From assembly GCA_015060445.1 (NCBI GenBank), contig SUYL01000042.1:1-64000 (forward strand): a stretch of 64,000 nt of DNA, written 5' to 3'. This document shows positions 1 through 64,000 of the stretch, in pieces. Under the pieces are notes generated by a model. The model did not search any database. It was not told the origin of the DNA and saw only the letters and a program-made list of their open reading frames with translations. The position numbers and the translations under genes are program-made. Origin of the DNA: Bacteroidales bacterium (GTDB lineage: Bacteria > Bacteroidota > Bacteroidia > Bacteroidales > UBA932). Each line of letters begins with the position of its first letter. Position 1 is the first letter of the stretch.

Positions 1-8
1 GTTTATTG

Positions 9-93
9 CGGAGAGGGAGGGATTCGAACCCCCGGAACCTCTCAGTTCAACGGTTTTCAAGACCGCCGCAATCGACCACTCTGCCACCTCTCC
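9..93 (-). tRNA. tRNA-Ser (anticodon UGA)
   Basis: Read on the minus strand this is an 85-nt class II tRNA. The acceptor arms GGAGAGG and CCTCTCC pair perfectly with discriminator G, the T arm carries GGTTCGAATCC, and the 7-base anticodon loop CTTGAAA places UGA at the anticodon. The long variable arm fits serine. CCA is not encoded. It reads UCN serine codons, mainly UCA. Confidence 0.95.
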
Positions 94-109
94 TTCCGCT
101 TTGGGATTG

Positions 110-140
110 CAAATATAGGAACAATTTTTATTTATGCAAA
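110..140 (-). promoter_or_regulatory. Bacteroidetes-type promoter of tRNA-Ser
   Basis: On the minus strand TTTG (137-140) is followed after exactly 19 bases by TATATTTG (110-117). This matches the -33 TTTG / -7 TAnnTTTG promoter known from Bacteroides. The tRNA 5' end lies 16 bases downstream. Confidence 0.75.
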
Positions 141-406
141 AGAAATCGCTGAAAATTTTCAAGATTAATAAAAAAATGCACTTAAAGCATAGTACCTGTA
201 CATTCCGTAGAGTTCGCAACAGTTAATTCACAATTTCACCGAATCTTAACAATAACTACACCAGTAGTTAATAATTATAAAAAAATGATATTTTAACTTC
301 GCTCTCGGAAAGCAGGACCTAGACTAACCCTTTAAAAAAGATTATTTCAAATTCAAGTAAACAAACAACGGAGTTTACGGTTTATTCACTAATAATCTTA
401 GGATTT
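141..406. other. AT-rich spacer before the sigma factor gene
   Basis: About 270 bases without a credible gene. It must hold the promoter and leader of the sigma factor gene at 407, but I see no clean TTTG-N19-TAnnTTTG pair in the plus direction and no strong hairpin. Confidence 0.4.
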
Positions 407-898
407 ATGGGTAATACAAATTTCAACACCGAGATTATCAACTTGGAGCCGAGCCTGACAAGATACGCGTACAGCCTCACATCAAACATGGAGGATGCAA
501 AAGACTTGGTTCAAGAAACTTATTTCAAGGCCCTTTACAACCAGGACAAGTTTGATGAGCAGACCAACATCAAGGCCTGGATGTACACCATCATGAAAAA
601 CACTTTCATCAATGACTACAGACGAAGAGTAAAGAAACAGGCCATATTCAACAAGGATGTACAGGAGTTTGTCCTTACCAGCCGTCCTGCAGAGGCCAAC
701 CCTGAGAGCGACTACAATTTCAGGGAACTCACAGCAATGGTGAACTCTCTGGAACCTGAATTCAGGATCCCTTTCCAAATGCATGACAGCGGTTACAAGT
801 ACCAGGAGATTGCAGATGAACTTGGGCTGCACCTCGGAACAGTAAAGAGCAGAATCCACTTTTCCCGACAAAAACTGATGGAAAAAATAAAGAAATAA
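407..898 (+). CDS. ECF-type RNA polymerase sigma factor
   Basis: A 163-residue sigma-70 family protein of the ECF group, which directs core RNA polymerase to particular promoters. Region 2 is visible around residues 15-75 (DAKDLVQETYFKAL, then KAWMYTIMKNTFINDYRR). Region 4 lies near residues 105-160, with a helix-turn-helix of the form YQEIADELGLHLGTVKSRI. Length is normal for the minimal two-domain form. It stands alone: no anti-sigma factor or membrane sensor is encoded on either side, unlike most ECF genes, so its control must lie elsewhere. Short, single-gene ECF factors of this kind are common in Bacteroidales. Family assignment is firm; the regulon is unknown. Confidence 0.92.
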   Translation: MGNTNFNTEIINLEPSLTRYAYSLTSNMEDAKDLVQETYFKALYNQDKFDEQTNIKAWMYTIMKNTFINDYRRRVKKQAIFNKDVQEFVLTSRPAEANPESDYNFRELTAMVNSLEPEFRIPFQMHDSGYKYQEIADELGLHLGTVKSRIHFSRQKLMEKIKK

Positions 899-924
899 AT
901 CTATTGTATACCCTTGAAATATAT

Positions 925-952
925 AAAGGTCGGGAAGATCCCGACCTTTTTT
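925..952 (+). terminator. Rho-independent terminator after the sigma factor gene
   Basis: A perfect 11-bp stem (925-935 with 939-949) closes a 3-base loop and runs into a T tract. It sits between the convergent sigma factor and lspA genes. The A tract on the 5' side could let it act weakly for the opposite strand too. Confidence 0.85.
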
Positions 953-971
953 GTACTTGTATGGTTCATCC

Positions 972-1592
972 TTATTTCTCTTCTGTGAAGAACTTTCTCT
1001 GGAATATAAGCATATAAACTACAGCACACGAAATACATGCATCCGCAAAATTGAATATCGGGCGGAAGAATATGAATGGTTTTCCTCCATAGAACGGCAC
1101 CCAATCGGGCAATACCGTATCTATAATCGGGAAGTAGAACATGTCCACCACTTTACCGTACAGGAATCCGGTATATCCCCCGTCGGGAGGAAAAAGTTGT
1201 GCAACCTGGGTATAGGTTGATGCACTGAAAATCTCTCCATAGAACAGGCAATCTATCACATTGCCTATGGCACCTACCAAAACGAGCGAGAGTCCTACAA
1301 GCACACCTGTAGGAGTTCCCGCCCTTTTTATAAGTTTTCTGAGATATACTATGATGAAACCAATGAGGACAACCCTGAAAAGGCTCAACGCCAGTTTGCC
1401 TATGGAACCGCCAAACTGCATTCCAAATGCCATCCCATTATTCTCTATAAAACATATCTGAAACCAATCTCCAAATACAGGGATACTCTCCCCTATTGTC
1501 ATATTCAGTTTTACAGCAAATTTTATTGCCTGGTCAATTACCAACAACAAAACCACAAGTAATGAGATGCATCGCCCCTTGGTAAACTTCAT
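972..1592 (-). CDS. lspA: Lipoprotein signal peptidase (signal peptidase II)
   Basis: A 206-residue inner-membrane aspartic peptidase that cuts the signal peptide from prolipoproteins after lipidation of the +1 Cys. Four hydrophobic segments are visible. Conserved blocks are VIDQAIKFAV near the N-terminus, ENNGMAFGM, GAIGNVIDCLFYG (first catalytic Asp) and FNFADACISCAVV (second catalytic Asp). It is somewhat longer than the E. coli enzyme because of an extra periplasmic stretch between the two Asp motifs, as usual in Bacteroidetes. It starts 2 bases after the dksA-like stop and is the last gene of an ileS-dksA-lspA operon. The many lipoproteins in this window are its substrates. Confidence 0.95.
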   Translation of the reverse strand: MKFTKGRCISLLVVLLLVIDQAIKFAVKLNMTIGESIPVFGDWFQICFIENNGMAFGMQFGGSIGKLALSLFRVVLIGFIIVYLRKLIKRAGTPTGVLVGLSLVLVGAIGNVIDCLFYGEIFSASTYTQVAQLFPPDGGYTGFLYGKVVDMFYFPIIDTVLPDWVPFYGGKPFIFFRPIFNFADACISCAVVYMLIFQRKFFTEEK

Positions 1593-1594
1593 TG

Positions 1595-1978
1595 CTACCT
1601 CTTGTTTTTTGCCTCAACACTCAAAGTTGCGTGAGGAACAAGCATAAGTCTCTCCTTAGGGATAAGTTTGCCTGTTTCCCTGCACACACCATAAGTCTTG
1701 TTCTCAATCCTTATAAGTGCAGCCTCCAAAGACTGGATAAATTTGTACTGTCTTTGCGCCAACTGGCCCGACTCCTCTTTTGAAAGCGAAGATGCACCCT
1801 CTTCAAGAACCTTGAATGTTGGGGAAGTATCCTCAACTCCGTTGCTGGCACTATGGGTGATTGCAGCCCTCAACTCCTCGTAGTCCTGTTTTGCAGACTC
1901 CAGTTTTGACAGGATCAATTCTTTAAATTCCTGCAATTCAGCATCGCTGTACCTTACTTTCTCTGTATCCATAACCAT
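1595..1978 (-). CDS. TraR/DksA family protein with degenerate zinc finger
   Basis: A 127-residue protein of the TraR/DksA family. A helical, coiled-coil-like N-terminal part (residues about 10-95) precedes the C-terminal zinc-finger region YGVCRETGKLIPKERLMLVP. Only the first of the four metal-binding Cys positions is kept; the others are Thr, Ser and Ala, so zinc is unlikely to be held in the standard way. This degenerate form is common in Bacteroidetes. DksA proteins bind the RNA polymerase secondary channel and work with ppGpp; whether this one does is unproven. It lies between ileS and lspA in the same operon, 11 bases after ileS. The start at 1978 fits the family length. Confidence 0.85.
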   Translation of the reverse strand: MVMDTEKVRYSDAELQEFKELILSKLESAKQDYEELRAAITHSASNGVEDTSPTFKVLEEGASSLSKEESGQLAQRQYKFIQSLEAALIRIENKTYGVCRETGKLIPKERLMLVPHATLSVEAKNKR

Positions 1979-1989
1979 TTGATTTAAAG

Positions 1990-4900
1990 TTACAAATTTA
2001 ATAACTTAATTGAAATGCGCAATACCTCATCATCACCCCATTCAACTTCGTCTGCACCTTCAAGCCTGTCTGCAAGTTCTATGCTTCCACACAAAGTCTG
2101 CCCACATACATATTCATTGAACTCCTGCAATGATTCTGCCACATCATCCCTTTTCTCAATCTTAACCTCAACTTTGTCTGTAACCTCAAAATCCTTGCCT
2201 TTCCTCAAGTTCTGGATTCTGTTTACAAGTTCCCTTGCAACGCCCTCTCTCCTGAGTGAATCGGTAATTGTAATATCCATTGCAACTGTAAGTTTTCCCT
2301 CTGTTGCAACCAGCCAGCCCGGCATATCCTCAGAAGTAATCTCATAATCCTCCTTCTCAAGCACAACCTCACCTGCTGCCAAAGCAAACTTATAGGCATC
2401 TGACATCTCAATTTGTGTAATGTCACTCTGTGAGAACTGGGCAAATGCTGCAGCAATATCTTTCATCATCTTGCCGTATTTCTTGCCCAAAGTCTTGAAG
2501 TTAGGTTTAATTTTCTTGGTAATCAGACCTTCTGTATTGGTTATAAATTCAACTTCCTTAATATTTACCTCTCCAAGCACCAGATTCTTAACCTTCTCAA
2601 ACTGCTCCTGAATCTTAGGGTCGAGTACAGGAATGATGATTTTTGCAAGTGGCTGCCTTACCTTAATGTTCACTTTTCTTCTCAATGCAAGAATCATTGA
2701 TGAACTCAACTGTGCCAAAGCCATCCTCTCCTCAAGGTCCTTGTCTATATATTTCTCCTCAACCTCAGGCATAAGCACAAGGTGTACAGAGTTCTCCTGG
2801 TGCATTCCTGAAACTGCGTTAAGGTCGAGGAACAGTCTCTCCATAAAGAACGGGGCAATTGGCGCTGCCAGAATTGCCACAGTCTCAAGGCAAGAGTACA
2901 ATGTCTGGTATGCAGCCAGTTTGTCATCTGTCATTGAACCGCCCCAGAAACGTTTTCTGTTCAAGCGCACGTACCAGTTGCTCAAATGGTCACACACAAA
3001 ATCCTGTATCTTTCTTCCTGCAGTTGTAACATCATAATCCTCATAGCAAGCCTTCACATCCTTAATGAGGCTGTTCAGGTATGATATGATCCAACGGTCA
3101 ATCTCAGGACGGTTTTCTACAGGCACCTGAGGAGCCTTGTTGTCAAACCTGTCAACATTTGAATACAATGCAAAGAACGAGTATGTATTGTACAATGTCC
3201 CGAAGAATTTTCTCTTAACCTCATCCACACCTGCAAAGTCAAACTTGAGGTTATCCCAAGGCTGTGCATTTGTAAGCATATACCATCTCAAAGAGTCAGC
3301 ACCGTACTCATCCAATGCCTTGAAAGGATCAACCGCATTGCCAAGACGCTTGCTCATCTTGTTTCCAACCTTGTCAAGTACAAGACCGTTTGAAAGCACT
3401 GTCTTATATGCAACCTTCCTGTTCACCATTGTAGAAATTGCATGAAGGGTAAAGAACCATCCGCGTGTCTGGTCAACGCCCTCTGCAATGAAATCTGCAG
3501 TCTGGCCGAACTGAGGTTTTCCAAGATTCTCCAACCCCTCCTGTGCAAAAGGCATTGCACCTGAATCAAACCACACATCAATAAGGTCCAGTTCCCTCTT
3601 CATTGGCTGGCCGCTTGGGGATACAAGAATGTACCCATCCACATATGGTCTGTGAAGATCTATCTTTTCATAGTTCTCCTTTGAGAAATCTCCTGGAACA
3701 AACCCTTTATCCTTCAATGGGTTTGATGCCATGAATCCTGCTGCAACAGATTTCTCAAGTTCGTTGTAAAGTTCCTCTGCAGAGCCTATGCACATCTCCT
3801 CCTTCTTGTCTTCTGTCCTCCAGATAGGGAGTGGAGTACCCCAGTAGCGGCTGCGTGAAAGGTTCCAGTCCTGAAGATTCTCAAGCCATTTTCCAAAACG
3901 TCCGGTACCTGTACTCTCAGGCTTCCAGTTGATGGTTTTGTTCAATGCAATAAGTTCATCCTGCACTGCAGTAGTTCTGATAAACCATGAATCCAAAGGA
4001 TAATACAATACAGGTTTGTCTGTCCTCCAGCAATGAGGATAGTTATGTGTATGCTTCTCTATCTTGAATGCCTTGTTGGCCCCCTTCATCATAAGACATA
4101 TTACAACATCCAATGTCTCTGCGGCGGCAGCAGCCTTCTCGTCATATACTTTATTTACAGTGAACTGCGGATCATATGCATTCTTAACCCATTTCCCCTC
4201 GTACTCCTTGTAGAGATCCACATCCACACACTGTTTTACAAACTCCTCATCAAGTTCATCCATCATGTAGAACTTGCCGGTAAGGTCAACCATAGGGCGG
4301 GTCTCACCGCTCTTGTTTATCATAAATAGTGAAGGGATACCTGCAGCCTTTGCAACAAACGCATCATCAGCACCAAAAGTAGGGGCAATATGCACAATAC
4401 CTGTACCGTCCTCTGTTGTTACATAATCTCCAGGAATAATGCGGAAAGCCTTATCTGAAGCATCGCTCCATTTACCTTTCTCATCTACAGACACAGGTTT
4501 TACCCAAGGTATCAACTGCTCATACTCCATACCCACAAGTTCAGGTCCCTTATACTCTGCAACCACTTTAAATGGAACAAGTTTGTCTCCAGGTTTATAA
4601 TCCTCCAGTGCCAGTTCCTCTGCCTTCTTGTTGAAATGTGAGTAGAGCAGGCTCTTTGCAAGAACCGCTGTCATCTTCTCACCTGTATATGCATTGTAGG
4701 TCTGTACCGCAACATAATCAATCTTAGGTCCCACACAAAGTGCCACATTTGAAGGGAGTGTCCACGGGGTAGTTGTCCATGCAAGGAAATAAGGTGTACC
4801 CCACTGGGCCATCTCTGCCTTAGGATTCTTTATTCTGAACTGTCCTACAACTGTAGTATCCTTCACATCCCTGTAGCAGCCCGGCTGGTTCAACTCATGG

Positions 4901-5472
4901 GAACTCAAGCCTGTACCGGCAGCAGGAGAATATGGCTGGATGGTATAACCTTTATACAACAGCCCTTTACCGTAAATATCCTTCAGCAGGTGCCACAAAG
5001 TCTCAATATACTTGTTGTCATAAGTTATGTAAGGGTTCTCCATATCCACCCAGTAACCTATCCTCTCTGTAAGGGAAACCCACTCCTTTGTATATTTCAT
5101 CACCTCCTTGCGGCAGGCGCTGTTATAGTCGTCAACTGAAATCTTCTTCCCGATATCCTCTTTGGTTATACCCAACATCTTCTCCACACCAAGTTCAACA
5201 GGAAGGCCATGAGTGTCCCAACCTGCCTTTCTCTGCACAAGATAACCGCTCTGTGTCTTGAAACGGCAGAATGCATCCTTTATTGCCCTGGCCATAACGT
5301 GGTGGATACCCGGCATTCCGTTTGCCGAAGGAGGTCCTTCAAAAAACACAAACTTCTTTGCCCCTTCCCTGGCCTTGAGCGTATTCTCAAAACACTGTTC
5401 TGCTTTCCATTTCTCAAGCACACTTCTATTTATCTCTACTAAATCAAGACTTTTATATTCTGCGAAACCCAT
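1990..5472 (-). CDS. ileS: Isoleucyl-tRNA synthetase
   Basis: A 1160-residue class I aminoacyl-tRNA synthetase that charges tRNA-Ile. The HIGH-type ATP motif appears as PGIHHVMARA near residue 55, and KMSKR as GNKMSKRLGN in the second half. Between them lies the editing (CP1) domain with motifs such as AWTTTPWTLPSN. The C-terminal region contains the anticodon-binding helices and an extension. It is longer than the roughly 940-residue E. coli enzyme and is of the long type seen in Bacteroidetes. It heads the ileS-dksA-lspA operon and is divergent from the CvpA gene. Identification is secure. Confidence 0.97.
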   Translation of the reverse strand: MGFAEYKSLDLVEINRSVLEKWKAEQCFENTLKAREGAKKFVFFEGPPSANGMPGIHHVMARAIKDAFCRFKTQSGYLVQRKAGWDTHGLPVELGVEKMLGITKEDIGKKISVDDYNSACRKEVMKYTKEWVSLTERIGYWVDMENPYITYDNKYIETLWHLLKDIYGKGLLYKGYTIQPYSPAAGTGLSSHELNQPGCYRDVKDTTVVGQFRIKNPKAEMAQWGTPYFLAWTTTPWTLPSNVALCVGPKIDYVAVQTYNAYTGEKMTAVLAKSLLYSHFNKKAEELALEDYKPGDKLVPFKVVAEYKGPELVGMEYEQLIPWVKPVSVDEKGKWSDASDKAFRIIPGDYVTTEDGTGIVHIAPTFGADDAFVAKAAGIPSLFMINKSGETRPMVDLTGKFYMMDELDEEFVKQCVDVDLYKEYEGKWVKNAYDPQFTVNKVYDEKAAAAAETLDVVICLMMKGANKAFKIEKHTHNYPHCWRTDKPVLYYPLDSWFIRTTAVQDELIALNKTINWKPESTGTGRFGKWLENLQDWNLSRSRYWGTPLPIWRTEDKKEEMCIGSAEELYNELEKSVAAGFMASNPLKDKGFVPGDFSKENYEKIDLHRPYVDGYILVSPSGQPMKRELDLIDVWFDSGAMPFAQEGLENLGKPQFGQTADFIAEGVDQTRGWFFTLHAISTMVNRKVAYKTVLSNGLVLDKVGNKMSKRLGNAVDPFKALDEYGADSLRWYMLTNAQPWDNLKFDFAGVDEVKRKFFGTLYNTYSFFALYSNVDRFDNKAPQVPVENRPEIDRWIISYLNSLIKDVKACYEDYDVTTAGRKIQDFVCDHLSNWYVRLNRKRFWGGSMTDDKLAAYQTLYSCLETVAILAAPIAPFFMERLFLDLNAVSGMHQENSVHLVLMPEVEEKYIDKDLEERMALAQLSSSMILALRRKVNIKVRQPLAKIIIPVLDPKIQEQFEKVKNLVLGEVNIKEVEFITNTEGLITKKIKPNFKTLGKKYGKMMKDIAAAFAQFSQSDITQIEMSDAYKFALAAGEVVLEKEDYEITSEDMPGWLVATEGKLTVAMDITITDSLRREGVARELVNRIQNLRKGKDFEVTDKVEVKIEKRDDVAESLQEFNEYVCGQTLCGSIELADRLEGADEVEWGDDEVLRISIKLLNL

Positions 5473-5501
5473 TTTGATATCTTATATTAAAATTTAATTT
5501 G

Positions 5502-5509
5502 CAAAGATA
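5502..5509 (-). promoter_or_regulatory. -7 element of the ileS operon promoter
   Basis: TATCTTTG on the minus strand matches TAnnTTTG and lies about 30 bases upstream of the ileS start. No well-spaced TTTG -33 element accompanies it. Confidence 0.5.
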
Positions 5510-5568
5510 ATACAAAATATATCTCCAAACCGATAAAAAGTCCTATTTTTGGGAAAAATTAAAGCAAC

Positions 5569-6069
5569 ATGAACATAGGTGTATTGGACATAATTATTCT
5601 GGTGGCAATTGCCGCGAGCGCAGTTTGGGGAATATTCAAGGGGTTTGTAAGGCAGATTGTAAGCATTCTTGCCCTTATACTTGGTATCTGGTGTGCCGCA
5701 AGGTTTACAGAAACCCTCTCCAGCCAGGTAAAAGAGTGGTTTACCCTGGAGATGGCCCAACAGACACTCCATATAATAATGTTTGCCGTAATATTCATTG
5801 TTGTAATGATACTTGCCAATTTCATTGGTAAGGGGGTGGAGAGTATAATAAAACTCAGCATGCTGGGATGGCTCAACCGTATTCTGGGCTTCCTGTTTGG
5901 TGCGTTCAAGGCAATAATCATTATGGCCGTGGCTGTTTATGCCATAGAATACCTAAACGGAATATTCAATATCATACCTCAAGATTTTTTTTCCAAATCT
6001 GAAGGATACAAGTTTCTCGGCGATTTCGCCCACAATTTTTTCCCTTTTTTGCATAATTGCTTTTCTTAA
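5569..6069 (+). CDS. CvpA family inner-membrane protein
   Basis: A 166-residue integral membrane protein with four predicted helices, near residues 5-25, 30-48, 65-85 and 105-128. The segment VWGIFKGFVRQIVSILALILG and the later GWLNRILGFLFGAFKAI are typical of CvpA/colicin V production family proteins. In E. coli CvpA is linked to envelope function and colicin V export; its biochemical role is not settled. It lies 80 bases before the peptide exporter gene and may be cotranscribed, but it is a widespread housekeeping family, so proximity alone does not make it part of the export system. Confidence 0.85.
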   Translation: MNIGVLDIIILVAIAASAVWGIFKGFVRQIVSILALILGIWCAARFTETLSSQVKEWFTLEMAQQTLHIIMFAVIFIVVMILANFIGKGVESIIKLSMLGWLNRILGFLFGAFKAIIIMAVAVYAIEYLNGIFNIIPQDFFSKSEGYKFLGDFAHNFFPFLHNCFS

Positions 6070-6149
6070 AAAAAATTATCGGGATAAATTTTACCCAAAT
6101 TCTGGGATAATATGCCGTACTGCTGCATTTTTGCAGAAAAAGCACCTTT

Positions 6150-8276
6150 ATGGCATACGGTTCCCAAATACTCCTGCAACTTGCAGAATTTCCACAATGG
6201 TCCCTCTTGGGGAGAAGGATAAATGTAAGGCAGCACTACAAATATGACTGTGGGGCGGCATGTCTTGCCTCCATTGCCGCATATTACGGTATCTCCTCCT
6301 CCCTTGCACAAATAAGGATGGAGTGCGGATGCACCCCTGAAGGGATCTCAATTCAGGGGATAATGGATGGTGCAGCGCATCTGGGGCTCAAGGCCAGAGG
6401 TCTGCTCTCCAAAGACAAGGAGATCTCCGGGCTACTGGGGATTGGAGATCCTTTCATAGCCCACATAAAGGAGGAAGGGGGCTATCTGCATTATGTGGCA
6501 GTTTACGCCATAAACGGCAAACACCTTAAAGTTATGGACCCGGCAGAGGGAAAAATTGCAAAGGTACCACTTGGGGAGTTCCTGCATAAATGGACCGGGT
6601 ACATCATTGCACTTGCCCCCGACCTTGGGATTGGGGAAACAGATACGGCAGAAGAGGAACCCGGCCTGCTCTCCAGGCTGTTGAAGGGAAATGCATGGGA
6701 ACTGCTCCTGGCATTCCTGGCCACCGCCATCTGCATAGGGGCATCAATATCCGCCACATTCATACTCCAGCAAATTATAGACAACATTGTACCTGGAGGG
6801 AATATGCCTGCGATGTATGGGGTATGCATTGCAATGCCCCTGCTCATGCTCCTCTCACTGCACATGGGGTACAAGGCGGCCAGGCATATAATAAGATGCA
6901 GCGTAAAGATGGAGAGCCTGCTGGTATCCTCCTACATTGGAAAGATATTTGACCTTCCCCTACGCTTCTTTGAGAACTACACCCCGGGGGACATCTCCTC
7001 CAGGAGAGATGACATTGAACTTATCCGCAACTTTGTTACCGGAAACATAATTGGGATGGCTGCAAGCATACTCACCGTAGCGGGTTCATTGGGGACAATG
7101 CTCCTGTACAACACCCGTCTGGCATCCATTGTAGCGGCATCAATACCCGTTTACTGGCTCCTTTACAGAATCTCATACAAATTGAACAGCAAATACGGGA
7201 AGGGTGTTGCCCTGGCCAATTCATCATTTGAATCTGCCCTTCTGGAGGGGATTTCCTCCTCTGCATCACTCAGGCACTACAATGCCATGGAACTTGCTAC
7301 AGACAAAATAGGGAAAGCGCATCTCACCCTAATGGAGAAAATCCAGCACTCCGCAGCAAAGGCGAACCTGCTGCAGACCATGGTTCAGGGCACCTCAAAC
7401 ATGCTTATATGCATAGTGCTCATATACGGCTCCTTTGCAGTTATGGAGGGAGAAATGACATTGGGAGAACTGGCAGGGTTCTATTCCCTGTGCTCTTTCT
7501 TTACAGTTCCGGTAAATGACCTCATTGAGGGGAGCAATTCTTTGGCAAAGGCAAAGGTTGCCTGCCGCAGGATATCTGAAATTCTCTCCCTCAAAGGAGA
7601 AAAAGAGGAGGACAAAATTCCACTCACCCCACCTGAAGGTGATATACAGATAAAAGGGATCCATTTCAGACACCCCGGGAGGGCCCCTTTGTTTTCGGGA
7701 TTCTCCGCCACAATAAAAAGGGGATGCATAAACATTGTACAGGGGGAGAGCGGATGCGGCAAAAGCACCCTCATGCACCTGATAATGGGTGATTATCTTC
7801 CCGACAAAGGTGAAATATGCTGTGCAGGGATAAATGTACGCCAACTGGCTCCCCGGCAGTGGCGGGAGATGATAGGATATGTGGAACAGCGTCCGCAACT
7901 GCTCAATTCCACTATTCTGGAAAACATAACACTGGCAGATGAAAAACCCGACATCGGAAGGGTTACGGATATATGCCGTTCCCTCAATATGGAGAGGATT
8001 CTCATGGAATTCCCTCAGGGGCTCCTTACACGCATAGGGAGCAATGGAGAGGGGTTGTCGGGAGGAGAATGCCAGAAAATATGCATAGCACGTGCAATGT
8101 ACAGGAATCCTCCCATCTTCGTTTTTGACGAGGCCACCTCGGCCCTCGACCGGCAGAGCGGAGAGTTTGTGGCCGGATGCATCCGCAGGCTCAGGGACGG
8201 GGGAAAGACAATAATATACATCTCCCACAAGAGGGAAACGGGAATAATTGCAGACAACGTTGTATCAATCAAATGA
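6150..8276 (+). CDS. Peptidase-containing ABC transporter (C39 peptidase, double-glycine peptide exporter)
   Basis: A 708-residue bacteriocin-type exporter. Residues about 23-145 form a C39 cysteine peptidase: catalytic Cys34 in YKYDCGAACL, His114 in YLHYVAVY, Asp130 in VMDPAEG. Residues about 170-470 hold the transmembrane domain. The nucleotide-binding domain carries Walker A GESGCGKST (near 533), signature LSGGE (near 636), Walker B IFVFDEATSAL and an H-loop ISH. Such proteins cleave leader peptides after Gly-Gly while exporting the core. Two genes for double-glycine peptides follow directly, then TolC and an HlyD-type adaptor, which makes the locus a self-contained type I export system. 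The N-terminus has about 22 residues before the usual start of the C39 fold; an internal start is possible but no better ATG exists. Confidence 0.93.
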   Translation: MAYGSQILLQLAEFPQWSLLGRRINVRQHYKYDCGAACLASIAAYYGISSSLAQIRMECGCTPEGISIQGIMDGAAHLGLKARGLLSKDKEISGLLGIGDPFIAHIKEEGGYLHYVAVYAINGKHLKVMDPAEGKIAKVPLGEFLHKWTGYIIALAPDLGIGETDTAEEEPGLLSRLLKGNAWELLLAFLATAICIGASISATFILQQIIDNIVPGGNMPAMYGVCIAMPLLMLLSLHMGYKAARHIIRCSVKMESLLVSSYIGKIFDLPLRFFENYTPGDISSRRDDIELIRNFVTGNIIGMAASILTVAGSLGTMLLYNTRLASIVAASIPVYWLLYRISYKLNSKYGKGVALANSSFESALLEGISSSASLRHYNAMELATDKIGKAHLTLMEKIQHSAAKANLLQTMVQGTSNMLICIVLIYGSFAVMEGEMTLGELAGFYSLCSFFTVPVNDLIEGSNSLAKAKVACRRISEILSLKGEKEEDKIPLTPPEGDIQIKGIHFRHPGRAPLFSGFSATIKRGCINIVQGESGCGKSTLMHLIMGDYLPDKGEICCAGINVRQLAPRQWREMIGYVEQRPQLLNSTILENITLADEKPDIGRVTDICRSLNMERILMEFPQGLLTRIGSNGEGLSGGECQKICIARAMYRNPPIFVFDEATSALDRQSGEFVAGCIRRLRDGGKTIIYISHKRETGIIADNVVSIK

Positions 8277-8333
8277 GTATACTCAAAGTGGTAACCTACG
8301 CAGCACTAATCGGTAGGGTAAATTGTTTTAATT

Positions 8334-8510
8334 ATGAAAACTGATGTTTTAACAGATTGTCATGCAGAACAGTTGCAGTATGTGATGGGCGGCACCGTCG
8401 CTGCCTGTGAATTTGACCTGTGGGGATATTTCAAGAGGGCATTCGCATTCCTCAAGGAGTATCACCAGGAGATAATAAGAGGCTTGAAAAAAGGGTGGAA
8501 CAATTTTTGA
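8334..8510 (+). CDS. Double-glycine leader peptide 1 (candidate bacteriocin precursor)
   Basis: A 58-codon gene, 57 bases after the C39 exporter. Residues 1-20 read as a double-glycine leader ending VMGG at 17-20, with Val at -4, Leu at -7 and Glu at -9 relative to the cut, as C39 exporters require. The predicted core is 38 residues, starts TVAACEFDLW and ends LKKGWNNF. It is rich in aromatic and basic residues, has a net charge near +2, could form an amphipathic helix, and has one Cys at residue 25. The second peptide gene starts 13 bases downstream. Function as a bacteriocin or signal is inference from leader plus context. It lacks the Cys pair expected of bacteroidetocins and I recognise no named family. 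Confidence 0.82.
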   Translation: MKTDVLTDCHAEQLQYVMGGTVAACEFDLWGYFKRAFAFLKEYHQEIIRGLKKGWNNF

Positions 8511-8512
8511 AA

Positions 8513-8519
8513 AAGGAGG
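8513..8519 (+). promoter_or_regulatory. Unusually strong Shine-Dalgarno site for peptide 2
   Basis: AAGGAGG ends 4 bases before the ATG at 8524. Bacteroidetes genes seldom carry a full Shine-Dalgarno sequence, and neighbouring genes here do not, so it stands out. It supports the reality of the second small gene. Confidence 0.6.
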
Positions 8520-8523
8520 ATTT

Positions 8524-8700
8524 ATGGAAACTTTTGTTGAAATAGGAACCTGTACAGCAGTAAAGGTATTCGGTGGCAAGGACAAGGATACCGCCAGACT
8601 GGTTGAATTTATTGCCGAGTGCATAGGAAGTATTGCCAAAGCAATATATATGATCAACAAGTTCAGGAAACTGTTCACAAACCCTGCAACAGTTTATTGA
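8524..8700 (+). CDS. Double-glycine leader peptide 2 (candidate bacteriocin precursor)
   Basis: A second 58-codon gene, 13 bases after the first. An 18-residue leader ends VFGG, with Val at -4, Ala at -7 and Ile at -12, consistent with a C39 substrate. The predicted core of 40 residues begins KDKDTARLVEFIAECIGSIA and ends NPATVY. It has net charge near +3, a hydrophobic central stretch likely to be helical and a single Cys at residue 33. Two adjacent unlike peptides of equal length suggest a two-component (class IIb-like) bacteriocin. No separate immunity gene is evident. An alternative is a pair of signalling peptides. The gene overlaps, in another frame, a spurious N-terminal extension of the TolC reading frame. 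Confidence 0.78.
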   Translation: METFVEIGTCTAVKVFGGKDKDTARLVEFIAECIGSIAKAIYMINKFRKLFTNPATVY

Positions 8701-8706
8701 AAAAAA

Positions 8707-8740
8707 CCGGGGGGGCACACCACATTTTGTGGCCCCCTTT
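8707..8740 (+). terminator. GC-rich hairpin between peptide 2 and tolC
   Basis: GGGGG (8711-8715) pairs with CCCCC (8733-8737) and CCACA (8720-8724) with TGTGG (8728-8732), leaving a 4-base bulge and a 3-base loop, followed by TTT. It may stop or reduce transcription after the peptide genes so that peptides exceed exporter subunits. Confidence 0.55.
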
Positions 8741-8765
8741 GCCATTTTTATATAACTTTGTGATT

Positions 8766-10088
8766 ATGAAACCGTGTAAATTGTCACTATTGCTCTGTTC
8801 AGCACTTCTTATGTATCAGAGCGCATTTCCCCAAGCCAAATGGACCCTGGAGCAGTGCATCAGTTATGCCAAGGAAAACAACCTGCAGGTAAAGCAGATG
8901 GAACTGGGGGAACAACAGGCTGAGAACAATCTCCAGGCAGCAAAAATGGAGTATCTCCCCTCTGTAAATGCATCAATGGGGCACAACATGAGTTGGGGGC
9001 GTTCAGTAAACCTCAATGACCTTGAGATTGTAGAGAACAAACTCTCACAAAGTTCATCCATGAGTCTCTCGGCCTCCTTGCCTCTATTTGAAGGGCTAAG
9101 GAAGCAGAACAACATAAAAAGCACACAGAAACAACTGGAAATTGCCAGAACAAACACGGCAGAACAGAAGGACAACATTTCAATTGCTGTGGTTAAAGGG
9201 TATCTCCAGGTTCTCCTGTGCAAAGAGATTGAGAGGTGTGCCCAGCAGAGTTACAACAGCGTTGCCTCACAACTCAAGACCACAGAAGAACTGGTGGAGG
9301 CGGGAAGCCAGACATACAGTTCACTTCTGGAGATAAAATCACAACTGGCCAATGAAAAACTGCAATTGGTAACGGCAAGCAACAACACCTCCAGTGCAAT
9401 GCTGGAACTCGCCCAACTGCTCAACCTCCCCAACGACGGGAGTTTTGACATTGCCGTTCCGGAGAGCAATCTCCTTCCCCCTGCAATAGGCCAGGATGAA
9501 CTTGAGGAGATATTCAGCACTGCAGAAGGGCTGCCCCGTATCCGCAAGGCGGAACTTGCCCTCCAGCAGAGCAAACTGCAATATAAAATGCAGAAAGGAG
9601 CTGCACTCCCCACAATCTCTTTCAGTGCCGGATACAGCACCTTCTACAGCGACAACCAGAGGACAGCCTTCTTTACACAGTTCGACAACAACAGAAACCC
9701 GTCAATGGGCTTCAGCCTGAATATCCCAATTTTCAACAACTGGAGAAACAATACTGCAATAAGGAATGCCAGGTCAAACATGGAGAGTTCCAGGATTGGA
9801 CTTGAAATCTCCAGACAGGAACTGATGAAGGAGATACAACTTGCATTCAACCAGGCACAAAGCAGTTACAACAAAATGGAAGCGGCAGCCGGCAACAGGG
9901 ATGCCGCAATGGAGTCCTTCAAACTCACACAGGAGAAGTTCAATTTGGGAATGCTCAACGGCACAGATTATTCCACCGCCAAGGCAAATCTGTTCAAGGC
10001 AGAATCTGAGTGGCTACAAAGCAAATACCAGTATATATTCCAGCACAAGATATTGGATTATTACAGAAATGTTCCTCTAACCTTATAA
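8766..10088 (+). CDS. TolC family outer-membrane channel protein
   Basis: A 440-residue outer-membrane efflux protein. The start at 8766 gives a signal peptide (KLSLLLCSALLMYQSAFPQ); longer readings of the frame run back through the second peptide gene and are not credible. The mature part shows the TolC repeat, WTLEQCISYAKENNLQVKQ at the start and long coiled-coil helices around residues 100-230 and 300-420. It forms the trimeric channel that joins a periplasmic adaptor to the outside. Between the peptide genes and the HlyD-type adaptor, it is the exit duct of this export locus. A TAnnTTTG match (8753-8760) sits almost on the start codon and may give a very short leader. Confidence 0.9.
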   Translation: MKPCKLSLLLCSALLMYQSAFPQAKWTLEQCISYAKENNLQVKQMELGEQQAENNLQAAKMEYLPSVNASMGHNMSWGRSVNLNDLEIVENKLSQSSSMSLSASLPLFEGLRKQNNIKSTQKQLEIARTNTAEQKDNISIAVVKGYLQVLLCKEIERCAQQSYNSVASQLKTTEELVEAGSQTYSSLLEIKSQLANEKLQLVTASNNTSSAMLELAQLLNLPNDGSFDIAVPESNLLPPAIGQDELEEIFSTAEGLPRIRKAELALQQSKLQYKMQKGAALPTISFSAGYSTFYSDNQRTAFFTQFDNNRNPSMGFSLNIPIFNNWRNNTAIRNARSNMESSRIGLEISRQELMKEIQLAFNQAQSSYNKMEAAAGNRDAAMESFKLTQEKFNLGMLNGTDYSTAKANLFKAESEWLQSKYQYIFQHKILDYYRNVPLTL

Positions 10089-10098
10089 CCATACAAAA

Positions 10099-11325
10099 AT
10101 GGCAAAATCAAAGAAAAAAATATTGCTCGCGGCATCAGCCGCAATCATAGTAATCCTAATAATTATAGGGCGCAGCAAAGGGCCGGAAGGGATTGAAGTA
10201 ACACTTGAGAAGCCTCTCATTGGAACAATAGTTGAATCCATCCCGGCAAACGGGAAAATACAGCCTGTAACCGAAGTGAAGATAAGCCCCGACGTTTCAG
10301 GTGAGATAATAAAACTTAATTTCCAGGAGGGAGATGCCGTTGAGAAAGGGGATCTTATATTGCAGATAAAACAGGATGTATATATCTCTGCAAGAGACCG
10401 CGCAGAGGCGTCACTCAATGCTGTAAAGGCTCAGTACCTGCAGCAGCAGGCACAGGTGCAGCAGATTGGGCTCACCCATAACCGCAACATTGCCCTGTAC
10501 GAAAAACGGACAATTTCTCTGGCCGACTACGAGAAGTCGTGTGCCGAGTACGAAATTGCCATGAGCCAACTGAAGGCAGCCGAGTACAATGTGCTGAGTG
10601 CCCAGGCATCATTGAAGGAGGCCGAGGAGAATCTTGTAAAGACAAACATTTATGCCCCCATGAGCGGCACCATATCCAAATTGAGTGTTGAGATTGGAGA
10701 GCGTGTTGTAGGAACCACACAGATGGCCGGTACAGAGATGCTCCGTATTGCAGACCTCAACCAGATGGAGGTTCTTGTAGATGTAAACGAAATAGACATA
10801 ATACGTCTTTCTGCCGGGGATACCGCCACAATTGAGATTGACGCATACCCCAACAGAAAATTTTCCGGCATAGTTACGCAGGTTGCAAACTCCTCAAAGA
10901 ACTCCGGCACAACAGTAACTGCAGACCAGGTAACCAACTTTGAGGTGAAGGTGAATATCCTCCCACAATCATACAGCGACCTCACCCTGAACAACAATAT
11001 TCCCCTAAGGCCGGGAATGAGTGCTTCAGTTTCTATCCGCACAAGCAGGAAAGATGGGATAATTAAAGTACCTTTGCAGTGCATAACAACAAGGAAAGGG
11101 CTTTCAGACTCCCTTGATATGGCAGATGAGACCATACAGAAGGTATTTGTATTCAACAGCCTGGACGGTACTGTGGGTGTCCGCAAGATAGAAACCGGTA
11201 TACAGGATATGAGCCACATAGAGGTAACCTCAGGGCTGGATACAAACTCCCTTATAGTAACAGCACCATTCAGTGCCATAAGCAAAGATCTGAGGGAAGG
11301 GAGCCATGTTATAAAAACCAACTGA
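10099..11325 (+). CDS. HlyD-type periplasmic adaptor (membrane fusion protein)
   Basis: A 408-residue membrane fusion protein. One N-terminal helix (residues about 7-24) anchors it in the inner membrane. A split biotinyl-lipoyl domain follows (VTEVKISPDVSGEIIKLNFQ, then TNIYAPMSGTISKLSVEIGE), with a coiled-coil hairpin at about residues 95-185 and beta-barrel domains towards the C-terminus. It bridges an inner-membrane transporter and TolC. Related Bacteroidetes adaptors usually precede MacB-type permeases; none is present here, so the partner is most likely the C39 ABC exporter upstream. It starts 10 bases after tolC and ends 7 bases before tsaB. Confidence 0.9.
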   Translation: MAKSKKKILLAASAAIIVILIIIGRSKGPEGIEVTLEKPLIGTIVESIPANGKIQPVTEVKISPDVSGEIIKLNFQEGDAVEKGDLILQIKQDVYISARDRAEASLNAVKAQYLQQQAQVQQIGLTHNRNIALYEKRTISLADYEKSCAEYEIAMSQLKAAEYNVLSAQASLKEAEENLVKTNIYAPMSGTISKLSVEIGERVVGTTQMAGTEMLRIADLNQMEVLVDVNEIDIIRLSAGDTATIEIDAYPNRKFSGIVTQVANSSKNSGTTVTADQVTNFEVKVNILPQSYSDLTLNNNIPLRPGMSASVSIRTSRKDGIIKVPLQCITTRKGLSDSLDMADETIQKVFVFNSLDGTVGVRKIETGIQDMSHIEVTSGLDTNSLIVTAPFSAISKDLREGSHVIKTN

Positions 11326-11332
11326 TTTTAAT

Positions 11333-12031
11333 ATGGAGAAATTTATATTTCTGATTGAAACAGCCACAGATTCCTGCTCCGTTGCATTGGCCAAAGATGG
11401 CTGCATTGTAGCAGAGAAATATATTAACGAGCCAAAGGCACACGCCAGCGTTCTTGGGGGCTTCATTACAGATATCCTTAAGGAGAACTCCATTACAATG
11501 GATGATTGCAGCGCTGTTGCTGTAAGCAAAGGCCCAGGGTCTTACACAGGGTTGAGGGTTGGCGTTTCATGCGCAAAAGGGCTCTGCTACGGAGCATCAA
11601 AGCCTCTCATATCTGTATGCACTTTGGCTACAATTACACAGATGGCCCTCGACAACAGGCTCTATCCCGGGAGCGGAGATTTTCTGGTTGTACCTATGAT
11701 TGATGCCCGCAGAATGGAAGTTTACACAGCCAACTTCAACTCCAGGGGGGAGCAGTTGACACCGGTAGAGGCCAAAATTCTGGATGAGAACTCCTATGCA
11801 GAAGAACTTGCTGCAGGCCCTGTACTCTTTACGGGAAACGGGGCAGAGAAGTTCAGGAATCTGGTTGCAGGAAACCCTAATGCATATTTTGCACCGCAAC
11901 AGCCGCATGCCTCAGGAATGAGGGTAATAGCCAACGCCAAACTTGAAGCCGGGGAGTTTGAAGACAATGCCTATTTTGAGCCGTTCTACCTCAAGGACTT
12001 TGTAGCGGGCAAGCCAAAAAAACTTCTGTAA
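11333..12031 (+). CDS. tsaB: tRNA threonylcarbamoyladenosine biosynthesis protein TsaB
   Basis: A 232-residue member of the ASKHA/Kae1-like fold. The N-terminus FLIETATDSCSVALAKDG and the motif SKGPGSYTGLRVGVSCAKGL are characteristic of TsaB. It works with TsaD and TsaE to place threonylcarbamoyl on A37 of ANN-decoding tRNAs in the cytoplasm. It follows the adaptor gene by 7 bases and so may be cotranscribed with the export locus, though it is a housekeeping gene. Downstream is a repeat element and a convergent gene. Confidence 0.93.
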   Translation: MEKFIFLIETATDSCSVALAKDGCIVAEKYINEPKAHASVLGGFITDILKENSITMDDCSAVAVSKGPGSYTGLRVGVSCAKGLCYGASKPLISVCTLATITQMALDNRLYPGSGDFLVVPMIDARRMEVYTANFNSRGEQLTPVEAKILDENSYAEELAAGPVLFTGNGAEKFRNLVAGNPNAYFAPQQPHASGMRVIANAKLEAGEFEDNAYFEPFYLKDFVAGKPKKLL

Positions 12032-12036
12032 AGCAG

Positions 12037-12085
12037 AAGATATAACAAACACAAAGAGTGCATAAGATATAATAAACACAAAGAG
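12037..12085 (+). repeat. Two 22-bp direct repeats, period 27
   Basis: AAGATATAACAAACACAAAG at 12037 recurs as AAGATATAATAAACACAAAG at 12064; 21 of 22 bases match. The second copy leads directly into the left arm of the long inverted repeat. Confidence 0.7.
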
Positions 12086-12198
12086 AGAAGAAATTCACCT
12101 TTAAAACTGAATCCCTCCCAAATCTGCAATTTGGGCCCCTCCCGTTCACGAGACCACGGGCGGTCACGGTTTTAAAGGTGAATTTCTTCTCTCTTTGT
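12078..12198. repeat. 30-bp perfect inverted repeat element between convergent genes
   Basis: Bases 12078-12107 are the exact reverse complement of 12169-12198. The 61-base middle holds two smaller hairpins: CCCAAAT/ATTTGGG near 12118-12136 and CCCGT/ACGGG near 12141-12160. The whole could fold into a branched stem about 120 nt long. It sits between tsaB (+) and the TlpA-like gene (-). There is no T tract, so a plain terminator is doubtful; a MITE-like element or a bidirectional RNA structure is possible. Confidence 0.8.
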
Positions 12199-12214
12199 TT
12201 ATCTGTACTGTACG

Positions 12215-13369
12215 TTATTTCACAGCCTTTTTAATTGCAGCCTCAATCTCGCCTTTATTTGTAAGGTTACCCCTTGCAACTATATCCCCATTTTTATTGA
12301 AAACAAACATATATGGAATTGTTGCAATATTGTAGGTTGCTATTGATGGTGATGCCGATCCTTTTCCGTCACATACACTTATCCAAGGAAGTTCCTGCTC
12401 CTTAACGGCTGTAGCCCATGCAGTCTTGTCTACATCAAGGCTAACCTGGTAAATCTCCAGGCCGTTGCCGCTGTATTTCCTGTACAGTTCCTTAAGGTCG
12501 TTGTTGAACATCTTCTGGCTTGCCTCTGTAATGGTCCAGAACATAAGGATGAAAGGTTTGCCCTCAAGAGATGACAAATCTACATTCTTTGCATTTATGT
12601 CGGGAAGAGAAATGTTAGGGAAAGACTCCTCTCCTGCTTTGGCAATCTTGTCTGCCAGAAGGGTTGCATTCTGGCCGCTCTTTATCTGCCCCTGCAATGA
12701 CTTGAGATATACAGAACCCGGATAAATGGTTGCAAGAGAATCATGTACCCTCTGCATGAGCAGAAAATCCTTTTCTGCCGAGAATACAGGCAACTGGTTT
12801 GCTACAGACTGGTACAGAACCTGCACATTTGCAAATGCATAAGGGTTCTCCATAATCTTCTTTATTGTAGCCTGCCTGTGTTTTATGTAGAGTCTACCCA
12901 ACTGCGCACTCAAATCCTTTGCCAGAGCAGTCTCCTTTTTGTCAACAGCCTCTGCAAATTTTGCCGAGAGTGCATTGAATTCCGCATTTACCTGAGCCAA
13001 TGCATTCTCATAATGCTGAAGCAGCAAAGACTCCTCAGAGCCCTCAATTACAAGCCCTTTGCCAAGGGTATCAACCTTAACCGACACATTGTCGCCCGGT
13101 TTGAGTATAAGGGAAGCAAGTCTTTTTCCGTTATATACAAGATAATAGAAGTTAGGCTCCTCTCCTGCCATTGCAATCTCTCCCTTTGCCATGCAATTGT
13201 CTCCTGTCTTGAGAGTGTCAACAGCACGCATCTGGCTTACCGCCAATTGGGCAACAATGATATCCTTTTTTGCAGCACCCTCAACATTGGCGCTGATTGT
13301 AGCCGAATTGTTTTTTGAACAGCCCACTGCCATAAGGGCAGCAAGGGCCAATAACATTACTTTTTTCAT
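12215..13369 (-). CDS. TlpA-like thioredoxin-fold lipoprotein (DUF4369 type)
   Basis: A 384-residue lipoprotein with a signal peptide ending LMAVGC (lipid Cys17). The N-terminal half resembles DUF4369 domains, which in Bacteroidetes precede thioredoxin-like domains. The C-terminal part (residues about 250-384) has the TlpA/AhpC fold: FPNISLPDINAKNVDLSSLEGKP, IPYMFVFNKNGDIVARG. The redox CxxC is missing: the position after FILMFW reads TITEAS instead of WCxPC. It therefore probably does not act as a thiol oxidoreductase and may have a binding role in the envelope. It follows HIT and greA on the minus strand with a 3-base gap. Confidence 0.82.
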   Translation of the reverse strand: MKKVMLLALAALMAVGCSKNNSATISANVEGAAKKDIIVAQLAVSQMRAVDTLKTGDNCMAKGEIAMAGEEPNFYYLVYNGKRLASLILKPGDNVSVKVDTLGKGLVIEGSEESLLLQHYENALAQVNAEFNALSAKFAEAVDKKETALAKDLSAQLGRLYIKHRQATIKKIMENPYAFANVQVLYQSVANQLPVFSAEKDFLLMQRVHDSLATIYPGSVYLKSLQGQIKSGQNATLLADKIAKAGEESFPNISLPDINAKNVDLSSLEGKPFILMFWTITEASQKMFNNDLKELYRKYSGNGLEIYQVSLDVDKTAWATAVKEQELPWISVCDGKGSASPSIATYNIATIPYMFVFNKNGDIVARGNLTNKGEIEAAIKKAVK

Positions 13370-13372
13370 ATA

Positions 13373-13774
13373 CTATAAAGTTGAAAATGCTTTGGAAATA
13401 CTCTCTGCAACCTCCTTGAATTCGTCGGGAGTAAGGGAAGCCTTCTCTTTCCTGAAATCAAGGTCCTGCTCGCTCTGCAACGGTACAAGGTGGATATGGG
13501 CGTGTGGAACCTCCATCCCCAATACTGCTACACCTACCCTTTTGCATGGAACTGCAATATCAATTGCCTTTGCAACCCTGTTTGCAAAGTTCCACAAACC
13601 GGCATAGGTTTCTGCAGGAAGATTGAAAATATAGTCCTCCTCCAATTTTGGAATTACGAGTGTATGCCCCTTTGCCAATGGATTAATATCCAGAAAGGCA
13701 TAGTAGTTCTCATCCTCCGCAACTTTGTACGAAGGAATCTCCCCGTTTGCTATCTTAGTGAATATGGAAGCCAT
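13373..13774 (-). CDS. HIT family nucleotide-binding protein
   Basis: A 133-residue histidine-triad protein. The signature HAHIHLVP (His91, His93, His95) is intact, and the N-terminus SIFTKIANGEIPSYKVAED is typical of the HINT/Fhit-like bacterial branch. These cytoplasmic proteins hydrolyse nucleoside phosphoramidates and related nucleotides; the substrate is not evident here. It lies 5 bases after greA and 3 bases before the TlpA-like gene, so the three probably form one transcript. Confidence 0.93.
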   Translation of the reverse strand: MASIFTKIANGEIPSYKVAEDENYYAFLDINPLAKGHTLVIPKLEEDYIFNLPAETYAGLWNFANRVAKAIDIAVPCKRVGVAVLGMEVPHAHIHLVPLQSEQDLDFRKEKASLTPDEFKEVAESISKAFSTL

Positions 13775-13779
13775 GACTG

Positions 13780-14256
13780 TTAGATTGAAATGTCCATAAT
13801 TTCAAACTTGATGATGCCGCTAGGAACGTTAACCTCCACAACATCACCTTTTTTCTTACCTATAAGGGCTTTGCCTATAGGTGTCTGGGCTGCAAGTTTG
13901 CCCTCTTTCAGATTTGCCTCGCTCTCACCTACAATTGTGTACTCCATAATTGCTCCGTTTGCAAGATTCTTTATCTTAACCTTGTTGAGCAACTGTACCT
14001 GGTCTGTATTGATCTTTGACTCATCAATTACACGTGCGTTTGCAATGATATCCTGCAACTGCGAAATCTTGAGTTCAAGAAGGCCCTGAGCCTCCCTTGC
14101 TGCATCATACTCCGCATTCTCAGACAAATCTCCCTTATCTCTGGCCTCTGCAATGGCCTTTGATATTGCCGGTCTCTCAACAGAAATCATGTGGGCCAGT
14201 TCCGCCTTCACCTTCTCGAGACCTTCCTCTGTGAAATAATGTACTTTTCCTGACAT
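13780..14256 (-). CDS. greA: Transcript cleavage factor GreA
   Basis: A 158-residue Gre factor. The N-terminal coiled coil includes GDLSENAEYDAAREAQG (residues about 42-58), whose acidic tip residues reach the polymerase active centre. The C-terminal FKBP-like domain contains TPIGKALIGKKKGDVVEVNVPSG. It rescues backtracked RNA polymerase by stimulating cleavage of the nascent RNA. A TAnnTTTG element lies 56 bases upstream, and a terminator-like hairpin with T tracts lies between that promoter and the start codon. Confidence 0.96.
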   Translation of the reverse strand: MSGKVHYFTEEGLEKVKAELAHMISVERPAISKAIAEARDKGDLSENAEYDAAREAQGLLELKISQLQDIIANARVIDESKINTDQVQLLNKVKIKNLANGAIMEYTIVGESEANLKEGKLAAQTPIGKALIGKKKGDVVEVNVPSGIIKFEIMDISI

Positions 14257-14266
14257 AATTATATAA

Positions 14267-14298
14267 AAAATTAAAAAGAATCCCGATGAATTCGGGAC
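14267..14298 (-). terminator. Terminator-like hairpin in the greA leader
   Basis: On the minus strand TCCCGA (14297-14292) pairs with TCGGGA (14286-14281) around a 5-base loop, followed by TTCTTTTTAATTTTTT. It lies after the presumed greA start point, so it may attenuate greA; it could equally end the upstream ribF transcript. Confidence 0.6.
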
Positions 14299-14311
14299 CC
14301 TTCCTCTTTTG

Positions 14312-14319
14312 CAAAGATA
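14312..14319 (-). promoter_or_regulatory. -7 element of a greA promoter
   Basis: TATCTTTG on the minus strand matches TAnnTTTG. It lies between the stop of the upstream acidic membrane protein gene and the leader hairpin of greA. No good TTTG is seen at -33. Confidence 0.5.
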
Positions 14320-14339
14320 ATATAAAAATCTAATTTACA

Positions 14340-14852
14340 CTAATTTTCCTTGAACTTTGGATTAAGGATTTCTGCAAAAATCACAGCATCCTTAGGATTC
14401 TTCCTCAGCCTCTCCTTCAAACTCTCCCTTTTCTCTCCACAGCCATTTTCATCTTCCTGAAAGAGAGTCTGCTGCACCGGTTCTACATTTACGGTTACCG
14501 GCGCCACTTTCTCCTCAAACAATGGTTCTACCGGCACCTGAGGCTGCGGTTCTTCCTGTTGGAATTCTTCAAACTCAAGTTCCTCCACAAGGTTCTCCTC
14601 TTCCATTTCCTGCACCTGGGATTCCCCCTTCAGGCCAAGCAATTCATTAAAGAGATCCTCTATCTCCTGTGCCCCTGACGGTTCTGCCTCCTCCTGAACA
14701 AACTCTTCATGCACCTGTTGCTGCTCAGGCTGCTGCATGGCACCCTTGCGTTTTTCTTTCCTCTTCTTCTCCATAATGGAAGAGATTACCGGAACCACAA
14801 AAGTTAACAGGGCCAACAGAATGCCAAGAATGTCAGAATCAGATAAAAACAT
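14340..14852 (-). CDS. Membrane-anchored acidic protein of unknown function
   Basis: A 170-residue protein. Residues about 7-26 form one membrane helix (ILGILLALLTFVVPVISSIM), then a basic stop-transfer stretch (EKKRKEKRK). A long low-complexity middle is rich in Glu, Gln and Pro and is probably disordered. The C-terminus LRKNPKDAVIFAEILNPKFK is compact and looks like the conserved part; similar tails occur in Bacteroidetes proteins of unknown function. The N-terminus is probably outside and the tail cytoplasmic by the positive-inside rule. It lies 6 bases after ribF in the same operon. I do not recognise a function. Confidence 0.75.
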   Translation of the reverse strand: MFLSDSDILGILLALLTFVVPVISSIMEKKRKEKRKGAMQQPEQQQVHEEFVQEEAEPSGAQEIEDLFNELLGLKGESQVQEMEEENLVEELEFEEFQQEEPQPQVPVEPLFEEKVAPVTVNVEPVQQTLFQEDENGCGEKRESLKERLRKNPKDAVIFAEILNPKFKEN

Positions 14853-14858
14853 ATGAAC

Positions 14859-15767
14859 CTATCTTAATTTTTTTACCATTTTGTCTTTAAGGAGTGAATA
14901 TGCAAAATCCTTGTCCCTCTGCAACTGCTGCTTCAAATCATCCAAAGAAGGGAACTTCTCCTCCTTCCTGATACTTCCCACAAATTCAAGTTTGATGTCG
15001 AGACCATAAATATCCTCTTCAAAATTGAGTATATGGGTCTCTATTGTCCTCTCATTGCTCTCCCCTACAGTAGGCCTTGTACCTATGTTGCATATACCTA
15101 TGTAAACCTTTCCAAGTACCTCTACATAAACAGTATATACACCATCTGCCGGAACAAGTTTCAACGGCTCGTAGAGTTTCATGTTGGCAGTGGGAAAACC
15201 TATGGTCCTCCCCACTTTCTGCCCGGAAACCACTACCCCCTTGAGCCCATACCTGTAACCGAGGAAATCATTTGCCTTTTCAACATTTCCATCCTGAAGC
15301 AACTTCCTTATCTTGGTTGAACTTATCACATTCTCATCCTGGATAAATTCACTCACTTTTATGATCTTTATCCCCACCTCTTCCGCTATGGCCATCATCT
15401 CCTCATGCGAAACCTTGTCGTGTCCGAAACGGTGGTCATAACCTATAATAAGTGTTGAAACATCATATCTGTCCTTGAGATAATCCTTCAGGAACTCTCT
15501 TGTTGTATTGCGGCTAAACTCCTTGCAGAAAGGAATGGTGATGAACTTGTTCACCCCCAATCCCTTTACAAGAGCCTTTTTCTCCTCAATGGAATTGAGC
15601 AGTCTCAGACTGTACGCCTGCTGCTGCAACACATTCCTCGGATGAGGCCAAAAAGTTATTACCGCACTTTTCTTACCCTCCTGTGCAGCAATGCTGCACA
15701 AGAGAGAAAGAACCTTTTTGTGTCCTTTGTGTACTCCGTCAAAAAAGCCTGTTGCTGCTACAACCAT
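14859..15767 (-). CDS. ribF: Bifunctional riboflavin kinase / FAD synthetase
   Basis: A 302-residue enzyme that makes FMN and then FAD. The N-terminal adenylyltransferase domain opens with GFFDGVHKGH (residues 7-16) and contains a second motif near ISSTKIRKLL. The C-terminal riboflavin kinase domain has GFPTANMKL and the loop VYTVYVEV. Length is typical. Its start overlaps the end of the glycogen synthase-phosphorylase gene by 10 bases, so it is probably translated from the same message, although the functions are unrelated. Confidence 0.95.
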   Translation of the reverse strand: MVVAATGFFDGVHKGHKKVLSLLCSIAAQEGKKSAVITFWPHPRNVLQQQAYSLRLLNSIEEKKALVKGLGVNKFITIPFCKEFSRNTTREFLKDYLKDRYDVSTLIIGYDHRFGHDKVSHEEMMAIAEEVGIKIIKVSEFIQDENVISSTKIRKLLQDGNVEKANDFLGYRYGLKGVVVSGQKVGRTIGFPTANMKLYEPLKLVPADGVYTVYVEVLGKVYIGICNIGTRPTVGESNERTIETHILNFEEDIYGLDIKLEFVGSIRKEEKFPSLDDLKQQLQRDKDFAYSLLKDKMVKKLR

Positions 15768-18700
15768 CTTACCAACTCAAAATCTTGTCTGTGTGGAAGT
15801 TGTTTATTCTTTGCATACATTCTTAGAGCGCTCTGGTATGCACCAGTCTTGTCGGGAACAATCTTGCACTTGTAAGTGGCAACGCCATCCTTGCACTCCT
15901 TAAGTTTGTACTCAAATACCTCCTTAATGCAAAGTTTGCCTTTTCTGTTATGCTCTGCAAGAAGAAGTTCAATTCCTATATCCTGAGGGTCAATCTCTCC
16001 AACGGTCAATGTTATTTCAGCCTTGTACTCGTTGTTCAACAGCAGCGCACCTGAAACATTATCTACATTTGAAGTAGAAACAACCTCAATCATAGGCCAC
16101 TCCCTTCTCATCTTCTTCTTCCAGTCTGCAATCTCCCTTGCCATGGCAAACTCTTTTGCAACCATCTTGGAAGATCTCTTTGCAAGAGGGAGATAATACT
16201 GTCTCAGATAATCCTCCATCATACGGTTGGTTGTAAAGTTGCATGCAACTTTTGCAACACAGTTCTTTATGGTCTCAATCCATGGGCTTGAAATGCCTCT
16301 CTCATCCTTGTCGTAATACATAGGGGCAATCTCTCCCTCAATGATATTGTAGATGGTAGCAGCATCAAGTTCATCCTGGAAGCCCTGGTTGTCGTATGAC
16401 CTCTCCATAGGGAGCATCCAGCCGGCACCCTCCTTGTAACCTTCAACCCACCATCCGTCAAGTACAGAGAAATGCATTACACCGTTCATAACAGCCTTCT
16501 CTCCAGAAGTACCGGAAGCCTCAAGAGGTCTTGTAGGGGTATTCATCCATATATCAACACCCTGTACAAGATGTTTGGCAATTGTAATGTCATAGTTAGG
16601 TACAAATACAATCTTACCAATAAACTGAGGCATCTTTGAAACCTCAACAATATGTTTGATAAGATCCTGGCCAGGTTTGTCGGCAGGGTGTGCCTTACCT
16701 GCAAACAGGAACTGTACAGGATGCTCAGGATTGTTTACAATCTCATTAAGTCTCTCAAGGTTCCTGAACAGCAGGTGTGCCCTCTTGTAAGTTGCAAAAC
16801 GTCTTGCAAAACCTATTGTAAGAACGTCATCCCTCAAAGTCTCCTTAATCTTCACAATCTGAGCAGGAGAGTAGTGGTTTGCTGCAGCAGGATTGGAAAT
16901 CACCTCCTTAACTTTGGCAATAAGTTTGGATTTCAATGTAGTTCTGATGCTCCATATCTTGTCATCTGCAACTTTCCTAATGCCGTTGAAACAGCTTTTG
17001 TCGTAGTGATGTGTCTTGAACTCCTCACCAAACACCTCTGCATGAACCTCTTTCCACTCAGGGGCTGTCCATGTAGGATAGTGTACACCATTTGTTACGT
17101 AGCCAACATGATTCTCATCAGGAAGATAGCCTGGCCACAAATTGCCAAGAATCTCCTGGCTCACCTTACCGTGAAGCCAACTTACTCCATTTACCTCCTG
17201 GCTCAAGTTTGCAGCAAGGTTACTCATTGAGAATCTCTCGCTCTGGTTATATGGATCAATCTTACCAAGGGCCATCAATGTGGTCCAGTCTATGTTCAAT
17301 CTGCCAGGATAGTGGGAAATGTATGTCCTCAACATATCCTCAGGGAATGCATCATGACCTGCAGCAACCGGAGTATGGGTTGTGTATAGGGAAGATGCCC
17401 TTACAACCTCAAGAGCCTCATCAAATGAAAGTCCCTTATTCTGTACATACTCTCTTATTCTCTCAAGGCCAATGAATGCAGCATGTCCCTCATTACAGTG
17501 ATATACCTCAGAGTCAATACCCAAAGCTCTCAATGCCCTAATACCGCCAATACCAAGCAGAAGTTCCTGTTTCAGACGGTTCTCCCAGTCTCCGCCATAC
17601 AACTGGTGGGTAACATTCCTGTCCTCAGGAAGGTTCTGGTCTATATCTGAATCCAGAAGGTAAAGGTCAATTCTACCTACTGCAACTTTCCATACCCTTG
17701 CATAGATGTTTCTGCCAGGGAATGCCACTGAAACTGTAACCCAGTTGTTGTTTGCATCCATTACAGGAGTTGCAGGAGTTTTGGTAAAGTCCTGTGTATC
17801 ATATTTTGCCACCTGCTCACCCAGTGCAGAAAGCTGCTGTGTGAAATAGCCGTATTTGTAAAGGAATCCAACAGCATTCATGTTCACATTCATGTCACTT
17901 GCCTCTTTGAGGTAGTCACCGGCAAGGATACCCAAACCGCCTGAATAAATCTTCAATGAGGTATCAAGACCATACTCCATACAGAAATATGAAATCTGAG
18001 GGGTAACAGGTTTTGACTTGCTCTCCATATATTTCTTGAAGTTGCGGTAAACAGCATCAAGTTTTGCAAGGAAAGCCTCATCTGAAGCAAGTTCCTTGTA
18101 TCTCTTCAAATCAACCATATCCAGCATTGCAATTGGATTGCCGTTTGCCAACTGCCACAACTCCTGGTCAACCATCTGGAACAGTTCAATTGCATCCTGG
18201 TTCCAGCACCACCACAAGTTCTTTGAGATAGTATCAAGATGTTTGAGTTTTGTTGGCAGGTCCTTATTGATTAGAAGGGTTCTCCACTCTGGAGAATTTA
18301 CTTTGAATTTCTGATATGTCATATTCTGTGTCTCTTTAATTTGAGGAAAAGCACCTTTCCTTGCCACCACTCTGTCAAGGGCAGAAGAGTATGCCTCCAA
18401 ATAATATTTTACATTGTTTTCCCAAAGGGCAATCTTTGATACCTCAGTGGCATTTGCCCTATATTGTGCATTCTTCTGCGCATCCAGTGATGCCATCTCA
18501 AGAATCCTTGAAACCACACCTTCAACCACAGCGTCATAGTTTGAATCATTCCTCCCGATAACCTCTATTCCAGGATGTTCACCCTTGAAATAATCCTTCA
18601 CCCAAAGGCCGAAACCGGCAAGAGTGGTGGTTACTGTAGGCACTCCAAATGCCAATGACTCAAGCGGAGTATATCCCCACGGCTCATAATATGACGGGAA

Positions 18701-19993
18701 TACTGTAAGGTCAAGACCTATAAGGAGGTCGTAATACTTAACATTAAATATTCCGTCATTGCCATTGAGGTAACTTGGAACAAAAACCATCCCAATATTG
18801 TCACTCTTGGCATCAAAGCCCAGATATCTCATCTTGCCTGAAATGGCATCATAACCCGGCTCCACAAGATAATGGGTAGTGTTTGTTACATATGCGGCAT
18901 CCCCTTCACCTTTAAGTTTCAGGGCAAGTTCCTTGTCTGCACCGCTGCTCCATGCAGGAATCATTACAAAAGCCAGAATCTTTCTGCCATTGTAACCGCT
19001 CTTGCTTATCCTGCCGGCAGCATCAAGGAAAATGTCAATGCCTTTGTTCTTGTACTCGTATCTTCCGCTTATACCTACGAGCAAAGTATCGTTTCCATAC
19101 TCAACACCGTGCATTGCAGACGCCACCTTGAGCAACTGCTCCCTGGCTGCATCCCTGCACTTGCCAAAATTCTCTGCATCTGGGACAAAACTTCTGTCAA
19201 AGCCGTTAGGGGTTATTATATCAACCTCCCTCCCTATGAACTGGCTGCACTCTTTTGCTGTAAGGTCACTTACAGTGGTAAAGATATCCGCATTGTGTGC
19301 TGCACACTTCTCCAATGAATGTTTGGCCATTACATTGAACTGCCTTGCCTTCTCTTCTGCATTATACTGGCTGAGGGAATCATACAAAGGCATATTGTTG
19401 CATGCCAGACATCTTCCCACTACAGTAGCATGGGTAGTGAAGACAGTTCCTACAGAGAGATTCTTGCTCTTCAAATACAGCACACCTGCACCTGTCATCC
19501 ACTCATGGAACTGTGCAATCACTTTATGGTGCGGCTGGAGGTTGAAGTTCACAAAACTCTCAATCACTTTACCTGACGCGTATCCGAACAGTGCCGACTC
19601 TACATAATCCCATTGTCCGCTCAAGGAATCCAATTTGAAATTCTCCCACAAGTGGGCAAAAATCTCATCCTTCTTTGAGACAAACGATGAAAAGTCAACA
19701 AGAATTGCTATCGGATTTCCAGGTACATTCCATCTTCCCACTTTAACTCTCAATCCCTCTGAAGCAGCCTCCTTCTTCCATGCCCTGAACAGGATAGGAT
19801 CCTCCGCAAACTCCGGATTCTGCGACTCATCCATCCATACGTCGGGACCCACCATAATGTGGTTCCTGCCGTAATCCGCAGACATGTTCAGTGCCTTGGT
19901 AGCCACAACTGTGTGTATTCCACCCACTTTGTTGCACACTTCCCAACTCACTTCAAAGAGATAATCGGGTTTGTTAACTTTCTCAATTACCAT
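15758..19993 (-). CDS. Fused glycogen synthase (GT3) and alpha-glucan phosphorylase (GT35)
   Basis: A 1411-residue two-enzyme protein. Residues 1-555 are a GT3-type glycogen synthase: LFEVSWEVCNKVGGIHTV at the N-terminus and the acceptor motif YYEPWGYTPLESLAFG. Residues about 558-1411 match a whole alpha-glucan phosphorylase of the short bacterial type, starting with a DUF3417-like region (ISKNLWWCW) and ending with the PLP site SGTSGEKAVMNG, whose Lys is residue 1166. Each half has the full length of the stand-alone enzyme, and the junction contains a Met at 558. The protein would both lengthen alpha-1,4-glucan and release glucose-1-phosphate from it. It is the fifth gene of the glycogen cluster. 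A sequencing artefact is possible but nothing in the junction suggests one. Confidence 0.92.
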   Translation of the reverse strand: MVIEKVNKPDYLFEVSWEVCNKVGGIHTVVATKALNMSADYGRNHIMVGPDVWMDESQNPEFAEDPILFRAWKKEAASEGLRVKVGRWNVPGNPIAILVDFSSFVSKKDEIFAHLWENFKLDSLSGQWDYVESALFGYASGKVIESFVNFNLQPHHKVIAQFHEWMTGAGVLYLKSKNLSVGTVFTTHATVVGRCLACNNMPLYDSLSQYNAEEKARQFNVMAKHSLEKCAAHNADIFTTVSDLTAKECSQFIGREVDIITPNGFDRSFVPDAENFGKCRDAAREQLLKVASAMHGVEYGNDTLLVGISGRYEYKNKGIDIFLDAAGRISKSGYNGRKILAFVMIPAWSSGADKELALKLKGEGDAAYVTNTTHYLVEPGYDAISGKMRYLGFDAKSDNIGMVFVPSYLNGNDGIFNVKYYDLLIGLDLTVFPSYYEPWGYTPLESLAFGVPTVTTTLAGFGLWVKDYFKGEHPGIEVIGRNDSNYDAVVEGVVSRILEMASLDAQKNAQYRANATEVSKIALWENNVKYYLEAYSSALDRVVARKGAFPQIKETQNMTYQKFKVNSPEWRTLLINKDLPTKLKHLDTISKNLWWCWNQDAIELFQMVDQELWQLANGNPIAMLDMVDLKRYKELASDEAFLAKLDAVYRNFKKYMESKSKPVTPQISYFCMEYGLDTSLKIYSGGLGILAGDYLKEASDMNVNMNAVGFLYKYGYFTQQLSALGEQVAKYDTQDFTKTPATPVMDANNNWVTVSVAFPGRNIYARVWKVAVGRIDLYLLDSDIDQNLPEDRNVTHQLYGGDWENRLKQELLLGIGGIRALRALGIDSEVYHCNEGHAAFIGLERIREYVQNKGLSFDEALEVVRASSLYTTHTPVAAGHDAFPEDMLRTYISHYPGRLNIDWTTLMALGKIDPYNQSERFSMSNLAANLSQEVNGVSWLHGKVSQEILGNLWPGYLPDENHVGYVTNGVHYPTWTAPEWKEVHAEVFGEEFKTHHYDKSCFNGIRKVADDKIWSIRTTLKSKLIAKVKEVISNPAAANHYSPAQIVKIKETLRDDVLTIGFARRFATYKRAHLLFRNLERLNEIVNNPEHPVQFLFAGKAHPADKPGQDLIKHIVEVSKMPQFIGKIVFVPNYDITIAKHLVQGVDIWMNTPTRPLEASGTSGEKAVMNGVMHFSVLDGWWVEGYKEGAGWMLPMERSYDNQGFQDELDAATIYNIIEGEIAPMYYDKDERGISSPWIETIKNCVAKVACNFTTNRMMEDYLRQYYLPLAKRSSKMVAKEFAMAREIADWKKKMRREWPMIEVVSTSNVDNVSGALLLNNEYKAEITLTVGEIDPQDIGIELLLAEHNRKGKLCIKEVFEYKLKECKDGVATYKCKIVPDKTGAYQSALRMYAKNKQLPHRQDFELVRWL

Positions 19994-20018
19994 TCTTTCC
20001 GTTCTGTTTTTTAACTCA

Positions 20019-20062
20019 AATTTGACTCAAAAGGGCAAAATATTGTCCTTTTGAGTCAAATT
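20019..20062. other. 20-bp palindromic hairpin between GH57 and synthase-phosphorylase genes
   Basis: Bases 20019-20038 pair with 20043-20062 around a 4-base loop, with a single G-T pair. The core half-site is TTTGACTCAAAAGG, and ACTCAAA occurs once more just outside. No T tract follows on either strand. It may be an RNA processing or stability hairpin within the operon, or a binding site for a dimeric regulator. Confidence 0.7.
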
Positions 20063-20085
20063 CATCGCACTTTTTACTATTTAAT

Positions 20086-21279
20086 TTATTTCTTTTTAGG
20101 TTTGTTGTTCTTCTTTTCCACTCTCAAAGCAAAATCGCTCAATACATTCATATAGTTGATGAATGCCTCATATGGAGTGTCATATGGGTTAAAGTATTTG
20201 TGTACCGCTCCATCAGAGAAGAATTTTGTACACATATAATAGAAGTGGTCACTCTCCTGCAATTTTCTGAAATCTGCAAGAAGTTCCTCATCTTTTGCAG
20301 CCATTACACCTTTCTCAAGTGAGTAAAGTTTCTCAAATGCCTCGTTCTGGAGTTCATTACCCAACCATGCACTTGTATCCCTCTCCTCATCTGCCCATGA
20401 AATTGCGTATGGAACATGAAGAGGTGCTACAGGCTGGTGCATTGCTGCAGCCTCAGAAGGGGTACAGAACTTGAGTTCTGTATTTGCAAGAACTGCCTCA
20501 GGCAGTGCTCTCATGAACTCAAAGATACCTGTAGATGCATTCTGGTGCTCACCAAATGTCTCATAATCCATAAACAGGTTAATGATGTCGGCCTCTTTTG
20601 CAGACTCTGCCAACCATGCAGCATACTGTCCGCTGGTTACATTGTTGCTGGCAAATCTGAACGCAATGTCATCACTGAGGTTGAAGTTCTTCAGAAGAAG
20701 TTTCAATTTTGGATTAATTGCATTTGTATAAAGGAAGTTAGGGCTCTTCCATCCAAGGATATGTTTTGCACCCTCAGTAAGCATTGTATTGAAGCCCATA
20801 TTTGCTACTGCCTCACCAATTGCATCTGAATAAATCAACTCAGTGTTTCTGAAAGCCTTTGGTTTTACACCAAAATGTTTCTTTATTGCAGCACTGTGCT
20901 CTTTAACCTGGTTCTTGAACTCTTTTTCAGATTTCAATGAAGCAAGGCTGTGTGAATATGTCTCTGCAAGGAACTCCACACATTTTGTAGAAGCAAGTTT
21001 CTTGAAACTCTCAAGTACCTCAGGAGCATACTGCTCAAACTGCTCCAATGCTGCACCTGAAATTGAGAACGCTACCTTAAAGTCCTTTCCGTGTTTCTGG
21101 ATAAGTTCATAGATAAGTTCATTCATAGGAAGATAGCAACGCTGTGCAATCCTCTTCAGGATAGTTCTGTTGGCAAACTCATCAAAATACTGAGAATCAT
21201 TGCCTATATCAAAGAATCTGTACAATCTGAGCCTGTCTGGCTGATGCACTTGAAAATAAAGACAAAGTGACTTTTCCAT
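20086..21279 (-). CDS. GH57 family glycoside hydrolase (alpha-amylase type)
   Basis: A 397-residue GH57 enzyme. Conserved family regions are visible: HQPDRLRL near residue 12, RNTELIYSD with Glu147 as likely nucleophile, and FMDYETFGEH with Asp238 as likely acid/base. It is short, lacks a signal peptide, and so acts in the cytoplasm on alpha-glucan. GH57 members include amylases, 4-alpha-glucanotransferases and branching enzymes; which activity applies cannot be told here, but the surrounding glycogen genes make intracellular alpha-glucan the substrate. It lies 24 bases after the GT4 gene. Confidence 0.9.
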   Translation of the reverse strand: MEKSLCLYFQVHQPDRLRLYRFFDIGNDSQYFDEFANRTILKRIAQRCYLPMNELIYELIQKHGKDFKVAFSISGAALEQFEQYAPEVLESFKKLASTKCVEFLAETYSHSLASLKSEKEFKNQVKEHSAAIKKHFGVKPKAFRNTELIYSDAIGEAVANMGFNTMLTEGAKHILGWKSPNFLYTNAINPKLKLLLKNFNLSDDIAFRFASNNVTSGQYAAWLAESAKEADIINLFMDYETFGEHQNASTGIFEFMRALPEAVLANTELKFCTPSEAAAMHQPVAPLHVPYAISWADEERDTSAWLGNELQNEAFEKLYSLEKGVMAAKDEELLADFRKLQESDHFYYMCTKFFSDGAVHKYFNPYDTPYEAFINYMNVLSDFALRVEKKNNKPKKK

Positions 21280-21303
21280 ATATATTATATTTTTTATTTA
21301 TTT

Positions 21304-22623
21304 CTACTTTAAGTTATCTATAGCCTCCTGATAAACATCTATCATCTTGAGGGCGGCATTCTCCCATTTGAGGTTATTTACCTCCTCAACACCGCACCTT
21401 GCACTCATTGATGCAAGCGCAGGATATTTAAGCAGGCCGTAAATTGCATCAGCCATTGCATCAATGTCCCAGAAGTCTGTTTTAATGGCATAGTCCAAAA
21501 CCTCAGCCACACCAGACTGCTTTGAAATGATACTTGGCACATTTGATTTCATAGCCTCCAATGGAGAGATACCGAACGGCTCAGAAACTGAAGGCATTAT
21601 ATAAACATCTGAATATGCAAACATCTTCTTCACATCATCTCCACGCAAGAAACCTGTGAAGTGGAACTTGTCTGCAATACCCAATTTTGCAACACGCCTG
21701 ATGGATCTGTTCATAAGGTCACCGTTACCGGCCATTACAAACCTTACATTGTCACATTTCTTGAGAACCTTGTTGGCAGCCTCAATGAAATACTCAGGAC
21801 CCTTCTGGTAAGTGATACGTCCAAGGAAAGTTACAATCTTGTCATCAACTCCCCTCTTCACCTCCATCTGCTTGAACTCGTCAAAGTCTACGGCATTGTG
21901 GACTGCAACCACCTTGCTTGGATCTATACCATATTTATTTATGACAATATTTCTGGTAAGGTTACTTACCGCCATAATCTTGTCAGCAGCCTCCATACCC
22001 ATTTTCTCAAGGGCGAATACCCTTGTATCAATGGCATTGTCGCTTGCACGGTCAAATGAAGTTGCATGAACGTGTATTACAAGCGGTTTTCCCGATATCT
22101 TCTTTGCAGCAATACCGGCAGCATATGTAAGCCAGTCGTGTGCATGTATAACGTCAAAGTCATTCTCAAGGGCAATTGCACTTGCAACCATGGCATATCT
22201 CTGAACCTCTTCCATAAGGTTTGCGCCATATTTGCCTGAGAATTTGTATTTTCCACCATAATGGATCTTGAACTGCTCATACTCCTCATACCTGTTTCGT
22301 TTCTCCTGGCTCTCAACCATAGAGGAGAACATCTCAGGATCTATATAAGGTACAAGACCGGACGAAACCTTGAAGAAACTTACTTTATCCAGGAAACTCT
22401 CAAGCCTGCTGATATCTGTCTTGCCCCAAACGTCTGCAACTGAAATATCACTGGCATTGATGATTTTCACTGCACTCTGATCCTCGTCACCTGAGGCTGA
22501 AGGCATAACAAACAGAACTTCCACATCATGTTTTGCAAGACCTTTTGTAAGGCCATAACATGCAGTACCCAAACCACCGGCAATATGTGGAGGGAACTCC
22601 CAACCGAACATCAATACTTTCAT
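21304..22623 (-). CDS. GT4-type glycosyltransferase of the glycogen cluster
   Basis: A 439-residue GT-B glycosyltransferase. The N-terminal glycine-rich motif reads GWEFPPHIAGGLGTACYGL. The GT4 C-terminal domain has FLGRITYQKGPEYFIEAA and the EX7E motif as EPFGISPLEAMKSN. It resembles bacterial/archaeal glycogen-synthase-like GT4 enzymes found next to GH57 and debranching genes. It probably transfers glucose from a nucleotide sugar to alpha-glucan or a primer; donor and product are not visible. It starts 4 bases after the debranching gene. With the GT3 half of the fused protein there would be two synthase-type enzymes in one operon. Confidence 0.9.
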   Translation of the reverse strand: MKVLMFGWEFPPHIAGGLGTACYGLTKGLAKHDVEVLFVMPSASGDEDQSAVKIINASDISVADVWGKTDISRLESFLDKVSFFKVSSGLVPYIDPEMFSSMVESQEKRNRYEEYEQFKIHYGGKYKFSGKYGANLMEEVQRYAMVASAIALENDFDVIHAHDWLTYAAGIAAKKISGKPLVIHVHATSFDRASDNAIDTRVFALEKMGMEAADKIMAVSNLTRNIVINKYGIDPSKVVAVHNAVDFDEFKQMEVKRGVDDKIVTFLGRITYQKGPEYFIEAANKVLKKCDNVRFVMAGNGDLMNRSIRRVAKLGIADKFHFTGFLRGDDVKKMFAYSDVYIMPSVSEPFGISPLEAMKSNVPSIISKQSGVAEVLDYAIKTDFWDIDAMADAIYGLLKYPALASMSARCGVEEVNNLKWENAALKMIDVYQEAIDNLK

Positions 22624-22627
22624 CTCT

Positions 22628-24556
22628 TTACTTTTTTATTCTGTTCAACATGCTCTTTCCTCTAACTATCTCTGCAACGCTAATTGCAGATGAGATACAT
22701 CCGTGAGGCCTGTGAGAAGGGTCACCGTCATAAATCTCAGCCACAGAACCTATACCGTGAATCTCCATATCCTCCTCAAATGCATCAAGAAGATCCTTGG
22801 CCTTCCTTACAAAACTCTTTCCTGTAAGTGCAAGGTTTGCCTCAATGTATGGAGTGAGGAGCCATGGGAATGCACATCCGTTGAAGTGGGCAATATCCCT
22901 GCTTCCCTGGTCTCCCTCATATACACCTCTGTACAAAGGATTCTTAGGAGATAGCGACCTTATACCCCTGACTGTAAGGAGTTCCTTCTTTACTGCTGTG
23001 AGTACAGCCATCTTGGTCTCATCATCAAGTGGTGAATATTTCACGCAGCATGCTATCAACTGGTTAGGTCTTGTAAAGATATTCTGTCCGTGCTCATCAA
23101 CATAATCAGCAAGATGTTTTCTCTCCTCACACCAGAATACCCTTGTATAATTCTCCCTTATCTTTCCAATGATGCTGTCTGTCTTCTGTACAAGTTTGCC
23201 TTTGCCGAACTTCAGGTCCAGATCCCTTACAAAGCACAATGCATTGTACCAAAGGGCATTCACCTCAACCTGATATCCCGGACGCTCGCTTACAGGTCTG
23301 CCGTCTACATAAGTGTTCATCCAGGTAAGTGCCACCCCATATTTCTGTGCCCAAAGGAGGCCATTCTCATGAAGCCTTACACTTGCCCTGCAGTTGCCAA
23401 GGAATGATTCAATGATTTCAACCATCCACTTGCCGTATTTCTTCCAAACACCTGCAGCATCGGCGCCGTAATCTACATACTGCTGTATGGCCCTAATGAA
23501 CCAAAGTCCGCTGTCGGGGCAGTCAGACTCTGCCAGCATGTTGTCTCTATGGCGTTTTATTGTACTGTCAATTACTTTCTCAAATCTCTCTGTATCACCG
23601 TTGTTGTACAGGGTAAGACCTGGAAGTGCAATGAATGACTCCCTAAGGCTCTCGTAATCCCATGAATAACCCGAACATACGCTGTATTCACCTGCATGCT
23701 TTATAACAAACTGTCCGGCAGCAAGTTTCAGACAAGCCTCATAGTTGCTTCTGGTATTGTCCCTTTTGAGAACCTCCCTCTCAAATCTCCCTTTAAGTGA
23801 TTTTGAAGGTACAGCCTCTCCGGTAGATGCTGAAAGGATAATGCTCTCACCCTTCTTTATTGGAAGTTCAAAATAACCGGGAACAAAAAGGTCCTCCTTG
23901 CACTCAAATCCCCTTCTGCTCTCCTCCTTGTAAACTATCCCCTTGTACCAGTCCGGTGAAGCAATCCACTCGTTCTTCTTGTTCAACTGCAGGTTGAGCG
24001 TAGGAAAGCCCTCATACATGTTGAAAGCCACACCGTTGTCAACTGATGTATATCTTGTGTTGGCAGATGTATTGGCTGAAGTAAGCGAGTGTATATTTCT
24101 GTATGCGAGGAAAGGTTTGATCCTTAGAGTTGTAGGAGAATGGGCCTCAAGAAGGGTATATTTTACAAGGACCTCCTCTGTGTCCCTCAAGAACATTATT
24201 GTCTTGCTAAACTTCATGCCTCCCACCCTGTAGGTGATTGTTGAGGCGTAGTCCATCTCAAAGTCAACGATATATTTGTGCCCTCGAGGCTCATATACAT
24301 CGCCATAAGATGTAATGCCCAAGTTGAAACTCTGCCCGTGCTGAATGAGCGACTCGTGCAGAGTTGAGAGAAGAATGTGTTTGTCTCCTCCAAAATTCTC
24401 AATAGGAACAACCAGCAGACCATGGTATTTTCTGGTGTTGCACCCCACTATAGTGGTGTTCACGTAGCCTCCTGCCCTATTGCTGAGCAGAATCTCACGT
24501 TCCAGAGAATACTCAAGATTTACCAATTCCTCTTTGTTAAATTCCAAGTATGCCAT
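22628..24556 (-). CDS. Glycogen debranching enzyme (amylo-alpha-1,6-glucosidase)
   Basis: A 642-residue enzyme. The N-terminal half is a GDE_N-type beta-sandwich (LSNRAGGYVNTTIVGCNTRKYHGLLV). The C-terminal half is an (alpha/alpha)6 barrel of GH133/GDE_C type, with SDCPDSGLWFIRAIQQYVDY and ending GGSVAEIYDG-like (GIGSVAEIYDGDP). It removes alpha-1,6 branches from glycogen, complementing the phosphorylase, which stops short of branch points. It has no signal peptide. It lies 43 bases after glgB and 4 bases before the GT4 gene. Confidence 0.92.
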   Translation of the reverse strand: MAYLEFNKEELVNLEYSLEREILLSNRAGGYVNTTIVGCNTRKYHGLLVVPIENFGGDKHILLSTLHESLIQHGQSFNLGITSYGDVYEPRGHKYIVDFEMDYASTITYRVGGMKFSKTIMFLRDTEEVLVKYTLLEAHSPTTLRIKPFLAYRNIHSLTSANTSANTRYTSVDNGVAFNMYEGFPTLNLQLNKKNEWIASPDWYKGIVYKEESRRGFECKEDLFVPGYFELPIKKGESIILSASTGEAVPSKSLKGRFEREVLKRDNTRSNYEACLKLAAGQFVIKHAGEYSVCSGYSWDYESLRESFIALPGLTLYNNGDTERFEKVIDSTIKRHRDNMLAESDCPDSGLWFIRAIQQYVDYGADAAGVWKKYGKWMVEIIESFLGNCRASVRLHENGLLWAQKYGVALTWMNTYVDGRPVSERPGYQVEVNALWYNALCFVRDLDLKFGKGKLVQKTDSIIGKIRENYTRVFWCEERKHLADYVDEHGQNIFTRPNQLIACCVKYSPLDDETKMAVLTAVKKELLTVRGIRSLSPKNPLYRGVYEGDQGSRDIAHFNGCAFPWLLTPYIEANLALTGKSFVRKAKDLLDAFEEDMEIHGIGSVAEIYDGDPSHRPHGCISSAISVAEIVRGKSMLNRIKK

Positions 24557-24599
24557 ATGATGTAAATATATTTTGCGCGCGAAATTACAACAAATATTT

Positions 24600-26579
24600 T
24601 TATTTAACTAATTTACGTTTAAGGACAAACGCACTCCTTGCAGGGAGATACAAACTCAAAAACGTACCCTCAGCATCTTCCTGCGTGTAATGTATCTGTT
24701 TTTTCCTGTTCCTTTCAAAACCGTTAAATTCTTTCCAGTCTGTATCCAGTACAACAGAATACTCCCCTCCAAAAATGTTTACCCTGTAATTGCTGTATGA
24801 TTCTGAAGGGCTGAAATTGAACACAAACACATATCCGTTCCTCTCCATAACCAGAATTTGCCTTGGCTCATCATTGTAGATTGAGATTGGAGGCTGTGAG
24901 AGGATATTGTTCTCCCTGAACAGGTGTATCATCTTCTTGTCAAAGGCCAGCAGTTTGCCGTATCTGAGGAACGGGCTGTCTGCAAGGCTCCACTGCCTTC
25001 TGGCATACATGTGTGACCAGTTGTTCCCCTCCCTTGGGAAATCTATCCACTCCGGATGTCCGAACTCATTGCCCATAAAATTCAGATATCCGTTGCCCGC
25101 GGTGGCTATTGTAACCAGCCTTATCATCTTGTGCAGAGCAATTGCCCTGTCTACCTCAAGACTCTGCATACCCAAATCCATATGGGTGTACATAAGGGCA
25201 TCCATAAGCCTGAATATGATTGTCTTGTCACCCACCATCGCCTGGTCGTGGCACTCGGCATAACTTACCGTCTTCTCGTCTGCCCTCTTGTTGGTAAGTT
25301 GCCACCACATGTCACACACATTCCATTTTTCGTCGGGAACCTCCTTGATCCATTTTATCCAGTTGTCGGGAACACCCATACTCATGCGGTAGTCAAATCC
25401 CCAGCCCCCTTCATGTATTGGGGCGGCAAGCCCGGGCATTCCGCTCATATCCTCCGCAATGGTAAAGGCATCTGGGTGTATCTCCTTTATCATGTCATTT
25501 GCAAGCCCCAGATACACAAGCGCATCCACATCCACATTGGCATTGAAGTAATCTTCATATCCCCCAAATGCACGCCCCAGGCCGTGGTCCCAGTAAAGCA
25601 TGCTTGTTATGCCGTCGAAACGGAATCCGTCCAGATTATACTCCTCCATCCAGTATTTGCAGTTTGAGAGGAGGAAGTACAGCGTCTCATCCTTGCCGTA
25701 ATCAAAGCATCTGGTTCCCCAAGCAGGATGGTCGCCTTTGTCTCCAGCGTGGAAATAGAGGGTTTTGGTACCGTCAAAGTTGCTCAGCCCCTCCAGTTCA
25801 TTCTTCACGGCATGTGAATGGACTATATCCATAATTACAGCCAGTCCCAGTTTGTGGGCCTTGTCAACCAGTTCCTTAAAATCCTCAGGGGTGCCGAAAC
25901 GTGAACTCAGGGCAAAGAAATTGGAGACCTGATAACCGAACGACCCGTAATAAGGGTGCTCCTGCAGAGCCATTATCTGAACTGTATTGTATCCGAGTTT
26001 TGCTATCCTTGGAAGGACATTCTTTGTAAAATCCTTGAAAGTGGCAACAGCAGGCTCCTCTCCTGCCATTCCAATATGTGTCTCATAAATGAGCGGGTTC
26101 TCCACCTTGGGAACACGCGGATTCTTCCATTTGTAGTTGCGCGAAGGTGCCCACACCTGTACCGAGAAAACATGTGTCCGGGGATCCTGCACACATCTGG
26201 TTGCATACGACGGGAGCCTCTCCCCCTCTCCGCCATTCCAGCAAATGTGCAGCCTGAAAAGGTCGCCATGCTTTACAGCCCTTTTGGGGAGCACCAGTTC
26301 CCACACTCCTCCACCTTTGTTTGTCATTCTGTAGCCCGGCGAAATCTCCCAATTGTTGAAATCACCCTTCACATAAATGGAAGTGGCATTGGGAGCCCAC
26401 TCCCTGAACACCCAACGGTCTCCCTCCCTGTGCACACCATAAAAAAGATGGTTGTTTATGGCATCTGTAATCCTCTTGCCAAAACCTGCAATCTCCCCCT
26501 TCCTTATGAGCAGCCTCTCATGCCGCCCCTTTATGGCTTTCTGGAACGGTTCCAGATAGGTATCAGTATCGTAAATCAT
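24600..26579 (-). CDS. glgB: 1,4-alpha-glucan branching enzyme (GH13)
   Basis: A 659-residue branching enzyme. The CBM48-like N-terminal domain includes FREWAPNATSIYVKGDFNNW. The GH13 barrel has the four usual motifs: DIVHSHAVKN, GFRFDGITSM with the nucleophile Asp, AEDMSGMPG with the acid/base Glu, and AECHDQAM. The sequence is closer to the eukaryote-like GH13_8 branch than to the E. coli type, judging by RFDGITSMLYWDHG. It makes alpha-1,6 branches in glycogen. Its start overlaps the xseB stop by 4 bases (ATGA). Confidence 0.95.
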   Translation of the reverse strand: MIYDTDTYLEPFQKAIKGRHERLLIRKGEIAGFGKRITDAINNHLFYGVHREGDRWVFREWAPNATSIYVKGDFNNWEISPGYRMTNKGGGVWELVLPKRAVKHGDLFRLHICWNGGEGERLPSYATRCVQDPRTHVFSVQVWAPSRNYKWKNPRVPKVENPLIYETHIGMAGEEPAVATFKDFTKNVLPRIAKLGYNTVQIMALQEHPYYGSFGYQVSNFFALSSRFGTPEDFKELVDKAHKLGLAVIMDIVHSHAVKNELEGLSNFDGTKTLYFHAGDKGDHPAWGTRCFDYGKDETLYFLLSNCKYWMEEYNLDGFRFDGITSMLYWDHGLGRAFGGYEDYFNANVDVDALVYLGLANDMIKEIHPDAFTIAEDMSGMPGLAAPIHEGGWGFDYRMSMGVPDNWIKWIKEVPDEKWNVCDMWWQLTNKRADEKTVSYAECHDQAMVGDKTIIFRLMDALMYTHMDLGMQSLEVDRAIALHKMIRLVTIATAGNGYLNFMGNEFGHPEWIDFPREGNNWSHMYARRQWSLADSPFLRYGKLLAFDKKMIHLFRENNILSQPPISIYNDEPRQILVMERNGYVFVFNFSPSESYSNYRVNIFGGEYSVVLDTDWKEFNGFERNRKKQIHYTQEDAEGTFLSLYLPARSAFVLKRKLVK

Positions 26580-26773
26580 AACTCTCCTTTATTTAATGTC
26601 TTTTCAAAATCCTTTTCATATCCTTCCAGTTCCTTACGGCAGAACTCCAGCAACTGCATTGCCTTCTTCAACTCCTTTCCAATCCCTGCTATCTGCGCAT
26701 CAGGAGACTCAATCACCTCCACAAGTTCCTGCAACTGGGCCAAAGCCTCTTCATAACTCAATTTCTTCTCCAT
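26576..26773 (-). CDS. xseB: Exodeoxyribonuclease VII small subunit
   Basis: A 65-residue helical protein. The N-terminus KLSYEEALAQLQELVEVIES and later LLEFCRKEL are typical of XseB. It binds XseA to form exonuclease VII, which degrades single-stranded DNA to oligonucleotides. It lies 6 bases after xseA and overlaps glgB by 4 bases, so DNA repair and glycogen genes share a transcript. Confidence 0.95.
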   Translation of the reverse strand: MEKKLSYEEALAQLQELVEVIESPDAQIAGIGKELKKAMQLLEFCRKELEGYEKDFEKTLNKGEL

Positions 26774-26779
26774 ATCCTT

Positions 26780-27976
26780 TTATTTTTTCTTCCCGACAAC
26801 CTTTTCCAGCACCTCACCCACTGTAAATTCAACGGTACCGTCGTGCAGGGTGAGCCTCACCCTTCTCCCCTCTACAAAATCCCCTGCAGAAGCCCTTTTG
26901 CCGTCAACGGCAACCATGGCAAACCCTTTTGCAAGAATCCTTGAAGGGTCTGCTGCATCAAGCCTCAACTTTAAAATGTCAAGCTCCTGCCTTCTTCTTG
27001 AAACAAGGGCAGCAACACTCTGAGCCATTGAATTGTGCAATTGGAGCAGCCGCTGGCGCTCAATTGAAATTTTCTGTGCTAAAGTTAGTGAAATTCTTTG
27101 GAATAAATGCATTATAAATTGATATTGCTGCATAAAAGCATCAACAAAGAAATCTGCAGCAGCCGTAGGGGTCTTGAGCCATGTGTGGGCCACCATATCT
27201 GCAATATGGAAATCATGGTCATGCCCTATGCCGGTAACAACCGGAAGGGGGAACTGGGCAATATTTACAGCAAGGGTGTAGTCATCAAAGCATACAAGAT
27301 CCATTGCTGCACCACCTCCCCTGATTATGGCCACAGCATCAAACTCCATCTCCCTTGATGCTATATTCTCCAGAGCGGCAACTATGCTCCCCGGAGCCTC
27401 CTCACCCTGCATCTGGGCGGCAAAAAGTTCTGTATGGAAACGGAATCCCCCCTCATTGCCGTGCAATTGCTTCATGAAATCCCTGTATCCTGCGGCAGTT
27501 GGAGAAGAGACAATGGCAATCCTCCTTGGGAGGGATGGAATCTGCAAAGAGGAGTTCATGTCAAAGCACCCCTCATCCTTGAGCCTTGCAATGGTCTGCT
27601 GCCTTTTGAGTTCAAGTTCCCCAACAGTAAACGAAGGATCAATGTCAAGCACATTCAGCGAAAGGCCGTATATTGGGGAGAAACTCACCTGCACCTTAAC
27701 CAGCACATTGAGCCCGCTTGCCAGGGCAACTCCCGCCGTTGTCTCAAAATAAGGCTTGAGCAGCCTGAAAGTGCTGCTCCATATTGTCCCTCTGGCCTTT
27801 GCAGCCACCGCATGCCCCTTTTCCCTATAACTTACAAACTCCAGGTAACAATGTCCGCTGGAGTGCATCTTAAGTTCTCCTATCTCCGCTGTAATCCAAA
27901 CTACCGGGGGAACAGCCTCCTCTATCCCTTCTCTTATCCTCTCCTGCAGTTGCAGCAGTGTCATCTTCTCTTCCAT
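26780..27976 (-). CDS. xseA: Exodeoxyribonuclease VII large subunit
   Basis: A 398-residue nuclease subunit. The N-terminal OB-fold has WITAEIGELKMHSSGHCYLE; the catalytic core has IAIVSSPTAAGYRDFM, AIIRGGGAAMDLVCFDDY and TGIGHDHDFHIADMVAHTWLKTP-type motifs (here split into GIGHDHDF and VAHTWLKTPTAA). The C-terminal coiled coil binds XseB and ends with ILAKGFAMV. It is the first gene of the xseA-xseB-glycogen operon and is divergent from engB. Confidence 0.95.
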   Translation of the reverse strand: MEEKMTLLQLQERIREGIEEAVPPVVWITAEIGELKMHSSGHCYLEFVSYREKGHAVAAKARGTIWSSTFRLLKPYFETTAGVALASGLNVLVKVQVSFSPIYGLSLNVLDIDPSFTVGELELKRQQTIARLKDEGCFDMNSSLQIPSLPRRIAIVSSPTAAGYRDFMKQLHGNEGGFRFHTELFAAQMQGEEAPGSIVAALENIASREMEFDAVAIIRGGGAAMDLVCFDDYTLAVNIAQFPLPVVTGIGHDHDFHIADMVAHTWLKTPTAAADFFVDAFMQQYQFIMHLFQRISLTLAQKISIERQRLLQLHNSMAQSVAALVSRRRQELDILKLRLDAADPSRILAKGFAMVAVDGKRASAGDFVEGRRVRLTLHDGTVEFTVGEVLEKVVGKKK

Positions 27977-28015
27977 CTCTCTCTTATTTTTCGCACAAGA
28001 TACAAAAAAATATTG

Positions 28016-28023
28016 TACCTTTG
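28016..28023 (+). promoter_or_regulatory. -7 element of the engB operon promoter
   Basis: TACCTTTG matches TAnnTTTG, 22 bases before the engB start. The region between xseA and engB is only 69 bases and must also hold the divergent xseA promoter. Confidence 0.55.
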
Positions 28024-28045
28024 TAATCTAATACAGGAACATTTT

Positions 28046-28642
28046 ATGAAAATTACCAAGGCCATTTTTGCCGGAAGCAGCCCCAGGCTTAAAGACAAGC
28101 CCAAAGCAAAGCATCCCGAATTTGCATTCATAGGAAGGTCCAATGTGGGAAAATCATCCCTCATAAACTCCCTATGCCAGCACAAGGGACTTGCCAAAAC
28201 ATCTTCAACCCCCGGCAAGACACTCCTGGTAAACCATTTCCTGATAAATGACTCCTGGTACCTTGTAGACCTTCCGGGGTACGGCTATGCAAAAATATCC
28301 CAGACAGCCAGGGTGAAACTCCACAAGATGATAAACGAATTCATAAACGAGTCTCAGGAGATGGTGCTGCTGTTTGTATTGCTGGACAGCAGGCATGACA
28401 TACAGAAGATTGACCTTGAATTCCTTACAAGCCTTGGAGCGGCAGGCATACCGTTCTCCATAATATTTACCAAAGCAGACAAACTTGGCAAAGAGGCCCT
28501 TGTAAAACAGATAGAGGCCAACAAAAAGGAACTGCTCAAATACTGGGAGGAACTCCCTCCAATATTTGTAACCTCATCTGAGAAGCACACTGGAAGGGAA
28601 GAAGTTCTTGAGTATATACAAACTATCTTAAATACACTATAA
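28046..28642 (+). CDS. engB: Ribosome biogenesis GTP-binding protein YsxC/EngB
   Basis: A 198-residue GTPase. The start at 28046 is chosen because the conserved N-terminus MKITKAIFAGSSPR begins there and a promoter element lies just upstream; the frame stays open much further back inside xseA. G motifs: G1 GRSNVGKSS (residues 30-38), G3 DLPGYGYAK, G4 TKADKLGK, G5 TSSEKHTGR. It acts in assembly of the large ribosomal subunit. First gene of an engB-prs-nadE-(small protein)-der operon. Confidence 0.95.
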   Translation: MKITKAIFAGSSPRLKDKPKAKHPEFAFIGRSNVGKSSLINSLCQHKGLAKTSSTPGKTLLVNHFLINDSWYLVDLPGYGYAKISQTARVKLHKMINEFINESQEMVLLFVLLDSRHDIQKIDLEFLTSLGAAGIPFSIIFTKADKLGKEALVKQIEANKKELLKYWEELPPIFVTSSEKHTGREEVLEYIQTILNTL

Positions 28643-28646
28643 CATT

Positions 28647-29597
28647 ATGGATCATAATCACGTGATTAAAATTTTCTCATGTAGAGGATCTCAGTATCTT
28701 GCCGAGAAAATTGCAAAGTATCTGAAACTGGATTTGGGAAAATCTATCGTCAATGTATTCAGCGACGGAGAGTTCCAGCCTGCATTTGACGAAAGTGTCA
28801 GAGGTGCAACCGTATTTATTGTACAGTCAACATTCCCTCCTGTAGAGAACCTTTTTGAACTTCTTCTTATGATTGATGCTGCAAAAAGGGCTTCTGCATA
28901 CAAGGTTGTGGCTGTTATGCCATATTTCGGTTGGGCAAGGCAGGACAGGAAAGACCGTCCAAGGGTATCTATCGGTGCAAAACTTGTTGCAAACATGCTT
29001 ACAGCAGCAGGTTGCGACCGTGTAATGACAGCAGACATACACGCAGACCAGATACAGGGCTTCTTTGATGTACCGTTCGACCACGTTTACGCAAGCGGTC
29101 TGTTCCTCAACTATTTGAGAAGCCTCAACATTGAGAACCTATCTATTGCTGCCCCTGATATGGGTGGTGCAAAAAGGGCAAATGCCTATGCAAGAAGCCT
29201 TGGTTGTCCGCTTATCGTATGCCACAAATCAAGGGAGAGGGCAAACGTAGTTGGCTCAATGACAGCAATCGGTGACGTAGAGGGAAGAAACGTGGTTATC
29301 GTTGACGATATGGTTGACACTGCAGGTACCCTTTGCAAGGCAGCAAACATGCTTAAGGAGAAAGGCGCCCTAAGTGTAAGGGCCGTTGCAACCCACCCAG
29401 TACTCAGCGGTGCAGCATACGAGAACATCTCCAAATCTGAACTTTGCGAACTTGTAGTTACAGACACCATTCCTCTAAGGGCAAAAGAGGGTCAGGATAT
29501 TTCAAAGATTAAGGTAATCTCTGTTGCTGAACTGTTTGCAGACATTATCAACAAAGTTTATACAGATTCATCAATCAGCGGATCATTCGTATTCTAA
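28647..29597 (+). CDS. prs: Ribose-phosphate pyrophosphokinase
   Basis: A 316-residue PRPP synthase that transfers pyrophosphate from ATP to ribose-5-phosphate. Visible motifs are the N-terminal KIFSCRGSQYLAEKIA, the flexible loop YFGWARQDRKDRPRVSIG, and the PRPP-binding loop VVIVDDMVDTAGTL. Length fits the class I enzymes. PRPP feeds nucleotide, His, Trp and NAD synthesis; nadE is the next gene. It starts 4 bases after engB. Codon usage is smooth and expression is probably high. Confidence 0.97.
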   Translation: MDHNHVIKIFSCRGSQYLAEKIAKYLKLDLGKSIVNVFSDGEFQPAFDESVRGATVFIVQSTFPPVENLFELLLMIDAAKRASAYKVVAVMPYFGWARQDRKDRPRVSIGAKLVANMLTAAGCDRVMTADIHADQIQGFFDVPFDHVYASGLFLNYLRSLNIENLSIAAPDMGGAKRANAYARSLGCPLIVCHKSRERANVVGSMTAIGDVEGRNVVIVDDMVDTAGTLCKAANMLKEKGALSVRAVATHPVLSGAAYENISKSELCELVVTDTIPLRAKEGQDISKIKVISVAELFADIINKVYTDSSISGSFVF

Positions 29598-29616
29598 CAA
29601 ATAAAAGCATTGCATT

Positions 29617-30459
29617 ATGTTGTCGCCAAAATTGCAGATAGAAGATGTCCACAATACCCTTGTAGAGGGATTGCGCAAGTTCGTACATTCATGTGGGGCA
29701 TCAAAGGTATGCCTGGGACTGTCGGGAGGAATAGATTCTGCCGTAGTTGCAGCATTGGCCGTTGAGGCTCTTGGAAAAGAAAATGTGCATGGATTCCTTA
29801 TGCCAAGTGAATTTTCAACTGTACACTCGGTGCAGGATGCTGTGGATCTTGCAGACAATCTTGAGATGAGTTATGACATTGTACCCATAGGAAAGATATG
29901 GAACAAGTTCATGAAGGAACTCTCTCCTGTCTTTGGTCCCGACAACAAATGGAATGTTGCTGAAGAGAACCTTCAGGCCAGGATAAGGGGAACCCTCCTT
30001 ATGGCCTATTCCAATAAATTCGGGGCACTGCTCCTCAATACATCAAACAAGAGTGAGTTGAGCACCGGATACGGCACATTATATGGAGATCTTGCAGGAG
30101 CCGCAATGGTAATTGCAGATCTCTATAAATGTGAAGTATATGAACTGGCAAATTACATAAACCGCAACGGTGTTGTAATTCCGGTTTCAACCATTACAAA
30201 AGCCCCTTCTGCAGAGTTGAGGGAAGGGCAGAAAGATACCGACTCGCTCCCCGACTACCCTGTACTGGACGCCATCCTCTATGCAATGCAGGAAGAAGGC
30301 AAGACTCCTGAGGAGGTAATTGCACAGGGGGCAGACAAACAAATTGTTGAGAAAATTGTAAGATTGAAAAGAGGTGCATCCTTTAAGGCCGCACAGATTC
30401 CGCCTATATTCAATATAAGCGAAAAGCCGCTTGGCCTCAAGGAGAAATGGTTATTATAA
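29617..30459 (+). CDS. nadE: NAD+ synthase (ammonia-dependent type)
   Basis: A 280-residue NAD synthetase. The ATP-pyrophosphatase P-loop SGGIDSAVVAALA starts at residue 36; further motifs are LLLNTSNKSELSTGYGTLYGD and ELREGQKDTDSLPDY. It amidates nicotinic acid adenine dinucleotide to NAD. There is no glutaminase domain, so ammonia must come from elsewhere. It follows prs by 19 bases, and its stop overlaps the start of the next small gene by one base. Confidence 0.95.
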   Translation: MLSPKLQIEDVHNTLVEGLRKFVHSCGASKVCLGLSGGIDSAVVAALAVEALGKENVHGFLMPSEFSTVHSVQDAVDLADNLEMSYDIVPIGKIWNKFMKELSPVFGPDNKWNVAEENLQARIRGTLLMAYSNKFGALLLNTSNKSELSTGYGTLYGDLAGAAMVIADLYKCEVYELANYINRNGVVIPVSTITKAPSAELREGQKDTDSLPDYPVLDAILYAMQEEGKTPEEVIAQGADKQIVEKIVRLKRGASFKAAQIPPIFNISEKPLGLKEKWLL

Positions 30460-30698
30460 TGAAACTGCTTTTATTTACAATTTTTCTGGTGGGGCTCTGT
30501 GTAATAGGGCTCTGCTTCAACATCATCTTCAGGAAAGACGGAAAATTCCCCGAGACTGAGATTGAAAACAATAGGGAGATGCGCAAACGGGGTATCCAGT
30601 GCGCAAAAATGGAAGAGAAGAAACTTTGGGGAAAGAAAAACAGAAAAAATAGTGGAGAGTGCAATTCAGACTGCGGAAGTTGCGGTCTGGGATGCTAA
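30459..30698 (+). CDS. Small membrane protein with Cys-rich tail
   Basis: A 79-residue protein. The start at 30459 overlaps the nadE stop (TAATG) and gives a clean membrane helix at residues 2-23 ([20 protein letters not shown]). The cytoplasmic or periplasmic tail is basic and ends in a cluster [13 protein letters not shown], four Cys in 13 residues, suited to bind a metal or iron-sulfur centre. Similar short Cys-tailed membrane proteins occur beside nadE/der in Bacteroidetes, as far as I recall; the function is unknown. It sits 14 bases before der. Confidence 0.72.
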
Positions 30699-30712
30699 AA
30701 TTGGAGAATAAT

Positions 30713-32026
30713 ATGGGAATTGTAGCAATTGTAGGAAGGCCTAATGTAGGCAAATCAACCCTTTTCAACAGGCTTGTAGGTATGAGGCAGGCCATTGTTG
30801 ATGAAACTGCCGGTGTAACCAGAGACCGCCATTACGGAAAGAGCGAATGGTGCGGCAAAGAGTTCTCTGTTGTAGATACAGGCGGATATACCAGCAACTC
30901 AGATGACATTTTTGAGGGGGAAATCCGCAAACAGGTATCTCTGGCCATTGAAGAGGCAGACGTAATCCTCTTCATGTGCGAGGTTGCAACAGGCATTACA
31001 GACTACGATTCCGAAATTGCTTCAATTCTGCGCCGCTGCAAGAAACCTGTAATCCTTGCCGTAAACAAGGTTGACACAGGAGACAAGATGTACGGTGCAT
31101 ACGAGTTCAACGCCCTTGGCCTTGGAGAGCCATTCTGCATTGCTGCGGCAAGCGGCGGCGGAACCGGTGACCTATTGGACAAAATCTGCGAACTCCTTCC
31201 CGACGACAACAATGTTGTAATTGACCACGAGGATGAGAGCATCCCAAGGATTACAATTGTCGGGAAGCCGAATGTGGGAAAATCCTCAATGACAAATGCC
31301 CTCCTTGGCGAGGAGAGGAATATTGTAACCAATATTGCAGGAACCACCAGGGATTCAATTGCAACCAGATACAACAAGTTCGGATATGATTTCATGCTGG
31401 TTGATACTGCAGGACTCAGGAAAAAGACCAAAGTAAAGGAAGACCTTGAGTTCTACTCAGTAATGCGTGCAATACGTTCAATTGAGAACTCAGATGTATG
31501 TATCCTGATGATAGATGCCCAGGCCGGAGTTGAGGCCCAAGACATGGCAATCTACAATCTCATACAGAAAAACAAGAAAGGTGTTGTAATAGTTGTAAAC
31601 AAATGGGATACCATTGAGAAAGACAACAACACCATGAAGAAGTTCAAGGAGGATATCCTTAACAGGATTGCTCCATTTACAGATGTTCCAATCATCTTTA
31701 CATCCGTAATAAACAAGCAGAGGATATTTGATGTACTCAAGGCCGCTACAGAGGTTTATGAGAACTACTCACGCAAGATCCCTACATCACAACTCAATGA
31801 GGCAATGCTTCCGGAAATTGAGAACTACCCTCCACCTGCATGGAAAGGAAAATATATAAAGATAAAGTATATTACACAGTTGCCAAGCCCAAGCCCTTCA
31901 TTTGCGTTCTTCTGTAACCTCCCTCAGTACATAAGGGACCCTTACAAACGCTTTTTGGAGAACAGGCTCCGCGAGCACTTCAACTTTAACGGAGTTCCTG
32001 TGCAGATATTCTTGAGACAAAAATAG
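30713..32026 (+). CDS. der: Ribosome-associated GTPase Der (EngA)
   Basis: A 437-residue protein with two tandem GTPase domains and a C-terminal KH-like domain. The start at 30713 places the first G1 motif GRPNVGKST at residues 8-16; the longer frame begins inside the preceding gene. Second G1: GKPNVGKSS near residue 185. Other motifs are [16 protein letters not shown] and NKWD. It acts in 50S ribosome assembly. The last 41 bases overlap the 3' end of the convergent sensor kinase gene. Confidence 0.96.
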
Positions 32027-35000
32027 GGAGCGTAAACGAGAAGCATGCTCCTCCAAGTTCCGAGCGGTGGTAAGATATCTTGCCGCCGCTTTGTTCTATA
32101 ATGTTGCGGCATATTGCAAGACCAAGACCTGTTCCGCTGCTCTTGGTTGTAAAGTTTGGCTTGAACAGTTTGTTCACATCCTCTTCCTTTACACCAGGGC
32201 CGTTATCATCTATGGCAACAACATATTGCCCGGCCTCCTCTTTGAGCGTAATGCGGATATACCCCCCCTTATCCTCCAAAGCCTGTATTGCATTTGAGAC
32301 AAGATTTACCAGCACACGGATAATCTGCCCCTTGCGTACCTGTACCATACATTCCCTGTGGCAGTAATCATACGCCATCCTTATATTCTCCCTGGTATCA
32401 AAGAAAACCCGCTGGTCATTTATAAGTTCAGCAAGATCCAGCACAGTTGTCTCCTCGTAGTAGAACTTTGCAAAACTCGAGAACTCCGATGCTGTATTGG
32501 AAAGTATCTCTATCTGCTCCAGTATAGAGGTTGCCACCTCTTCAAACTTCTCCTCCCAGCCATCTATTCCACGCTGTTTGAGCCTTATAAGGTGCTGTAT
32601 GCTCAAGCGCATAGGGGTAAGGGGATTCTTTATCTCATGGGCAATCTGCCGCGCCATCTCGCTCCATGCCTGTTCCCTCTCTGTCTGGGCAAGGCGTTGG
32701 GTACTTGCCTGAAGGTCATCCACCATTTTGTTGTATGCTCCCACAAGTTCCCCCAGTTCATCCTTGTTCCTGTAATTGATATGCTCTGTCTTCTTGGAAA
32801 CATCTATGAGTTTCATTTTACGGCCAATCTCGGCCAATGGCTCCGACAACTGGTTTGCAAGGGCAGTACCGCCAAAAATTGCAGCAAGGAGGAGCAATAT
32901 ATATACATTTATAATTGCAGCAAGGATAGATGACACATCCCCCACAATGTAGGAACCTTTAGAGAAATACGGAATATTTGCAATGGCTACAAGAGTACCC
33001 TGGGCATTGTATATTGGGGCATAAAGGGAAGAGTAATTGAGTTCTCCCAATTTCTCGTTTGTAATCACCTGCATCCTGTTCTCATAAACCAACTGATGGT
33101 ATGCCTGAGGGTTTATCCTTGAGGCCAGCAGATAGCGGTCGAACAGTTCCGGCTGTGTAGAACGTATCATACGCCCGTGAGGGTCGTACAGGTTAATTGT
33201 GGTTTGGGTATTCTTGGCCAGCATCTCAAGCGACTGGTATACACTGGAGGTATTTATCTGCCTGTAACTCTCCGCATACTTGCACAAATCTGTAAGGGTT
33301 ATCTGCACGGTCTGCAGCATCTCCTCCATCATGGCATGGTTGGTATCCCTGTAATAGTTGAGGCAGAACCACACACTGCCAAATCCCATACATATAAGGG
33401 AAACCACCAGAGAAACTGTAATAAGGTATGTAATCTTTCTCCTGAATGAATTCTTTGGCAACTTTATCCTCATGCTCCTCCTTCTCCCCAGACGCCTTCC
33501 ACGTATGAAGATTGAGGCAATAGCACTATAGAAGAGCATCAGGTAAGAGAAAGAGACCAGATAATGGAAAACGCTCCTCCTCTCCCTTGTAATTATAATA
33601 ATGTTGTCGTTGTCGGCCCTTGTAACAAAATGGAGATGGTCCTCCTCCTTCACAACTGAAAAGCCATGCGCATAATTGTCGGGATTACAAACCATTGGAT
33701 ATACATATGCACCTTTATATATAACCAGACGGTTGTCAATATATTTTGCGTACGAGTACTCCTCCGGCATGTTTACGTTGTCTGAAGGCTTGTAGTCGAA
33801 CAATACCGCCGTATGCCCCATCACATCCTTGGTATAGCGCGACTCAAACTCAAGATACATGGTAATTGGACCGGAAACCGCATTGGAATAGGTAAGGACA
33901 CCCAAATAACTCACCCTGCCGTTATAATTGTTGAGGAAGAAGAAATTTGACCCTTCAGAAAGGGGCACTCCCGACAACAACAGATCCTGGTAATACGCAG
34001 AACAATCCACCATCTGCTGCCACTTGCTGTCGAGCAGCATGTCATTAGGGCGGCAGATTGTAATGTTTATCTCATATTTCTGGCTCACCCCTTTAAGGTA
34101 CAACTCCTCCATCCTGTTCTGGATGAGACCGTACCTCTCCTGTGGCAACCCCAGCATTGCCCCCACAATAGGGTCCCTGGACAACTTGGCCTCAATTGAC
34201 CTCAACTGGAGTTCCAGGCTAATATCCCTCTCCACTGCAAGTTTGTTTGCCCACACCTTGCTGCCGTCTGTCTCCTTCCCAAATCCCAGGTTGCTCACTA
34301 TAATTATAGTATAAAGCGATATTGCACAAATGTACCCCATAAGCCACTTGGACTTGAGCAATGAAAACCTACTGACAAACGGGAGCAATGGTACAAGCAA
34401 CTGCAGCGAGAAGAGCAATGCCGTAAAAAGGAGGGCAAAAGAGGCATAGGCCAAAACCGAATACTCATTCAACAACTGTATCCTGTACAACTCAAGCACA
34501 ATGCCGGAGTTGCTTATTACAGACCTGAACACATAATTGATGTACAGCACAAGCAGCACAGGCACCACCGCCAGGAAGAATACAATGAACCTCCTCTTCC
34601 ATACCCCCCACTGCTTATACTGAAGCACTATCCTCTTCCTCAGCAGATAAATGCCAAGTACCAGCAAGGATACATAAAGGTTATTGAGCAGGAAATTGCC
34701 GAACGATGAAAAAAGCCCCGTATCTGCATACAGGTTAGGTGAAAAAAGTTCTGAATTGAACCTCAGCGACACTGCCAGGCCAAAGCACATTATCCTTATT
34801 ACAGTAAGCCCAATACAATATATTATAAATGCCTTAAAATTGCGCCTGTTAAAATAGAACGAATAGAGCGCAGCACAAAAGAGCATCATTGAGAGCCATC
34901 TCAGGGAAACTGCAGTCCCCCCCTCAACCAGTGCAAAATCATTGTTTACAGAGAAAAGGACACCACCGTCGAGCCCCCGTACAACATCACCCTCATCAAA

Positions 35001-35630
35001 TGTTACCGGAGCAATGTCCATCTTCCTCCTAACCCCAAGATTTGGGTTTATCTTGCTGGCCAGGACCGTATTGTTTGAGAGATATTCTGTTTTAATGAGC
35101 AAGCCTGAGATAATCTTCACCTCCCCCCTTCTGTACACCTTTACAACATACCACGCAGAACCCAGATTCACATACTGCTCCTGCTCTGTAAGATATGCCA
35201 GCGGAGCATTGAAAAGGCTCCTGCTGTTGAGATGGTTTATCCTGTGCCACAAGGTAAGCACATCCACCTCATCATTGGCAACAGGGAACTGGTTTACCCA
35301 AGACTGCAACGTATCCGCATTATAGCGGTACAGCACCATATCTTCCGGAAAATCCTCAAAAGCAAGCCACTGCTGCACCGGAACCTCAAACGCCCGGGCA
35401 ACATAATCCCTCAGAATCTGCTGCCTCTCCTGAATCCTCCTCTCCAGCCTTGCAATATCCTTGTCCAACTCTTCTCCCGACGGAACCACAATATATGAGA
35501 ACACGGCAAGCAACAGTGCCAATGTCAACAGCACAGCACTTCTCTGCCTGAGAAGGAATGCCGCGACCTTTGAAAGGCACTGCACAAACCTGGAAAAAAT
35601 CCTCTCCGCTCCCAATATAAAATCACTCAT
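31986..35630 (-). CDS. Large NtrY-like membrane sensor histidine kinase
   Basis: A 1214-residue kinase. One helix lies near residues 20-50, then a long periplasmic part, a block of about six helices around residues 250-460, another extracellular region, further helices near 690-770 and 915-940. A HAMP-like segment ([16 protein letters not shown]) leads to the H-box [14 protein letters not shown] with His998. The ATPase has N-box [13 protein letters not shown]1 DDNGPGV and G2 [11 protein letters not shown], all intact. The NtrY-type H-box and topology are clear, but it is far longer than E. coli-type kinases. No response regulator is nearby. Its 3' end overlaps der by 41 bases and its start overlaps rlmH by 8 bases. 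Confidence 0.9.
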
Positions 35631-36096
35631 GATGATACGGTTCCCCTTTCATTATTGTAAACGCCCTGTAAAGTTGTTCCAAAAATATAACCCTCACAAT
35701 CTGGTGTGAAAAGGTCATCCTGGAGAGGGAAATCTTGCCGTTAGCCCTCTCATAAACCCTCTTTGAGAAGCCATACGCCCCTCCAATGACAAAAACAATA
35801 TCCTTCCCCTCATAATTCATCTTCTTCTGCAGATGTGACGCCCACTCCAGAGAAGAATATGTGCTTCCCCTCTCATCCAGCAAAATTACATCATCTGTAT
35901 TCCTAATATTCTTGAGAATAAGTTCCCCCTCCTTCTCCTTAATCTGCTCATGGCTCAAGGCCTGAACATTTTTAAGTTCGGGAATCTCCACTCGGGCATA
36001 GTTCACATAATGCCCCAGACGCTTCTCATAAATGGCAATACCCTCACTCACAAAAGGGAAAGCAGTCTTGCCAACCAGCAATAATGTAATCTTCAT
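35623..36096 (-). CDS. rlmH: 23S rRNA (pseudouridine1915-N3)-methyltransferase RlmH
   Basis: A 157-residue SPOUT methyltransferase. The start at 36096 gives the family N-terminus MKITLLLVGKT and the usual length; the frame extends further upstream without conserved sequence. Motifs include LLDERGSTYSSLEWA, VFVIGGAYGFSK and the trefoil-knot end ISLSRMTFSHQIVRVIFLEQLYRA. It methylates Psi1915 in helix 69 of 23S rRNA. It is followed with an 8-base overlap by the sensor kinase. Confidence 0.95.
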   Translation of the reverse strand: MKITLLLVGKTAFPFVSEGIAIYEKRLGHYVNYARVEIPELKNVQALSHEQIKEKEGELILKNIRNTDDVILLDERGSTYSSLEWASHLQKKMNYEGKDIVFVIGGAYGFSKRVYERANGKISLSRMTFSHQIVRVIFLEQLYRAFTIMKGEPYHHE

Positions 36097-36101
36097 ACAA
36101 A

Positions 36102-36109
36102 CAAAAGTA
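36102..36109 (-). promoter_or_regulatory. -7 element of an rlmH promoter
   Basis: TACTTTTG on the minus strand matches TAnnTTTG but lies only 5 bases before the rlmH ATG, which would leave almost no leader. Confidence 0.4.
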
Positions 36110-36174
36110 GGAATATGGCTTGTTTTTTGCAAGTTTAATGCCGTTATTTGCACAATAAAATACCCCTTATAAAA

Positions 36175-36567
36175 ATGAAAAGGACAATACTGCTTCTTGC
36201 AATTGCAATACTATCATTAAACTGCTCATTTGCCCAAAAACAGGCAGACGTATTTGTACCCATAGGAAAATACATACAATTGGGAGATGCAGAAAAACTC
36301 TCTGCATGGTTTGCCGGCAATCTGGAACTTGACATTCTGGGCTCAGTAAGCGCCTGCAGCAAAGTTCAGGCAACCCAGATAATGAAGGATTTCTTTGTAA
36401 ACTACACCCCAAAATCCTTCTCAATAGTACACAAAAGCGGCAAAGCCCCTTTAACCTACGCCATAGGGAGCCTTAGCGCCGGCGGCGAAAAATTCAGAAT
36501 CACCCTCTTTGTAATGACCGAGGAGAAGGGCAACCAGATACAACAACTGCGAATAGAGAGAGAATAG
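36175..36567 (+). CDS. DUF4783-type secreted protein
   Basis: A 130-residue exported protein. The start at 36175 gives a signal peptide MKRTILLLAIAILSLNCSFA with cleavage likely after Ala20. The mature part (VFVPIGKYIQLGDAEKLSAW, then GKAPLTYAIGSLSAGGEKF) resembles DUF4783 proteins of Bacteroidetes, which have an NTF2-like look. Function is unknown; the periplasm is the likely site. It is divergent from rlmH, and the tandem repeat block begins shortly after its stop. Confidence 0.78.
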   Translation: MKRTILLLAIAILSLNCSFAQKQADVFVPIGKYIQLGDAEKLSAWFAGNLELDILGSVSACSKVQATQIMKDFFVNYTPKSFSIVHKSGKAPLTYAIGSLSAGGEKFRITLFVMTEEKGNQIQQLRIERE

Positions 36568-36636
36568 CCACCGGGCACCGCGGCGGCTTACGGAGGCTTG
36601 CGGAGGCACCTTGCATCCACGCTGGAAGGCCATTTT

Positions 36637-36890
36637 GTGGACAGGCTGCTGCATTTTCCTTCGGCATCCACAAAAGATACCCAATCTGTGGACAAAACTC
36701 ACCTCCTGGCACCTTGCGTCCACGCCAGGCACCCTCTGCGTGGACAGGCGGCTGCATTTTTCCTTCGGCATCCACAAAAGATACCCATTCTGTGGACAAA
36801 AGTCACCTCCCGGCACCTTTCGTCCACACCAGGCACCCCCTGCGTGGACAGACGACTGCATTTTTCCTCTGCGTCCGCAAAAATGTAAAA
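36637..36890. repeat. Tandem repeat, ~103-bp unit, about 2.5 copies
   Basis: GTGGACAGGC-type starts occur at 36637, 36740 and 36844, giving periods of 103 and 104 bases. Within each unit TCCACAAAAGATACCCATTC and CTGTGGACAAAAGTCACCTC recur nearly unchanged, and several GTCCAC/GTGGAC pairs form short inverted repeats. Frames across it are open only by chance of composition. The flanks 36568-36636 and 36891-36960 hold no gene; the latter is very AT-rich and carries the abiE promoter. Confidence 0.85.
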
Positions 36891-36960
36891 ACAGACAATA
36901 ATTGAACAGAAAAGGAATAATTATTTCTTTTATTATTCAAAATATCACTACCTTTATACC

Positions 36961-37587
36961 ATGAATAAGCAATTACAAGAAATAGGAATTATACCAATTA
37001 CAACTTCAATTATTGAATCGTTATATCCAGCACTCAAGTCAGCGGATAAGAAGGTTGTCTGGCTTGAGAAGAATGGATATATTATAAGGTTGAAGAGAGG
37101 GCTCTATGTTGTGAATCCCGAATATTCTGGAAAAATGCTTTCAAGTGAACTGATTGCAAATCATCTTTATGCTCCTTCTTATATCTCCATGTCTACAGCG
37201 TTGAGGTACTACGGCTTGATTCCTGAGGCTGTATATACGCATCAGTCAATGACGGTAAAGCATTCCAGAAGTTTTCAAACTCCTATAGGAATTTACAACT
37301 ATAAGTACATTGACAGAGAAGCATTCCCTGTAGGAGTAAGAAGTATACATATGGGCGAATATGCATTCCTGATTGCATCACCCGAAAAGGCTTTGTGCGA
37401 CCTGATTGCAAACTCTTCCAAGGTCAATCTGCGATTTTTGAAGGATGTAGAAAACTATCTTAAGCATGACATCCGAATGGATATGGATGAATTCTATAAG
37501 TTTGACGCAACTATTTTTGAAGAGTATATAAAGGTAGGCAAGAAGGCCGATTCCATTGCAACTGTACTAAAGTTTTTGAGACGATGA
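36961..37587 (+). CDS. AbiEi family antitoxin (type IV toxin-antitoxin)
   Basis: A 208-residue protein with an N-terminal winged-helix domain (residues about 10-55, WLEKNGYIIRLKRGLYVVNP) and a C-terminal AbiEi domain (SELIANHLYAPSYISMSTALRYYG, SPEKALCDLIANS). AbiEi antitoxins bind their own promoter and counteract AbiEii without contacting it. The stop overlaps the toxin start by 4 bases (ATGA), the standard arrangement. The TACCTTTA at 36949-36956 is a near match to the -7 element. The pair is more AT-rich than the flanking genes and is bracketed by copies of the 103-bp repeat, which points to acquisition. Confidence 0.92.
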   Translation: MNKQLQEIGIIPITTSIIESLYPALKSADKKVVWLEKNGYIIRLKRGLYVVNPEYSGKMLSSELIANHLYAPSYISMSTALRYYGLIPEAVYTHQSMTVKHSRSFQTPIGIYNYKYIDREAFPVGVRSIHMGEYAFLIASPEKALCDLIANSSKVNLRFLKDVENYLKHDIRMDMDEFYKFDATIFEEYIKVGKKADSIATVLKFLRR

Positions 37588-38414
37588 AAAATGAAATATA
37601 CAGCAGCATGTTGTCACGCTATGACCTGACAACAGAACAGAATAAGCGGAATGCTATATTTGAAGTAAACCAACAGGTGATTCTTGCAGGTTTGTATAGT
37701 GGTGGATTTTTTGAATCGGCTGCATTCTATGGTGGTACTTGTCTGAGAATCTTTCACGGGTTGCAACGTTTCAGTGAAGATATGGATTTTTCTCTACTGG
37801 CACAGGATAATGCATTTGACTTCAGCAAGTATTTTCAACCTATTGTTGATGCATTCGCATTGGTGGGGCGTGAAGTTGAAATCAAGAAAAAAGATAAAAA
37901 GAACTTCGATAAGGTTGAGTCTGCCTTCCTTAAGGACAATACCGATGTATATGATGTAATGTTTCAAACAGAGAAGTCTATAAAAATCAAGATTGAGGTT
38001 GACACTTGCCCTCCTCTGAATTTCAGGACAGAGCAGAAACTTTTGTTGCAACCCAATTCATTTATGACCCGCTGCTTCACTCTGCCTGATTTGTTTGCCG
38101 GCAAGATACACGCCCTGGTGTATCGTGCGTGGAAAAACAGAGTTAAGGGACGCGACTGGTATGACTTTGAGTGGTATGTACGTCATAATGTGCCGCTTGA
38201 TTTTGCACATTTGGCCGAGCGTTGCCGTCAATTCAATGACGAAGAGGTTACACCAGAATCATTCAAAGAAAAACTCATGGAGCGTCTTGCAACAGCAGAC
38301 ATCAAACAGGTGAAAGCGGATGTCCTGCCATTCGTACGCAATCCCAGGGAATTAGATATCTGGTCAAACGATTATTTCGTACAGTTGGCAGGAATGGTTA
38401 ATTTGTCAACTTGA
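37584..38414 (+). CDS. AbiEii/AbiGii family nucleotidyltransferase toxin
   Basis: A 276-residue toxin of the DUF1814 type. The nucleotidyltransferase motif reads YGGTCLRIFHGLQRFSEDMD, with Ser and paired Asp residues intact. Further conserved parts are FAGKIHALVYRAWKNRVKGR and DWYDFEWYV. Known members add nucleotides to tRNA acceptor stems or otherwise block growth and can cause phage abortive infection. All motif residues look present, so it is probably active. It is cotranscribed with abiEi. Confidence 0.92.
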   Translation: MKNEIYSSMLSRYDLTTEQNKRNAIFEVNQQVILAGLYSGGFFESAAFYGGTCLRIFHGLQRFSEDMDFSLLAQDNAFDFSKYFQPIVDAFALVGREVEIKKKDKKNFDKVESAFLKDNTDVYDVMFQTEKSIKIKIEVDTCPPLNFRTEQKLLLQPNSFMTRCFTLPDLFAGKIHALVYRAWKNRVKGRDWYDFEWYVRHNVPLDFAHLAERCRQFNDEEVTPESFKEKLMERLATADIKQVKADVLPFVRNPRELDIWSNDYFVQLAGMVNLST

Positions 38415-38458
38415 TAATTAGCAATAAATCCGGTTCTCATCGGCTAGGAGGAATGGAG

Positions 38459-38535
38459 GGGACAGGCGGCTGCATTTTCCTTCGGCGTCCACAAAAGATA
38501 CCCATTCTGTGGACAAAAGTCACCTTCCGGCACCT
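38459..38535. repeat. Partial copy of the 103-bp repeat after abiEii
   Basis: About 77 bases nearly identical to part of the unit at 36740-36820 (GGACAGGCGGCTGCATTTTC through CTGTGGACAAAAGTCACC). It is in the same orientation and lies 44 bases after the toxin gene. The remaining spacer 38536-38768 has one hairpin and no gene. Confidence 0.85.
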
Positions 38536-38564
38536 CATATATAAACAGGCAACAATACATAAGA

Positions 38565-38593
38565 GAACCCCGAAAGCAGAACTCCCGGGGTTC
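38565..38593. other. Hairpin downstream of the 986-residue lipoprotein gene
   Basis: GAACCCCG (38565-38572) pairs perfectly with CGGGGTTC (38586-38593) around a 13-base loop. No T tract follows on the minus strand, so a terminator role for the gene ending at 38769 is uncertain. Confidence 0.4.
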
Positions 38594-38768
38594 GTAAGAA
38601 CAGTTAAAAATCCAAACTAACTGCACTACAAGAGTAAAACTCTTTCTATATTACCATGTATTTTCTTTAAGCATTTGCGCATACAATAATCACCCTAAAC
38701 AAATGAAGTAAAACTACCACCTATAATTCCAGCAGGATGAAACTGGTCCACGCATTAACTTAGAAACC

Positions 38769-41729
38769 TTAATCAAGTTTAGTAATTTGAACTCCATTTT
38801 CTATTGTAAGCCAAGACCAGTCTTTTGTCCATGAACTATAACTCTGAGTCTTAACGCCTTTATCAAATGTTCCTCCTGAAATTTTGGCTTTCATATTTGA
38901 AACATCAGTACTGAAATTCAAAAGACGCACATTTGCTGTAACACCTTCTGTTGTAGTAAATTCTCCACCGGTAATATTCAATACTCCATAACCTGCCTGA
39001 TTGCTGCTCGGATTCTGGAAAGAAACCCTATTGATTATCTTTCCACCTGAAATAGTAACGGTTGTTGCCAATGTTGTGCTATTGCAGAACATGCGGATAC
39101 AATCATAGTTGTCACTCTTTACAGTACCGCCTTCAATATTGGTAGTTGAGCCTTTATATACATCAATAGCATGAGGATAGCCATAATTCATAACATTATC
39201 ACTTGATGTATTCTCAATTGTACCGGATTTCAAAGTAAGAACACCTTCATTGCGAATGGTGTTGGATGCGTAATTATTATCCGCACTGTATTCTGTAATA
39301 TCCTTGTAACTGATCTTTCCATTACCATTAGGGTCACTGTCTTTGATAACAAGTGTACCTTTATTTGCAATCATTGCGTAAGTGCCAGTCTGAGCTTTCT
39401 CCTGGCTGATGGTTTTACCGTTCAAATCCAAATTGAGAGTAACCCCTTCTGGAATTTCCAGAGTTTCTTCAAGTGTAACATCACCCTGTAATTCAACATC
39501 CATCTTCTCATTGCTGCCCATATAATACAGCGAGTAAAAACTATGGAAAACACCACCTGTAACAGTTATTTTTTCTCCTGCATCAGGAGAATCAGAATAA
39601 CTGAACACGCTATATTCACCTTTGATTGTACCTCCAGATACTTTTACTGCGCCGCTCTTCATACCTCCTGTTACAGCGCCATTGAGTGCGACATTACCAT
39701 CCAAAATACCGCCTGTAATTTCAATGCTTACATTCTCACCGCTTTGGCCATTTGAATACACATAAATAGCCAAATTATATGTCTCTTCATTGGATTTCAA
39801 CTCACCACCGGCAATTTTCAAGTTCATCTCAGGAGCTGATGAGGCATCACTTCCTGGAAGTTGCATCTGAATGGCACGTGTACCTTCAATATAACCATCA
39901 TTGACAATCATATTATTTGCTCCTGAGCCAAAATTTGCCATACGTACAGCATGCCCGGTAACATTAAGTACTTTACCGCCATCCATGGTAAACGAAGCTC
40001 CCGCTCCTGTATTTACCGCATATGAAGCATGAGACATTGCAGCTGTAGTATTCTCAACTATACCACTCTGAAGAAGCAATATTCCATTATTGAAAATAGT
40101 ATAATTACCCTTGCCATAACTTGTGTCTGGAGTACCGGTATAAGAATAAGTTATTTTACCATTTGTGCCCGAATCCTTAATTGTCAAGGAACCATTGTTG
40201 GTAATCATGGCATCTCCTGCAGTTGCAGAGGTATATGAAAGTGCATTCCCGTTCAAATCCAAAACTACTTCAACATCTGCTGGAATTTTTAGAGGTGATG
40301 TAAGTGCCAAATTTGACACCAGTTTCATTTCACCGCCTTTTGCAACAACCTTCCTCAACTCTCCCTCATCAGCGCTTATCACTGTTACATTAGTATTATT
40401 CCTAACCTCATCAGCAATTGTACCGCCGTTGTCAATAATTGTTACTGATGTTACATCTGTTGCATCGGTACCAAATTCTATCCCGTTCAATGTTGCTCCA
40501 GCATTTACTTTTATGTTACCTTTTTTGACAGTTACTTTTGTTGCAGTAATTCCACTGCCAAGGACCAATGTATGATCTGCAGTGGTTGCGGTTATGTTCG
40601 CATATGTTGCATCACCGATCACCTCTACAGTTGACTTAGGTAGATTAACAACTAATGTCCTGGTTGTTAAACCATCAGCATTGTTAGCAGCAATATTCAC
40701 ATTACCGGCTACTTCAGCACCGCTTGCTTGAGAAACAGATATATTTTCTGTTGTAGATGAAAATGTAATAGTTACCTCCTTATCTTCACTTGTGGCTGGA
40801 AGCTCAACTTCATTCAAAATATCATCAACTGCAATATTTACATCTTCTGTTCCGCTACCAGTAATAGCATTAGTCAATGCATCCTGAGTGCTTACAGATT
40901 GTACAGCTACTGTTGTATAGTAATAATTGCTTCTTGCAGCGGTCAATGCTTTAGGGGCAACGAGAACAAGAGGTTCTACTGATGTTCCCTTTGCAGATAC
41001 TTTAAGGTCTGCGTATGATCCAGGAAGGATTGGGAAATAAACAGTCTGGTTTTCACTGGTACCTGTAAAGGTTACAGTATTTGGATTGGTATTTTCATCT
41101 GTTAATGCAGCAACTGGCAAACCGTTATTGTCAAATGTAATTGTGTAGTTTCCCGACAATTTTGCTGTTGCTGATGAGAGTTCAACTGAGGTGTATCCGG
41201 TTGGGATATTGCTTGCAGTCACTTTTACCAATGCGGCAGCATTCTTGAACACAATTCTATCTCCATTTCCAACATATGCCATTGGAGTACCGGTCTTTAT
41301 CATCTGCGCTGAGAAAACATATGAGGCATCCATTGTCAAGCCTGAGATTGTCTTTGTAGCCTCAACGTATGTTGCCTCCTGAGTATATGGATATACCGCA
41401 GCAAGGAGGGTAGCACCGGTTACATCTGTATTATTATCAGCCTTAACAAAGATTCCTGTAGTTGTACCTGCACCATCATCACACACATATTTTACATTCT
41501 TAACCTCATCGCCTATTTTATAAAATACAGAAATTGGGTCATAACTTTGCCATACCACATTCATAACATCGCCAGTTCCAGACTGCAACTGGGCTTTGGT
41601 ATCACCTGCAACTTCTATGGTTGCCACTAATGTATCTGGGGAATTTAAAATTCCCACATTCTCCTCTTTTTCGCATCCTGCCAACACAAGAAGGAAAAGA
41701 GAAACTATTGCAAAAAATAATCTCTTCAT
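38769..41729 (-). CDS. Large surface lipoprotein: fimbrillin-like N-terminus plus beta-helix-type repeats
   Basis: A 986-residue lipoprotein (lipobox LVLAGC, Cys19). Residues about 30-290 resemble fimbrillin-like domains: VAGDTKAQLQSGTG, ISVFYKIGD, TGATLLAAVYPYT, VFKNAAALVKVTAS. From about residue 300 on, short beta repeats rich in Gly, Thr and Asn follow (ITGGILDGN, VSGGTIKGE, ITGGVFHSF), as in right-handed beta-helix proteins. Two large segments are duplicated: about 477-600 and about 755-880 share LDLNGxxxS, xITNxGxLxIKDS and LxSGxxENT. The sequence suggests a cell-surface, perhaps carbohydrate- or matrix-binding protein. No catalytic motif is evident. A 38-codon gene precedes it in the same unit. 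Confidence 0.85.
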   Translation of the reverse strand: MKRLFFAIVSLFLLVLAGCEKEENVGILNSPDTLVATIEVAGDTKAQLQSGTGDVMNVVWQSYDPISVFYKIGDEVKNVKYVCDDGAGTTTGIFVKADNNTDVTGATLLAAVYPYTQEATYVEATKTISGLTMDASYVFSAQMIKTGTPMAYVGNGDRIVFKNAAALVKVTASNIPTGYTSVELSSATAKLSGNYTITFDNNGLPVAALTDENTNPNTVTFTGTSENQTVYFPILPGSYADLKVSAKGTSVEPLVLVAPKALTAARSNYYYTTVAVQSVSTQDALTNAITGSGTEDVNIAVDDILNEVELPATSEDKEVTITFSSTTENISVSQASGAEVAGNVNIAANNADGLTTRTLVVNLPKSTVEVIGDATYANITATTADHTLVLGSGITATKVTVKKGNIKVNAGATLNGIEFGTDATDVTSVTIIDNGGTIADEVRNNTNVTVISADEGELRKVVAKGGEMKLVSNLALTSPLKIPADVEVVLDLNGNALSYTSATAGDAMITNNGSLTIKDSGTNGKITYSYTGTPDTSYGKGNYTIFNNGILLLQSGIVENTTAAMSHASYAVNTGAGASFTMDGGKVLNVTGHAVRMANFGSGANNMIVNDGYIEGTRAIQMQLPGSDASSAPEMNLKIAGGELKSNEETYNLAIYVYSNGQSGENVSIEITGGILDGNVALNGAVTGGMKSGAVKVSGGTIKGEYSVFSYSDSPDAGEKITVTGGVFHSFYSLYYMGSNEKMDVELQGDVTLEETLEIPEGVTLNLDLNGKTISQEKAQTGTYAMIANKGTLVIKDSDPNGNGKISYKDITEYSADNNYASNTIRNEGVLTLKSGTIENTSSDNVMNYGYPHAIDVYKGSTTNIEGGTVKSDNYDCIRMFCNSTTLATTVTISGGKIINRVSFQNPSSNQAGYGVLNITGGEFTTTEGVTANVRLLNFSTDVSNMKAKISGGTFDKGVKTQSYSSWTKDWSWLTIENGVQITKLD

Positions 41730-41776
41730 AATTAAATAATTAAACGGTTAACACAAATGATTGTAAAGGAAGGCTG

Positions 41777-41893
41777 TTACCATTGGTTAGGGTTATACCC
41801 TTCTGTATCACCGCTGGTTGCAAATCCTTTTTCTACTTCAACCTCCATAAATTCAATTTGAGGAGATTCGTACTTCAAATCTTCTGTCTTCAT
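41777..41893 (-). CDS. 38-residue peptide upstream of the large lipoprotein
   Basis: A short gene for a 38-residue acidic peptide beginning MKTEDLKYESPQIEFMEV and ending EGYNPNQW. It has no signal peptide or membrane helix. The pattern (start with Lys, SPQIxxxEVEVExGFATS in the middle, Trp end) looks like small peptides I recall near surface-protein genes in Bacteroidales, usually unannotated. It lies 47 bases before the large lipoprotein gene, and a TAnnTTTG element lies 44 bases before its own start, so the two appear to form one unit. Role unknown; a precursor peptide or regulatory leader is possible. Confidence 0.6.
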   Translation of the reverse strand: MKTEDLKYESPQIEFMEVEVEKGFATSGDTEGYNPNQW

Positions 41894-41936
41894 AATTTTA
41901 TAGTTTTTGTTTGTTTGGATGATTTTGCTTTGTGGG

Positions 41937-41944
41937 CAAAATTA
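41937..41944 (-). promoter_or_regulatory. -7 element for the 38-residue peptide and lipoprotein unit
   Basis: TAATTTTG on the minus strand matches TAnnTTTG, 43 bases upstream of the small gene. No TTTG at the -33 distance. Confidence 0.5.
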
Positions 41945-42008
41945 TCTCTTTATAGGGAGGAGGCCCCTATGGGTGTGTAGCCAATGTTTATACATGTAGC
42001 GGGATTGG

Positions 42009-42224
42009 CTACATGTCGCCGGCGTTGCGAAGTTGTTGTGAATAAACAGAAAAGAAGTCGTAATTGAGGATTTTGGAGATGCGTTCCAACTCGTGTGTGT
42101 CTATGGAGCGTTTGGAGAGTATTTTGTACACATTGGTCCTGTGGCAAGACAATTGCCCGGCAAACCATAATACACTCTTTCCCTGCAGTTGAAGTTGCTC
42201 CTTTATGAGTTTCCCAATGTGCAT
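42009..42224 (-). CDS. Small helix-turn-helix (XRE-like) regulator
   Basis: A 71-residue protein from the Met at 42224, where the conserved part MHIGKLIKEQL begins; a further ATG at 42254 would add ten residues. The helix-turn-helix is WFAGQLSCHRTNVYKILSKRSID, here in two parts: VLWFAGQLSCHRTN and VYKILSKRSIDTHEL. The tail ISKILNYDFFSVYS is typical of a group of short Bacteroidetes XRE-like proteins. DNA target unknown. A T-rich terminator of a structured RNA lies 53 bases upstream, so read-through from that RNA's promoter may drive it. Confidence 0.82.
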   Translation of the reverse strand: MHIGKLIKEQLQLQGKSVLWFAGQLSCHRTNVYKILSKRSIDTHELERISKILNYDFFSVYSQQLRNAGDM

Positions 42225-42276
42225 TTTCTTCCAATGCACCGGAAGATTCCCCATCCGGCATTTATTCAGTTATAAA

Positions 42277-42598
42277 CAAAAAAGACGTGGGAATCTGTTT
42301 TGCTTATTCTGTAACCCGGGCTCTAGCATTGCCCCTTAGAAAGAATAAGCAACGCCAGTCAGCCCACGCCTGAGTGATATATAAACACACCACAAAGAAC
42401 TTTGTGCAAATCTGCAGAACTGCCATTAATGCACAATATTCCCTATGAGTGACAATAAATCACACAACGCAGACGCTTTTATTGCAGTCATCTCTTTCTA
42501 AGTTGAATTTGCTAGATTCGGATTACAGAGACTAACGCAAAAAACGTCTTCAAAAAAAATATTTGCTCCCGCCACCCTTTTAAGGGCCAACTGGAGTT
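42277..42598 (-). ncRNA. Candidate structured non-coding RNA, ~320 nt
   Basis: No credible gene is found here, but the minus strand carries a promoter (42602-42632), several hairpins and a terminator. Module A (42549-42471) is a long imperfect stem closed by AGACG/CGTCT. A short stem CACAAA/TTTGTG lies at 42391-42406. Module B (42368-42286) is a rod closed by CGTGGG/CCCACG, with an 11-bp perfect inner stem (42300-42310 with 42342-42352), an asymmetric internal loop and a T6 tract after it. RNase P and tmRNA signatures are absent. A 6S-like or Bacteroidales-specific RNA is possible; a long leader for the HTH gene is the alternative. Confidence 0.5.
42278..42368 (-). terminator. Terminator formed by module B of the structured RNA
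   Basis: The closing stem CGTGGG/CCCACG (42368-42363 with 42291-42286 on the minus strand) is followed two bases later by six T residues (42283-42278). Transcription from the promoter at 42602-42632 should end here, upstream of the HTH gene. Confidence 0.6.
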
Positions 42599-42601
42599 CA
42601 A

Positions 42602-42632
42602 CAAATTTAATCAGTATTTATGAGATTGCAAA
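42602..42632 (-). promoter_or_regulatory. Consensus Bacteroidetes promoter driving the structured RNA
   Basis: On the minus strand TTTG (42629-42632), exactly 19 bases, then TAAATTTG (42602-42609). It lies 29 bases after the stop of the thioredoxin-like gene and points away from it. A CTCC/GGAG, CCCTT/AAGGG hairpin with a T8 tract follows directly (42597-42550), which could end the upstream gene or stop this transcript early. Confidence 0.65.
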
Positions 42633-42660
42633 ATTTTCGCCTGATTTACAGGAGAAATGG

Positions 42661-43551
42661 TCATTTGAAATACTTCTCAATCTGGGAGAGTGGAAGGTCT
42701 TTAACGAGGATCCGTTTTTTTGAATCCAGGAGGTAGAATACCGGAAGGTTCCTCAGGTCATAGATGTTTTCAGAGATGAGTTTCATTCCGTTGTCACATC
42801 CGTTTGTCCAGCCCTGGGGTGTCTCTTTTATGAATTCACGCCATACAGGGGAATCGTCCTGTGTGTATATTGCAAGGAGTGTGAGTGCGCCGGTTTCCAA
42901 TGCCCTGTTTATTGCAGTTGAGGTTTTCAGGGCCTCTATTATTCCCTGACATGAGCGACAGTTGGGGTTGTAGAAGAAGAGAAGGGTGTATGGAGATTCC
43001 ACCCCGTGCATGCGGACCCCGGTATTGTCGGGAAGAAAATATGTAAAATCTGCTGCCACGCTCCCCTCCGGGTTAAGGGAGAGGAGATGGGCATCCTGCA
43101 TTGCATTGTAACGGGTTATCTCATCCAGTGCATTCTCCTTAAGGTACTCTGCTGCGCAAATGTAGAGATCATGGTTGCGCAGGGGGGAGTCATAGTTTAC
43201 AAGGTATTTGCGGAGCAATCCGGCCATATGGTTCTGCATTGCGGCGTTGGCAGATGCCTTTGCAAGGAAATCCTCAAGATACGGGGCACTTTTTGCCAGA
43301 GGGAGGCGGGAGAGGAGGTCTGCGTAATTTACAAGCGCCATTTCACATGCACGCTCAGGAATTTCCAGGAACAGGGTGTCCGAGAAATTGAAGTTGGCCC
43401 AATAGTTCCCCACCACATAGTTGAACCTCCCCTCTACTGTCCTTATTGTGTCGGGGACAGAAGGGAGCCTGAACTGCTGCTGGCCGCCATTTTGGGAGTA
43501 GCAGGTTGACCAGGCTGTAAGGAGCAATATTGCAAATATGAGCCGTTTCAT
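42661..43551 (-). CDS. Exported thioredoxin-like protein (DUF5106 type)
   Basis: A 296-residue exported protein; signal peptide LIFAILLLTAWSTCYSQ with cleavage near residue 20. Residues about 25-160 are helical and resemble DUF5106. The thioredoxin-like domain (about 165-296) has the intact redox pair in FFYNPNCRSCQGII, Cys198 and Cys201, and the cis-Pro region LPVFYLLDSKKR. It probably acts as a periplasmic thiol-disulfide protein. Compare the lipoprotein at 12215, where the Cys pair is lost. A -7 element lies 15 bases before its start. Confidence 0.85.
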   Translation of the reverse strand: MKRLIFAILLLTAWSTCYSQNGGQQQFRLPSVPDTIRTVEGRFNYVVGNYWANFNFSDTLFLEIPERACEMALVNYADLLSRLPLAKSAPYLEDFLAKASANAAMQNHMAGLLRKYLVNYDSPLRNHDLYICAAEYLKENALDEITRYNAMQDAHLLSLNPEGSVAADFTYFLPDNTGVRMHGVESPYTLLFFYNPNCRSCQGIIEALKTSTAINRALETGALTLLAIYTQDDSPVWREFIKETPQGWTNGCDNGMKLISENIYDLRNLPVFYLLDSKKRILVKDLPLSQIEKYFK

Positions 43552-43565
43552 ACCTTATATCTTTG

Positions 43566-43573
43566 CAAATTTA
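43566..43573 (-). promoter_or_regulatory. -7 element of the thioredoxin-like gene
   Basis: TAAATTTG on the minus strand matches TAnnTTTG, 14 bases before the start at 43551. It lies just after the fimbrial operon terminator. Confidence 0.5.
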
Positions 43574-43585
43574 AACAATTGCCGG

Positions 43586-43621
43586 CAAAAAATAAAGCTG
43601 CCATCTTCCGACAGCAGCTTT
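43586..43621 (-). terminator. Rho-independent terminator of the fimbrial operon
   Basis: On the minus strand AAAGCTGC (43621-43614) pairs with GCAGCTTT (43601-43594), then ATTTTTTG. It lies 80 bases after the stop of the last fimbrial gene. Confidence 0.75.
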
Positions 43622-43701
43622 CGCATGAAAACCTAATGTAAAATTATCTCCCGATAATTTGCGTCTAACCTATAAAAGTATTCTATTTTCTCTATTGAGT
43701 C

Positions 43702-46473
43702 CTAGTTGTCCTTTACACAGCGCAAGTAATAGTTGCTGTGGTTTACTGTATTGTTGTTTATATTGTTTATGTCTGTTACAAGCACACACATGAACGGGTT
43801 GTAGTTGTGTATTGCATAACCTCCAACTGTGTATCCAAGAGGATGATATGGATAACCGGTCTGGTTTGGTGCAAATGATGAGCGGGTCATTGAGAGTACC
43901 TCATCATTGTGGTAGTCTGTGTCATTCACCTTTGAGAGCATAAGGATCAACTCTTTCTGTGAAGGGATTCTGTAACCATCAGGACAACCGTAATCTCCAT
44001 CCTTGCCGCTGTTTATGATATTAGTCCAAGTGTACTGGCCGTTCCTCAAGTCTGAAGGTCTGGTAAGTTCATCATTAATTGTAAATGATGCATACGGCTT
44101 GTTCTGCTCCTCACGCTCTGTATGTCTGGTAAGCATCTCTGTCCTGTAACTGCGCAATGCATTTGAATTGAGGCCGCTGAGTTCCACTACATATTTGCCA
44201 CCCTCCTGTTTTACTGTTGCATAGTCAACCTGAAGCACATCATTCTGCGATGCTATATATTTGCTCTGGTCTGCAGGAGACTCCACGTTAAGGTTCCTCA
44301 AACAGCGTACAGCATGTTTTCTGTTGTTGCTGAAACGCCCTCCGTGCTCATGGTATGGAGATACTGCTGCACCCTCCTCTGCCCAGAATATCTGTCCTTT
44401 TGAGTTGCTGAAGTAGTGGGTTACCACTGGGGTTGTAGGGTAAGTGTAAAGGTGTGCATTCTGGTTTATACCTGCATTTCCAATCCACAGGTCCTGATAC
44501 TGGTTTACAGATGCCAAGTACCATTTCATCTCGTTTACATCAAACTCACCGTCACCGTCAGCATCCCTGTTTCTGCTCATACATGCAAGGTATGCCTTCC
44601 TGTACTCACCTGCGGTTGTCTGAGGATCCCAGTCCCAGTTCCAGGTTGTAATGTCACTCCAGTCTGCCCTCTGGTTGCCGTTATTGTAAACCTCGGCAAT
44701 CATGTTCCTTCTGCCGTCATTATTGAATGAAGCAAAATTGGCTGTTGAGTTGCTCCTGTCTGTATTGTCTGAATTTATACCGTAGTTGGGCTGGATGTTA
44801 TCAGTCTCATTGAACCACTCTGTTCCCCACGCACTTGCCAAAGAGCCGTCGGTCTTGAAGATGGTCTGGATAGATTTCTGGCGGATAATGTATGTTCCCT
44901 CAGTAAGGCTGCTGCCGTTTCCTGCCTTGGTGTCGCAAAGGATGAGCATCTCTCGGTTATCTGTATTCACCCATTTGTGCCACTCAGTTGCCTTATCCTC
45001 ATAGTAGTACTCATTTACATAACAACTTACCACTATCTGGTCATTGTTGTCAAACAGGTCCAAAGTTTCTGCATTCTGCAAATTCTCCATCAGTTCCCCC
45101 ACAGACAACAGGCTGCTGCTGTTGTCACCTGGGTAAGCAACTGTCTGCTGTGAATATACCCCCTGACGTTTTCCGTTTATCACAAACTTAACCCAATCTG
45201 AATCCACACCTGTCTGGTAACCGTTTGTATAAGGAGATTTCACTTTATAAGTAATCTCGCTCTTGCTCTCAAGATCTGCCTTGTTGAAAGTAAGGATACC
45301 GCTTGCATAGTGTGCGTCAAGATCAATCACCTTACCACCGTTCAGGTAAATTACATCACCATCCTCAACACTGCTTTTCTCCTCATCAGAAACAACCTCC
45401 AGAACTATATCATCAACACCGTTTACAGTAATTGAGTAGATGTATTTTGTATTGCGCCTCACGTTATAGTCGTTCAAATTTCCGTTTACATATCCAAGAG
45501 GAATGTAATATGTAACCTGTGCCTCTGCATTCTCCTTGCCTGTATAATTATCCTTGTCAAAATCTTTGTAGTGGTCTGCCTTGCCAGAGTAGGTACCCTT
45601 TATAACCACGTAAGCAGAAGAGGCATTTGCCATATCCATACGGTCTCTGTATGCTGCAACATTTGCAGAAGGCTGTTTCCTGTTCTCCATAGGATAGAAG
45701 AAGATGCTGTCCTTGAAACTGTCGTATGTAAGCATCTCGGTATTGAAGTAGGTACCGTTTGCAACATCAGAAGCCTGCTCAAACAAGTTTGAACTCTTAG
45801 GGAGATTGCATACCTGGAAATGGGTTGGGGTAAAATCTACACCTTCGCCGCCCTTAATGCTGAACACCACTGTAGCCTGTACCCTTACCAACTCTATCAC
45901 TCCCTGAAGGGTGCCGCCGGTTCTTGGGATGTTAACTGAACCATCACCTGCATCATTTGAAGCAGCAACATATTTTCCGCTCATAAGGAACCTTCCCTCA
46001 GTAATTCCCTCAAACTCCTGGCACATGTCAACAGTTGCCTTAAGGAAACTCTCCCTCCCCTTTCTTGCCTGAGCCTTCAGAATCTCTGTAAGATCTGTAT
46101 TGTTGTCATTGAACAATGAAGAATTGGTATTTGCTACTGCGTAGATATATTTCTTTCCGCTCTCAATGCTTGCAATGTCAACTTTGTCTGTTCCCTGGTT
46201 ATGGTTGTACATCTGCTCATGCTCCAGATGGAACGAGCCGTCTGCGTTGAACACAACTACAAGCAGGTTGGAAACATACTCAAGATAATCCTCATAACTC
46301 TCACCGGCCTTTGTCTGTACAAGATCCATCCCAGGGATACCCAGTTTCAATGATATGCTTGTCTCAACTCCCGGCTCATACCGGTTCTCCCTATTCACCT
46401 CCATATCCTCTCCGGTACACGAAAGCAAAAAGGTTCCGGCCAACAATACCAATATATATCTTAACTCTCTCAT
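43702..46473 (-). CDS. Large fimbrial lipoprotein, probable tip subunit (DUF4906 type)
   Basis: A 923-residue lipoprotein (FLLSC, Cys19). The N-terminal 350 residues follow the fimbrillin plan: ETSISLKLGIPGMDLVQTKAG, YVSNLLVVVFNADGSF, KKYIYAVANTNSS, RVQATVVFSIKGG, NTKYIYSITVNGVDDI. The C-terminal 250 residues (RDADGDGEFDVNEMKWYLAS, HAVRCLRNL, CPDGYRIPSQKELILML, YYLRCVKDN) look like the adhesin-type domain of Bacteroidetes tip proteins and Fibrobacter paralogous domains. As last gene of the operon and the largest subunit it probably sits at the fimbrial tip and binds the target. Assignment to DUF4906 is from memory of the family. Confidence 0.78.
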   Translation of the reverse strand: MRELRYILVLLAGTFLLSCTGEDMEVNRENRYEPGVETSISLKLGIPGMDLVQTKAGESYEDYLEYVSNLLVVVFNADGSFHLEHEQMYNHNQGTDKVDIASIESGKKYIYAVANTNSSLFNDNNTDLTEILKAQARKGRESFLKATVDMCQEFEGITEGRFLMSGKYVAASNDAGDGSVNIPRTGGTLQGVIELVRVQATVVFSIKGGEGVDFTPTHFQVCNLPKSSNLFEQASDVANGTYFNTEMLTYDSFKDSIFFYPMENRKQPSANVAAYRDRMDMANASSAYVVIKGTYSGKADHYKDFDKDNYTGKENAEAQVTYYIPLGYVNGNLNDYNVRRNTKYIYSITVNGVDDIVLEVVSDEEKSSVEDGDVIYLNGGKVIDLDAHYASGILTFNKADLESKSEITYKVKSPYTNGYQTGVDSDWVKFVINGKRQGVYSQQTVAYPGDNSSSLLSVGELMENLQNAETLDLFDNNDQIVVSCYVNEYYYEDKATEWHKWVNTDNREMLILCDTKAGNGSSLTEGTYIIRQKSIQTIFKTDGSLASAWGTEWFNETDNIQPNYGINSDNTDRSNSTANFASFNNDGRRNMIAEVYNNGNQRADWSDITTWNWDWDPQTTAGEYRKAYLACMSRNRDADGDGEFDVNEMKWYLASVNQYQDLWIGNAGINQNAHLYTYPTTPVVTHYFSNSKGQIFWAEEGAAVSPYHEHGGRFSNNRKHAVRCLRNLNVESPADQSKYIASQNDVLQVDYATVKQEGGKYVVELSGLNSNALRSYRTEMLTRHTEREEQNKPYASFTINDELTRPSDLRNGQYTWTNIINSGKDGDYGCPDGYRIPSQKELILMLSKVNDTDYHNDEVLSMTRSSFAPNQTGYPYHPLGYTVGGYAIHNYNPFMCVLVTDINNINNNTVNHSNYYLRCVKDN

Positions 46474-46520
46474 ATTATCGAATAATTTTATCAGGTTTCA
46501 TTTATGTTTCATGCGTCTGG

Positions 46521-47576
46521 CTAATTAAAGCCCAAGTTTATTCTGTGTATGTCGTAATAGTCAACTACATCGTAAATGAGGGAAACATTTGTTTCAACTC
46601 CGCTCACTTTTGAAATATTGAAGATATACGAGTGGTTTCTTGTTACATCAAACGGCACACCGTTTTCATCTTTAAAGTTTATAACACCAATTCCTGCTGC
46701 ACCGTCATAAGTATAGTGTACCTCAACTGTTATTGGAGAGAGCCCCTCCGCACTGTTGTCCTGCTCAACCACATAAATTGCATCTGAGAACGCTGTTGTT
46801 ACATTCAGGTTGCTGTACTGGGCGTCTGAAGTCCTGTTTGCTGCACCTGCAGGAATATATGGAGCCTCGTACTGTACTGCTATGTCACTGCTCAACGGCG
46901 ACTGCGACACGCAAAATCCTTTATCCAAAGAATTCTTTACAACTACCTTGTTTATTACAAAACCCTCTATCCCCTTCTTCTCATTCACCCAAATGTTAAT
47001 CTTTGCAAGGGCCTTGTACATGTTGCATGAAAGGGTAACATTTCCATCTACAGGAGCACCAATTTCAACCTCTCCCCACATAGGAATGCTTCTTCCCGAC
47101 AAATCCCAGTTACCTGTGCTGTACGCAAAAACTGCACTGTCATAAATGTTCTGAATATTCTGCCCCTTGAAACTGTTGAGCCAGGTAGAGACATCTGCTG
47201 AGCCGCTCATCTGCTGCTGGTTTATATTGGCCATAAGGACAAGTCTTGAACCTGCTGCCGGTCTTGTAATGGTACCTTTGTATAAGGTCTTCTCTGTATT
47301 CTGCACCAACAGTTCATCTACAAGGTACTGGAACCTGCCGTTCCTGTCAACCAACAATATATACAGGTCATTTATATTATTCTGGCCTCCGGTGGTATAA
47401 TCCAAAGTTTCATTGCTGTTGTCAACATCCTTTGTATATGCCGTTCCCGACACCTGCAATGAAAGCCTTACATCAATCATACCGTCCACACCCCCCACTG
47501 CATCATCTTTGGAACAGGACACGAGGATCATACAGCCAACCACCATCATCAATATGTATGATAACAATCTTTTCAT
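46521..47576 (-). CDS. Minor fimbrial subunit lipoprotein (FimA/Mfa family)
   Basis: A 351-residue lipoprotein (ILVSC, Cys21). Typical fimbrillin features: MIDVRLSLQVSGTAYT after the signal, NINDLYILLVDRNGRFQY, GSRLVLMANINQQ, CNMYKALAKINIWV, and a C-terminal strand YDVVDYYDIHRINLGF that may serve as donor strand. It lies between the Mfa2-type anchor and the tip-like gene, 20 bases after the former's stop and 47 bases before the latter. It is probably an accessory or connector subunit. Confidence 0.8.
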   Translation of the reverse strand: MKRLLSYILMMVVGCMILVSCSKDDAVGGVDGMIDVRLSLQVSGTAYTKDVDNSNETLDYTTGGQNNINDLYILLVDRNGRFQYLVDELLVQNTEKTLYKGTITRPAAGSRLVLMANINQQQMSGSADVSTWLNSFKGQNIQNIYDSAVFAYSTGNWDLSGRSIPMWGEVEIGAPVDGNVTLSCNMYKALAKINIWVNEKKGIEGFVINKVVVKNSLDKGFCVSQSPLSSDIAVQYEAPYIPAGAANRTSDAQYSNLNVTTAFSDAIYVVEQDNSAEGLSPITVEVHYTYDGAAGIGVINFKDENGVPFDVTRNHSYIFNISKVSGVETNVSLIYDVVDYYDIHRINLGFN

Positions 47577-47595
47577 AATTCTGCTGTATTTCCCG

Positions 47596-48642
47596 TTAGA
47601 AACTCATATCGTCAAATCTCACAATCCACTCATTAATTATAATCTGAGAATCAATCCATTTCATATTCTCGTCGAGGAAGAAGGTCATCTTGTACTCATC
47701 CTGTCTGTCGAGATACTCCTGGTCATCCATATCATACTGGCCCTGAAGTTTTGCCAAAAGGAACATCTTGATTACCGGAATACGGAGAACTGTCTCATTT
47801 GTAGCCTTGTTCCTTATTGAAAGGATTGCATTCTGGTTCTCAACCAGTCTGCCCACTGTAAGTTCGGCTGTTGCAAAACTTATGTTTGAAAACTCCCCGG
47901 ATTTTGTCTCAGAAGGCTCAACAACATTACCCGACTCATGATGGTATGAATAGTAAGTAAGTTGCTCATCCTCAAGAAGGGTATTGTCATAGTCCATGTA
48001 TCCGTTATTGTCGGTGATGGTAAACTCAAGATCCTCCGCAGGGATTCTTACACCGTCCATCTGGTGAAGGATGATCTTCACTGTATTTGTATTTTTAACC
48101 AAAGGAACAACTATCTCCTGGTTAATGGCTGCTCTGGTAGTGAAATTCTGGCTCTCTACCTGACCATGGAACAAAGAGGTAAGTTTGGTATTTATTATAC
48201 CGCCCTGGCCGTCAGACTTGGCATAAACCCTGTCCATTCTGCACTTGAGGTCCTCAATGCTCGCACCGGTTGTAACCAAAGGAACAGAGAAAGAATCATC
48301 ATTATTCAAACCTGCCCATGCAATAAGATGATAGTTGCCCGGATCCATGTCCACATCCATTGCATACCCCTCCTGCTTCAGTACATCACCCTCCTCGGTT
48401 TTCTGATACACCAATTTTCCATCATTGTCAAATGCATATAGCGTAACTGATTTAACCTCGTTAGCAAATGCATCTGCATACTTCATATTATAGTCGTACT
48501 TGAACTTTACGCTGTAATTTACTGAACAGTCTACCTCCTTTTCATCAAGGATGGCGTCGCAAGATACTAATGAACTCCCCAACAGCAATGCTGCAACTAG
48601 ACTGAAAGAGTATCGTTTAACAAAATTTATATTGGTTTTCAT
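47596..48642 (-). CDS. FimB/Mfa2 family fimbrial anchor subunit
   Basis: A 348-residue lipoprotein; Cys28 in SSLVSCDAIL. The pattern CSVNYSVKFKYDYNMKYADA, VKSVTLYAFDNDGKLVY, YHLIAWAGLN, SLFHGQ, VPLVKNTNTVKIILHQMDG is that of the FimB/Mfa2 family (DUF1812). In Porphyromonas these anchor the fimbria in the outer membrane and limit its length. It is second in the operon, after the major subunit, separated from it by 86 bases with a strong hairpin. Confidence 0.9.
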   Translation of the reverse strand: MKTNINFVKRYSFSLVAALLLGSSLVSCDAILDEKEVDCSVNYSVKFKYDYNMKYADAFANEVKSVTLYAFDNDGKLVYQKTEEGDVLKQEGYAMDVDMDPGNYHLIAWAGLNNDDSFSVPLVTTGASIEDLKCRMDRVYAKSDGQGGIINTKLTSLFHGQVESQNFTTRAAINQEIVVPLVKNTNTVKIILHQMDGVRIPAEDLEFTITDNNGYMDYDNTLLEDEQLTYYSYHHESGNVVEPSETKSGEFSNISFATAELTVGRLVENQNAILSIRNKATNETVLRIPVIKMFLLAKLQGQYDMDDQEYLDRQDEYKMTFFLDENMKWIDSQIIINEWIVRFDDMSF

Positions 48643-48692
48643 GCTGCTTTCTTTGTTTATCCGGTTATTTTATCTGTAAGTTTTTTGAAGGA

Positions 48693-48710
48693 GGGAGGGA
48701 GATCCCTCCC
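48693..48710 (-). other. Intercistronic hairpin between major subunit and anchor genes
   Basis: GGGAGGGA (48693-48700) pairs perfectly with TCCCTCCC (48703-48710); the effective loop is four bases. No T tract follows on the minus strand. It may protect the major-subunit message or lower downstream expression. Confidence 0.55.
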
Positions 48711-48728
48711 CCAATTAACTGTAAATTA

Positions 48729-50582
48729 TTAGAACTCTACGTTTGTGAATCTTACAATCCAAGGAAGTATTTTTGCCTCAAGTGTAAGATAGATGCTCTC
48801 ATCACCACCCTCAATTGCATTCTCCAATTCAGGCATATCCAACTCTGAGAAACCAAACTTCTCAACGCTGCTTACTGCAATTGAATATACATTGTTACGC
48901 ATCTTAATGAACTCGTTAGGACCTGCTGTATCTGCCTTGCCGTCGTCAAAGTGTTTGATCTGTGCTGCGTAGTAACAGTATCCGTTCTCATATACAGAGA
49001 TTCCCAAACCTTTAAGATCATCTGCATCAATTGTTCCGTCTGCATACTGCTGGGTTGTCCAGTTTCCAGGAAGTCCCTCTACTGCGCTGAACAGAACCTC
49101 AAGATCCTTGTAGTATGAATCCTCATATTTGAACAGGGTTACAGGGTTGCCTGAAGCATCTTTAATCTGGCCTTTGAACACTACGCTGGTAGTCTTGTCC
49201 ATTGTCTGGTTTGCTGCTGTAACGCCATTCTCAAAAATGTATCCCAAAAGGCCGCCAACTGTTGTAGCCTCAGTTGCATTTGATACAGCACCGTGGTCTG
49301 TTGTAGGAAGGGCTGCAAATGGAAGGGTTGCAACTGCATTCTTGTAAGAAGTCCAAGGGTTTGCAAAGTATGAAGTTCCGTCAAAGTCTCCCTCTGCATT
49401 CTTGTATGATGAATTAGGGTCAAACAGGAATGATGTATTTCCAATTGTTCCAAAAGGTGATCCGTTCTGTGCTCCTGTATGGCGTACATAATATGTAGCA
49501 TTGTTCAGGTTTACAAGGGCATACTCCAACAACTGTACATTATACTCAACTGTACCGCTCTCTGTCATGTTCTTCACACCTGTATAGATTGGGTAGAAAC
49601 CCTCAACTGATGCCAACTGGGTATCCTCTACCATAAGTTTTGCAACTGTCTCAACACCGCCAATGTATCCGGTATAAGAAGAAGTGCTGGTGAAATATTT
49701 TGTAGTGCCGTCAATTACTGCAACGTAAATTGATCTTCTCTCGTTAATGTTCTTCTCGTTTGTGGTTGCTGCTGCAAAACCTGAAGAGTAATATTTGTAT
49801 GAATCTGTTGCAGACTGGTAAACCCAACCACCCTCTGTCTGGATAGTATAAGTGTATTTGTCGGCTGTAACTTTATAAGTATTGTTCTCTGCTGTCTGGC
49901 GGTAAGTTGCTTTTGCAAGAACTCTCTCAATGTTTATTGCATTTGCAGGTTTAGCAGGATTCTGCTTGTTGTTTGATGCAGTTACGTTTACTGTAACCTC
50001 ACTCTGGTTTGCCATCATGAAATAATCTGCATTCTCACCCATAAGGCCACTAACCTGTCCGCTGTATGTACCGTTAAGGATCTCATCGTAAATGGCCTTT
50101 GCTGCTGAAGAGTTTGAAGCGCTCTTCTGCTCCAATGCTGCAGGTGGGTTGGCAACTACCATTATTTTATAAAGACCTGTAGAATTTACAAGGAAACTCT
50201 CAGATGGAGTATAACTGCCGTCTGAATTTTTCTGGATTCCTACAGACTGGCTCTCGCCAACTGAATAAACCCTTACAAGACCGTCACCGCCGGTTGTCTC
50301 ATCATTGGTGTTGTAGAAGGCCAACAAAATTTTAGAAACTGCATTCTCACCATCTGTTCCAACATGTGAGTGGCCGCTGTCGTTTGCATCACCGTGGGGA
50401 TCTCCAGAAGAGTCACCGTCAATTGAACGTGTAGAATTCACTCCCGATACTATATCAAAAGTAAGGTAAGCCTCAGCCCTCTCTGCAGTAGGCTGGTCGA
50501 TAGTGGTTGCCAAATCATCTTTTGAGCAAGAAACGGCAAGAAGTCCTGCCAATACGATAGTTAAAAAGAATCTGGTTTTCAT
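48729..50582 (-). CDS. Mfa1/FimA family major fimbrial subunit
   Basis: A 617-residue fimbrillin, lipoprotein signal with Cys19 (LLAVSC). Features of the Mfa1 family: AEAYLTFDIVSGVNSTRS at the mature N-terminus, NAVSKILLAFYNTNDE, LYKIMVVANPPAALE, NAINIERVLAKATYR, NNVYSIAVSSVEKFGFSEL, and an end VEAKILPW-like (LEAKILPWIVRFTNVEF) that fits the donor strand. A His/Asp/Gly-rich insert (residues about 60-80) is unusual and may bind metal. Subunits are made as lipoproteins, cleaved outside, and polymerise by strand exchange. First gene of the four-gene fimbrial operon. Confidence 0.9.
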   Translation of the reverse strand: MKTRFFLTIVLAGLLAVSCSKDDLATTIDQPTAERAEAYLTFDIVSGVNSTRSIDGDSSGDPHGDANDSGHSHVGTDGENAVSKILLAFYNTNDETTGGDGLVRVYSVGESQSVGIQKNSDGSYTPSESFLVNSTGLYKIMVVANPPAALEQKSASNSSAAKAIYDEILNGTYSGQVSGLMGENADYFMMANQSEVTVNVTASNNKQNPAKPANAINIERVLAKATYRQTAENNTYKVTADKYTYTIQTEGGWVYQSATDSYKYYSSGFAAATTNEKNINERRSIYVAVIDGTTKYFTSTSSYTGYIGGVETVAKLMVEDTQLASVEGFYPIYTGVKNMTESGTVEYNVQLLEYALVNLNNATYYVRHTGAQNGSPFGTIGNTSFLFDPNSSYKNAEGDFDGTSYFANPWTSYKNAVATLPFAALPTTDHGAVSNATEATTVGGLLGYIFENGVTAANQTMDKTTSVVFKGQIKDASGNPVTLFKYEDSYYKDLEVLFSAVEGLPGNWTTQQYADGTIDADDLKGLGISVYENGYCYYAAQIKHFDDGKADTAGPNEFIKMRNNVYSIAVSSVEKFGFSELDMPELENAIEGGDESIYLTLEAKILPWIVRFTNVEF

Positions 50583-50775
50583 GTCACTTATTTTTTAAAT
50601 GTTGTTGTTATTGTTTTTCCTGCTGCAAAGGAAATCCAATGTGAACAACATCTTAAATGGCATTTTTTTCAAAAATCATAGCCATTTTAATAAGCGGCAA
50701 AAAAGACTAAAACAGAGGGGTAGAGAGGGGCATTTTGAATGATTAAGCAACCATTTTGACTAATTTGCCACACCA

Positions 50776-52008
50776 TCATTTTACCGGAAGGGTAAACCAG
50801 AAACATGATCCCTCTCCAGGTTTTGAATCTACACCAATCTCCCCACCAAGTTCTTCAACTATTCTTTTACAGATATGCAAGCCAAGCCCCCATCCGTTTA
50901 TATCTTTATTCAATTTTACAAGGCGATTGAAAATCCTCACCCTGTCTTTTTCCTCTATACCTATACCTGTATCCTTAACACATATCTTTATAAAATTTGT
51001 TGGGAGCATCTCATACCATAATCTTATCTCACCTGAATTTGTGAATTTGAATGCATTGTTAATAAGGTTTGATATTACCTGCTGCACCCTGTGAACATCT
51101 GTGACAATAGTGCATTCGGGCAAAGTTTGGTCCAAGTGCAGTTCCACACCATTAGGGAACCTCAATCTTGAAAGGAGAACTATATCCCTGCAAACGGCAT
51201 TTATATCTGTAGGGGCCTCCTTATACTCCATTGTTCCTGATTCTATCTTTGACAAGTCAAGCAATTCGGCAACAATTCTGGCAAGCCATTCAGAATTCCT
51301 CTTCACAATTGAGTAGAACTCCTTACGGTCCTCATAGTCATCTGTCTGTATCAGAAGTTCAGAAAAACTCACAATAGAGTTCAGAGGGGTTCTTATCTCA
51401 TGGTTCACATTTGCAATAAATGAACTGATGAGCATATTCAGTTCTTCTGCCTTCTCCTTGGCTGCAATAAGTTCCTCCCTTTTCTTCTCATCTGCCTGCC
51501 GGCTCAACCTCAACTGTATGCTCAGGCTCAGGATTCCTGCAACCTGTGTAAACCATTGCAGGGCAATCTCATCAAGAGAATCATAATCCTTTACAAAGTC
51601 AATGCCCACATATCCCCAAATTGCTCCGTTTATAAGGAGAGGCTCAACCAGTATGGATTTTATATTCTGTTCCTTCAGAATTTCATACTCGCTGCTTGCC
51701 TGAGGAGGGAGATCCTCAAGTTTGTGTACTATAATAGGATTGTCAGATATTATCTGCTCATTCCACCATGGTGTTGCATCAAAAGGGACACCCTGAAGTT
51801 GGTCTATCTCTGCAAGAGAACTATTTGACACAACTTCATATATGCAGTTCTGCACATTGCACGAATAATCATAAGAGAAGATGAAAGCCCTGTCGCCTTC
51901 CAATTTCTCCATTGCCTCAAGAAGGATATCATTTATACCTTCATCCAAATTCTTTGAATGGAGCAAATGCGACATTATCCTGTAAAAATCTTTCTGACGT
52001 CTGTACAT
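50776..52008 (-). CDS. Cytoplasmic GAF-domain histidine kinase
   Basis: A 410-residue kinase without membrane helices. Residues about 10-165 form a GAF domain (DDILLEAMEKLEGDRAFIFS-type start, VEPLLINGAIWGYVGIDFV). After a linker coiled coil, the H-box is NVNHEIRTPLNSI with His203. The ATPase has N-box VISNLINNAFKFT, G1 VKDTGIGI and G2 GWGLGLHICKRIV, all intact. No receiver domain or regulator gene is attached. It lies between the DUF3868 gene and the major fimbrial subunit, in the same direction, and may control the fimbrial genes, perhaps through the hybrid regulator at 55240, whose own kinase is degenerate. Confidence 0.9.
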   Translation of the reverse strand: MYRRQKDFYRIMSHLLHSKNLDEGINDILLEAMEKLEGDRAFIFSYDYSCNVQNCIYEVVSNSSLAEIDQLQGVPFDATPWWNEQIISDNPIIVHKLEDLPPQASSEYEILKEQNIKSILVEPLLINGAIWGYVGIDFVKDYDSLDEIALQWFTQVAGILSLSIQLRLSRQADEKKREELIAAKEKAEELNMLISSFIANVNHEIRTPLNSIVSFSELLIQTDDYEDRKEFYSIVKRNSEWLARIVAELLDLSKIESGTMEYKEAPTDINAVCRDIVLLSRLRFPNGVELHLDQTLPECTIVTDVHRVQQVISNLINNAFKFTNSGEIRLWYEMLPTNFIKICVKDTGIGIEEKDRVRIFNRLVKLNKDINGWGLGLHICKRIVEELGGEIGVDSKPGEGSCFWFTLPVK

Positions 52009-52042
52009 ATACTATATAATTAGGTATGGATGTAAAAATACA

Positions 52043-52085
52043 AAAAAATGGGCTACCTATAACACCTAAATATTATAGATAGCCC
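52043..52085 (-). terminator. Rho-independent terminator after the DUF3868 gene
   Basis: GGGCTA/TAGCCC and CTATAA/TTATAG pair with one mismatch between (52050-52062 with 52073-52085), followed on the minus strand by ATTTTTTTG. It separates the DUF3575-DUF3868 unit from the kinase and fimbrial genes. Confidence 0.8.
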
Positions 52086-52109
52086 GAGTGTTGAAGTGAA
52101 AACTGGTAT

Positions 52110-53561
52110 TTATTTGCCAAATACCTCAAAATCCTTACGCTTCTTGGCAACTTCCTCCAGGTTTGCCGCAGCCTCCTTTATCCCTTTCTCCTGAGCCCTC
52201 TTGAAGTAACTCTCCGCTGCATCCAAATCGCCCTGCAAGAGTTTCAGCACACCGTAGTTATTAAGTGTTGCACCCTCATCCTGAGATGCTTTCTGCAAGA
52301 AACGTACAGCCCCGTTGAGATTTCCCTGTTCCAGTTCTATGGCGGCAGCATTGATGTTTGCTGTAGGATCAGTAGGGAACATCCTTACTGCCACGTCAAA
52401 TACCTCTTTGAACTCAGCACTTCCATGCGGATAGGTCTGGGCTACAAGATACATCTCCTGCAGGCTCAACTGCTGCGGACGCTCTTTTATTATCCGTTTT
52501 GCCTCCTCAAGGTCAAATGCACGTACAGTGTAGAATACCAGGTAGTCCGAGTGTCTCAAACCAGGATAAACATCTCTATACAATTTTGCATAAGCCTCCG
52601 GAAAACGGGTCTTCAGTTCGGTCTCCTTAGCGTCCTCTTTTCCGGAAACCACACTGTTTATGATGTCAAGGATTGCATCCCTGTCTGCCAAATCTGATTT
52701 CTCCACATAACTCTTCAATCCGGCCCAATCCTCAGGGGTACTGGTTACCTTAAAGATATCCTCAGGGAAATCATACTCCCCCATAACATATTTCTTAAGA
52801 GCCTCTGCCCTACCCTGGGCCAATCTTGCATTGTTCTTGTATCCACCCTCAGGTGATGCATAACCGTCTATATGTATGCCGGTTATCTTCACATTCTCAT
52901 CCTCCTTCACCACATCAATGGTACGTTTGATCTCCCTCAACTCGTCGGGATTACGGCGGTACTCAGGATAGATGGTTATCTTGTTTACAGGGAAATCGAG
53001 GTATGCCCTGCCCTGCTCCGTACGGTTCTTTATCTGCTCTACCTGCGGCTCAACAAACACTACAAGAGGCTTTACAGTGTATCTCTCCAGGTATGCACTT
53101 GTAACATACTGGTTACCTTCATCCTCCTTGCAGTCTGCACACCCCTTTATCTCACTTGCCAGTTCAAGGTCTGCACCATGCATCCATTTCTGGTAATCTG
53201 TTCTGGTTGTGTAGTTTATTGTCTGGTTGCTCCCTTTCTCCCTGCGCACTACAGAGTATGCATTCTGCGGCACATCATTGGAACGCTCATGTATAATTGC
53301 CCTGTTGCGTCCATACACAAGGACCTCGGGAAGAGTAATCACATGGGTGCCTGTGCTGTCCTTCAATACAGGGGTTATGGTAAGTACATTGTTTGTATTT
53401 ATCTCCAGATTGCCCGGAACTGTAATGTCCATTGTAACTACAACCTGCCTGTTCTCATCTATAAGTATAGACTGGTTGCCTACAAGCAGTTTGCCGTTCT
53501 GAGCGGCAGCAGTGCCTGTAATGAATATTGATGCCAATAATATATATCGTAAAAGTCTCAT
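52110..53561 (-). CDS. DUF3868-type envelope protein with OmpA-like and TPR regions
   Basis: A 483-residue exported protein (signal ILLASIFITGTAAAQ). The N-terminal half fits DUF3868 proteins of Bacteroidetes fimbrial loci. Residues about 190-330 look OmpA-like (VKITGIHIDGYASPEGGYKNN, LAQGRAEALKKYV), a peptidoglycan-binding fold. Residues about 390-475 form TPR-like helices (PTANINAAAIELEQGNLNGA, ATLNNYGVLKLLQGDLDAAE). It probably lies in the periplasm or at the outer membrane. It follows the DUF3575 gene by 18 bases; DUF3575-DUF3868 pairs are regular companions of fimbrial operons. Confidence 0.85.
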   Translation of the reverse strand: MRLLRYILLASIFITGTAAAQNGKLLVGNQSILIDENRQVVVTMDITVPGNLEINTNNVLTITPVLKDSTGTHVITLPEVLVYGRNRAIIHERSNDVPQNAYSVVRREKGSNQTINYTTRTDYQKWMHGADLELASEIKGCADCKEDEGNQYVTSAYLERYTVKPLVVFVEPQVEQIKNRTEQGRAYLDFPVNKITIYPEYRRNPDELREIKRTIDVVKEDENVKITGIHIDGYASPEGGYKNNARLAQGRAEALKKYVMGEYDFPEDIFKVTSTPEDWAGLKSYVEKSDLADRDAILDIINSVVSGKEDAKETELKTRFPEAYAKLYRDVYPGLRHSDYLVFYTVRAFDLEEAKRIIKERPQQLSLQEMYLVAQTYPHGSAEFKEVFDVAVRMFPTDPTANINAAAIELEQGNLNGAVRFLQKASQDEGATLNNYGVLKLLQGDLDAAESYFKRAQEKGIKEAAANLEEVAKKRKDFEVFGK

Positions 53562-53579
53562 AATTTCAATGTTTTTAAA

Positions 53580-54164
53580 TTAGAATACATAAATCAAGTT
53601 GATTGCAGCCTTGGTAGGTCCAAAATAGTGGTCTTTGCCATCCGGCAGTTTATCGCCACAATCCTCACATTCATACTTCTCCCAATCTATATATGCATAT
53701 CCCAGGCCCAGGTTAAGACCAAGATTCCAATGTTTTCCCAGAATCCACTGATGGCCCCAACTTACACCACCACCGTAAAAGTTACCTTTATAACGGTAAC
53801 GGCCCAGATCATCAAGCGGAGAAAACGGGAGGTCTATACCTGTAGTCTTAAAGACACCACCCATAAGATGTACACCAAAGAAATGTCCGTTGAACTTGTC
53901 ACAAAGCCAATAGCGCAACTCTGGGGCAACCATGCCCAGTTTGAGCATCTTGTCACCCACACCGTTCTCTGTTGACTTGTAACTCCATGGATTGAAATAG
54001 AGTGGAACATCAATTGTCCACTTAGGTGCTATGCCTACTTCCACTCCAACATTGGGGATGAGCAGCGCATCCATAGGCACATTAGTTTTTAATGCTACTT
54101 GTCCGAAAAGGCATGTAGAGGCAAATAAACCTAACGCCATTAAAAAGAATTTTCTTAACAACAT
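53580..54164 (-). CDS. DUF3575-type outer-membrane protein
   Basis: A 194-residue exported protein. The ATG at 54164 is preferred because AAGGAG lies 8 bases before it; a GTG at 54173 would add three residues. Signal peptide LLRKFFLMALGLFASTCLFG. The mature part has alternating beta strands (VALKTNVPMDALLIPNVGVE, FNGHFFGVHLMGGVF, KHWNLGLNLGLGYAYIDW) and ends in aromatic INLIYVF, as expected for a small outer-membrane barrel of the DUF3575 type. First gene of the DUF3575-DUF3868 unit. Confidence 0.87.
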   Translation of the reverse strand: MLLRKFFLMALGLFASTCLFGQVALKTNVPMDALLIPNVGVEVGIAPKWTIDVPLYFNPWSYKSTENGVGDKMLKLGMVAPELRYWLCDKFNGHFFGVHLMGGVFKTTGIDLPFSPLDDLGRYRYKGNFYGGGVSWGHQWILGKHWNLGLNLGLGYAYIDWEKYECEDCGDKLPDGKDHYFGPTKAAINLIYVF

Positions 54165-54222
54165 AATTTTCACTCCTTCAAAATTTAAATGTTTGTCAAT
54201 TGCTTTAAGTTTTCATGTGTTG

Positions 54223-54230
54223 CAAAAGTA
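54223..54230 (-). promoter_or_regulatory. -7 element of the DUF3575-DUF3868 unit
   Basis: TACTTTTG on the minus strand matches TAnnTTTG, 58 bases before the start. The 415-base divergent region 54165-54579 contains this element, an AT run at 54351-54362, the palindromic sites at 54379-54421 and the promoter for the plus-strand gene; no gene is seen in it. Confidence 0.55.
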
Positions 54231-54378
54231 CCGCAATAAGAACTATGGGAAGATTGGTAATTCCATCTTTATTAAGAGGTAATTTTTCCAGAGTGAATTT
54301 TGAACGATACAGGCTCAAAAAATGTTCTTTAGGCAGGAGATTTTACCCTATATATATATATAGGTGTAACCCCCGAGT

Positions 54379-54421
54379 GAATGATACACCTATCATTCTG
54401 ATTATGAGGGGTATATCATTC
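54379..54421. promoter_or_regulatory. Candidate operator: GAATGATA/TATCATTC palindrome plus third half-site
   Basis: GAATGATA (54379-54386), four bases, TATCATTC (54391-54398) form a perfect palindrome; a second TATCATTC lies at 54414-54421, 23 bases (about two helical turns) from the first. The cluster sits in the divergent region between the DUF3575 unit and the lipoprotein/hybrid-regulator genes. It is a natural binding site candidate for the AraC-type output domain encoded at 55240. Confidence 0.55.
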
Positions 54422-54490
54422 ATTAAACAGTGGTATTTTAATCAATCGTATGCAATTTGGTCATAACATCTGCATTTTGTTCATAAAAAA

Positions 54491-54521
54491 TTTGGAGGGT
54501 TGAATTAAATACATACCTTTG
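54491..54521 (+). promoter_or_regulatory. Consensus promoter of the lipoprotein gene at 54580
   Basis: TTTG (54491-54494), exactly 19 bases, then TACCTTTG (54514-54521). The start codon is 58 bases downstream, giving a leader of about 50 nt. Confidence 0.75.
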
Positions 54522-54579
54522 CACCAGGTGTTAAGTGGAAAATCATTCAAAACAGTAAAATTTTTAAAAACCTTTGAAT

Positions 54580-55179
54580 ATGAAAACAAGACATTTTTTA
54601 TTGGCCGCACTACTTATTATGGCATTGACATCATGCTCTGCTGAATTAATCAGCCCTGCTGAAGATATGCCCGCCAAAAGTGTTCTTGAGACAGAATACA
54701 ACGCCCTTAAAATATCTTCAGTTGACGCACAGACCGCTTCACTACCTGCAATTTCAATGACAGAGGCTGAAAACATACTCAAATCTTTGCGCTCACACAA
54801 GAATGCAAAAGAGGAATTTCAGGTAAGCACACATAATGAAGGTGATGCACATCTTTGGGATCTGCTTATGAAACAGACTATAGACAACAAGTATATATTT
54901 ACCATCCAACTGCACCTTACATCATACGATGACGGTTCTCTGTTCTATAACGGATATGACACTGAGTGTTCATCAAAAATTATTGCCTGGAAAGTTGGAG
55001 GTTTCAGTTTTGAGTCTGACAAGACAGATTCTGATGTCTTCAAATTCAAATCTGCAAGCAACCTTTTCTTCAAGATTGCCTCCGATTCAGGAGAACCTGC
55101 ATATTATAAGGTAAATGTTGCAATCCAAGGCAATTACCATTCAGATACACAGACATCAAACTATACATATACTTTGTAA
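54580..55179 (+). CDS. Lipoprotein of unknown function in the fimbrial regulatory region
   Basis: A 199-residue lipoprotein with signal LLIMALTSC (Cys19). The mature part has a short helical segment (MTEAENILKSLRSHKNAKEE) and a beta-rich C-terminal half (IDNKYIFTIQLHLTSYDDGS, SNLFFKIASDSGEPAYYKVN). I recognise no family. It has a strong consensus promoter and is followed 60 bases later by the hybrid two-component regulator in the same direction, so a sensory or fimbria-related surface role is plausible but unproven. Confidence 0.75.
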   Translation: MKTRHFLLAALLIMALTSCSAELISPAEDMPAKSVLETEYNALKISSVDAQTASLPAISMTEAENILKSLRSHKNAKEEFQVSTHNEGDAHLWDLLMKQTIDNKYIFTIQLHLTSYDDGSLFYNGYDTECSSKIIAWKVGGFSFESDKTDSDVFKFKSASNLFFKIASDSGEPAYYKVNVAIQGNYHSDTQTSNYTYTL

Positions 55180-55210
55180 AAATCTAAAGTCATTATTCAA
55201 CTAAAAAGAT

Positions 55211-55218
55211 TATCTTTG
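55211..55218 (+). promoter_or_regulatory. -7 element of the hybrid regulator gene
   Basis: TATCTTTG matches TAnnTTTG, 21 bases before the start at 55240. No TTTG at the right -33 distance, so transcription may be activator-dependent or come from the preceding gene. Confidence 0.5.
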
Positions 55219-55239
55219 TTGCAATAATGCAATTGCCTA

Positions 55240-58200
55240 ATGAAAAAATTATCCCTGCTCATTGCATTAATAATATGCAATGAGTTTTTTGCTTTCGGTT
55301 TTTTCAACCAGCCCAAATACAAACTGTACAACAAATCAGACGGGCTCAACAACAATACCGTTTCTGCCATATTCCAGGACAGGGAAGGCTATTTGTGGCT
55401 CGGAACCGACATTGGATTAACCAGGAGCGACGGAGTGAATTTCCGCCACTACCCCTTCAGCGAAGCCGGCGGAAGTTTCATTACAAAAATCTACCAGTTG
55501 AAGGACTCACTCCTGTGGTGCTGGTCCAACAGTTACATAGCCCCCGTATGCTTTGACTCATTCCATGGGAAGGATATTCCAATTGAAGGTCCCGACGAAT
55601 CTTACCTGCAGTCACTCAAAGACTTCTGCATTCTGGACAACAAACTCTATGCACTGCAGGGGTCAAAACTTGTGCATCTCCCGGTTGAATACAAGGAGGC
55701 ATCCATAGTATTGCAAGCAGAAGAGATACCTTTTGACAAAGAGATAAAGAGGGTTTTCTGCGGCAACAATTCACTGTACCTGCTCCACAAGGATGAACTG
55801 GTAATATTCAATCCGCAGACTGGGAGCAGGAAGGCAATTTCAATTGCATCTTTAGGCATAACCGCAAGCGGCCAGGTGAGCCATATAAAGGCATTTGGAG
55901 ATTACCTTTTCTTATATGGCGCCGCAATAATGCCGGTATGCTATAATCTGGAATCAGGAAAGAGTGTGGCTCTTGAAACTTCAGACCCACTTGTAGATAT
56001 CCAGCAGGTAGACGGGAAGAGATTCATTTACGCAACCTGGAATTCCATATCGGTTCTCACTTTCAGCAGTGAAGACTATACTGCTGCGCAACAGGATTCA
56101 TTTGGGCTGTTTGACAATCTGGCCCCATATGCCAGAATATTCAGAAACAGCATCAACGAACTCTACTACGACCAAAGGAACCAGGTTCTGTGGGTAGGCA
56201 TTACAGGAAGGGGACTCATGAAGATATCATTCAGGGGAGAGAGGCTAAAATATATAGAGATCCCTTCCAATATAAAGTCTGTAAACGGCCTTACCCAGGA
56301 TATGGGTGGGTATATATGGATAAGTACAGATACCAAAGGTGTATTCCGCAGTACAACCAGCCAGTTGTCTTCCAAGATGCATTTTGAGCAATGGCCGGAA
56401 GCAAAAAACGGGAGGTATGTCCAATACCTGGATCAATTTGGGGGGCTGTGGTTTGGAGACAGTTATGGAAATGTAATTCAACTCAACACCAACACCGGCA
56501 AGAAGAATTCCCTCAAGATTGAATGTCCTGCAGAAGAGGGGACAATAACCGCAGAGAATATAAATGCTTTATACCTCAACTCCCGCAACGACCTGTGGGT
56601 TGCAGCAGACAACGGATTGTTCATTTTTGATATGAGCACCAGGAAACTGCTGGCGTATATGCCAAACAGCAGCAAAACGGGCAACATAACCGCAATATGC
56701 CAGGACGGAGGTGGGACCATGTGGCTTGGAACCGAAAGGGGTGTACACATGGCTGTGCGTGAAGGCAATACTGTAAATCTTACTTCCGGATTTGAAAATA
56801 GCGAGAATGTTGCCGCCAACAAGGTCCTTGCCCTGTATGTAAACAATTTCAACCAGTTGTATGCATCATACGAAGACAAGACAATACATATAGATGCCAA
56901 AAGCAAGGAGGTTGTTGAGGCCCTCATGCTCCACCGCGACTACTCAAGCGGACATATCCGCTGTATCACGGATGACGGCAGCGGGTGTACCTGGCTTGGC
57001 ACCGCTTCAGGGGTTGTAATGGTAAACAACGGCACCCTTGAATCATACCTTTACGAACTTGCAGAGAGTTTCATTGAGGTACACAGACTCAAGGATGGGG
57101 AACTTCTATGGGCAACCTCAAACGGACTTGTATATTTCCGTCCCGACGAAATAAAGCATTGGGTTGGCAACAGGGAACTCACAATATCAGATCTGGAAAT
57201 CAACTACAGGACATTGGGTGATGACACCCCACGCACATTCAACAAGCAGTTGCAGTTCAAGCACAACGAGAACAACCTGCATATATATGTGAGCGACATG
57301 AGGTTTGGTGCCAGCCGCAGCAAAATTGAATACCGTCTCCTCCCTGTTGAACAGGAGTGGAAATCTACATACGGCAACTGCATTGAACTCAAGAACCTCA
57401 AACAGGGAAAATACACCCTTGAATTGAGGAATCCGCACATCACAGAACAGGAGCCCCCTGTAACCCAAATGAAATTTGTTGTAAAGCCGTTATGGATTTT
57501 CAGTTTCTGGGGAATCTTCATATCTGCCGCAACACTTTTAGCCATATTGGTTCTCAGTTACATATTTGTTCTGTTAAGATTGCGCAACAGGAAGAATCTC
57601 TCCGCTATGGAGAGCAGGCTGCTCATTAAAATAGACGAACAGAACCAGAGAGAAGAGAGGGCACTGCTGCGCAGCAGGCTCAGACATGAGATTATACAGC
57701 AACTCAGGACCCCAATTTCTCTGATAATTGCCCCACTAAAGGAGATAACACAAAATGTATCCCTAAGTGAAGATGTAAAGTTGAAATCCAACATAGCACT
57801 TCTCAACAGTGTTATTGTACAGGAGATCTGTACCCGTCTGGAAGATCTGTTCCTGTTGGAAAAGGATGAAATCTACAAGGTTGCCCCTTACGAAATAAGC
57901 AAGATTTCAAACTCTACAGTATCACCATTGAGGGAGATTATCAATACCAGTACGGTAAAGGTATATTTCGACAAGGACAGACGTTCCGAGAAAATCCTGT
58001 GGGTTGACCGTACCCGCATAAGTTTCCTTCTCAGGAGCCTTCTTGTACACACTCTCCAGTATCTTGAGTATTCGGGCGAGATGTGGCTCGACCTCAAAGA
58101 GGAGACAGTAAACGGTACCCACTTCTGCATTTTTGTAATAAAGACCAGAAAGATAGCGAAAATACAGAAAGACCGCACCTTCAGTCTCTGCAATGACTAT

Positions 58201-59265
58201 GACGAGGCCATAAACCAGAAACTTCTTGGATGGCAATTGCTCCAATACGTAGCAACAATGCACAAGGGTGATGTAATCTTTAAGGAGAGCGTGGAAAACG
58301 GGCTGGAAGTTTCACTGCATCTTCCTTTCCTTACAAAAGAGGACTGGAAAGATAAAGAAAATGTACAGATAGTTGAGCCAATTATTGCAGAAAACGAGCA
58401 GGAAGCCCTTGCAAGCATCATTGTTAATGAGTCCTCTGTAGATTTGAACATGGAGGAAGATGGTGATGACCTTCAGCAGGGCAAAATAAAACTGCTTGTA
58501 ATAGAAGATAACCCTGATATAAGGCTCTATATGAAAGTTATGTTCGGCAAACAATACAACGTACTGTTTGCCGAGAACGGGGTGGAAGGACTGAAGATTG
58601 CAACAGAGGAGATTCCTAACCTCATCCTCACAGATGTTATGATGCCTGTTATGGACGGATATGAAGTGCTCCGTATCATTAAGGAGAATGCCACCACATG
58701 CCATATTCCGGTAGTGCTTCTCACTGCGCTTACAGGTGAAGAGGATATAATAAAGGGATTTGACCTTGGTGCAGATGACTACATAACCAAACCGTTCAAT
58801 CCTGAAATCCTGAGAGCCAAAGTAAGGCAGTTGGTTAAGGGAAGGGGTGAACTCAAGCAGATATATTCAAAACGGCTCACATCAACCAGTGAATCATTGG
58901 ATGAAATTGAGAGCCATAAAGCAGAGGAAGATCCGCTGATAATTAAAATAAACGAACTGGTTATTGCAAATATCCAAAACCCGGACTTTAATGTAAAGGA
59001 ACTTGCCAGCATGCTTTTCATGAGCCAGCCTACCCTTTACAGGAAAGTTAAACAGATAACAGGATTCACCATTATTGAGGTGGTGCGTACAGTACGTCTC
59101 AAACAGGCTGCCCAACTGCTCAAGACCAGAAAATACGGCATCCAGGAGGTGGCGGAACTGGTAGGTTACAATGATGTACCAACATTCCGCAAGCACTTTG
59201 TTGCATTGTACGGCACAACACCATCTTCATTCTCGGCTTCGTCGGGAGGAGAACAGAAGAACTGA
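55240..59265 (+). CDS. Hybrid two-component regulator with propeller sensor, degenerate kinase, receiver and AraC domain
   Basis: A 1341-residue HTCS-type protein. The signal is followed by propeller repeats (DREGYLWLGTDIGL, GGLWFGDSYGN, DLWVAADNGLFIFD, GGTMWLGTERG), a Y_Y_Y domain (about 660-745) and a membrane helix (about 750-775). The kinase part is abnormal: where the H-box should read HExRTP it reads QQLRTP (Gln820 in place of His), the N-box Asn is absent (SLLVHTLQYLE), and the glycine-rich G1 and G2 motifs are missing. The receiver is intact (EDNPDI, phospho-acceptor Asp1132 in LTDVMMP, Lys in TKPFN), as is the AraC DNA-binding domain (about 1240-1335). It probably regulates the neighbouring fimbrial genes, with phosphate coming from another kinase or with ligand-driven control. 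Confidence 0.92.
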   Translation: MKKLSLLIALIICNEFFAFGFFNQPKYKLYNKSDGLNNNTVSAIFQDREGYLWLGTDIGLTRSDGVNFRHYPFSEAGGSFITKIYQLKDSLLWCWSNSYIAPVCFDSFHGKDIPIEGPDESYLQSLKDFCILDNKLYALQGSKLVHLPVEYKEASIVLQAEEIPFDKEIKRVFCGNNSLYLLHKDELVIFNPQTGSRKAISIASLGITASGQVSHIKAFGDYLFLYGAAIMPVCYNLESGKSVALETSDPLVDIQQVDGKRFIYATWNSISVLTFSSEDYTAAQQDSFGLFDNLAPYARIFRNSINELYYDQRNQVLWVGITGRGLMKISFRGERLKYIEIPSNIKSVNGLTQDMGGYIWISTDTKGVFRSTTSQLSSKMHFEQWPEAKNGRYVQYLDQFGGLWFGDSYGNVIQLNTNTGKKNSLKIECPAEEGTITAENINALYLNSRNDLWVAADNGLFIFDMSTRKLLAYMPNSSKTGNITAICQDGGGTMWLGTERGVHMAVREGNTVNLTSGFENSENVAANKVLALYVNNFNQLYASYEDKTIHIDAKSKEVVEALMLHRDYSSGHIRCITDDGSGCTWLGTASGVVMVNNGTLESYLYELAESFIEVHRLKDGELLWATSNGLVYFRPDEIKHWVGNRELTISDLEINYRTLGDDTPRTFNKQLQFKHNENNLHIYVSDMRFGASRSKIEYRLLPVEQEWKSTYGNCIELKNLKQGKYTLELRNPHITEQEPPVTQMKFVVKPLWIFSFWGIFISAATLLAILVLSYIFVLLRLRNRKNLSAMESRLLIKIDEQNQREERALLRSRLRHEIIQQLRTPISLIIAPLKEITQNVSLSEDVKLKSNIALLNSVIVQEICTRLEDLFLLEKDEIYKVAPYEISKISNSTVSPLREIINTSTVKVYFDKDRRSEKILWVDRTRISFLLRSLLVHTLQYLEYSGEMWLDLKEETVNGTHFCIFVIKTRKIAKIQKDRTFSLCNDYDEAINQKLLGWQLLQYVATMHKGDVIFKESVENGLEVSLHLPFLTKEDWKDKENVQIVEPIIAENEQEALASIIVNESSVDLNMEEDGDDLQQGKIKLLVIEDNPDIRLYMKVMFGKQYNVLFAENGVEGLKIATEEIPNLILTDVMMPVMDGYEVLRIIKENATTCHIPVVLLTALTGEEDIIKGFDLGADDYITKPFNPEILRAKVRQLVKGRGELKQIYSKRLTSTSESLDEIESHKAEEDPLIIKINELVIANIQNPDFNVKELASMLFMSQPTLYRKVKQITGFTIIEVVRTVRLKQAAQLLKTRKYGIQEVAELVGYNDVPTFRKHFVALYGTTPSSFSASSGGEQKN

Positions 59266-59283
59266 TTGGCATCCACTGATTTT

Positions 59284-59314
59284 TTGATAATTGGGAAGTT
59301 GTATTTATATTTGC
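59284..59314 (+). promoter_or_regulatory. Consensus promoter of efp
   Basis: TTTG (59284-59287), exactly 19 bases, then TATATTTG (59307-59314). The start codon is 40 bases downstream. Confidence 0.78.
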
Positions 59315-59354
59315 ACCGCTAAAAAAAGAAAACAATAATTTATAGACAATTTAT

Positions 59355-59921
59355 ATGGCAACTACTGCAGATTTTAAAAACGGATTGTTCTTCAACTACA
59401 ATGGAAAACCTTGTCAGTTGATTTATTTCCAACACGTAAAACCAGGTAAAGGTCCTGCTTTTGTAAAAACCAAATTCAGAAACCTTGAGAACGGTAAAAT
59501 TCTTGAGAACACCTTCAGTGCAGGTGAGAAAATTGAGATTATCACTGTAGAGAGAAGACCTTACCAGTTCCTTTACAAAGATGAGACAGGTTTCAACTTC
59601 ATGCACAATGAGACTTTTGAGCAGATTCACCTTGAGGAGGATTTCGTAGACAATGCAGACCTTATGAAAGAGGGCCAGTATGTAGAGATGATGTTCCTTG
59701 CAGACGAGGAGAGATGCCTTACTTGCGAACTTCCTCAGTTCGTTGAGTTGGAGGTTACCTACACAGAGCCTGCTGTTAAAGGTGATACCGCTTCTACTAA
59801 TGCACAGAAAGAGTGTACCCTTGAGACAGGTGCAAGAATCATGGTTCCTCTGTTCATCAACCAGGGCGAGAAAATCCGCGTAAAAGTTGAGGACAGAAGT
59901 TACGGTGAGCGTGTAAGATAA
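59355..59921 (+). CDS. efp: Translation elongation factor P
   Basis: A 188-residue EF-P. The KOW-like domain I carries the tip loop VKPGKGPAFVKTK with Lys32, the residue modified in many bacteria. Domains II/III contain TVERRPYQFLYKD and the signature region GARIMVPLFINQGEKIRV. It binds between P and E sites and relieves stalling at polyproline. It stands alone between its own consensus promoter and a terminator. Confidence 0.97.
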   Translation: MATTADFKNGLFFNYNGKPCQLIYFQHVKPGKGPAFVKTKFRNLENGKILENTFSAGEKIEIITVERRPYQFLYKDETGFNFMHNETFEQIHLEEDFVDNADLMKEGQYVEMMFLADEERCLTCELPQFVELEVTYTEPAVKGDTASTNAQKECTLETGARIMVPLFINQGEKIRVKVEDRSYGERVR

Positions 59922-59950
59922 TTTTTATAAGAAATTATTTTTAACTTTAT

Positions 59951-59979
59951 AGCCGTTTCCGTGAGGGGACGGCTTTTTT
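59951..59979 (+). terminator. Rho-independent terminator after efp
   Basis: AGCCGTTTCC (59951-59960) pairs with GGGGACGGCT (59965-59974) with two G-T pairs, loop GTGA, followed by a T tract. Confidence 0.85.
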
Positions 59980-60007
59980 CATTTGAAACAACAAACACAC
60001 CATAATT

Positions 60008-61432
60008 ATGAAAAAACTATTTGCACTATTGGCACTTGCATTTGCAGTTTACGCATGCCAGATGCCACAAATCACAAATGAAAGCATTGAAACTGCCATA
60101 AAGGAGGGCAACTTTACCCAGGCAGAACAGATGATCAAACTTAAAATTGCAACTGAGGACCTTACCCCTGGCGAAGTATGGGACCTTGACGCAAAAATCC
60201 AGACAATGCACCGTATCCGCAAGGACTTCTCCAAAGTTGATACCACAGTAATGGCATACATAAAGAAGGTTATCCCCAATGTAACCCCTGAGCAGATTGC
60301 AAAATGGGAGGCATCAGGCGCCCTTGAGTGCATGATGATTGACGGAGAAAAAAGATACTTCCGCAACGCCCCAAGAAACCTTTTCAGAATTGACGCCGAG
60401 GCACAGGCACATTGGGATGTAAACGGAAGGCAGTCAGATGACCTTGATATCTTCCTTTCAAAACACATCCCGTCTGTTGTTGCACAGACCAAGAAAAATA
60501 AAATTGAAAACCTCACAAAACCACAGAAAATGAGGGTAACATACACCCTTGTTGTAAAACCTAACGAGGTACCTGAGGGAGAGACAATAAGAGTTTGGTT
60601 GCCATACCCAAGAGAGAATAAACGCAGTTTCAACGTGAACCTTCTATCCGCATCCCACAAGAACTACATCATTTCTCCCGACGAGTATGACCACAAGAGC
60701 ATCTACATGGAGTCTGTAGCGGTAAAGGACAGCGCAATGAAATTCTGCTACCAGCTTGAACTTGAAACATCAGACCATTGGTTCAACTTTGGCCCTGAGG
60801 ATGTAAAACCATATGACACCGAGTCTGAGCTATACAAGGAATATACTGCAGAGCGCAAGACCCACGTAATCTTCAACCCGGAACTTAAACGTATAACCGA
60901 CAGCCTTGTTGCTGGTGAGACAAACCCATACAACAAAGCAATCAGAATTTTCGACTACATTTCCAAAAACTATCCTTGGGCAAGTGCAAGGGAATACGCA
61001 ACATTGGAGAACATTCCTGAATACGTACTCAAGAACAAGCACGGAGACTGTGGCCAGGTTGGACTTACTTTCATTACAATGGCCCGCTATGCAGGCATCC
61101 CTGCAAAATGGCAGAGCGGCTTTATGCTGCATCCTGGTGAGGCAGGCATGCATGACTGGGCTGAGGCTTACTTTGAGGGGATAGGCTGGGTTCCTGTAGA
61201 TGTATCATTTGGCCTTGTACCTAATGAAGATGATAATGTATACCATTTCTACATGGGTGGAATTGACGCACACAGATATTATGTAAACGAGGATTACTCA
61301 GGCACATTCTTCCCTGCAAAGAACCACTTGAGAAGCGAGACCGTAGACTTCCAGCGCGGTGAGGTTGAATGGAGAGGCGAGAACCTTTACTTTGGCCGCT
61401 GGTCTTGGGACATAGAAGTTGAATACCTGTAA
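60008..61432 (+). CDS. Transglutaminase-like lipoprotein
   Basis: A 474-residue lipoprotein (signal AFAVYAC, Cys17). A helical N-terminal part is followed by a beta-rich domain (about 180-270) and a transglutaminase-like core with a full triad: Cys348 in HGDCGQVGLTF, His382 in GMHDWAEAYF, Asp398 in WVPVDVSFG. Such domains act as cysteine peptidases, amidases or transglutaminases; in bacteria most are hydrolases. The substrate is unknown. It is exported and probably anchored at the inner face of the outer membrane. It stands alone and ends in a terminator. Confidence 0.87.
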   Translation: MKKLFALLALAFAVYACQMPQITNESIETAIKEGNFTQAEQMIKLKIATEDLTPGEVWDLDAKIQTMHRIRKDFSKVDTTVMAYIKKVIPNVTPEQIAKWEASGALECMMIDGEKRYFRNAPRNLFRIDAEAQAHWDVNGRQSDDLDIFLSKHIPSVVAQTKKNKIENLTKPQKMRVTYTLVVKPNEVPEGETIRVWLPYPRENKRSFNVNLLSASHKNYIISPDEYDHKSIYMESVAVKDSAMKFCYQLELETSDHWFNFGPEDVKPYDTESELYKEYTAERKTHVIFNPELKRITDSLVAGETNPYNKAIRIFDYISKNYPWASAREYATLENIPEYVLKNKHGDCGQVGLTFITMARYAGIPAKWQSGFMLHPGEAGMHDWAEAYFEGIGWVPVDVSFGLVPNEDDNVYHFYMGGIDAHRYYVNEDYSGTFFPAKNHLRSETVDFQRGEVEWRGENLYFGRWSWDIEVEYL

Positions 61433-61481
61433 AAAGCAGAATGCTGAAACAGAAGAGGCTGACCCAAAAGGACTACCCTTC

Positions 61482-61516
61482 ATCGGCGGTGAAATACTAT
61501 TCACCGCCGATTTTGT
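61482..61516 (+). terminator. Rho-independent terminator after the transglutaminase-like gene
   Basis: ATCGGCGGTGAA (61482-61493) pairs perfectly with TTCACCGCCGAT (61500-61511), loop of six, followed by TTTTG. The spacer up to 61730 holds only this hairpin and the promoter of the next gene. Confidence 0.8.
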
Positions 61517-61655
61517 TGATATACATTGCATTAGGTTGTTGCGTTGTGAAACGACTTTTTATGCAAAAATGGTTTAAGCGTTGATTTTACCCTTTTGCGT
61601 GTAGTCTTCTATATAGTATAAATTAAGTATAATTAAGATATAATATGCTAAATTC

Positions 61656-61687
61656 TTTGGAGGTCTAAAAAATCGGACATATATTTG
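61656..61687 (+). promoter_or_regulatory. Promoter of the AAA/DUF4143 gene
   Basis: TTTG (61656-61659), 20 bases, then TATATTTG (61680-61687). The start codon is 43 bases downstream. Confidence 0.65.
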
Positions 61688-61730
61688 CATTGCGTAAAAA
61701 TAATCAACTCACTGCGTAAAATGTAATATT

Positions 61731-62915
61731 ATGTATAAAAGAGCCGAATATCAGAAAATTAAATCAAGGCTTGAAGAAGAAAGAACGTTTATTCAGGTTG
61801 TAATGGGTGCTCGCCAGATTGGCAAATCAACAGTTGTCAAGCAGGTACTCAAAGATCTGTCACTGCCTTATCAGTTCTACTCTGCGGACAATGTTCCTGC
61901 CACCAATACTGCGTGGATTTCCAATTGTTGGGCAGCGACACGCAGTCTCAAAGAGAATAATGGCTGGGAGAGTGTCATCCTTGTAATTGACGAGATTCAG
62001 AAAATTGCTAATTGGAGTGAAGTTGTAAAAAAAGAGTGGGATGATGACACATTCCACGACCGAAATATTAAGGTATTGCTTCTTGGTAGTAGTCGTGTAC
62101 TGCTGGAAAAAGGCTTGTCTGAGTCCTTGGCAGGACGGTTCGAAGAGATTCGCATGAGTCATTGGAGCTATAAGGAGATGAAAGAGTGCTTTGGCTTCAC
62201 TGTTGATCAATATATGTTTTACGGAGGCTACCCCGGAGCAGCAACACTGATTGATGATAGTGACCGTTTTGAGCAGTATATCCAGTCAGCGATTATCGAT
62301 GCCACTATAAATAAAGATATCCTTATGGATACTCCAATCAGTAAACCTGCTCTTTTGAAACAAACCTTTGAACTTGGAGCTGCCTACTCCGGAAACCTGC
62401 TATCATTAAATAAAATGTTGGGCTCTTTGCAAGATGCAGGCAACACATCTACATTGGCTGGATACGTTAACCTGCTTAATGAGAGTGGTTTGCTTTGTGG
62501 CCTGCAAAAATATAGTGTTGATATGTCCCGCCGAAGAGCCAGTATTCCAAAGTTCCAAGTATATAACAATGCGTTAAAGATGGTATACAGTCCTCTTACA
62601 TTTGAGCAGGCTATTCTTGACCGTAAAGCGTGGGGACATATCTTTGAATCGGGCATTGGAGCATACCTCGTCAGCCAGGCATTTATTCATCGCTTTGAAG
62701 TGTTCTATTGGCGAGAGCGTAATGACGAAGTAGATTTTATACTTCAGAAAAAGGGCTCTATTGTGGCTATTGAGGTAAAGAGCAATGCTGAGAAAAACAC
62801 AAACGGCTTAGAGAAATTCAGACAGATGTTTAACCCTAAGGCCTCGTTTATCGTTGGTGATGGCGGTATAGGAGTGGAGGAATTTTTATCAATGGATATC
62901 AACAAGCTATTTTAG
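61731..62915 (+). CDS. AAA-type ATPase with DUF4143 domain
   Basis: A 394-residue ATP-binding protein. Walker A GARQIGKST (residues 26-34), Walker B ILVIDEIQKI, then LLLGSSRVLLEKGLSESLAGRFE, the sensor/arginine region typical of this family. The C-terminal DUF4143 part contains RNDEVDFILQKKGSIVAIEVKS, whose Asp...Glu-x-Lys layout matches a PD-(D/E)XK nuclease-like fold. These proteins are common, often scattered and horizontally moved in gut Bacteroidetes; function is unknown. No partner gene is adjacent. The gene is flanked by AT-rich spacers. Confidence 0.88.
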   Translation: MYKRAEYQKIKSRLEEERTFIQVVMGARQIGKSTVVKQVLKDLSLPYQFYSADNVPATNTAWISNCWAATRSLKENNGWESVILVIDEIQKIANWSEVVKKEWDDDTFHDRNIKVLLLGSSRVLLEKGLSESLAGRFEEIRMSHWSYKEMKECFGFTVDQYMFYGGYPGAATLIDDSDRFEQYIQSAIIDATINKDILMDTPISKPALLKQTFELGAAYSGNLLSLNKMLGSLQDAGNTSTLAGYVNLLNESGLLCGLQKYSVDMSRRRASIPKFQVYNNALKMVYSPLTFEQAILDRKAWGHIFESGIGAYLVSQAFIHRFEVFYWRERNDEVDFILQKKGSIVAIEVKSNAEKNTNGLEKFRQMFNPKASFIVGDGGIGVEEFLSMDINKLF

Positions 62916-63016
62916 CGATAGATATTATGGCTAAATGACGCTGTTTTTATATCTGTTGATTCTATTCAGAAAGAGAGTAATAACATAGAATTTTCAAATT
63001 TTAGAAATCCGAAAAC

Positions 63017-63091
63017 ATGAAATACATAGCCACTGCCCTTTTGGTTTTGATGACCATAACTTTTATTGTATGCGGTATCCTTTGGAGGTAA
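63017..63091 (+). CDS. Possible 24-residue single-helix membrane peptide
   Basis: A very short reading frame for MKYIATALLVLMTITFIVCG plus ILWR, which is one membrane helix with basic ends. It overlaps the start of the next gene by 22 bases in another frame. Too short to be sure; it may be a leader peptide or chance. Confidence 0.3.
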   Translation: MKYIATALLVLMTITFIVCGILWR

Positions 63092-63426
63092 TACGCCCGA
63101 CAATCCGCAGAGCCAAGGTTTATGTACTTCTGTTTACTCCTTTGATACTATTGGTCTCAGTGGGAATGTGTGCCGGTATCGAATATACTACTATATACAC
63201 TTATGCAGACCTATGGCAGCATATCGGAGAGTTTAATGTGTGGTTTCGCCTCTTAACTCTTACGGTAATGCTGTTCTATTGTTTTTCCCTTTTTCTTGTG
63301 CCGTACGACTGGCGCAAGAGCAGTGCAGACAAAAAGTTTATCATGTTCTACTCCTGCGGATTCTGTCTGATTGGATTACTGCATTTCTCCATACAGATGT
63401 CGGCTTCTTTATATAAGTTTCTATAG
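63070..63426 (+). CDS. Small membrane protein of unknown function
   Basis: A 118-residue protein with three hydrophobic helices, near residues 17-38 (VYVLLFTPLILLVSVGMCAG), 58-77 (WFRLLTLTVMLFYCFSLFLV) and 90-110 (FIMFYSCGFCLIGLLHFSIQ). No family recognised. Upstream it overlaps the short membrane peptide frame, and its last 6 bases overlap the convergent ispH gene. The start at 63070 is the only reasonable one, but the gene is less certain than its neighbours. Confidence 0.55.
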   Translation: MRYPLEVIRPTIRRAKVYVLLFTPLILLVSVGMCAGIEYTTIYTYADLWQHIGEFNVWFRLLTLTVMLFYCFSLFLVPYDWRKSSADKKFIMFYSCGFCLIGLLHFSIQMSASLYKFL

Positions 63427-64000
63427 ACCTTGCAGATGCTTTGCTACCCCCTCCAATTGCCATTTTGGAGTGGAGGTGGCTCCGCATATACCGACAGAAT
63501 CACCCTCAGTGAACCACTGGGGGTTTATTTGGTCTATAGTCTGAATGTGATATGAACGGGGATTTACAGATTTGCACAAATCGTACAGCACCTTGCCGTT
63601 GGAACTCTCCTTGCCGCTGATGAACACTATTACAGAGTGCTTTTTTGCAAATGCCATAAGGTTTGTGTGCCTTTGTGCCACCTGGCGGCAGATGGTGTTG
63701 TGAATTTTGAAGTTTTCCAGATTCCCTCCCTGCAATTTTATCCTCTCCCTTATTGCGTCACATACCTCCTCGTACTCCTTGGGGTCTTTTGTGGTTTGGG
63801 AGAATATCTGTATTGGCCGTGTGTAGTCAATCTTATTGAGGCTGGCTATGGAATCAACTACCACAGCATCTCCATTTACCTGTCCTACAAGGCCGTTTAC
63901 CTCTGCGTGTCCTATCTTTCCAAAGATTACAATCTGGCTGTTATGCTGTGAATATGCCTCCTTTATCCTGGCCTGAAGTTTTAGCACTACCGGGCAGGTG
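63421..64000 (-). CDS. ispH: 4-hydroxy-3-methylbut-2-enyl diphosphate reductase, C-terminal part
   Basis: The gene enters from beyond the right end of the window; about 193 residues are visible. The first readable residues are TCPVVLKLQARI, which contains one of the three iron-sulfur Cys residues. Further on come GKIGHAEVNGLVGQ, IFSQTTKDPKEYEE, NTICRQVAQRH (second Cys) and SVGICGATSTPKWQLEGV (third Cys with the TSTP end). It carries out the last step of the MEP isoprenoid pathway, giving IPP and DMAPP. The short open frame starting at 63987 is only part of the gene. Its stop overlaps the convergent small membrane protein gene. Confidence 0.95.
   Translation of the reverse strand, partial: TCPVVLKLQARIKEAYSQHNSQIVIFGKIGHAEVNGLVGQVNGDAVVVDSIASLNKIDYTRPIQIFSQTTKDPKEYEEVCDAIRERIKLQGGNLENFKIHNTICRQVAQRHTNLMAFAKKHSVIVFISGKESSNGKVLYDLCKSVNPRSYHIQTIDQINPQWFTEGDSVGICGATSTPKWQLEGVAKHLQGL

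Follow-up and report, generated by a model that had tools for sequence, protein, structure and literature searches.

The window, i.e., the whole stretch of 64,000 nucleotides of Bacteroidales DNA that was analysed, derives from a genome of 67 contigs (2.18-Mb, completeness 87%). It contains an operon encoding an ABC exporter, two small peptides, here named A and B, a TolC-type channel and a periplasmic adaptor, and the operon is flanked by core genes:

1990..5472, minus strand: ileS-like class I aminoacyl-tRNA synthetase gene, upstream landmark (Pfam tRNA-synt_1, Anticodon_1, DUF5915)
5569..6069, plus strand: cvpA-like gene, upstream neighbour outside the export machine (Pfam Colicin_V)
6150..8276, plus strand: C39-peptidase ABC exporter (PCAT), 708 aa (Pfam Peptidase_C39, ABC_membrane, ABC_tran)
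8334..8510, plus strand: peptide A precursor gene, 58 aa; leader 8334-8393 (20 aa, ending VMGG), core 8394-8507 (38 aa), C-terminus GLKKGW
8524..8700, plus strand: peptide B precursor gene, 58 aa; leader 8524-8577 (18 aa, ending VFGG), core 8578-8697 (40 aa)
8709..8738, plus strand: terminator-like hairpin directly 3' of B, -18.8 kcal/mol, short T run (weak, z -1.37)
8766..10088, plus strand: TolC-type outer-membrane channel gene (Pfam OEP, two stretches)
10099..11325, plus strand: periplasmic adaptor gene (HlyD_D23; RND_mfp subfamily)
11333..12031, plus strand: tsaB-like gene, downstream neighbour (Pfam TsaD family)

The initial annotation had described two 58-codon genes right after a C39 exporter, with leaders ending in VMGG and VFGG and cores of 38 and 40 residues. 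Both frames, both leaders and both core lengths were recovered as described; the observation is correct and the feature is larger than first described. The start of tolC was set at the ATG at 8766, the longest open reading frame opening at the GTG at 8619. The synthetase is one that we take to be specific for isoleucine, and the downstream neighbour is presumably TsaB, a name given from its size. Past tsaB, a thioredoxin-like gene lies on the opposite strand (12215-13369), and this gene is kept at the cvpA-tsaB junction of two genomes that have no operon (G053, G059). Between the convergent tsaB-like and thioredoxin-like genes the window has an inverted repeat (12078-12198) whose perfect 30-bp arms enclose a centre of 61 bp, of which six further copies, with 78-92% identity across part or most of its length, are present in the genome, like a small dispersed palindromic element.

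A survey of exporters in 100 genomes including the window's own gave matches at E 1e-60 or better in 64, and 70 exporter loci, the window's and 69 others, were inspected. In 47 of the 70 an A-B pair is found in constant order, which bears out the linkage of both small genes to the exporter that the initial annotation had proposed to check; the 23 loci without the pair, mostly with distant exporters, were left out of the peptide alignments. The 47 pair loci are made up of the window, 36 of the 38 other sampled genomes of its genus and 10 of the 21 family genomes that belong to other genera. The two genus genomes without the pair (G001, G010) are those without an exporter match; both genes are present in each of the remaining 36, all of which have such a match, so that the close relatives keeping the exporter and lacking the small frames, which had been named as evidence against the assignment, were not encountered. 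Among the other-genus genomes an exporter match is present in 17 of 21, and seven of these 17 show no pair, each with a single exporter match (G040, G043, G044, G046, G054, G056, G057). In one of the seven the contig ends inside an A-like frame (L113, G054), two have a different gene order and no pair (L111, G043; L062, G046), and the exporters of the rest are 26-31% identical. A sister arrangement with the adaptor gene 5' of the exporter was seen in L062, L111, L113 and L181, and L113 lies at the ileS-cvpA site. The hairpin after B fails the T-run rule in the window, and 30 of the 47 pair loci pass it (at -14 kcal/mol or below, counted without a shuffle control).

Profiles of A and B built from the 47 members were searched against 199 genomes of the family and matched 103 (A) and 112 (B), i.e., about half of them, with matches outside the building set reaching 2e-20 for A (G124) and 7e-17 for B (G107). 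Both peptides were matched in 102 of the 103 A-positive genomes, where they are adjacent on one strand with A first and a median gap of 30 bases; A gave a single match per genome, and a second, weak B match occurred in two genomes. The only A-alone genome and three of the ten B-alone genomes were read, and all four have an unmatched frame with a GG leader in the partner's place, in the A-alone genome directly after A. One of these four, L181 (G129), also has a third frame (5224-5379) between the pair and tolC, again with a GG leader but with a core rich in proline. Among 393 genomes sampled across the order, B matched four, all in the same family. A large protein search returned 34 A and 46 B homologues, the few named ones being Bacteroidales, Bacteroidia, Rikenellaceae or Egerieousia entries; source-named B homologues include Candidatus Egerieousia, a Rikenellaceae bacterium and Bacteroidales bacterium CF. 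An exporter search of genome contigs found 27 loci, four of them close and the remainder distant, mostly from Acinetobacter.

The cores were described as cationic and helix-prone with one Cys each. The window cores carry charges of +2 (A) and +3 (B), and each is predicted by AlphaFold to form one long helix, spanning residues 29-57 in A (mean pLDDT 72, pTM 0.35) and 21-52 in B (mean pLDDT 80, pTM 0.44; block means of 93, 97 and 88 over residues 21-50); the low pTM values are expected of single helices. Across the 47 pairs core lengths range from 28 to 51 residues and charge is positive in 36 A and 44 B cores, with neutral or acidic cores in some genera (L064, L103, L107). The single Cys holds for the window and fails as a conserved trait, since 36 of the 47 A cores and 31 of the 47 B cores have none. 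All 47 A members have the GG and G50, which opens a C-terminal GxxxG motif whose second Gly, G54, is kept in at least 90%; all 47 B members have the GG and core G35. Of the 47 cores of each peptide, 43 A cores have a strict GxxxG (shuffles: mean 11.3, maximum 19), as do 31 B cores (shuffles: mean 8.6, maximum 16). A loose GxxxG-like form is present in all cores of both peptides, which for B is not above shuffles (mean 40.4, maximum 47). The window's own B has GxxxG-like spacings only. Controlling for exporter similarity leaves the similarities of A and B correlated (partial rho 0.35, 0/300 permutations), and their motif classes co-segregate, an extended A always accompanying a GxxxG-bearing B (18/18, uncorrected for phylogeny). 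In four genomes of one other genus of the family, g21, the B leader ends in AG, not GG (L162, L164, L165, L166).

The exporter had been correctly recognised as a C39 exporter: Peptidase_C39, ABC_membrane and ABC_tran were found and the catalytic residues are intact, with Q28 and C34 in 46 of the 47 pair loci (one gap) and H114 and D130 in all 47. The Gln, Cys, His and Asp of its N-terminal C39 domain, together with the transmembrane and ABC domains, place it among the PCATs, and the solved chains nearest to it are bacteriocin-transporter (PCAT) and ComA entries. In 45 of the 47 pair loci tolC is no more than 2 kb away from the exporter, and in 43 the adaptor is present. The claimed TolC and HlyD-type adaptor are both there as genes, but the adaptor passes the RND_mfp subfamily model (162.5 bits, cut-off 94.9) and fails that of type-I HlyD (67.1 bits, cut-off 208.65), so that HlyD-type is a loose label. 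As tolC and adaptor can occur where the exporter is missing, and G051 has exporter, A and B but neither of these two genes, the use of both by the exporter is something that we infer.

The recurring order is ileS-like gene, cvpA, exporter, A, B, tolC, adaptor and tsaB. An ileS-like gene was found in 41 of the 47 pair loci; cvpA or the ileS-like gene lies 5' of the operon in 39 of the 44 pair loci with room, and tsaB lies 3' of it in 22 of the 24 that offer 4.5 kb or more. Twenty loci chosen for their A match and drawn from seven other genera have the same order; one of them (L167) is without tolC and adaptor, and six from g21 add a CPBP gene. Since the operon is flanked by core genes, its fixed position alone is weak proof of descent. 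Exporter similarity tracks that of ileS (rho 0.59) and tsaB (0.67), and the similarities of the A and B cores track tsaB at 0.42 and 0.50; in each case 0/200 permutations were as high. This divergence in step with the flanks argues that the operon was mainly inherited rather than mobile; in much of the family its descent has been mainly vertical, and it has stayed at a single core position. In L067 and L100 the ileS-like genes are 99% and the exporters 74% identical, a mismatch which suggests recombination beside the operon and makes some exchange likely.

Natural absences divide the operon. Two genomes keep cvpA, tolC, adaptor and tsaB and miss exporter, A and B together (G010, G044, the latter with a distant exporter elsewhere in the genome), and a third has tolC, adaptor and tsaB without exporter, A and B (G050). 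The reverse, exporter, A and B present with tolC and adaptor missing, is seen in G051. In G045, G053 and G059 cvpA adjoins tsaB and the operon is absent, and in G001 cvpA and tsaB are rearranged, again with no operon. In G020 (L157), about 10 kb separates B from tolC. These patterns indicate that exporter, A and B form one module and tolC and adaptor another; outside the window's genus, an absence may equally reflect loss or a failure to gain.

Selection on the peptides was measured as pN/pS pooled across nine close pairs (eight for tolC and adaptor). The ratio is 0.16 for the A core, 0.17 for the B core, 0.28 for the A leader and 0.38 for the B leader, alongside 0.21 for the exporter, 0.12 for tolC and 0.09 for the adaptor. 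At 0.16-0.17 the cores are constrained coding sequence under purifying selection, and a diversifying arms race was not seen in the nine pairs. Fisher tests on pooled counts separate core from leader (p 0.04 for A, 0.002 for B, both uncorrected), but the contrast is softer than the ratios imply: in A, pN is alike in core (0.064) and leader (0.065), and the difference in ratio arises from pS.

The statement that no immunity gene is obvious holds for the operon of the window's genus, where no recurring third gene was seen by eye between exporter and tolC among the loci listed. In g21, a gene for a CPBP/Rce1-like membrane protease of about 240 residues lies between B and tolC in all seven loci read, an assignment made by Pfam on one locus and by tblastn to that locus for the other six. 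This Abi-type gene is a candidate for bacteriocin immunity, as CAAX/Abi genes within class IIb clusters are likely self-immunity genes (PMC10059821). CaaX proteases are also listed among genes near laterally transferred islands (PMC5380434), so that the g21 gene need not confer immunity. Nor does a missing immunity gene exclude a toxin, because producers of bacteroidetocins are self-inhibiting, an observation taken by the authors of that work to suggest that no immunity protein exists (PMC6671954). The vertical inheritance at a core site, the constrained cores and the CPBP gene in one other genus were not foreseen by the initial annotation.

Its suggestion that the peptides may belong to an undescribed family is strengthened, as the window's A and B match no Pfam or NCBIfam model at E 0.1. 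Among the 47 A members at E 0.01, ComC and BlpC were each matched once, by the same single member (E 3e-5 and 4e-4); the window's A matches neither ComC/BlpC model (PF03047, NF033215). Among the 47 B members at the same threshold, ThiJ_like and SecE were each matched once and a cyanobacterial bacteriocin model three times, weakly (best E 0.0085). Searches of the PDB with the A and B profiles gave weak matches to unrelated proteins only (best E 0.027-0.03). In the available text of the open-licence PMC literature, including PMC13289728, PMC10986499 and PMC12648078, the A-B pair is not described, and the IIBacFinder tables may hold these peptides.

Taken together, the pair is probably an unusually stably inherited two-peptide bacteriocin of an undescribed family. 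By analogy with the PCAT family, the C39 exporter would cleave the A and B precursors after GG and export the cores, with TolC and the adaptor as the likely outer conduit. The two helices would then join in the target membrane, as in class IIb and Cdz systems, through predicted contact faces formed by GxxxG in A and GxxxG or AxxxG in B. A producer without immunity in the operon might have an absent or altered target, be protected by a gene elsewhere, or tolerate self-inhibition as bacteroidetocin producers do. The constant pair, its shared absence with the exporter, GxxxG above shuffles, the A-B correlation, the helices, the g21 CPBP gene and the weak matches of three B members to a bacteriocin model favour the bacteriocin; the lack of an operon immunity gene in the window's genus, vertical inheritance, constrained cores, a window B without strict GxxxG, neutral or acidic cores in some genera, the separability of tolC and adaptor from the exporter and the ComC/BlpC match of one A member weaken it. 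Core-like inheritance and missing immunity being odd for a weapon, we give the reading as a whole a probability of about 0.5. More tentatively, A and B may constitute a core-inherited, obligate two-peptide system of the whole family, with GxxxG-paired helices and a conserved physiological or kin-directed role, of which g21 would represent weaponised offshoots with a CPBP immunity gene.

The same core-like inheritance, constrained cores and absence of an immunity gene from the operon of the window's genus would also suit a conserved two-peptide signal, in which the secreted A and B act as pheromones that kin perceive through a receptor encoded elsewhere, and the single A member matching ComC and BlpC points in this direction. 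However, neither a linked receptor nor a recurring third gene was seen between exporter and tolC outside g21 (by eye, with neighbours clustered), and the cores, with their GxxxG helices and lengths of 28-51 residues, exceed the usual size of a pheromone; a signal is thus rather doubtful. Still less probable is a self-directed envelope function, with the peptides inserting into or coating the producer's own outer membrane or surface. Presence in 36 of 38 other genus genomes, the constrained cores and the lack of immunity would be compatible with this, and CdzC of Caulobacter, which is secreted by type I secretion and stays surface-bound, provides a precedent (PMC5380434), but the pair is jointly absent from G001, G010, G044, G045, G050, G053 and G059, so that such a role would be dispensable or was never gained there, and the g21 CPBP gene fits self-protection better. 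A reading of the frames as spurious or degraded, with some other substrate for the exporter, might be suggested by the chance origin of small ORFs and the missing curated family; it is largely refuted and was rejected on linkage, on core selection, on shared absence with the exporter and on profile matches in genomes not used for building.

If the preferred two-peptide bacteriocin is confirmed as antimicrobial, it would be a new two-peptide class in Bacteroidota, mostly without a linked immunity gene in the genera seen; if the peptides are not antimicrobial, a bacteriocin-like design can become fixed as ordinary physiology. The pair spans about half of the sampled family genomes and has no curated family model. 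As a core-inherited system of the whole family it would, to our knowledge, be without precedent in Gram-negative phyla, and searches of the open-licence PMC literature listed no other family-wide, vertically inherited pair of this kind.

Among known systems, bacteroidetocins share the origin in Bacteroidetes, the GG leader and the C39 exporter, as well as self-inhibiting producers taken to be without immunity (PMC6671954). They differ in that each peptide carries two or more Cys, the two founding members having four, and in having a gene for a transmembrane protein, mostly a thiol oxidoreductase gene, and one peptide (PMC6671954). The A-B operon, i.e., exporter, A, B, tolC and adaptor, has neither the transmembrane-protein nor the thiol oxidoreductase gene, and membership was rejected on these partner genes and on the one Cys per window core; the lack of the bacteroidetocin Cys pair noted at the outset extends to the alignments, where two of the 47 A cores and none of the 47 B cores have two Cys.

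Full killing by class IIb bacteriocins needs both peptides together. The A-B pair resembles them in its adjacent genes for two different small GG-leader peptides and in the GxxxG or GxxxG-like motifs of both cores, which in the loose form for B do not exceed shuffles. Two different small peptides with helical cores and such motifs are found in, e.g., plantaricin S of Gram-positive bacteria, all class IIb bacteriocins characterised so far carry these motifs (PMC6382864), and GG leaders are present as in thermophilin 13 (PMC10059821). In contrast to class IIb, the A-B pair has tolC and an adaptor beside it, is mainly vertically inherited, has no meaningful profile match among solved chains and, in the window's genus, has no dedicated immunity gene in its operon, g21 alone having the CPBP gene.

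Colicin V type systems combine a single toxin peptide with an immunity partner. Their TolC-dependent export is alike in that a PCAT, an adaptor and TolC move a small peptide (PMC10352776). The Cdz system of Caulobacter, a contact-dependent two-protein bacteriocin, is likewise Gram-negative and uses type I secretion for two small leader-bearing GxxxG proteins, but the CdzC and CdzD zippers consist purely of small hydrophobic residues and an immunity gene, CdzI, is present (PMC5380434). Membership was rejected on zipper composition, the window's A having GLKKG where the Cdz zipper has no proline or charged residue (PMC5380434), and Cdz serves on as a working analogue. Horizontal acquisition and variable toxins are common among Cdz-like systems, for most of which a single toxin is predicted (PMC5380434), whereas the A-B pair is mainly vertical in its inheritance and constrained in its cores.
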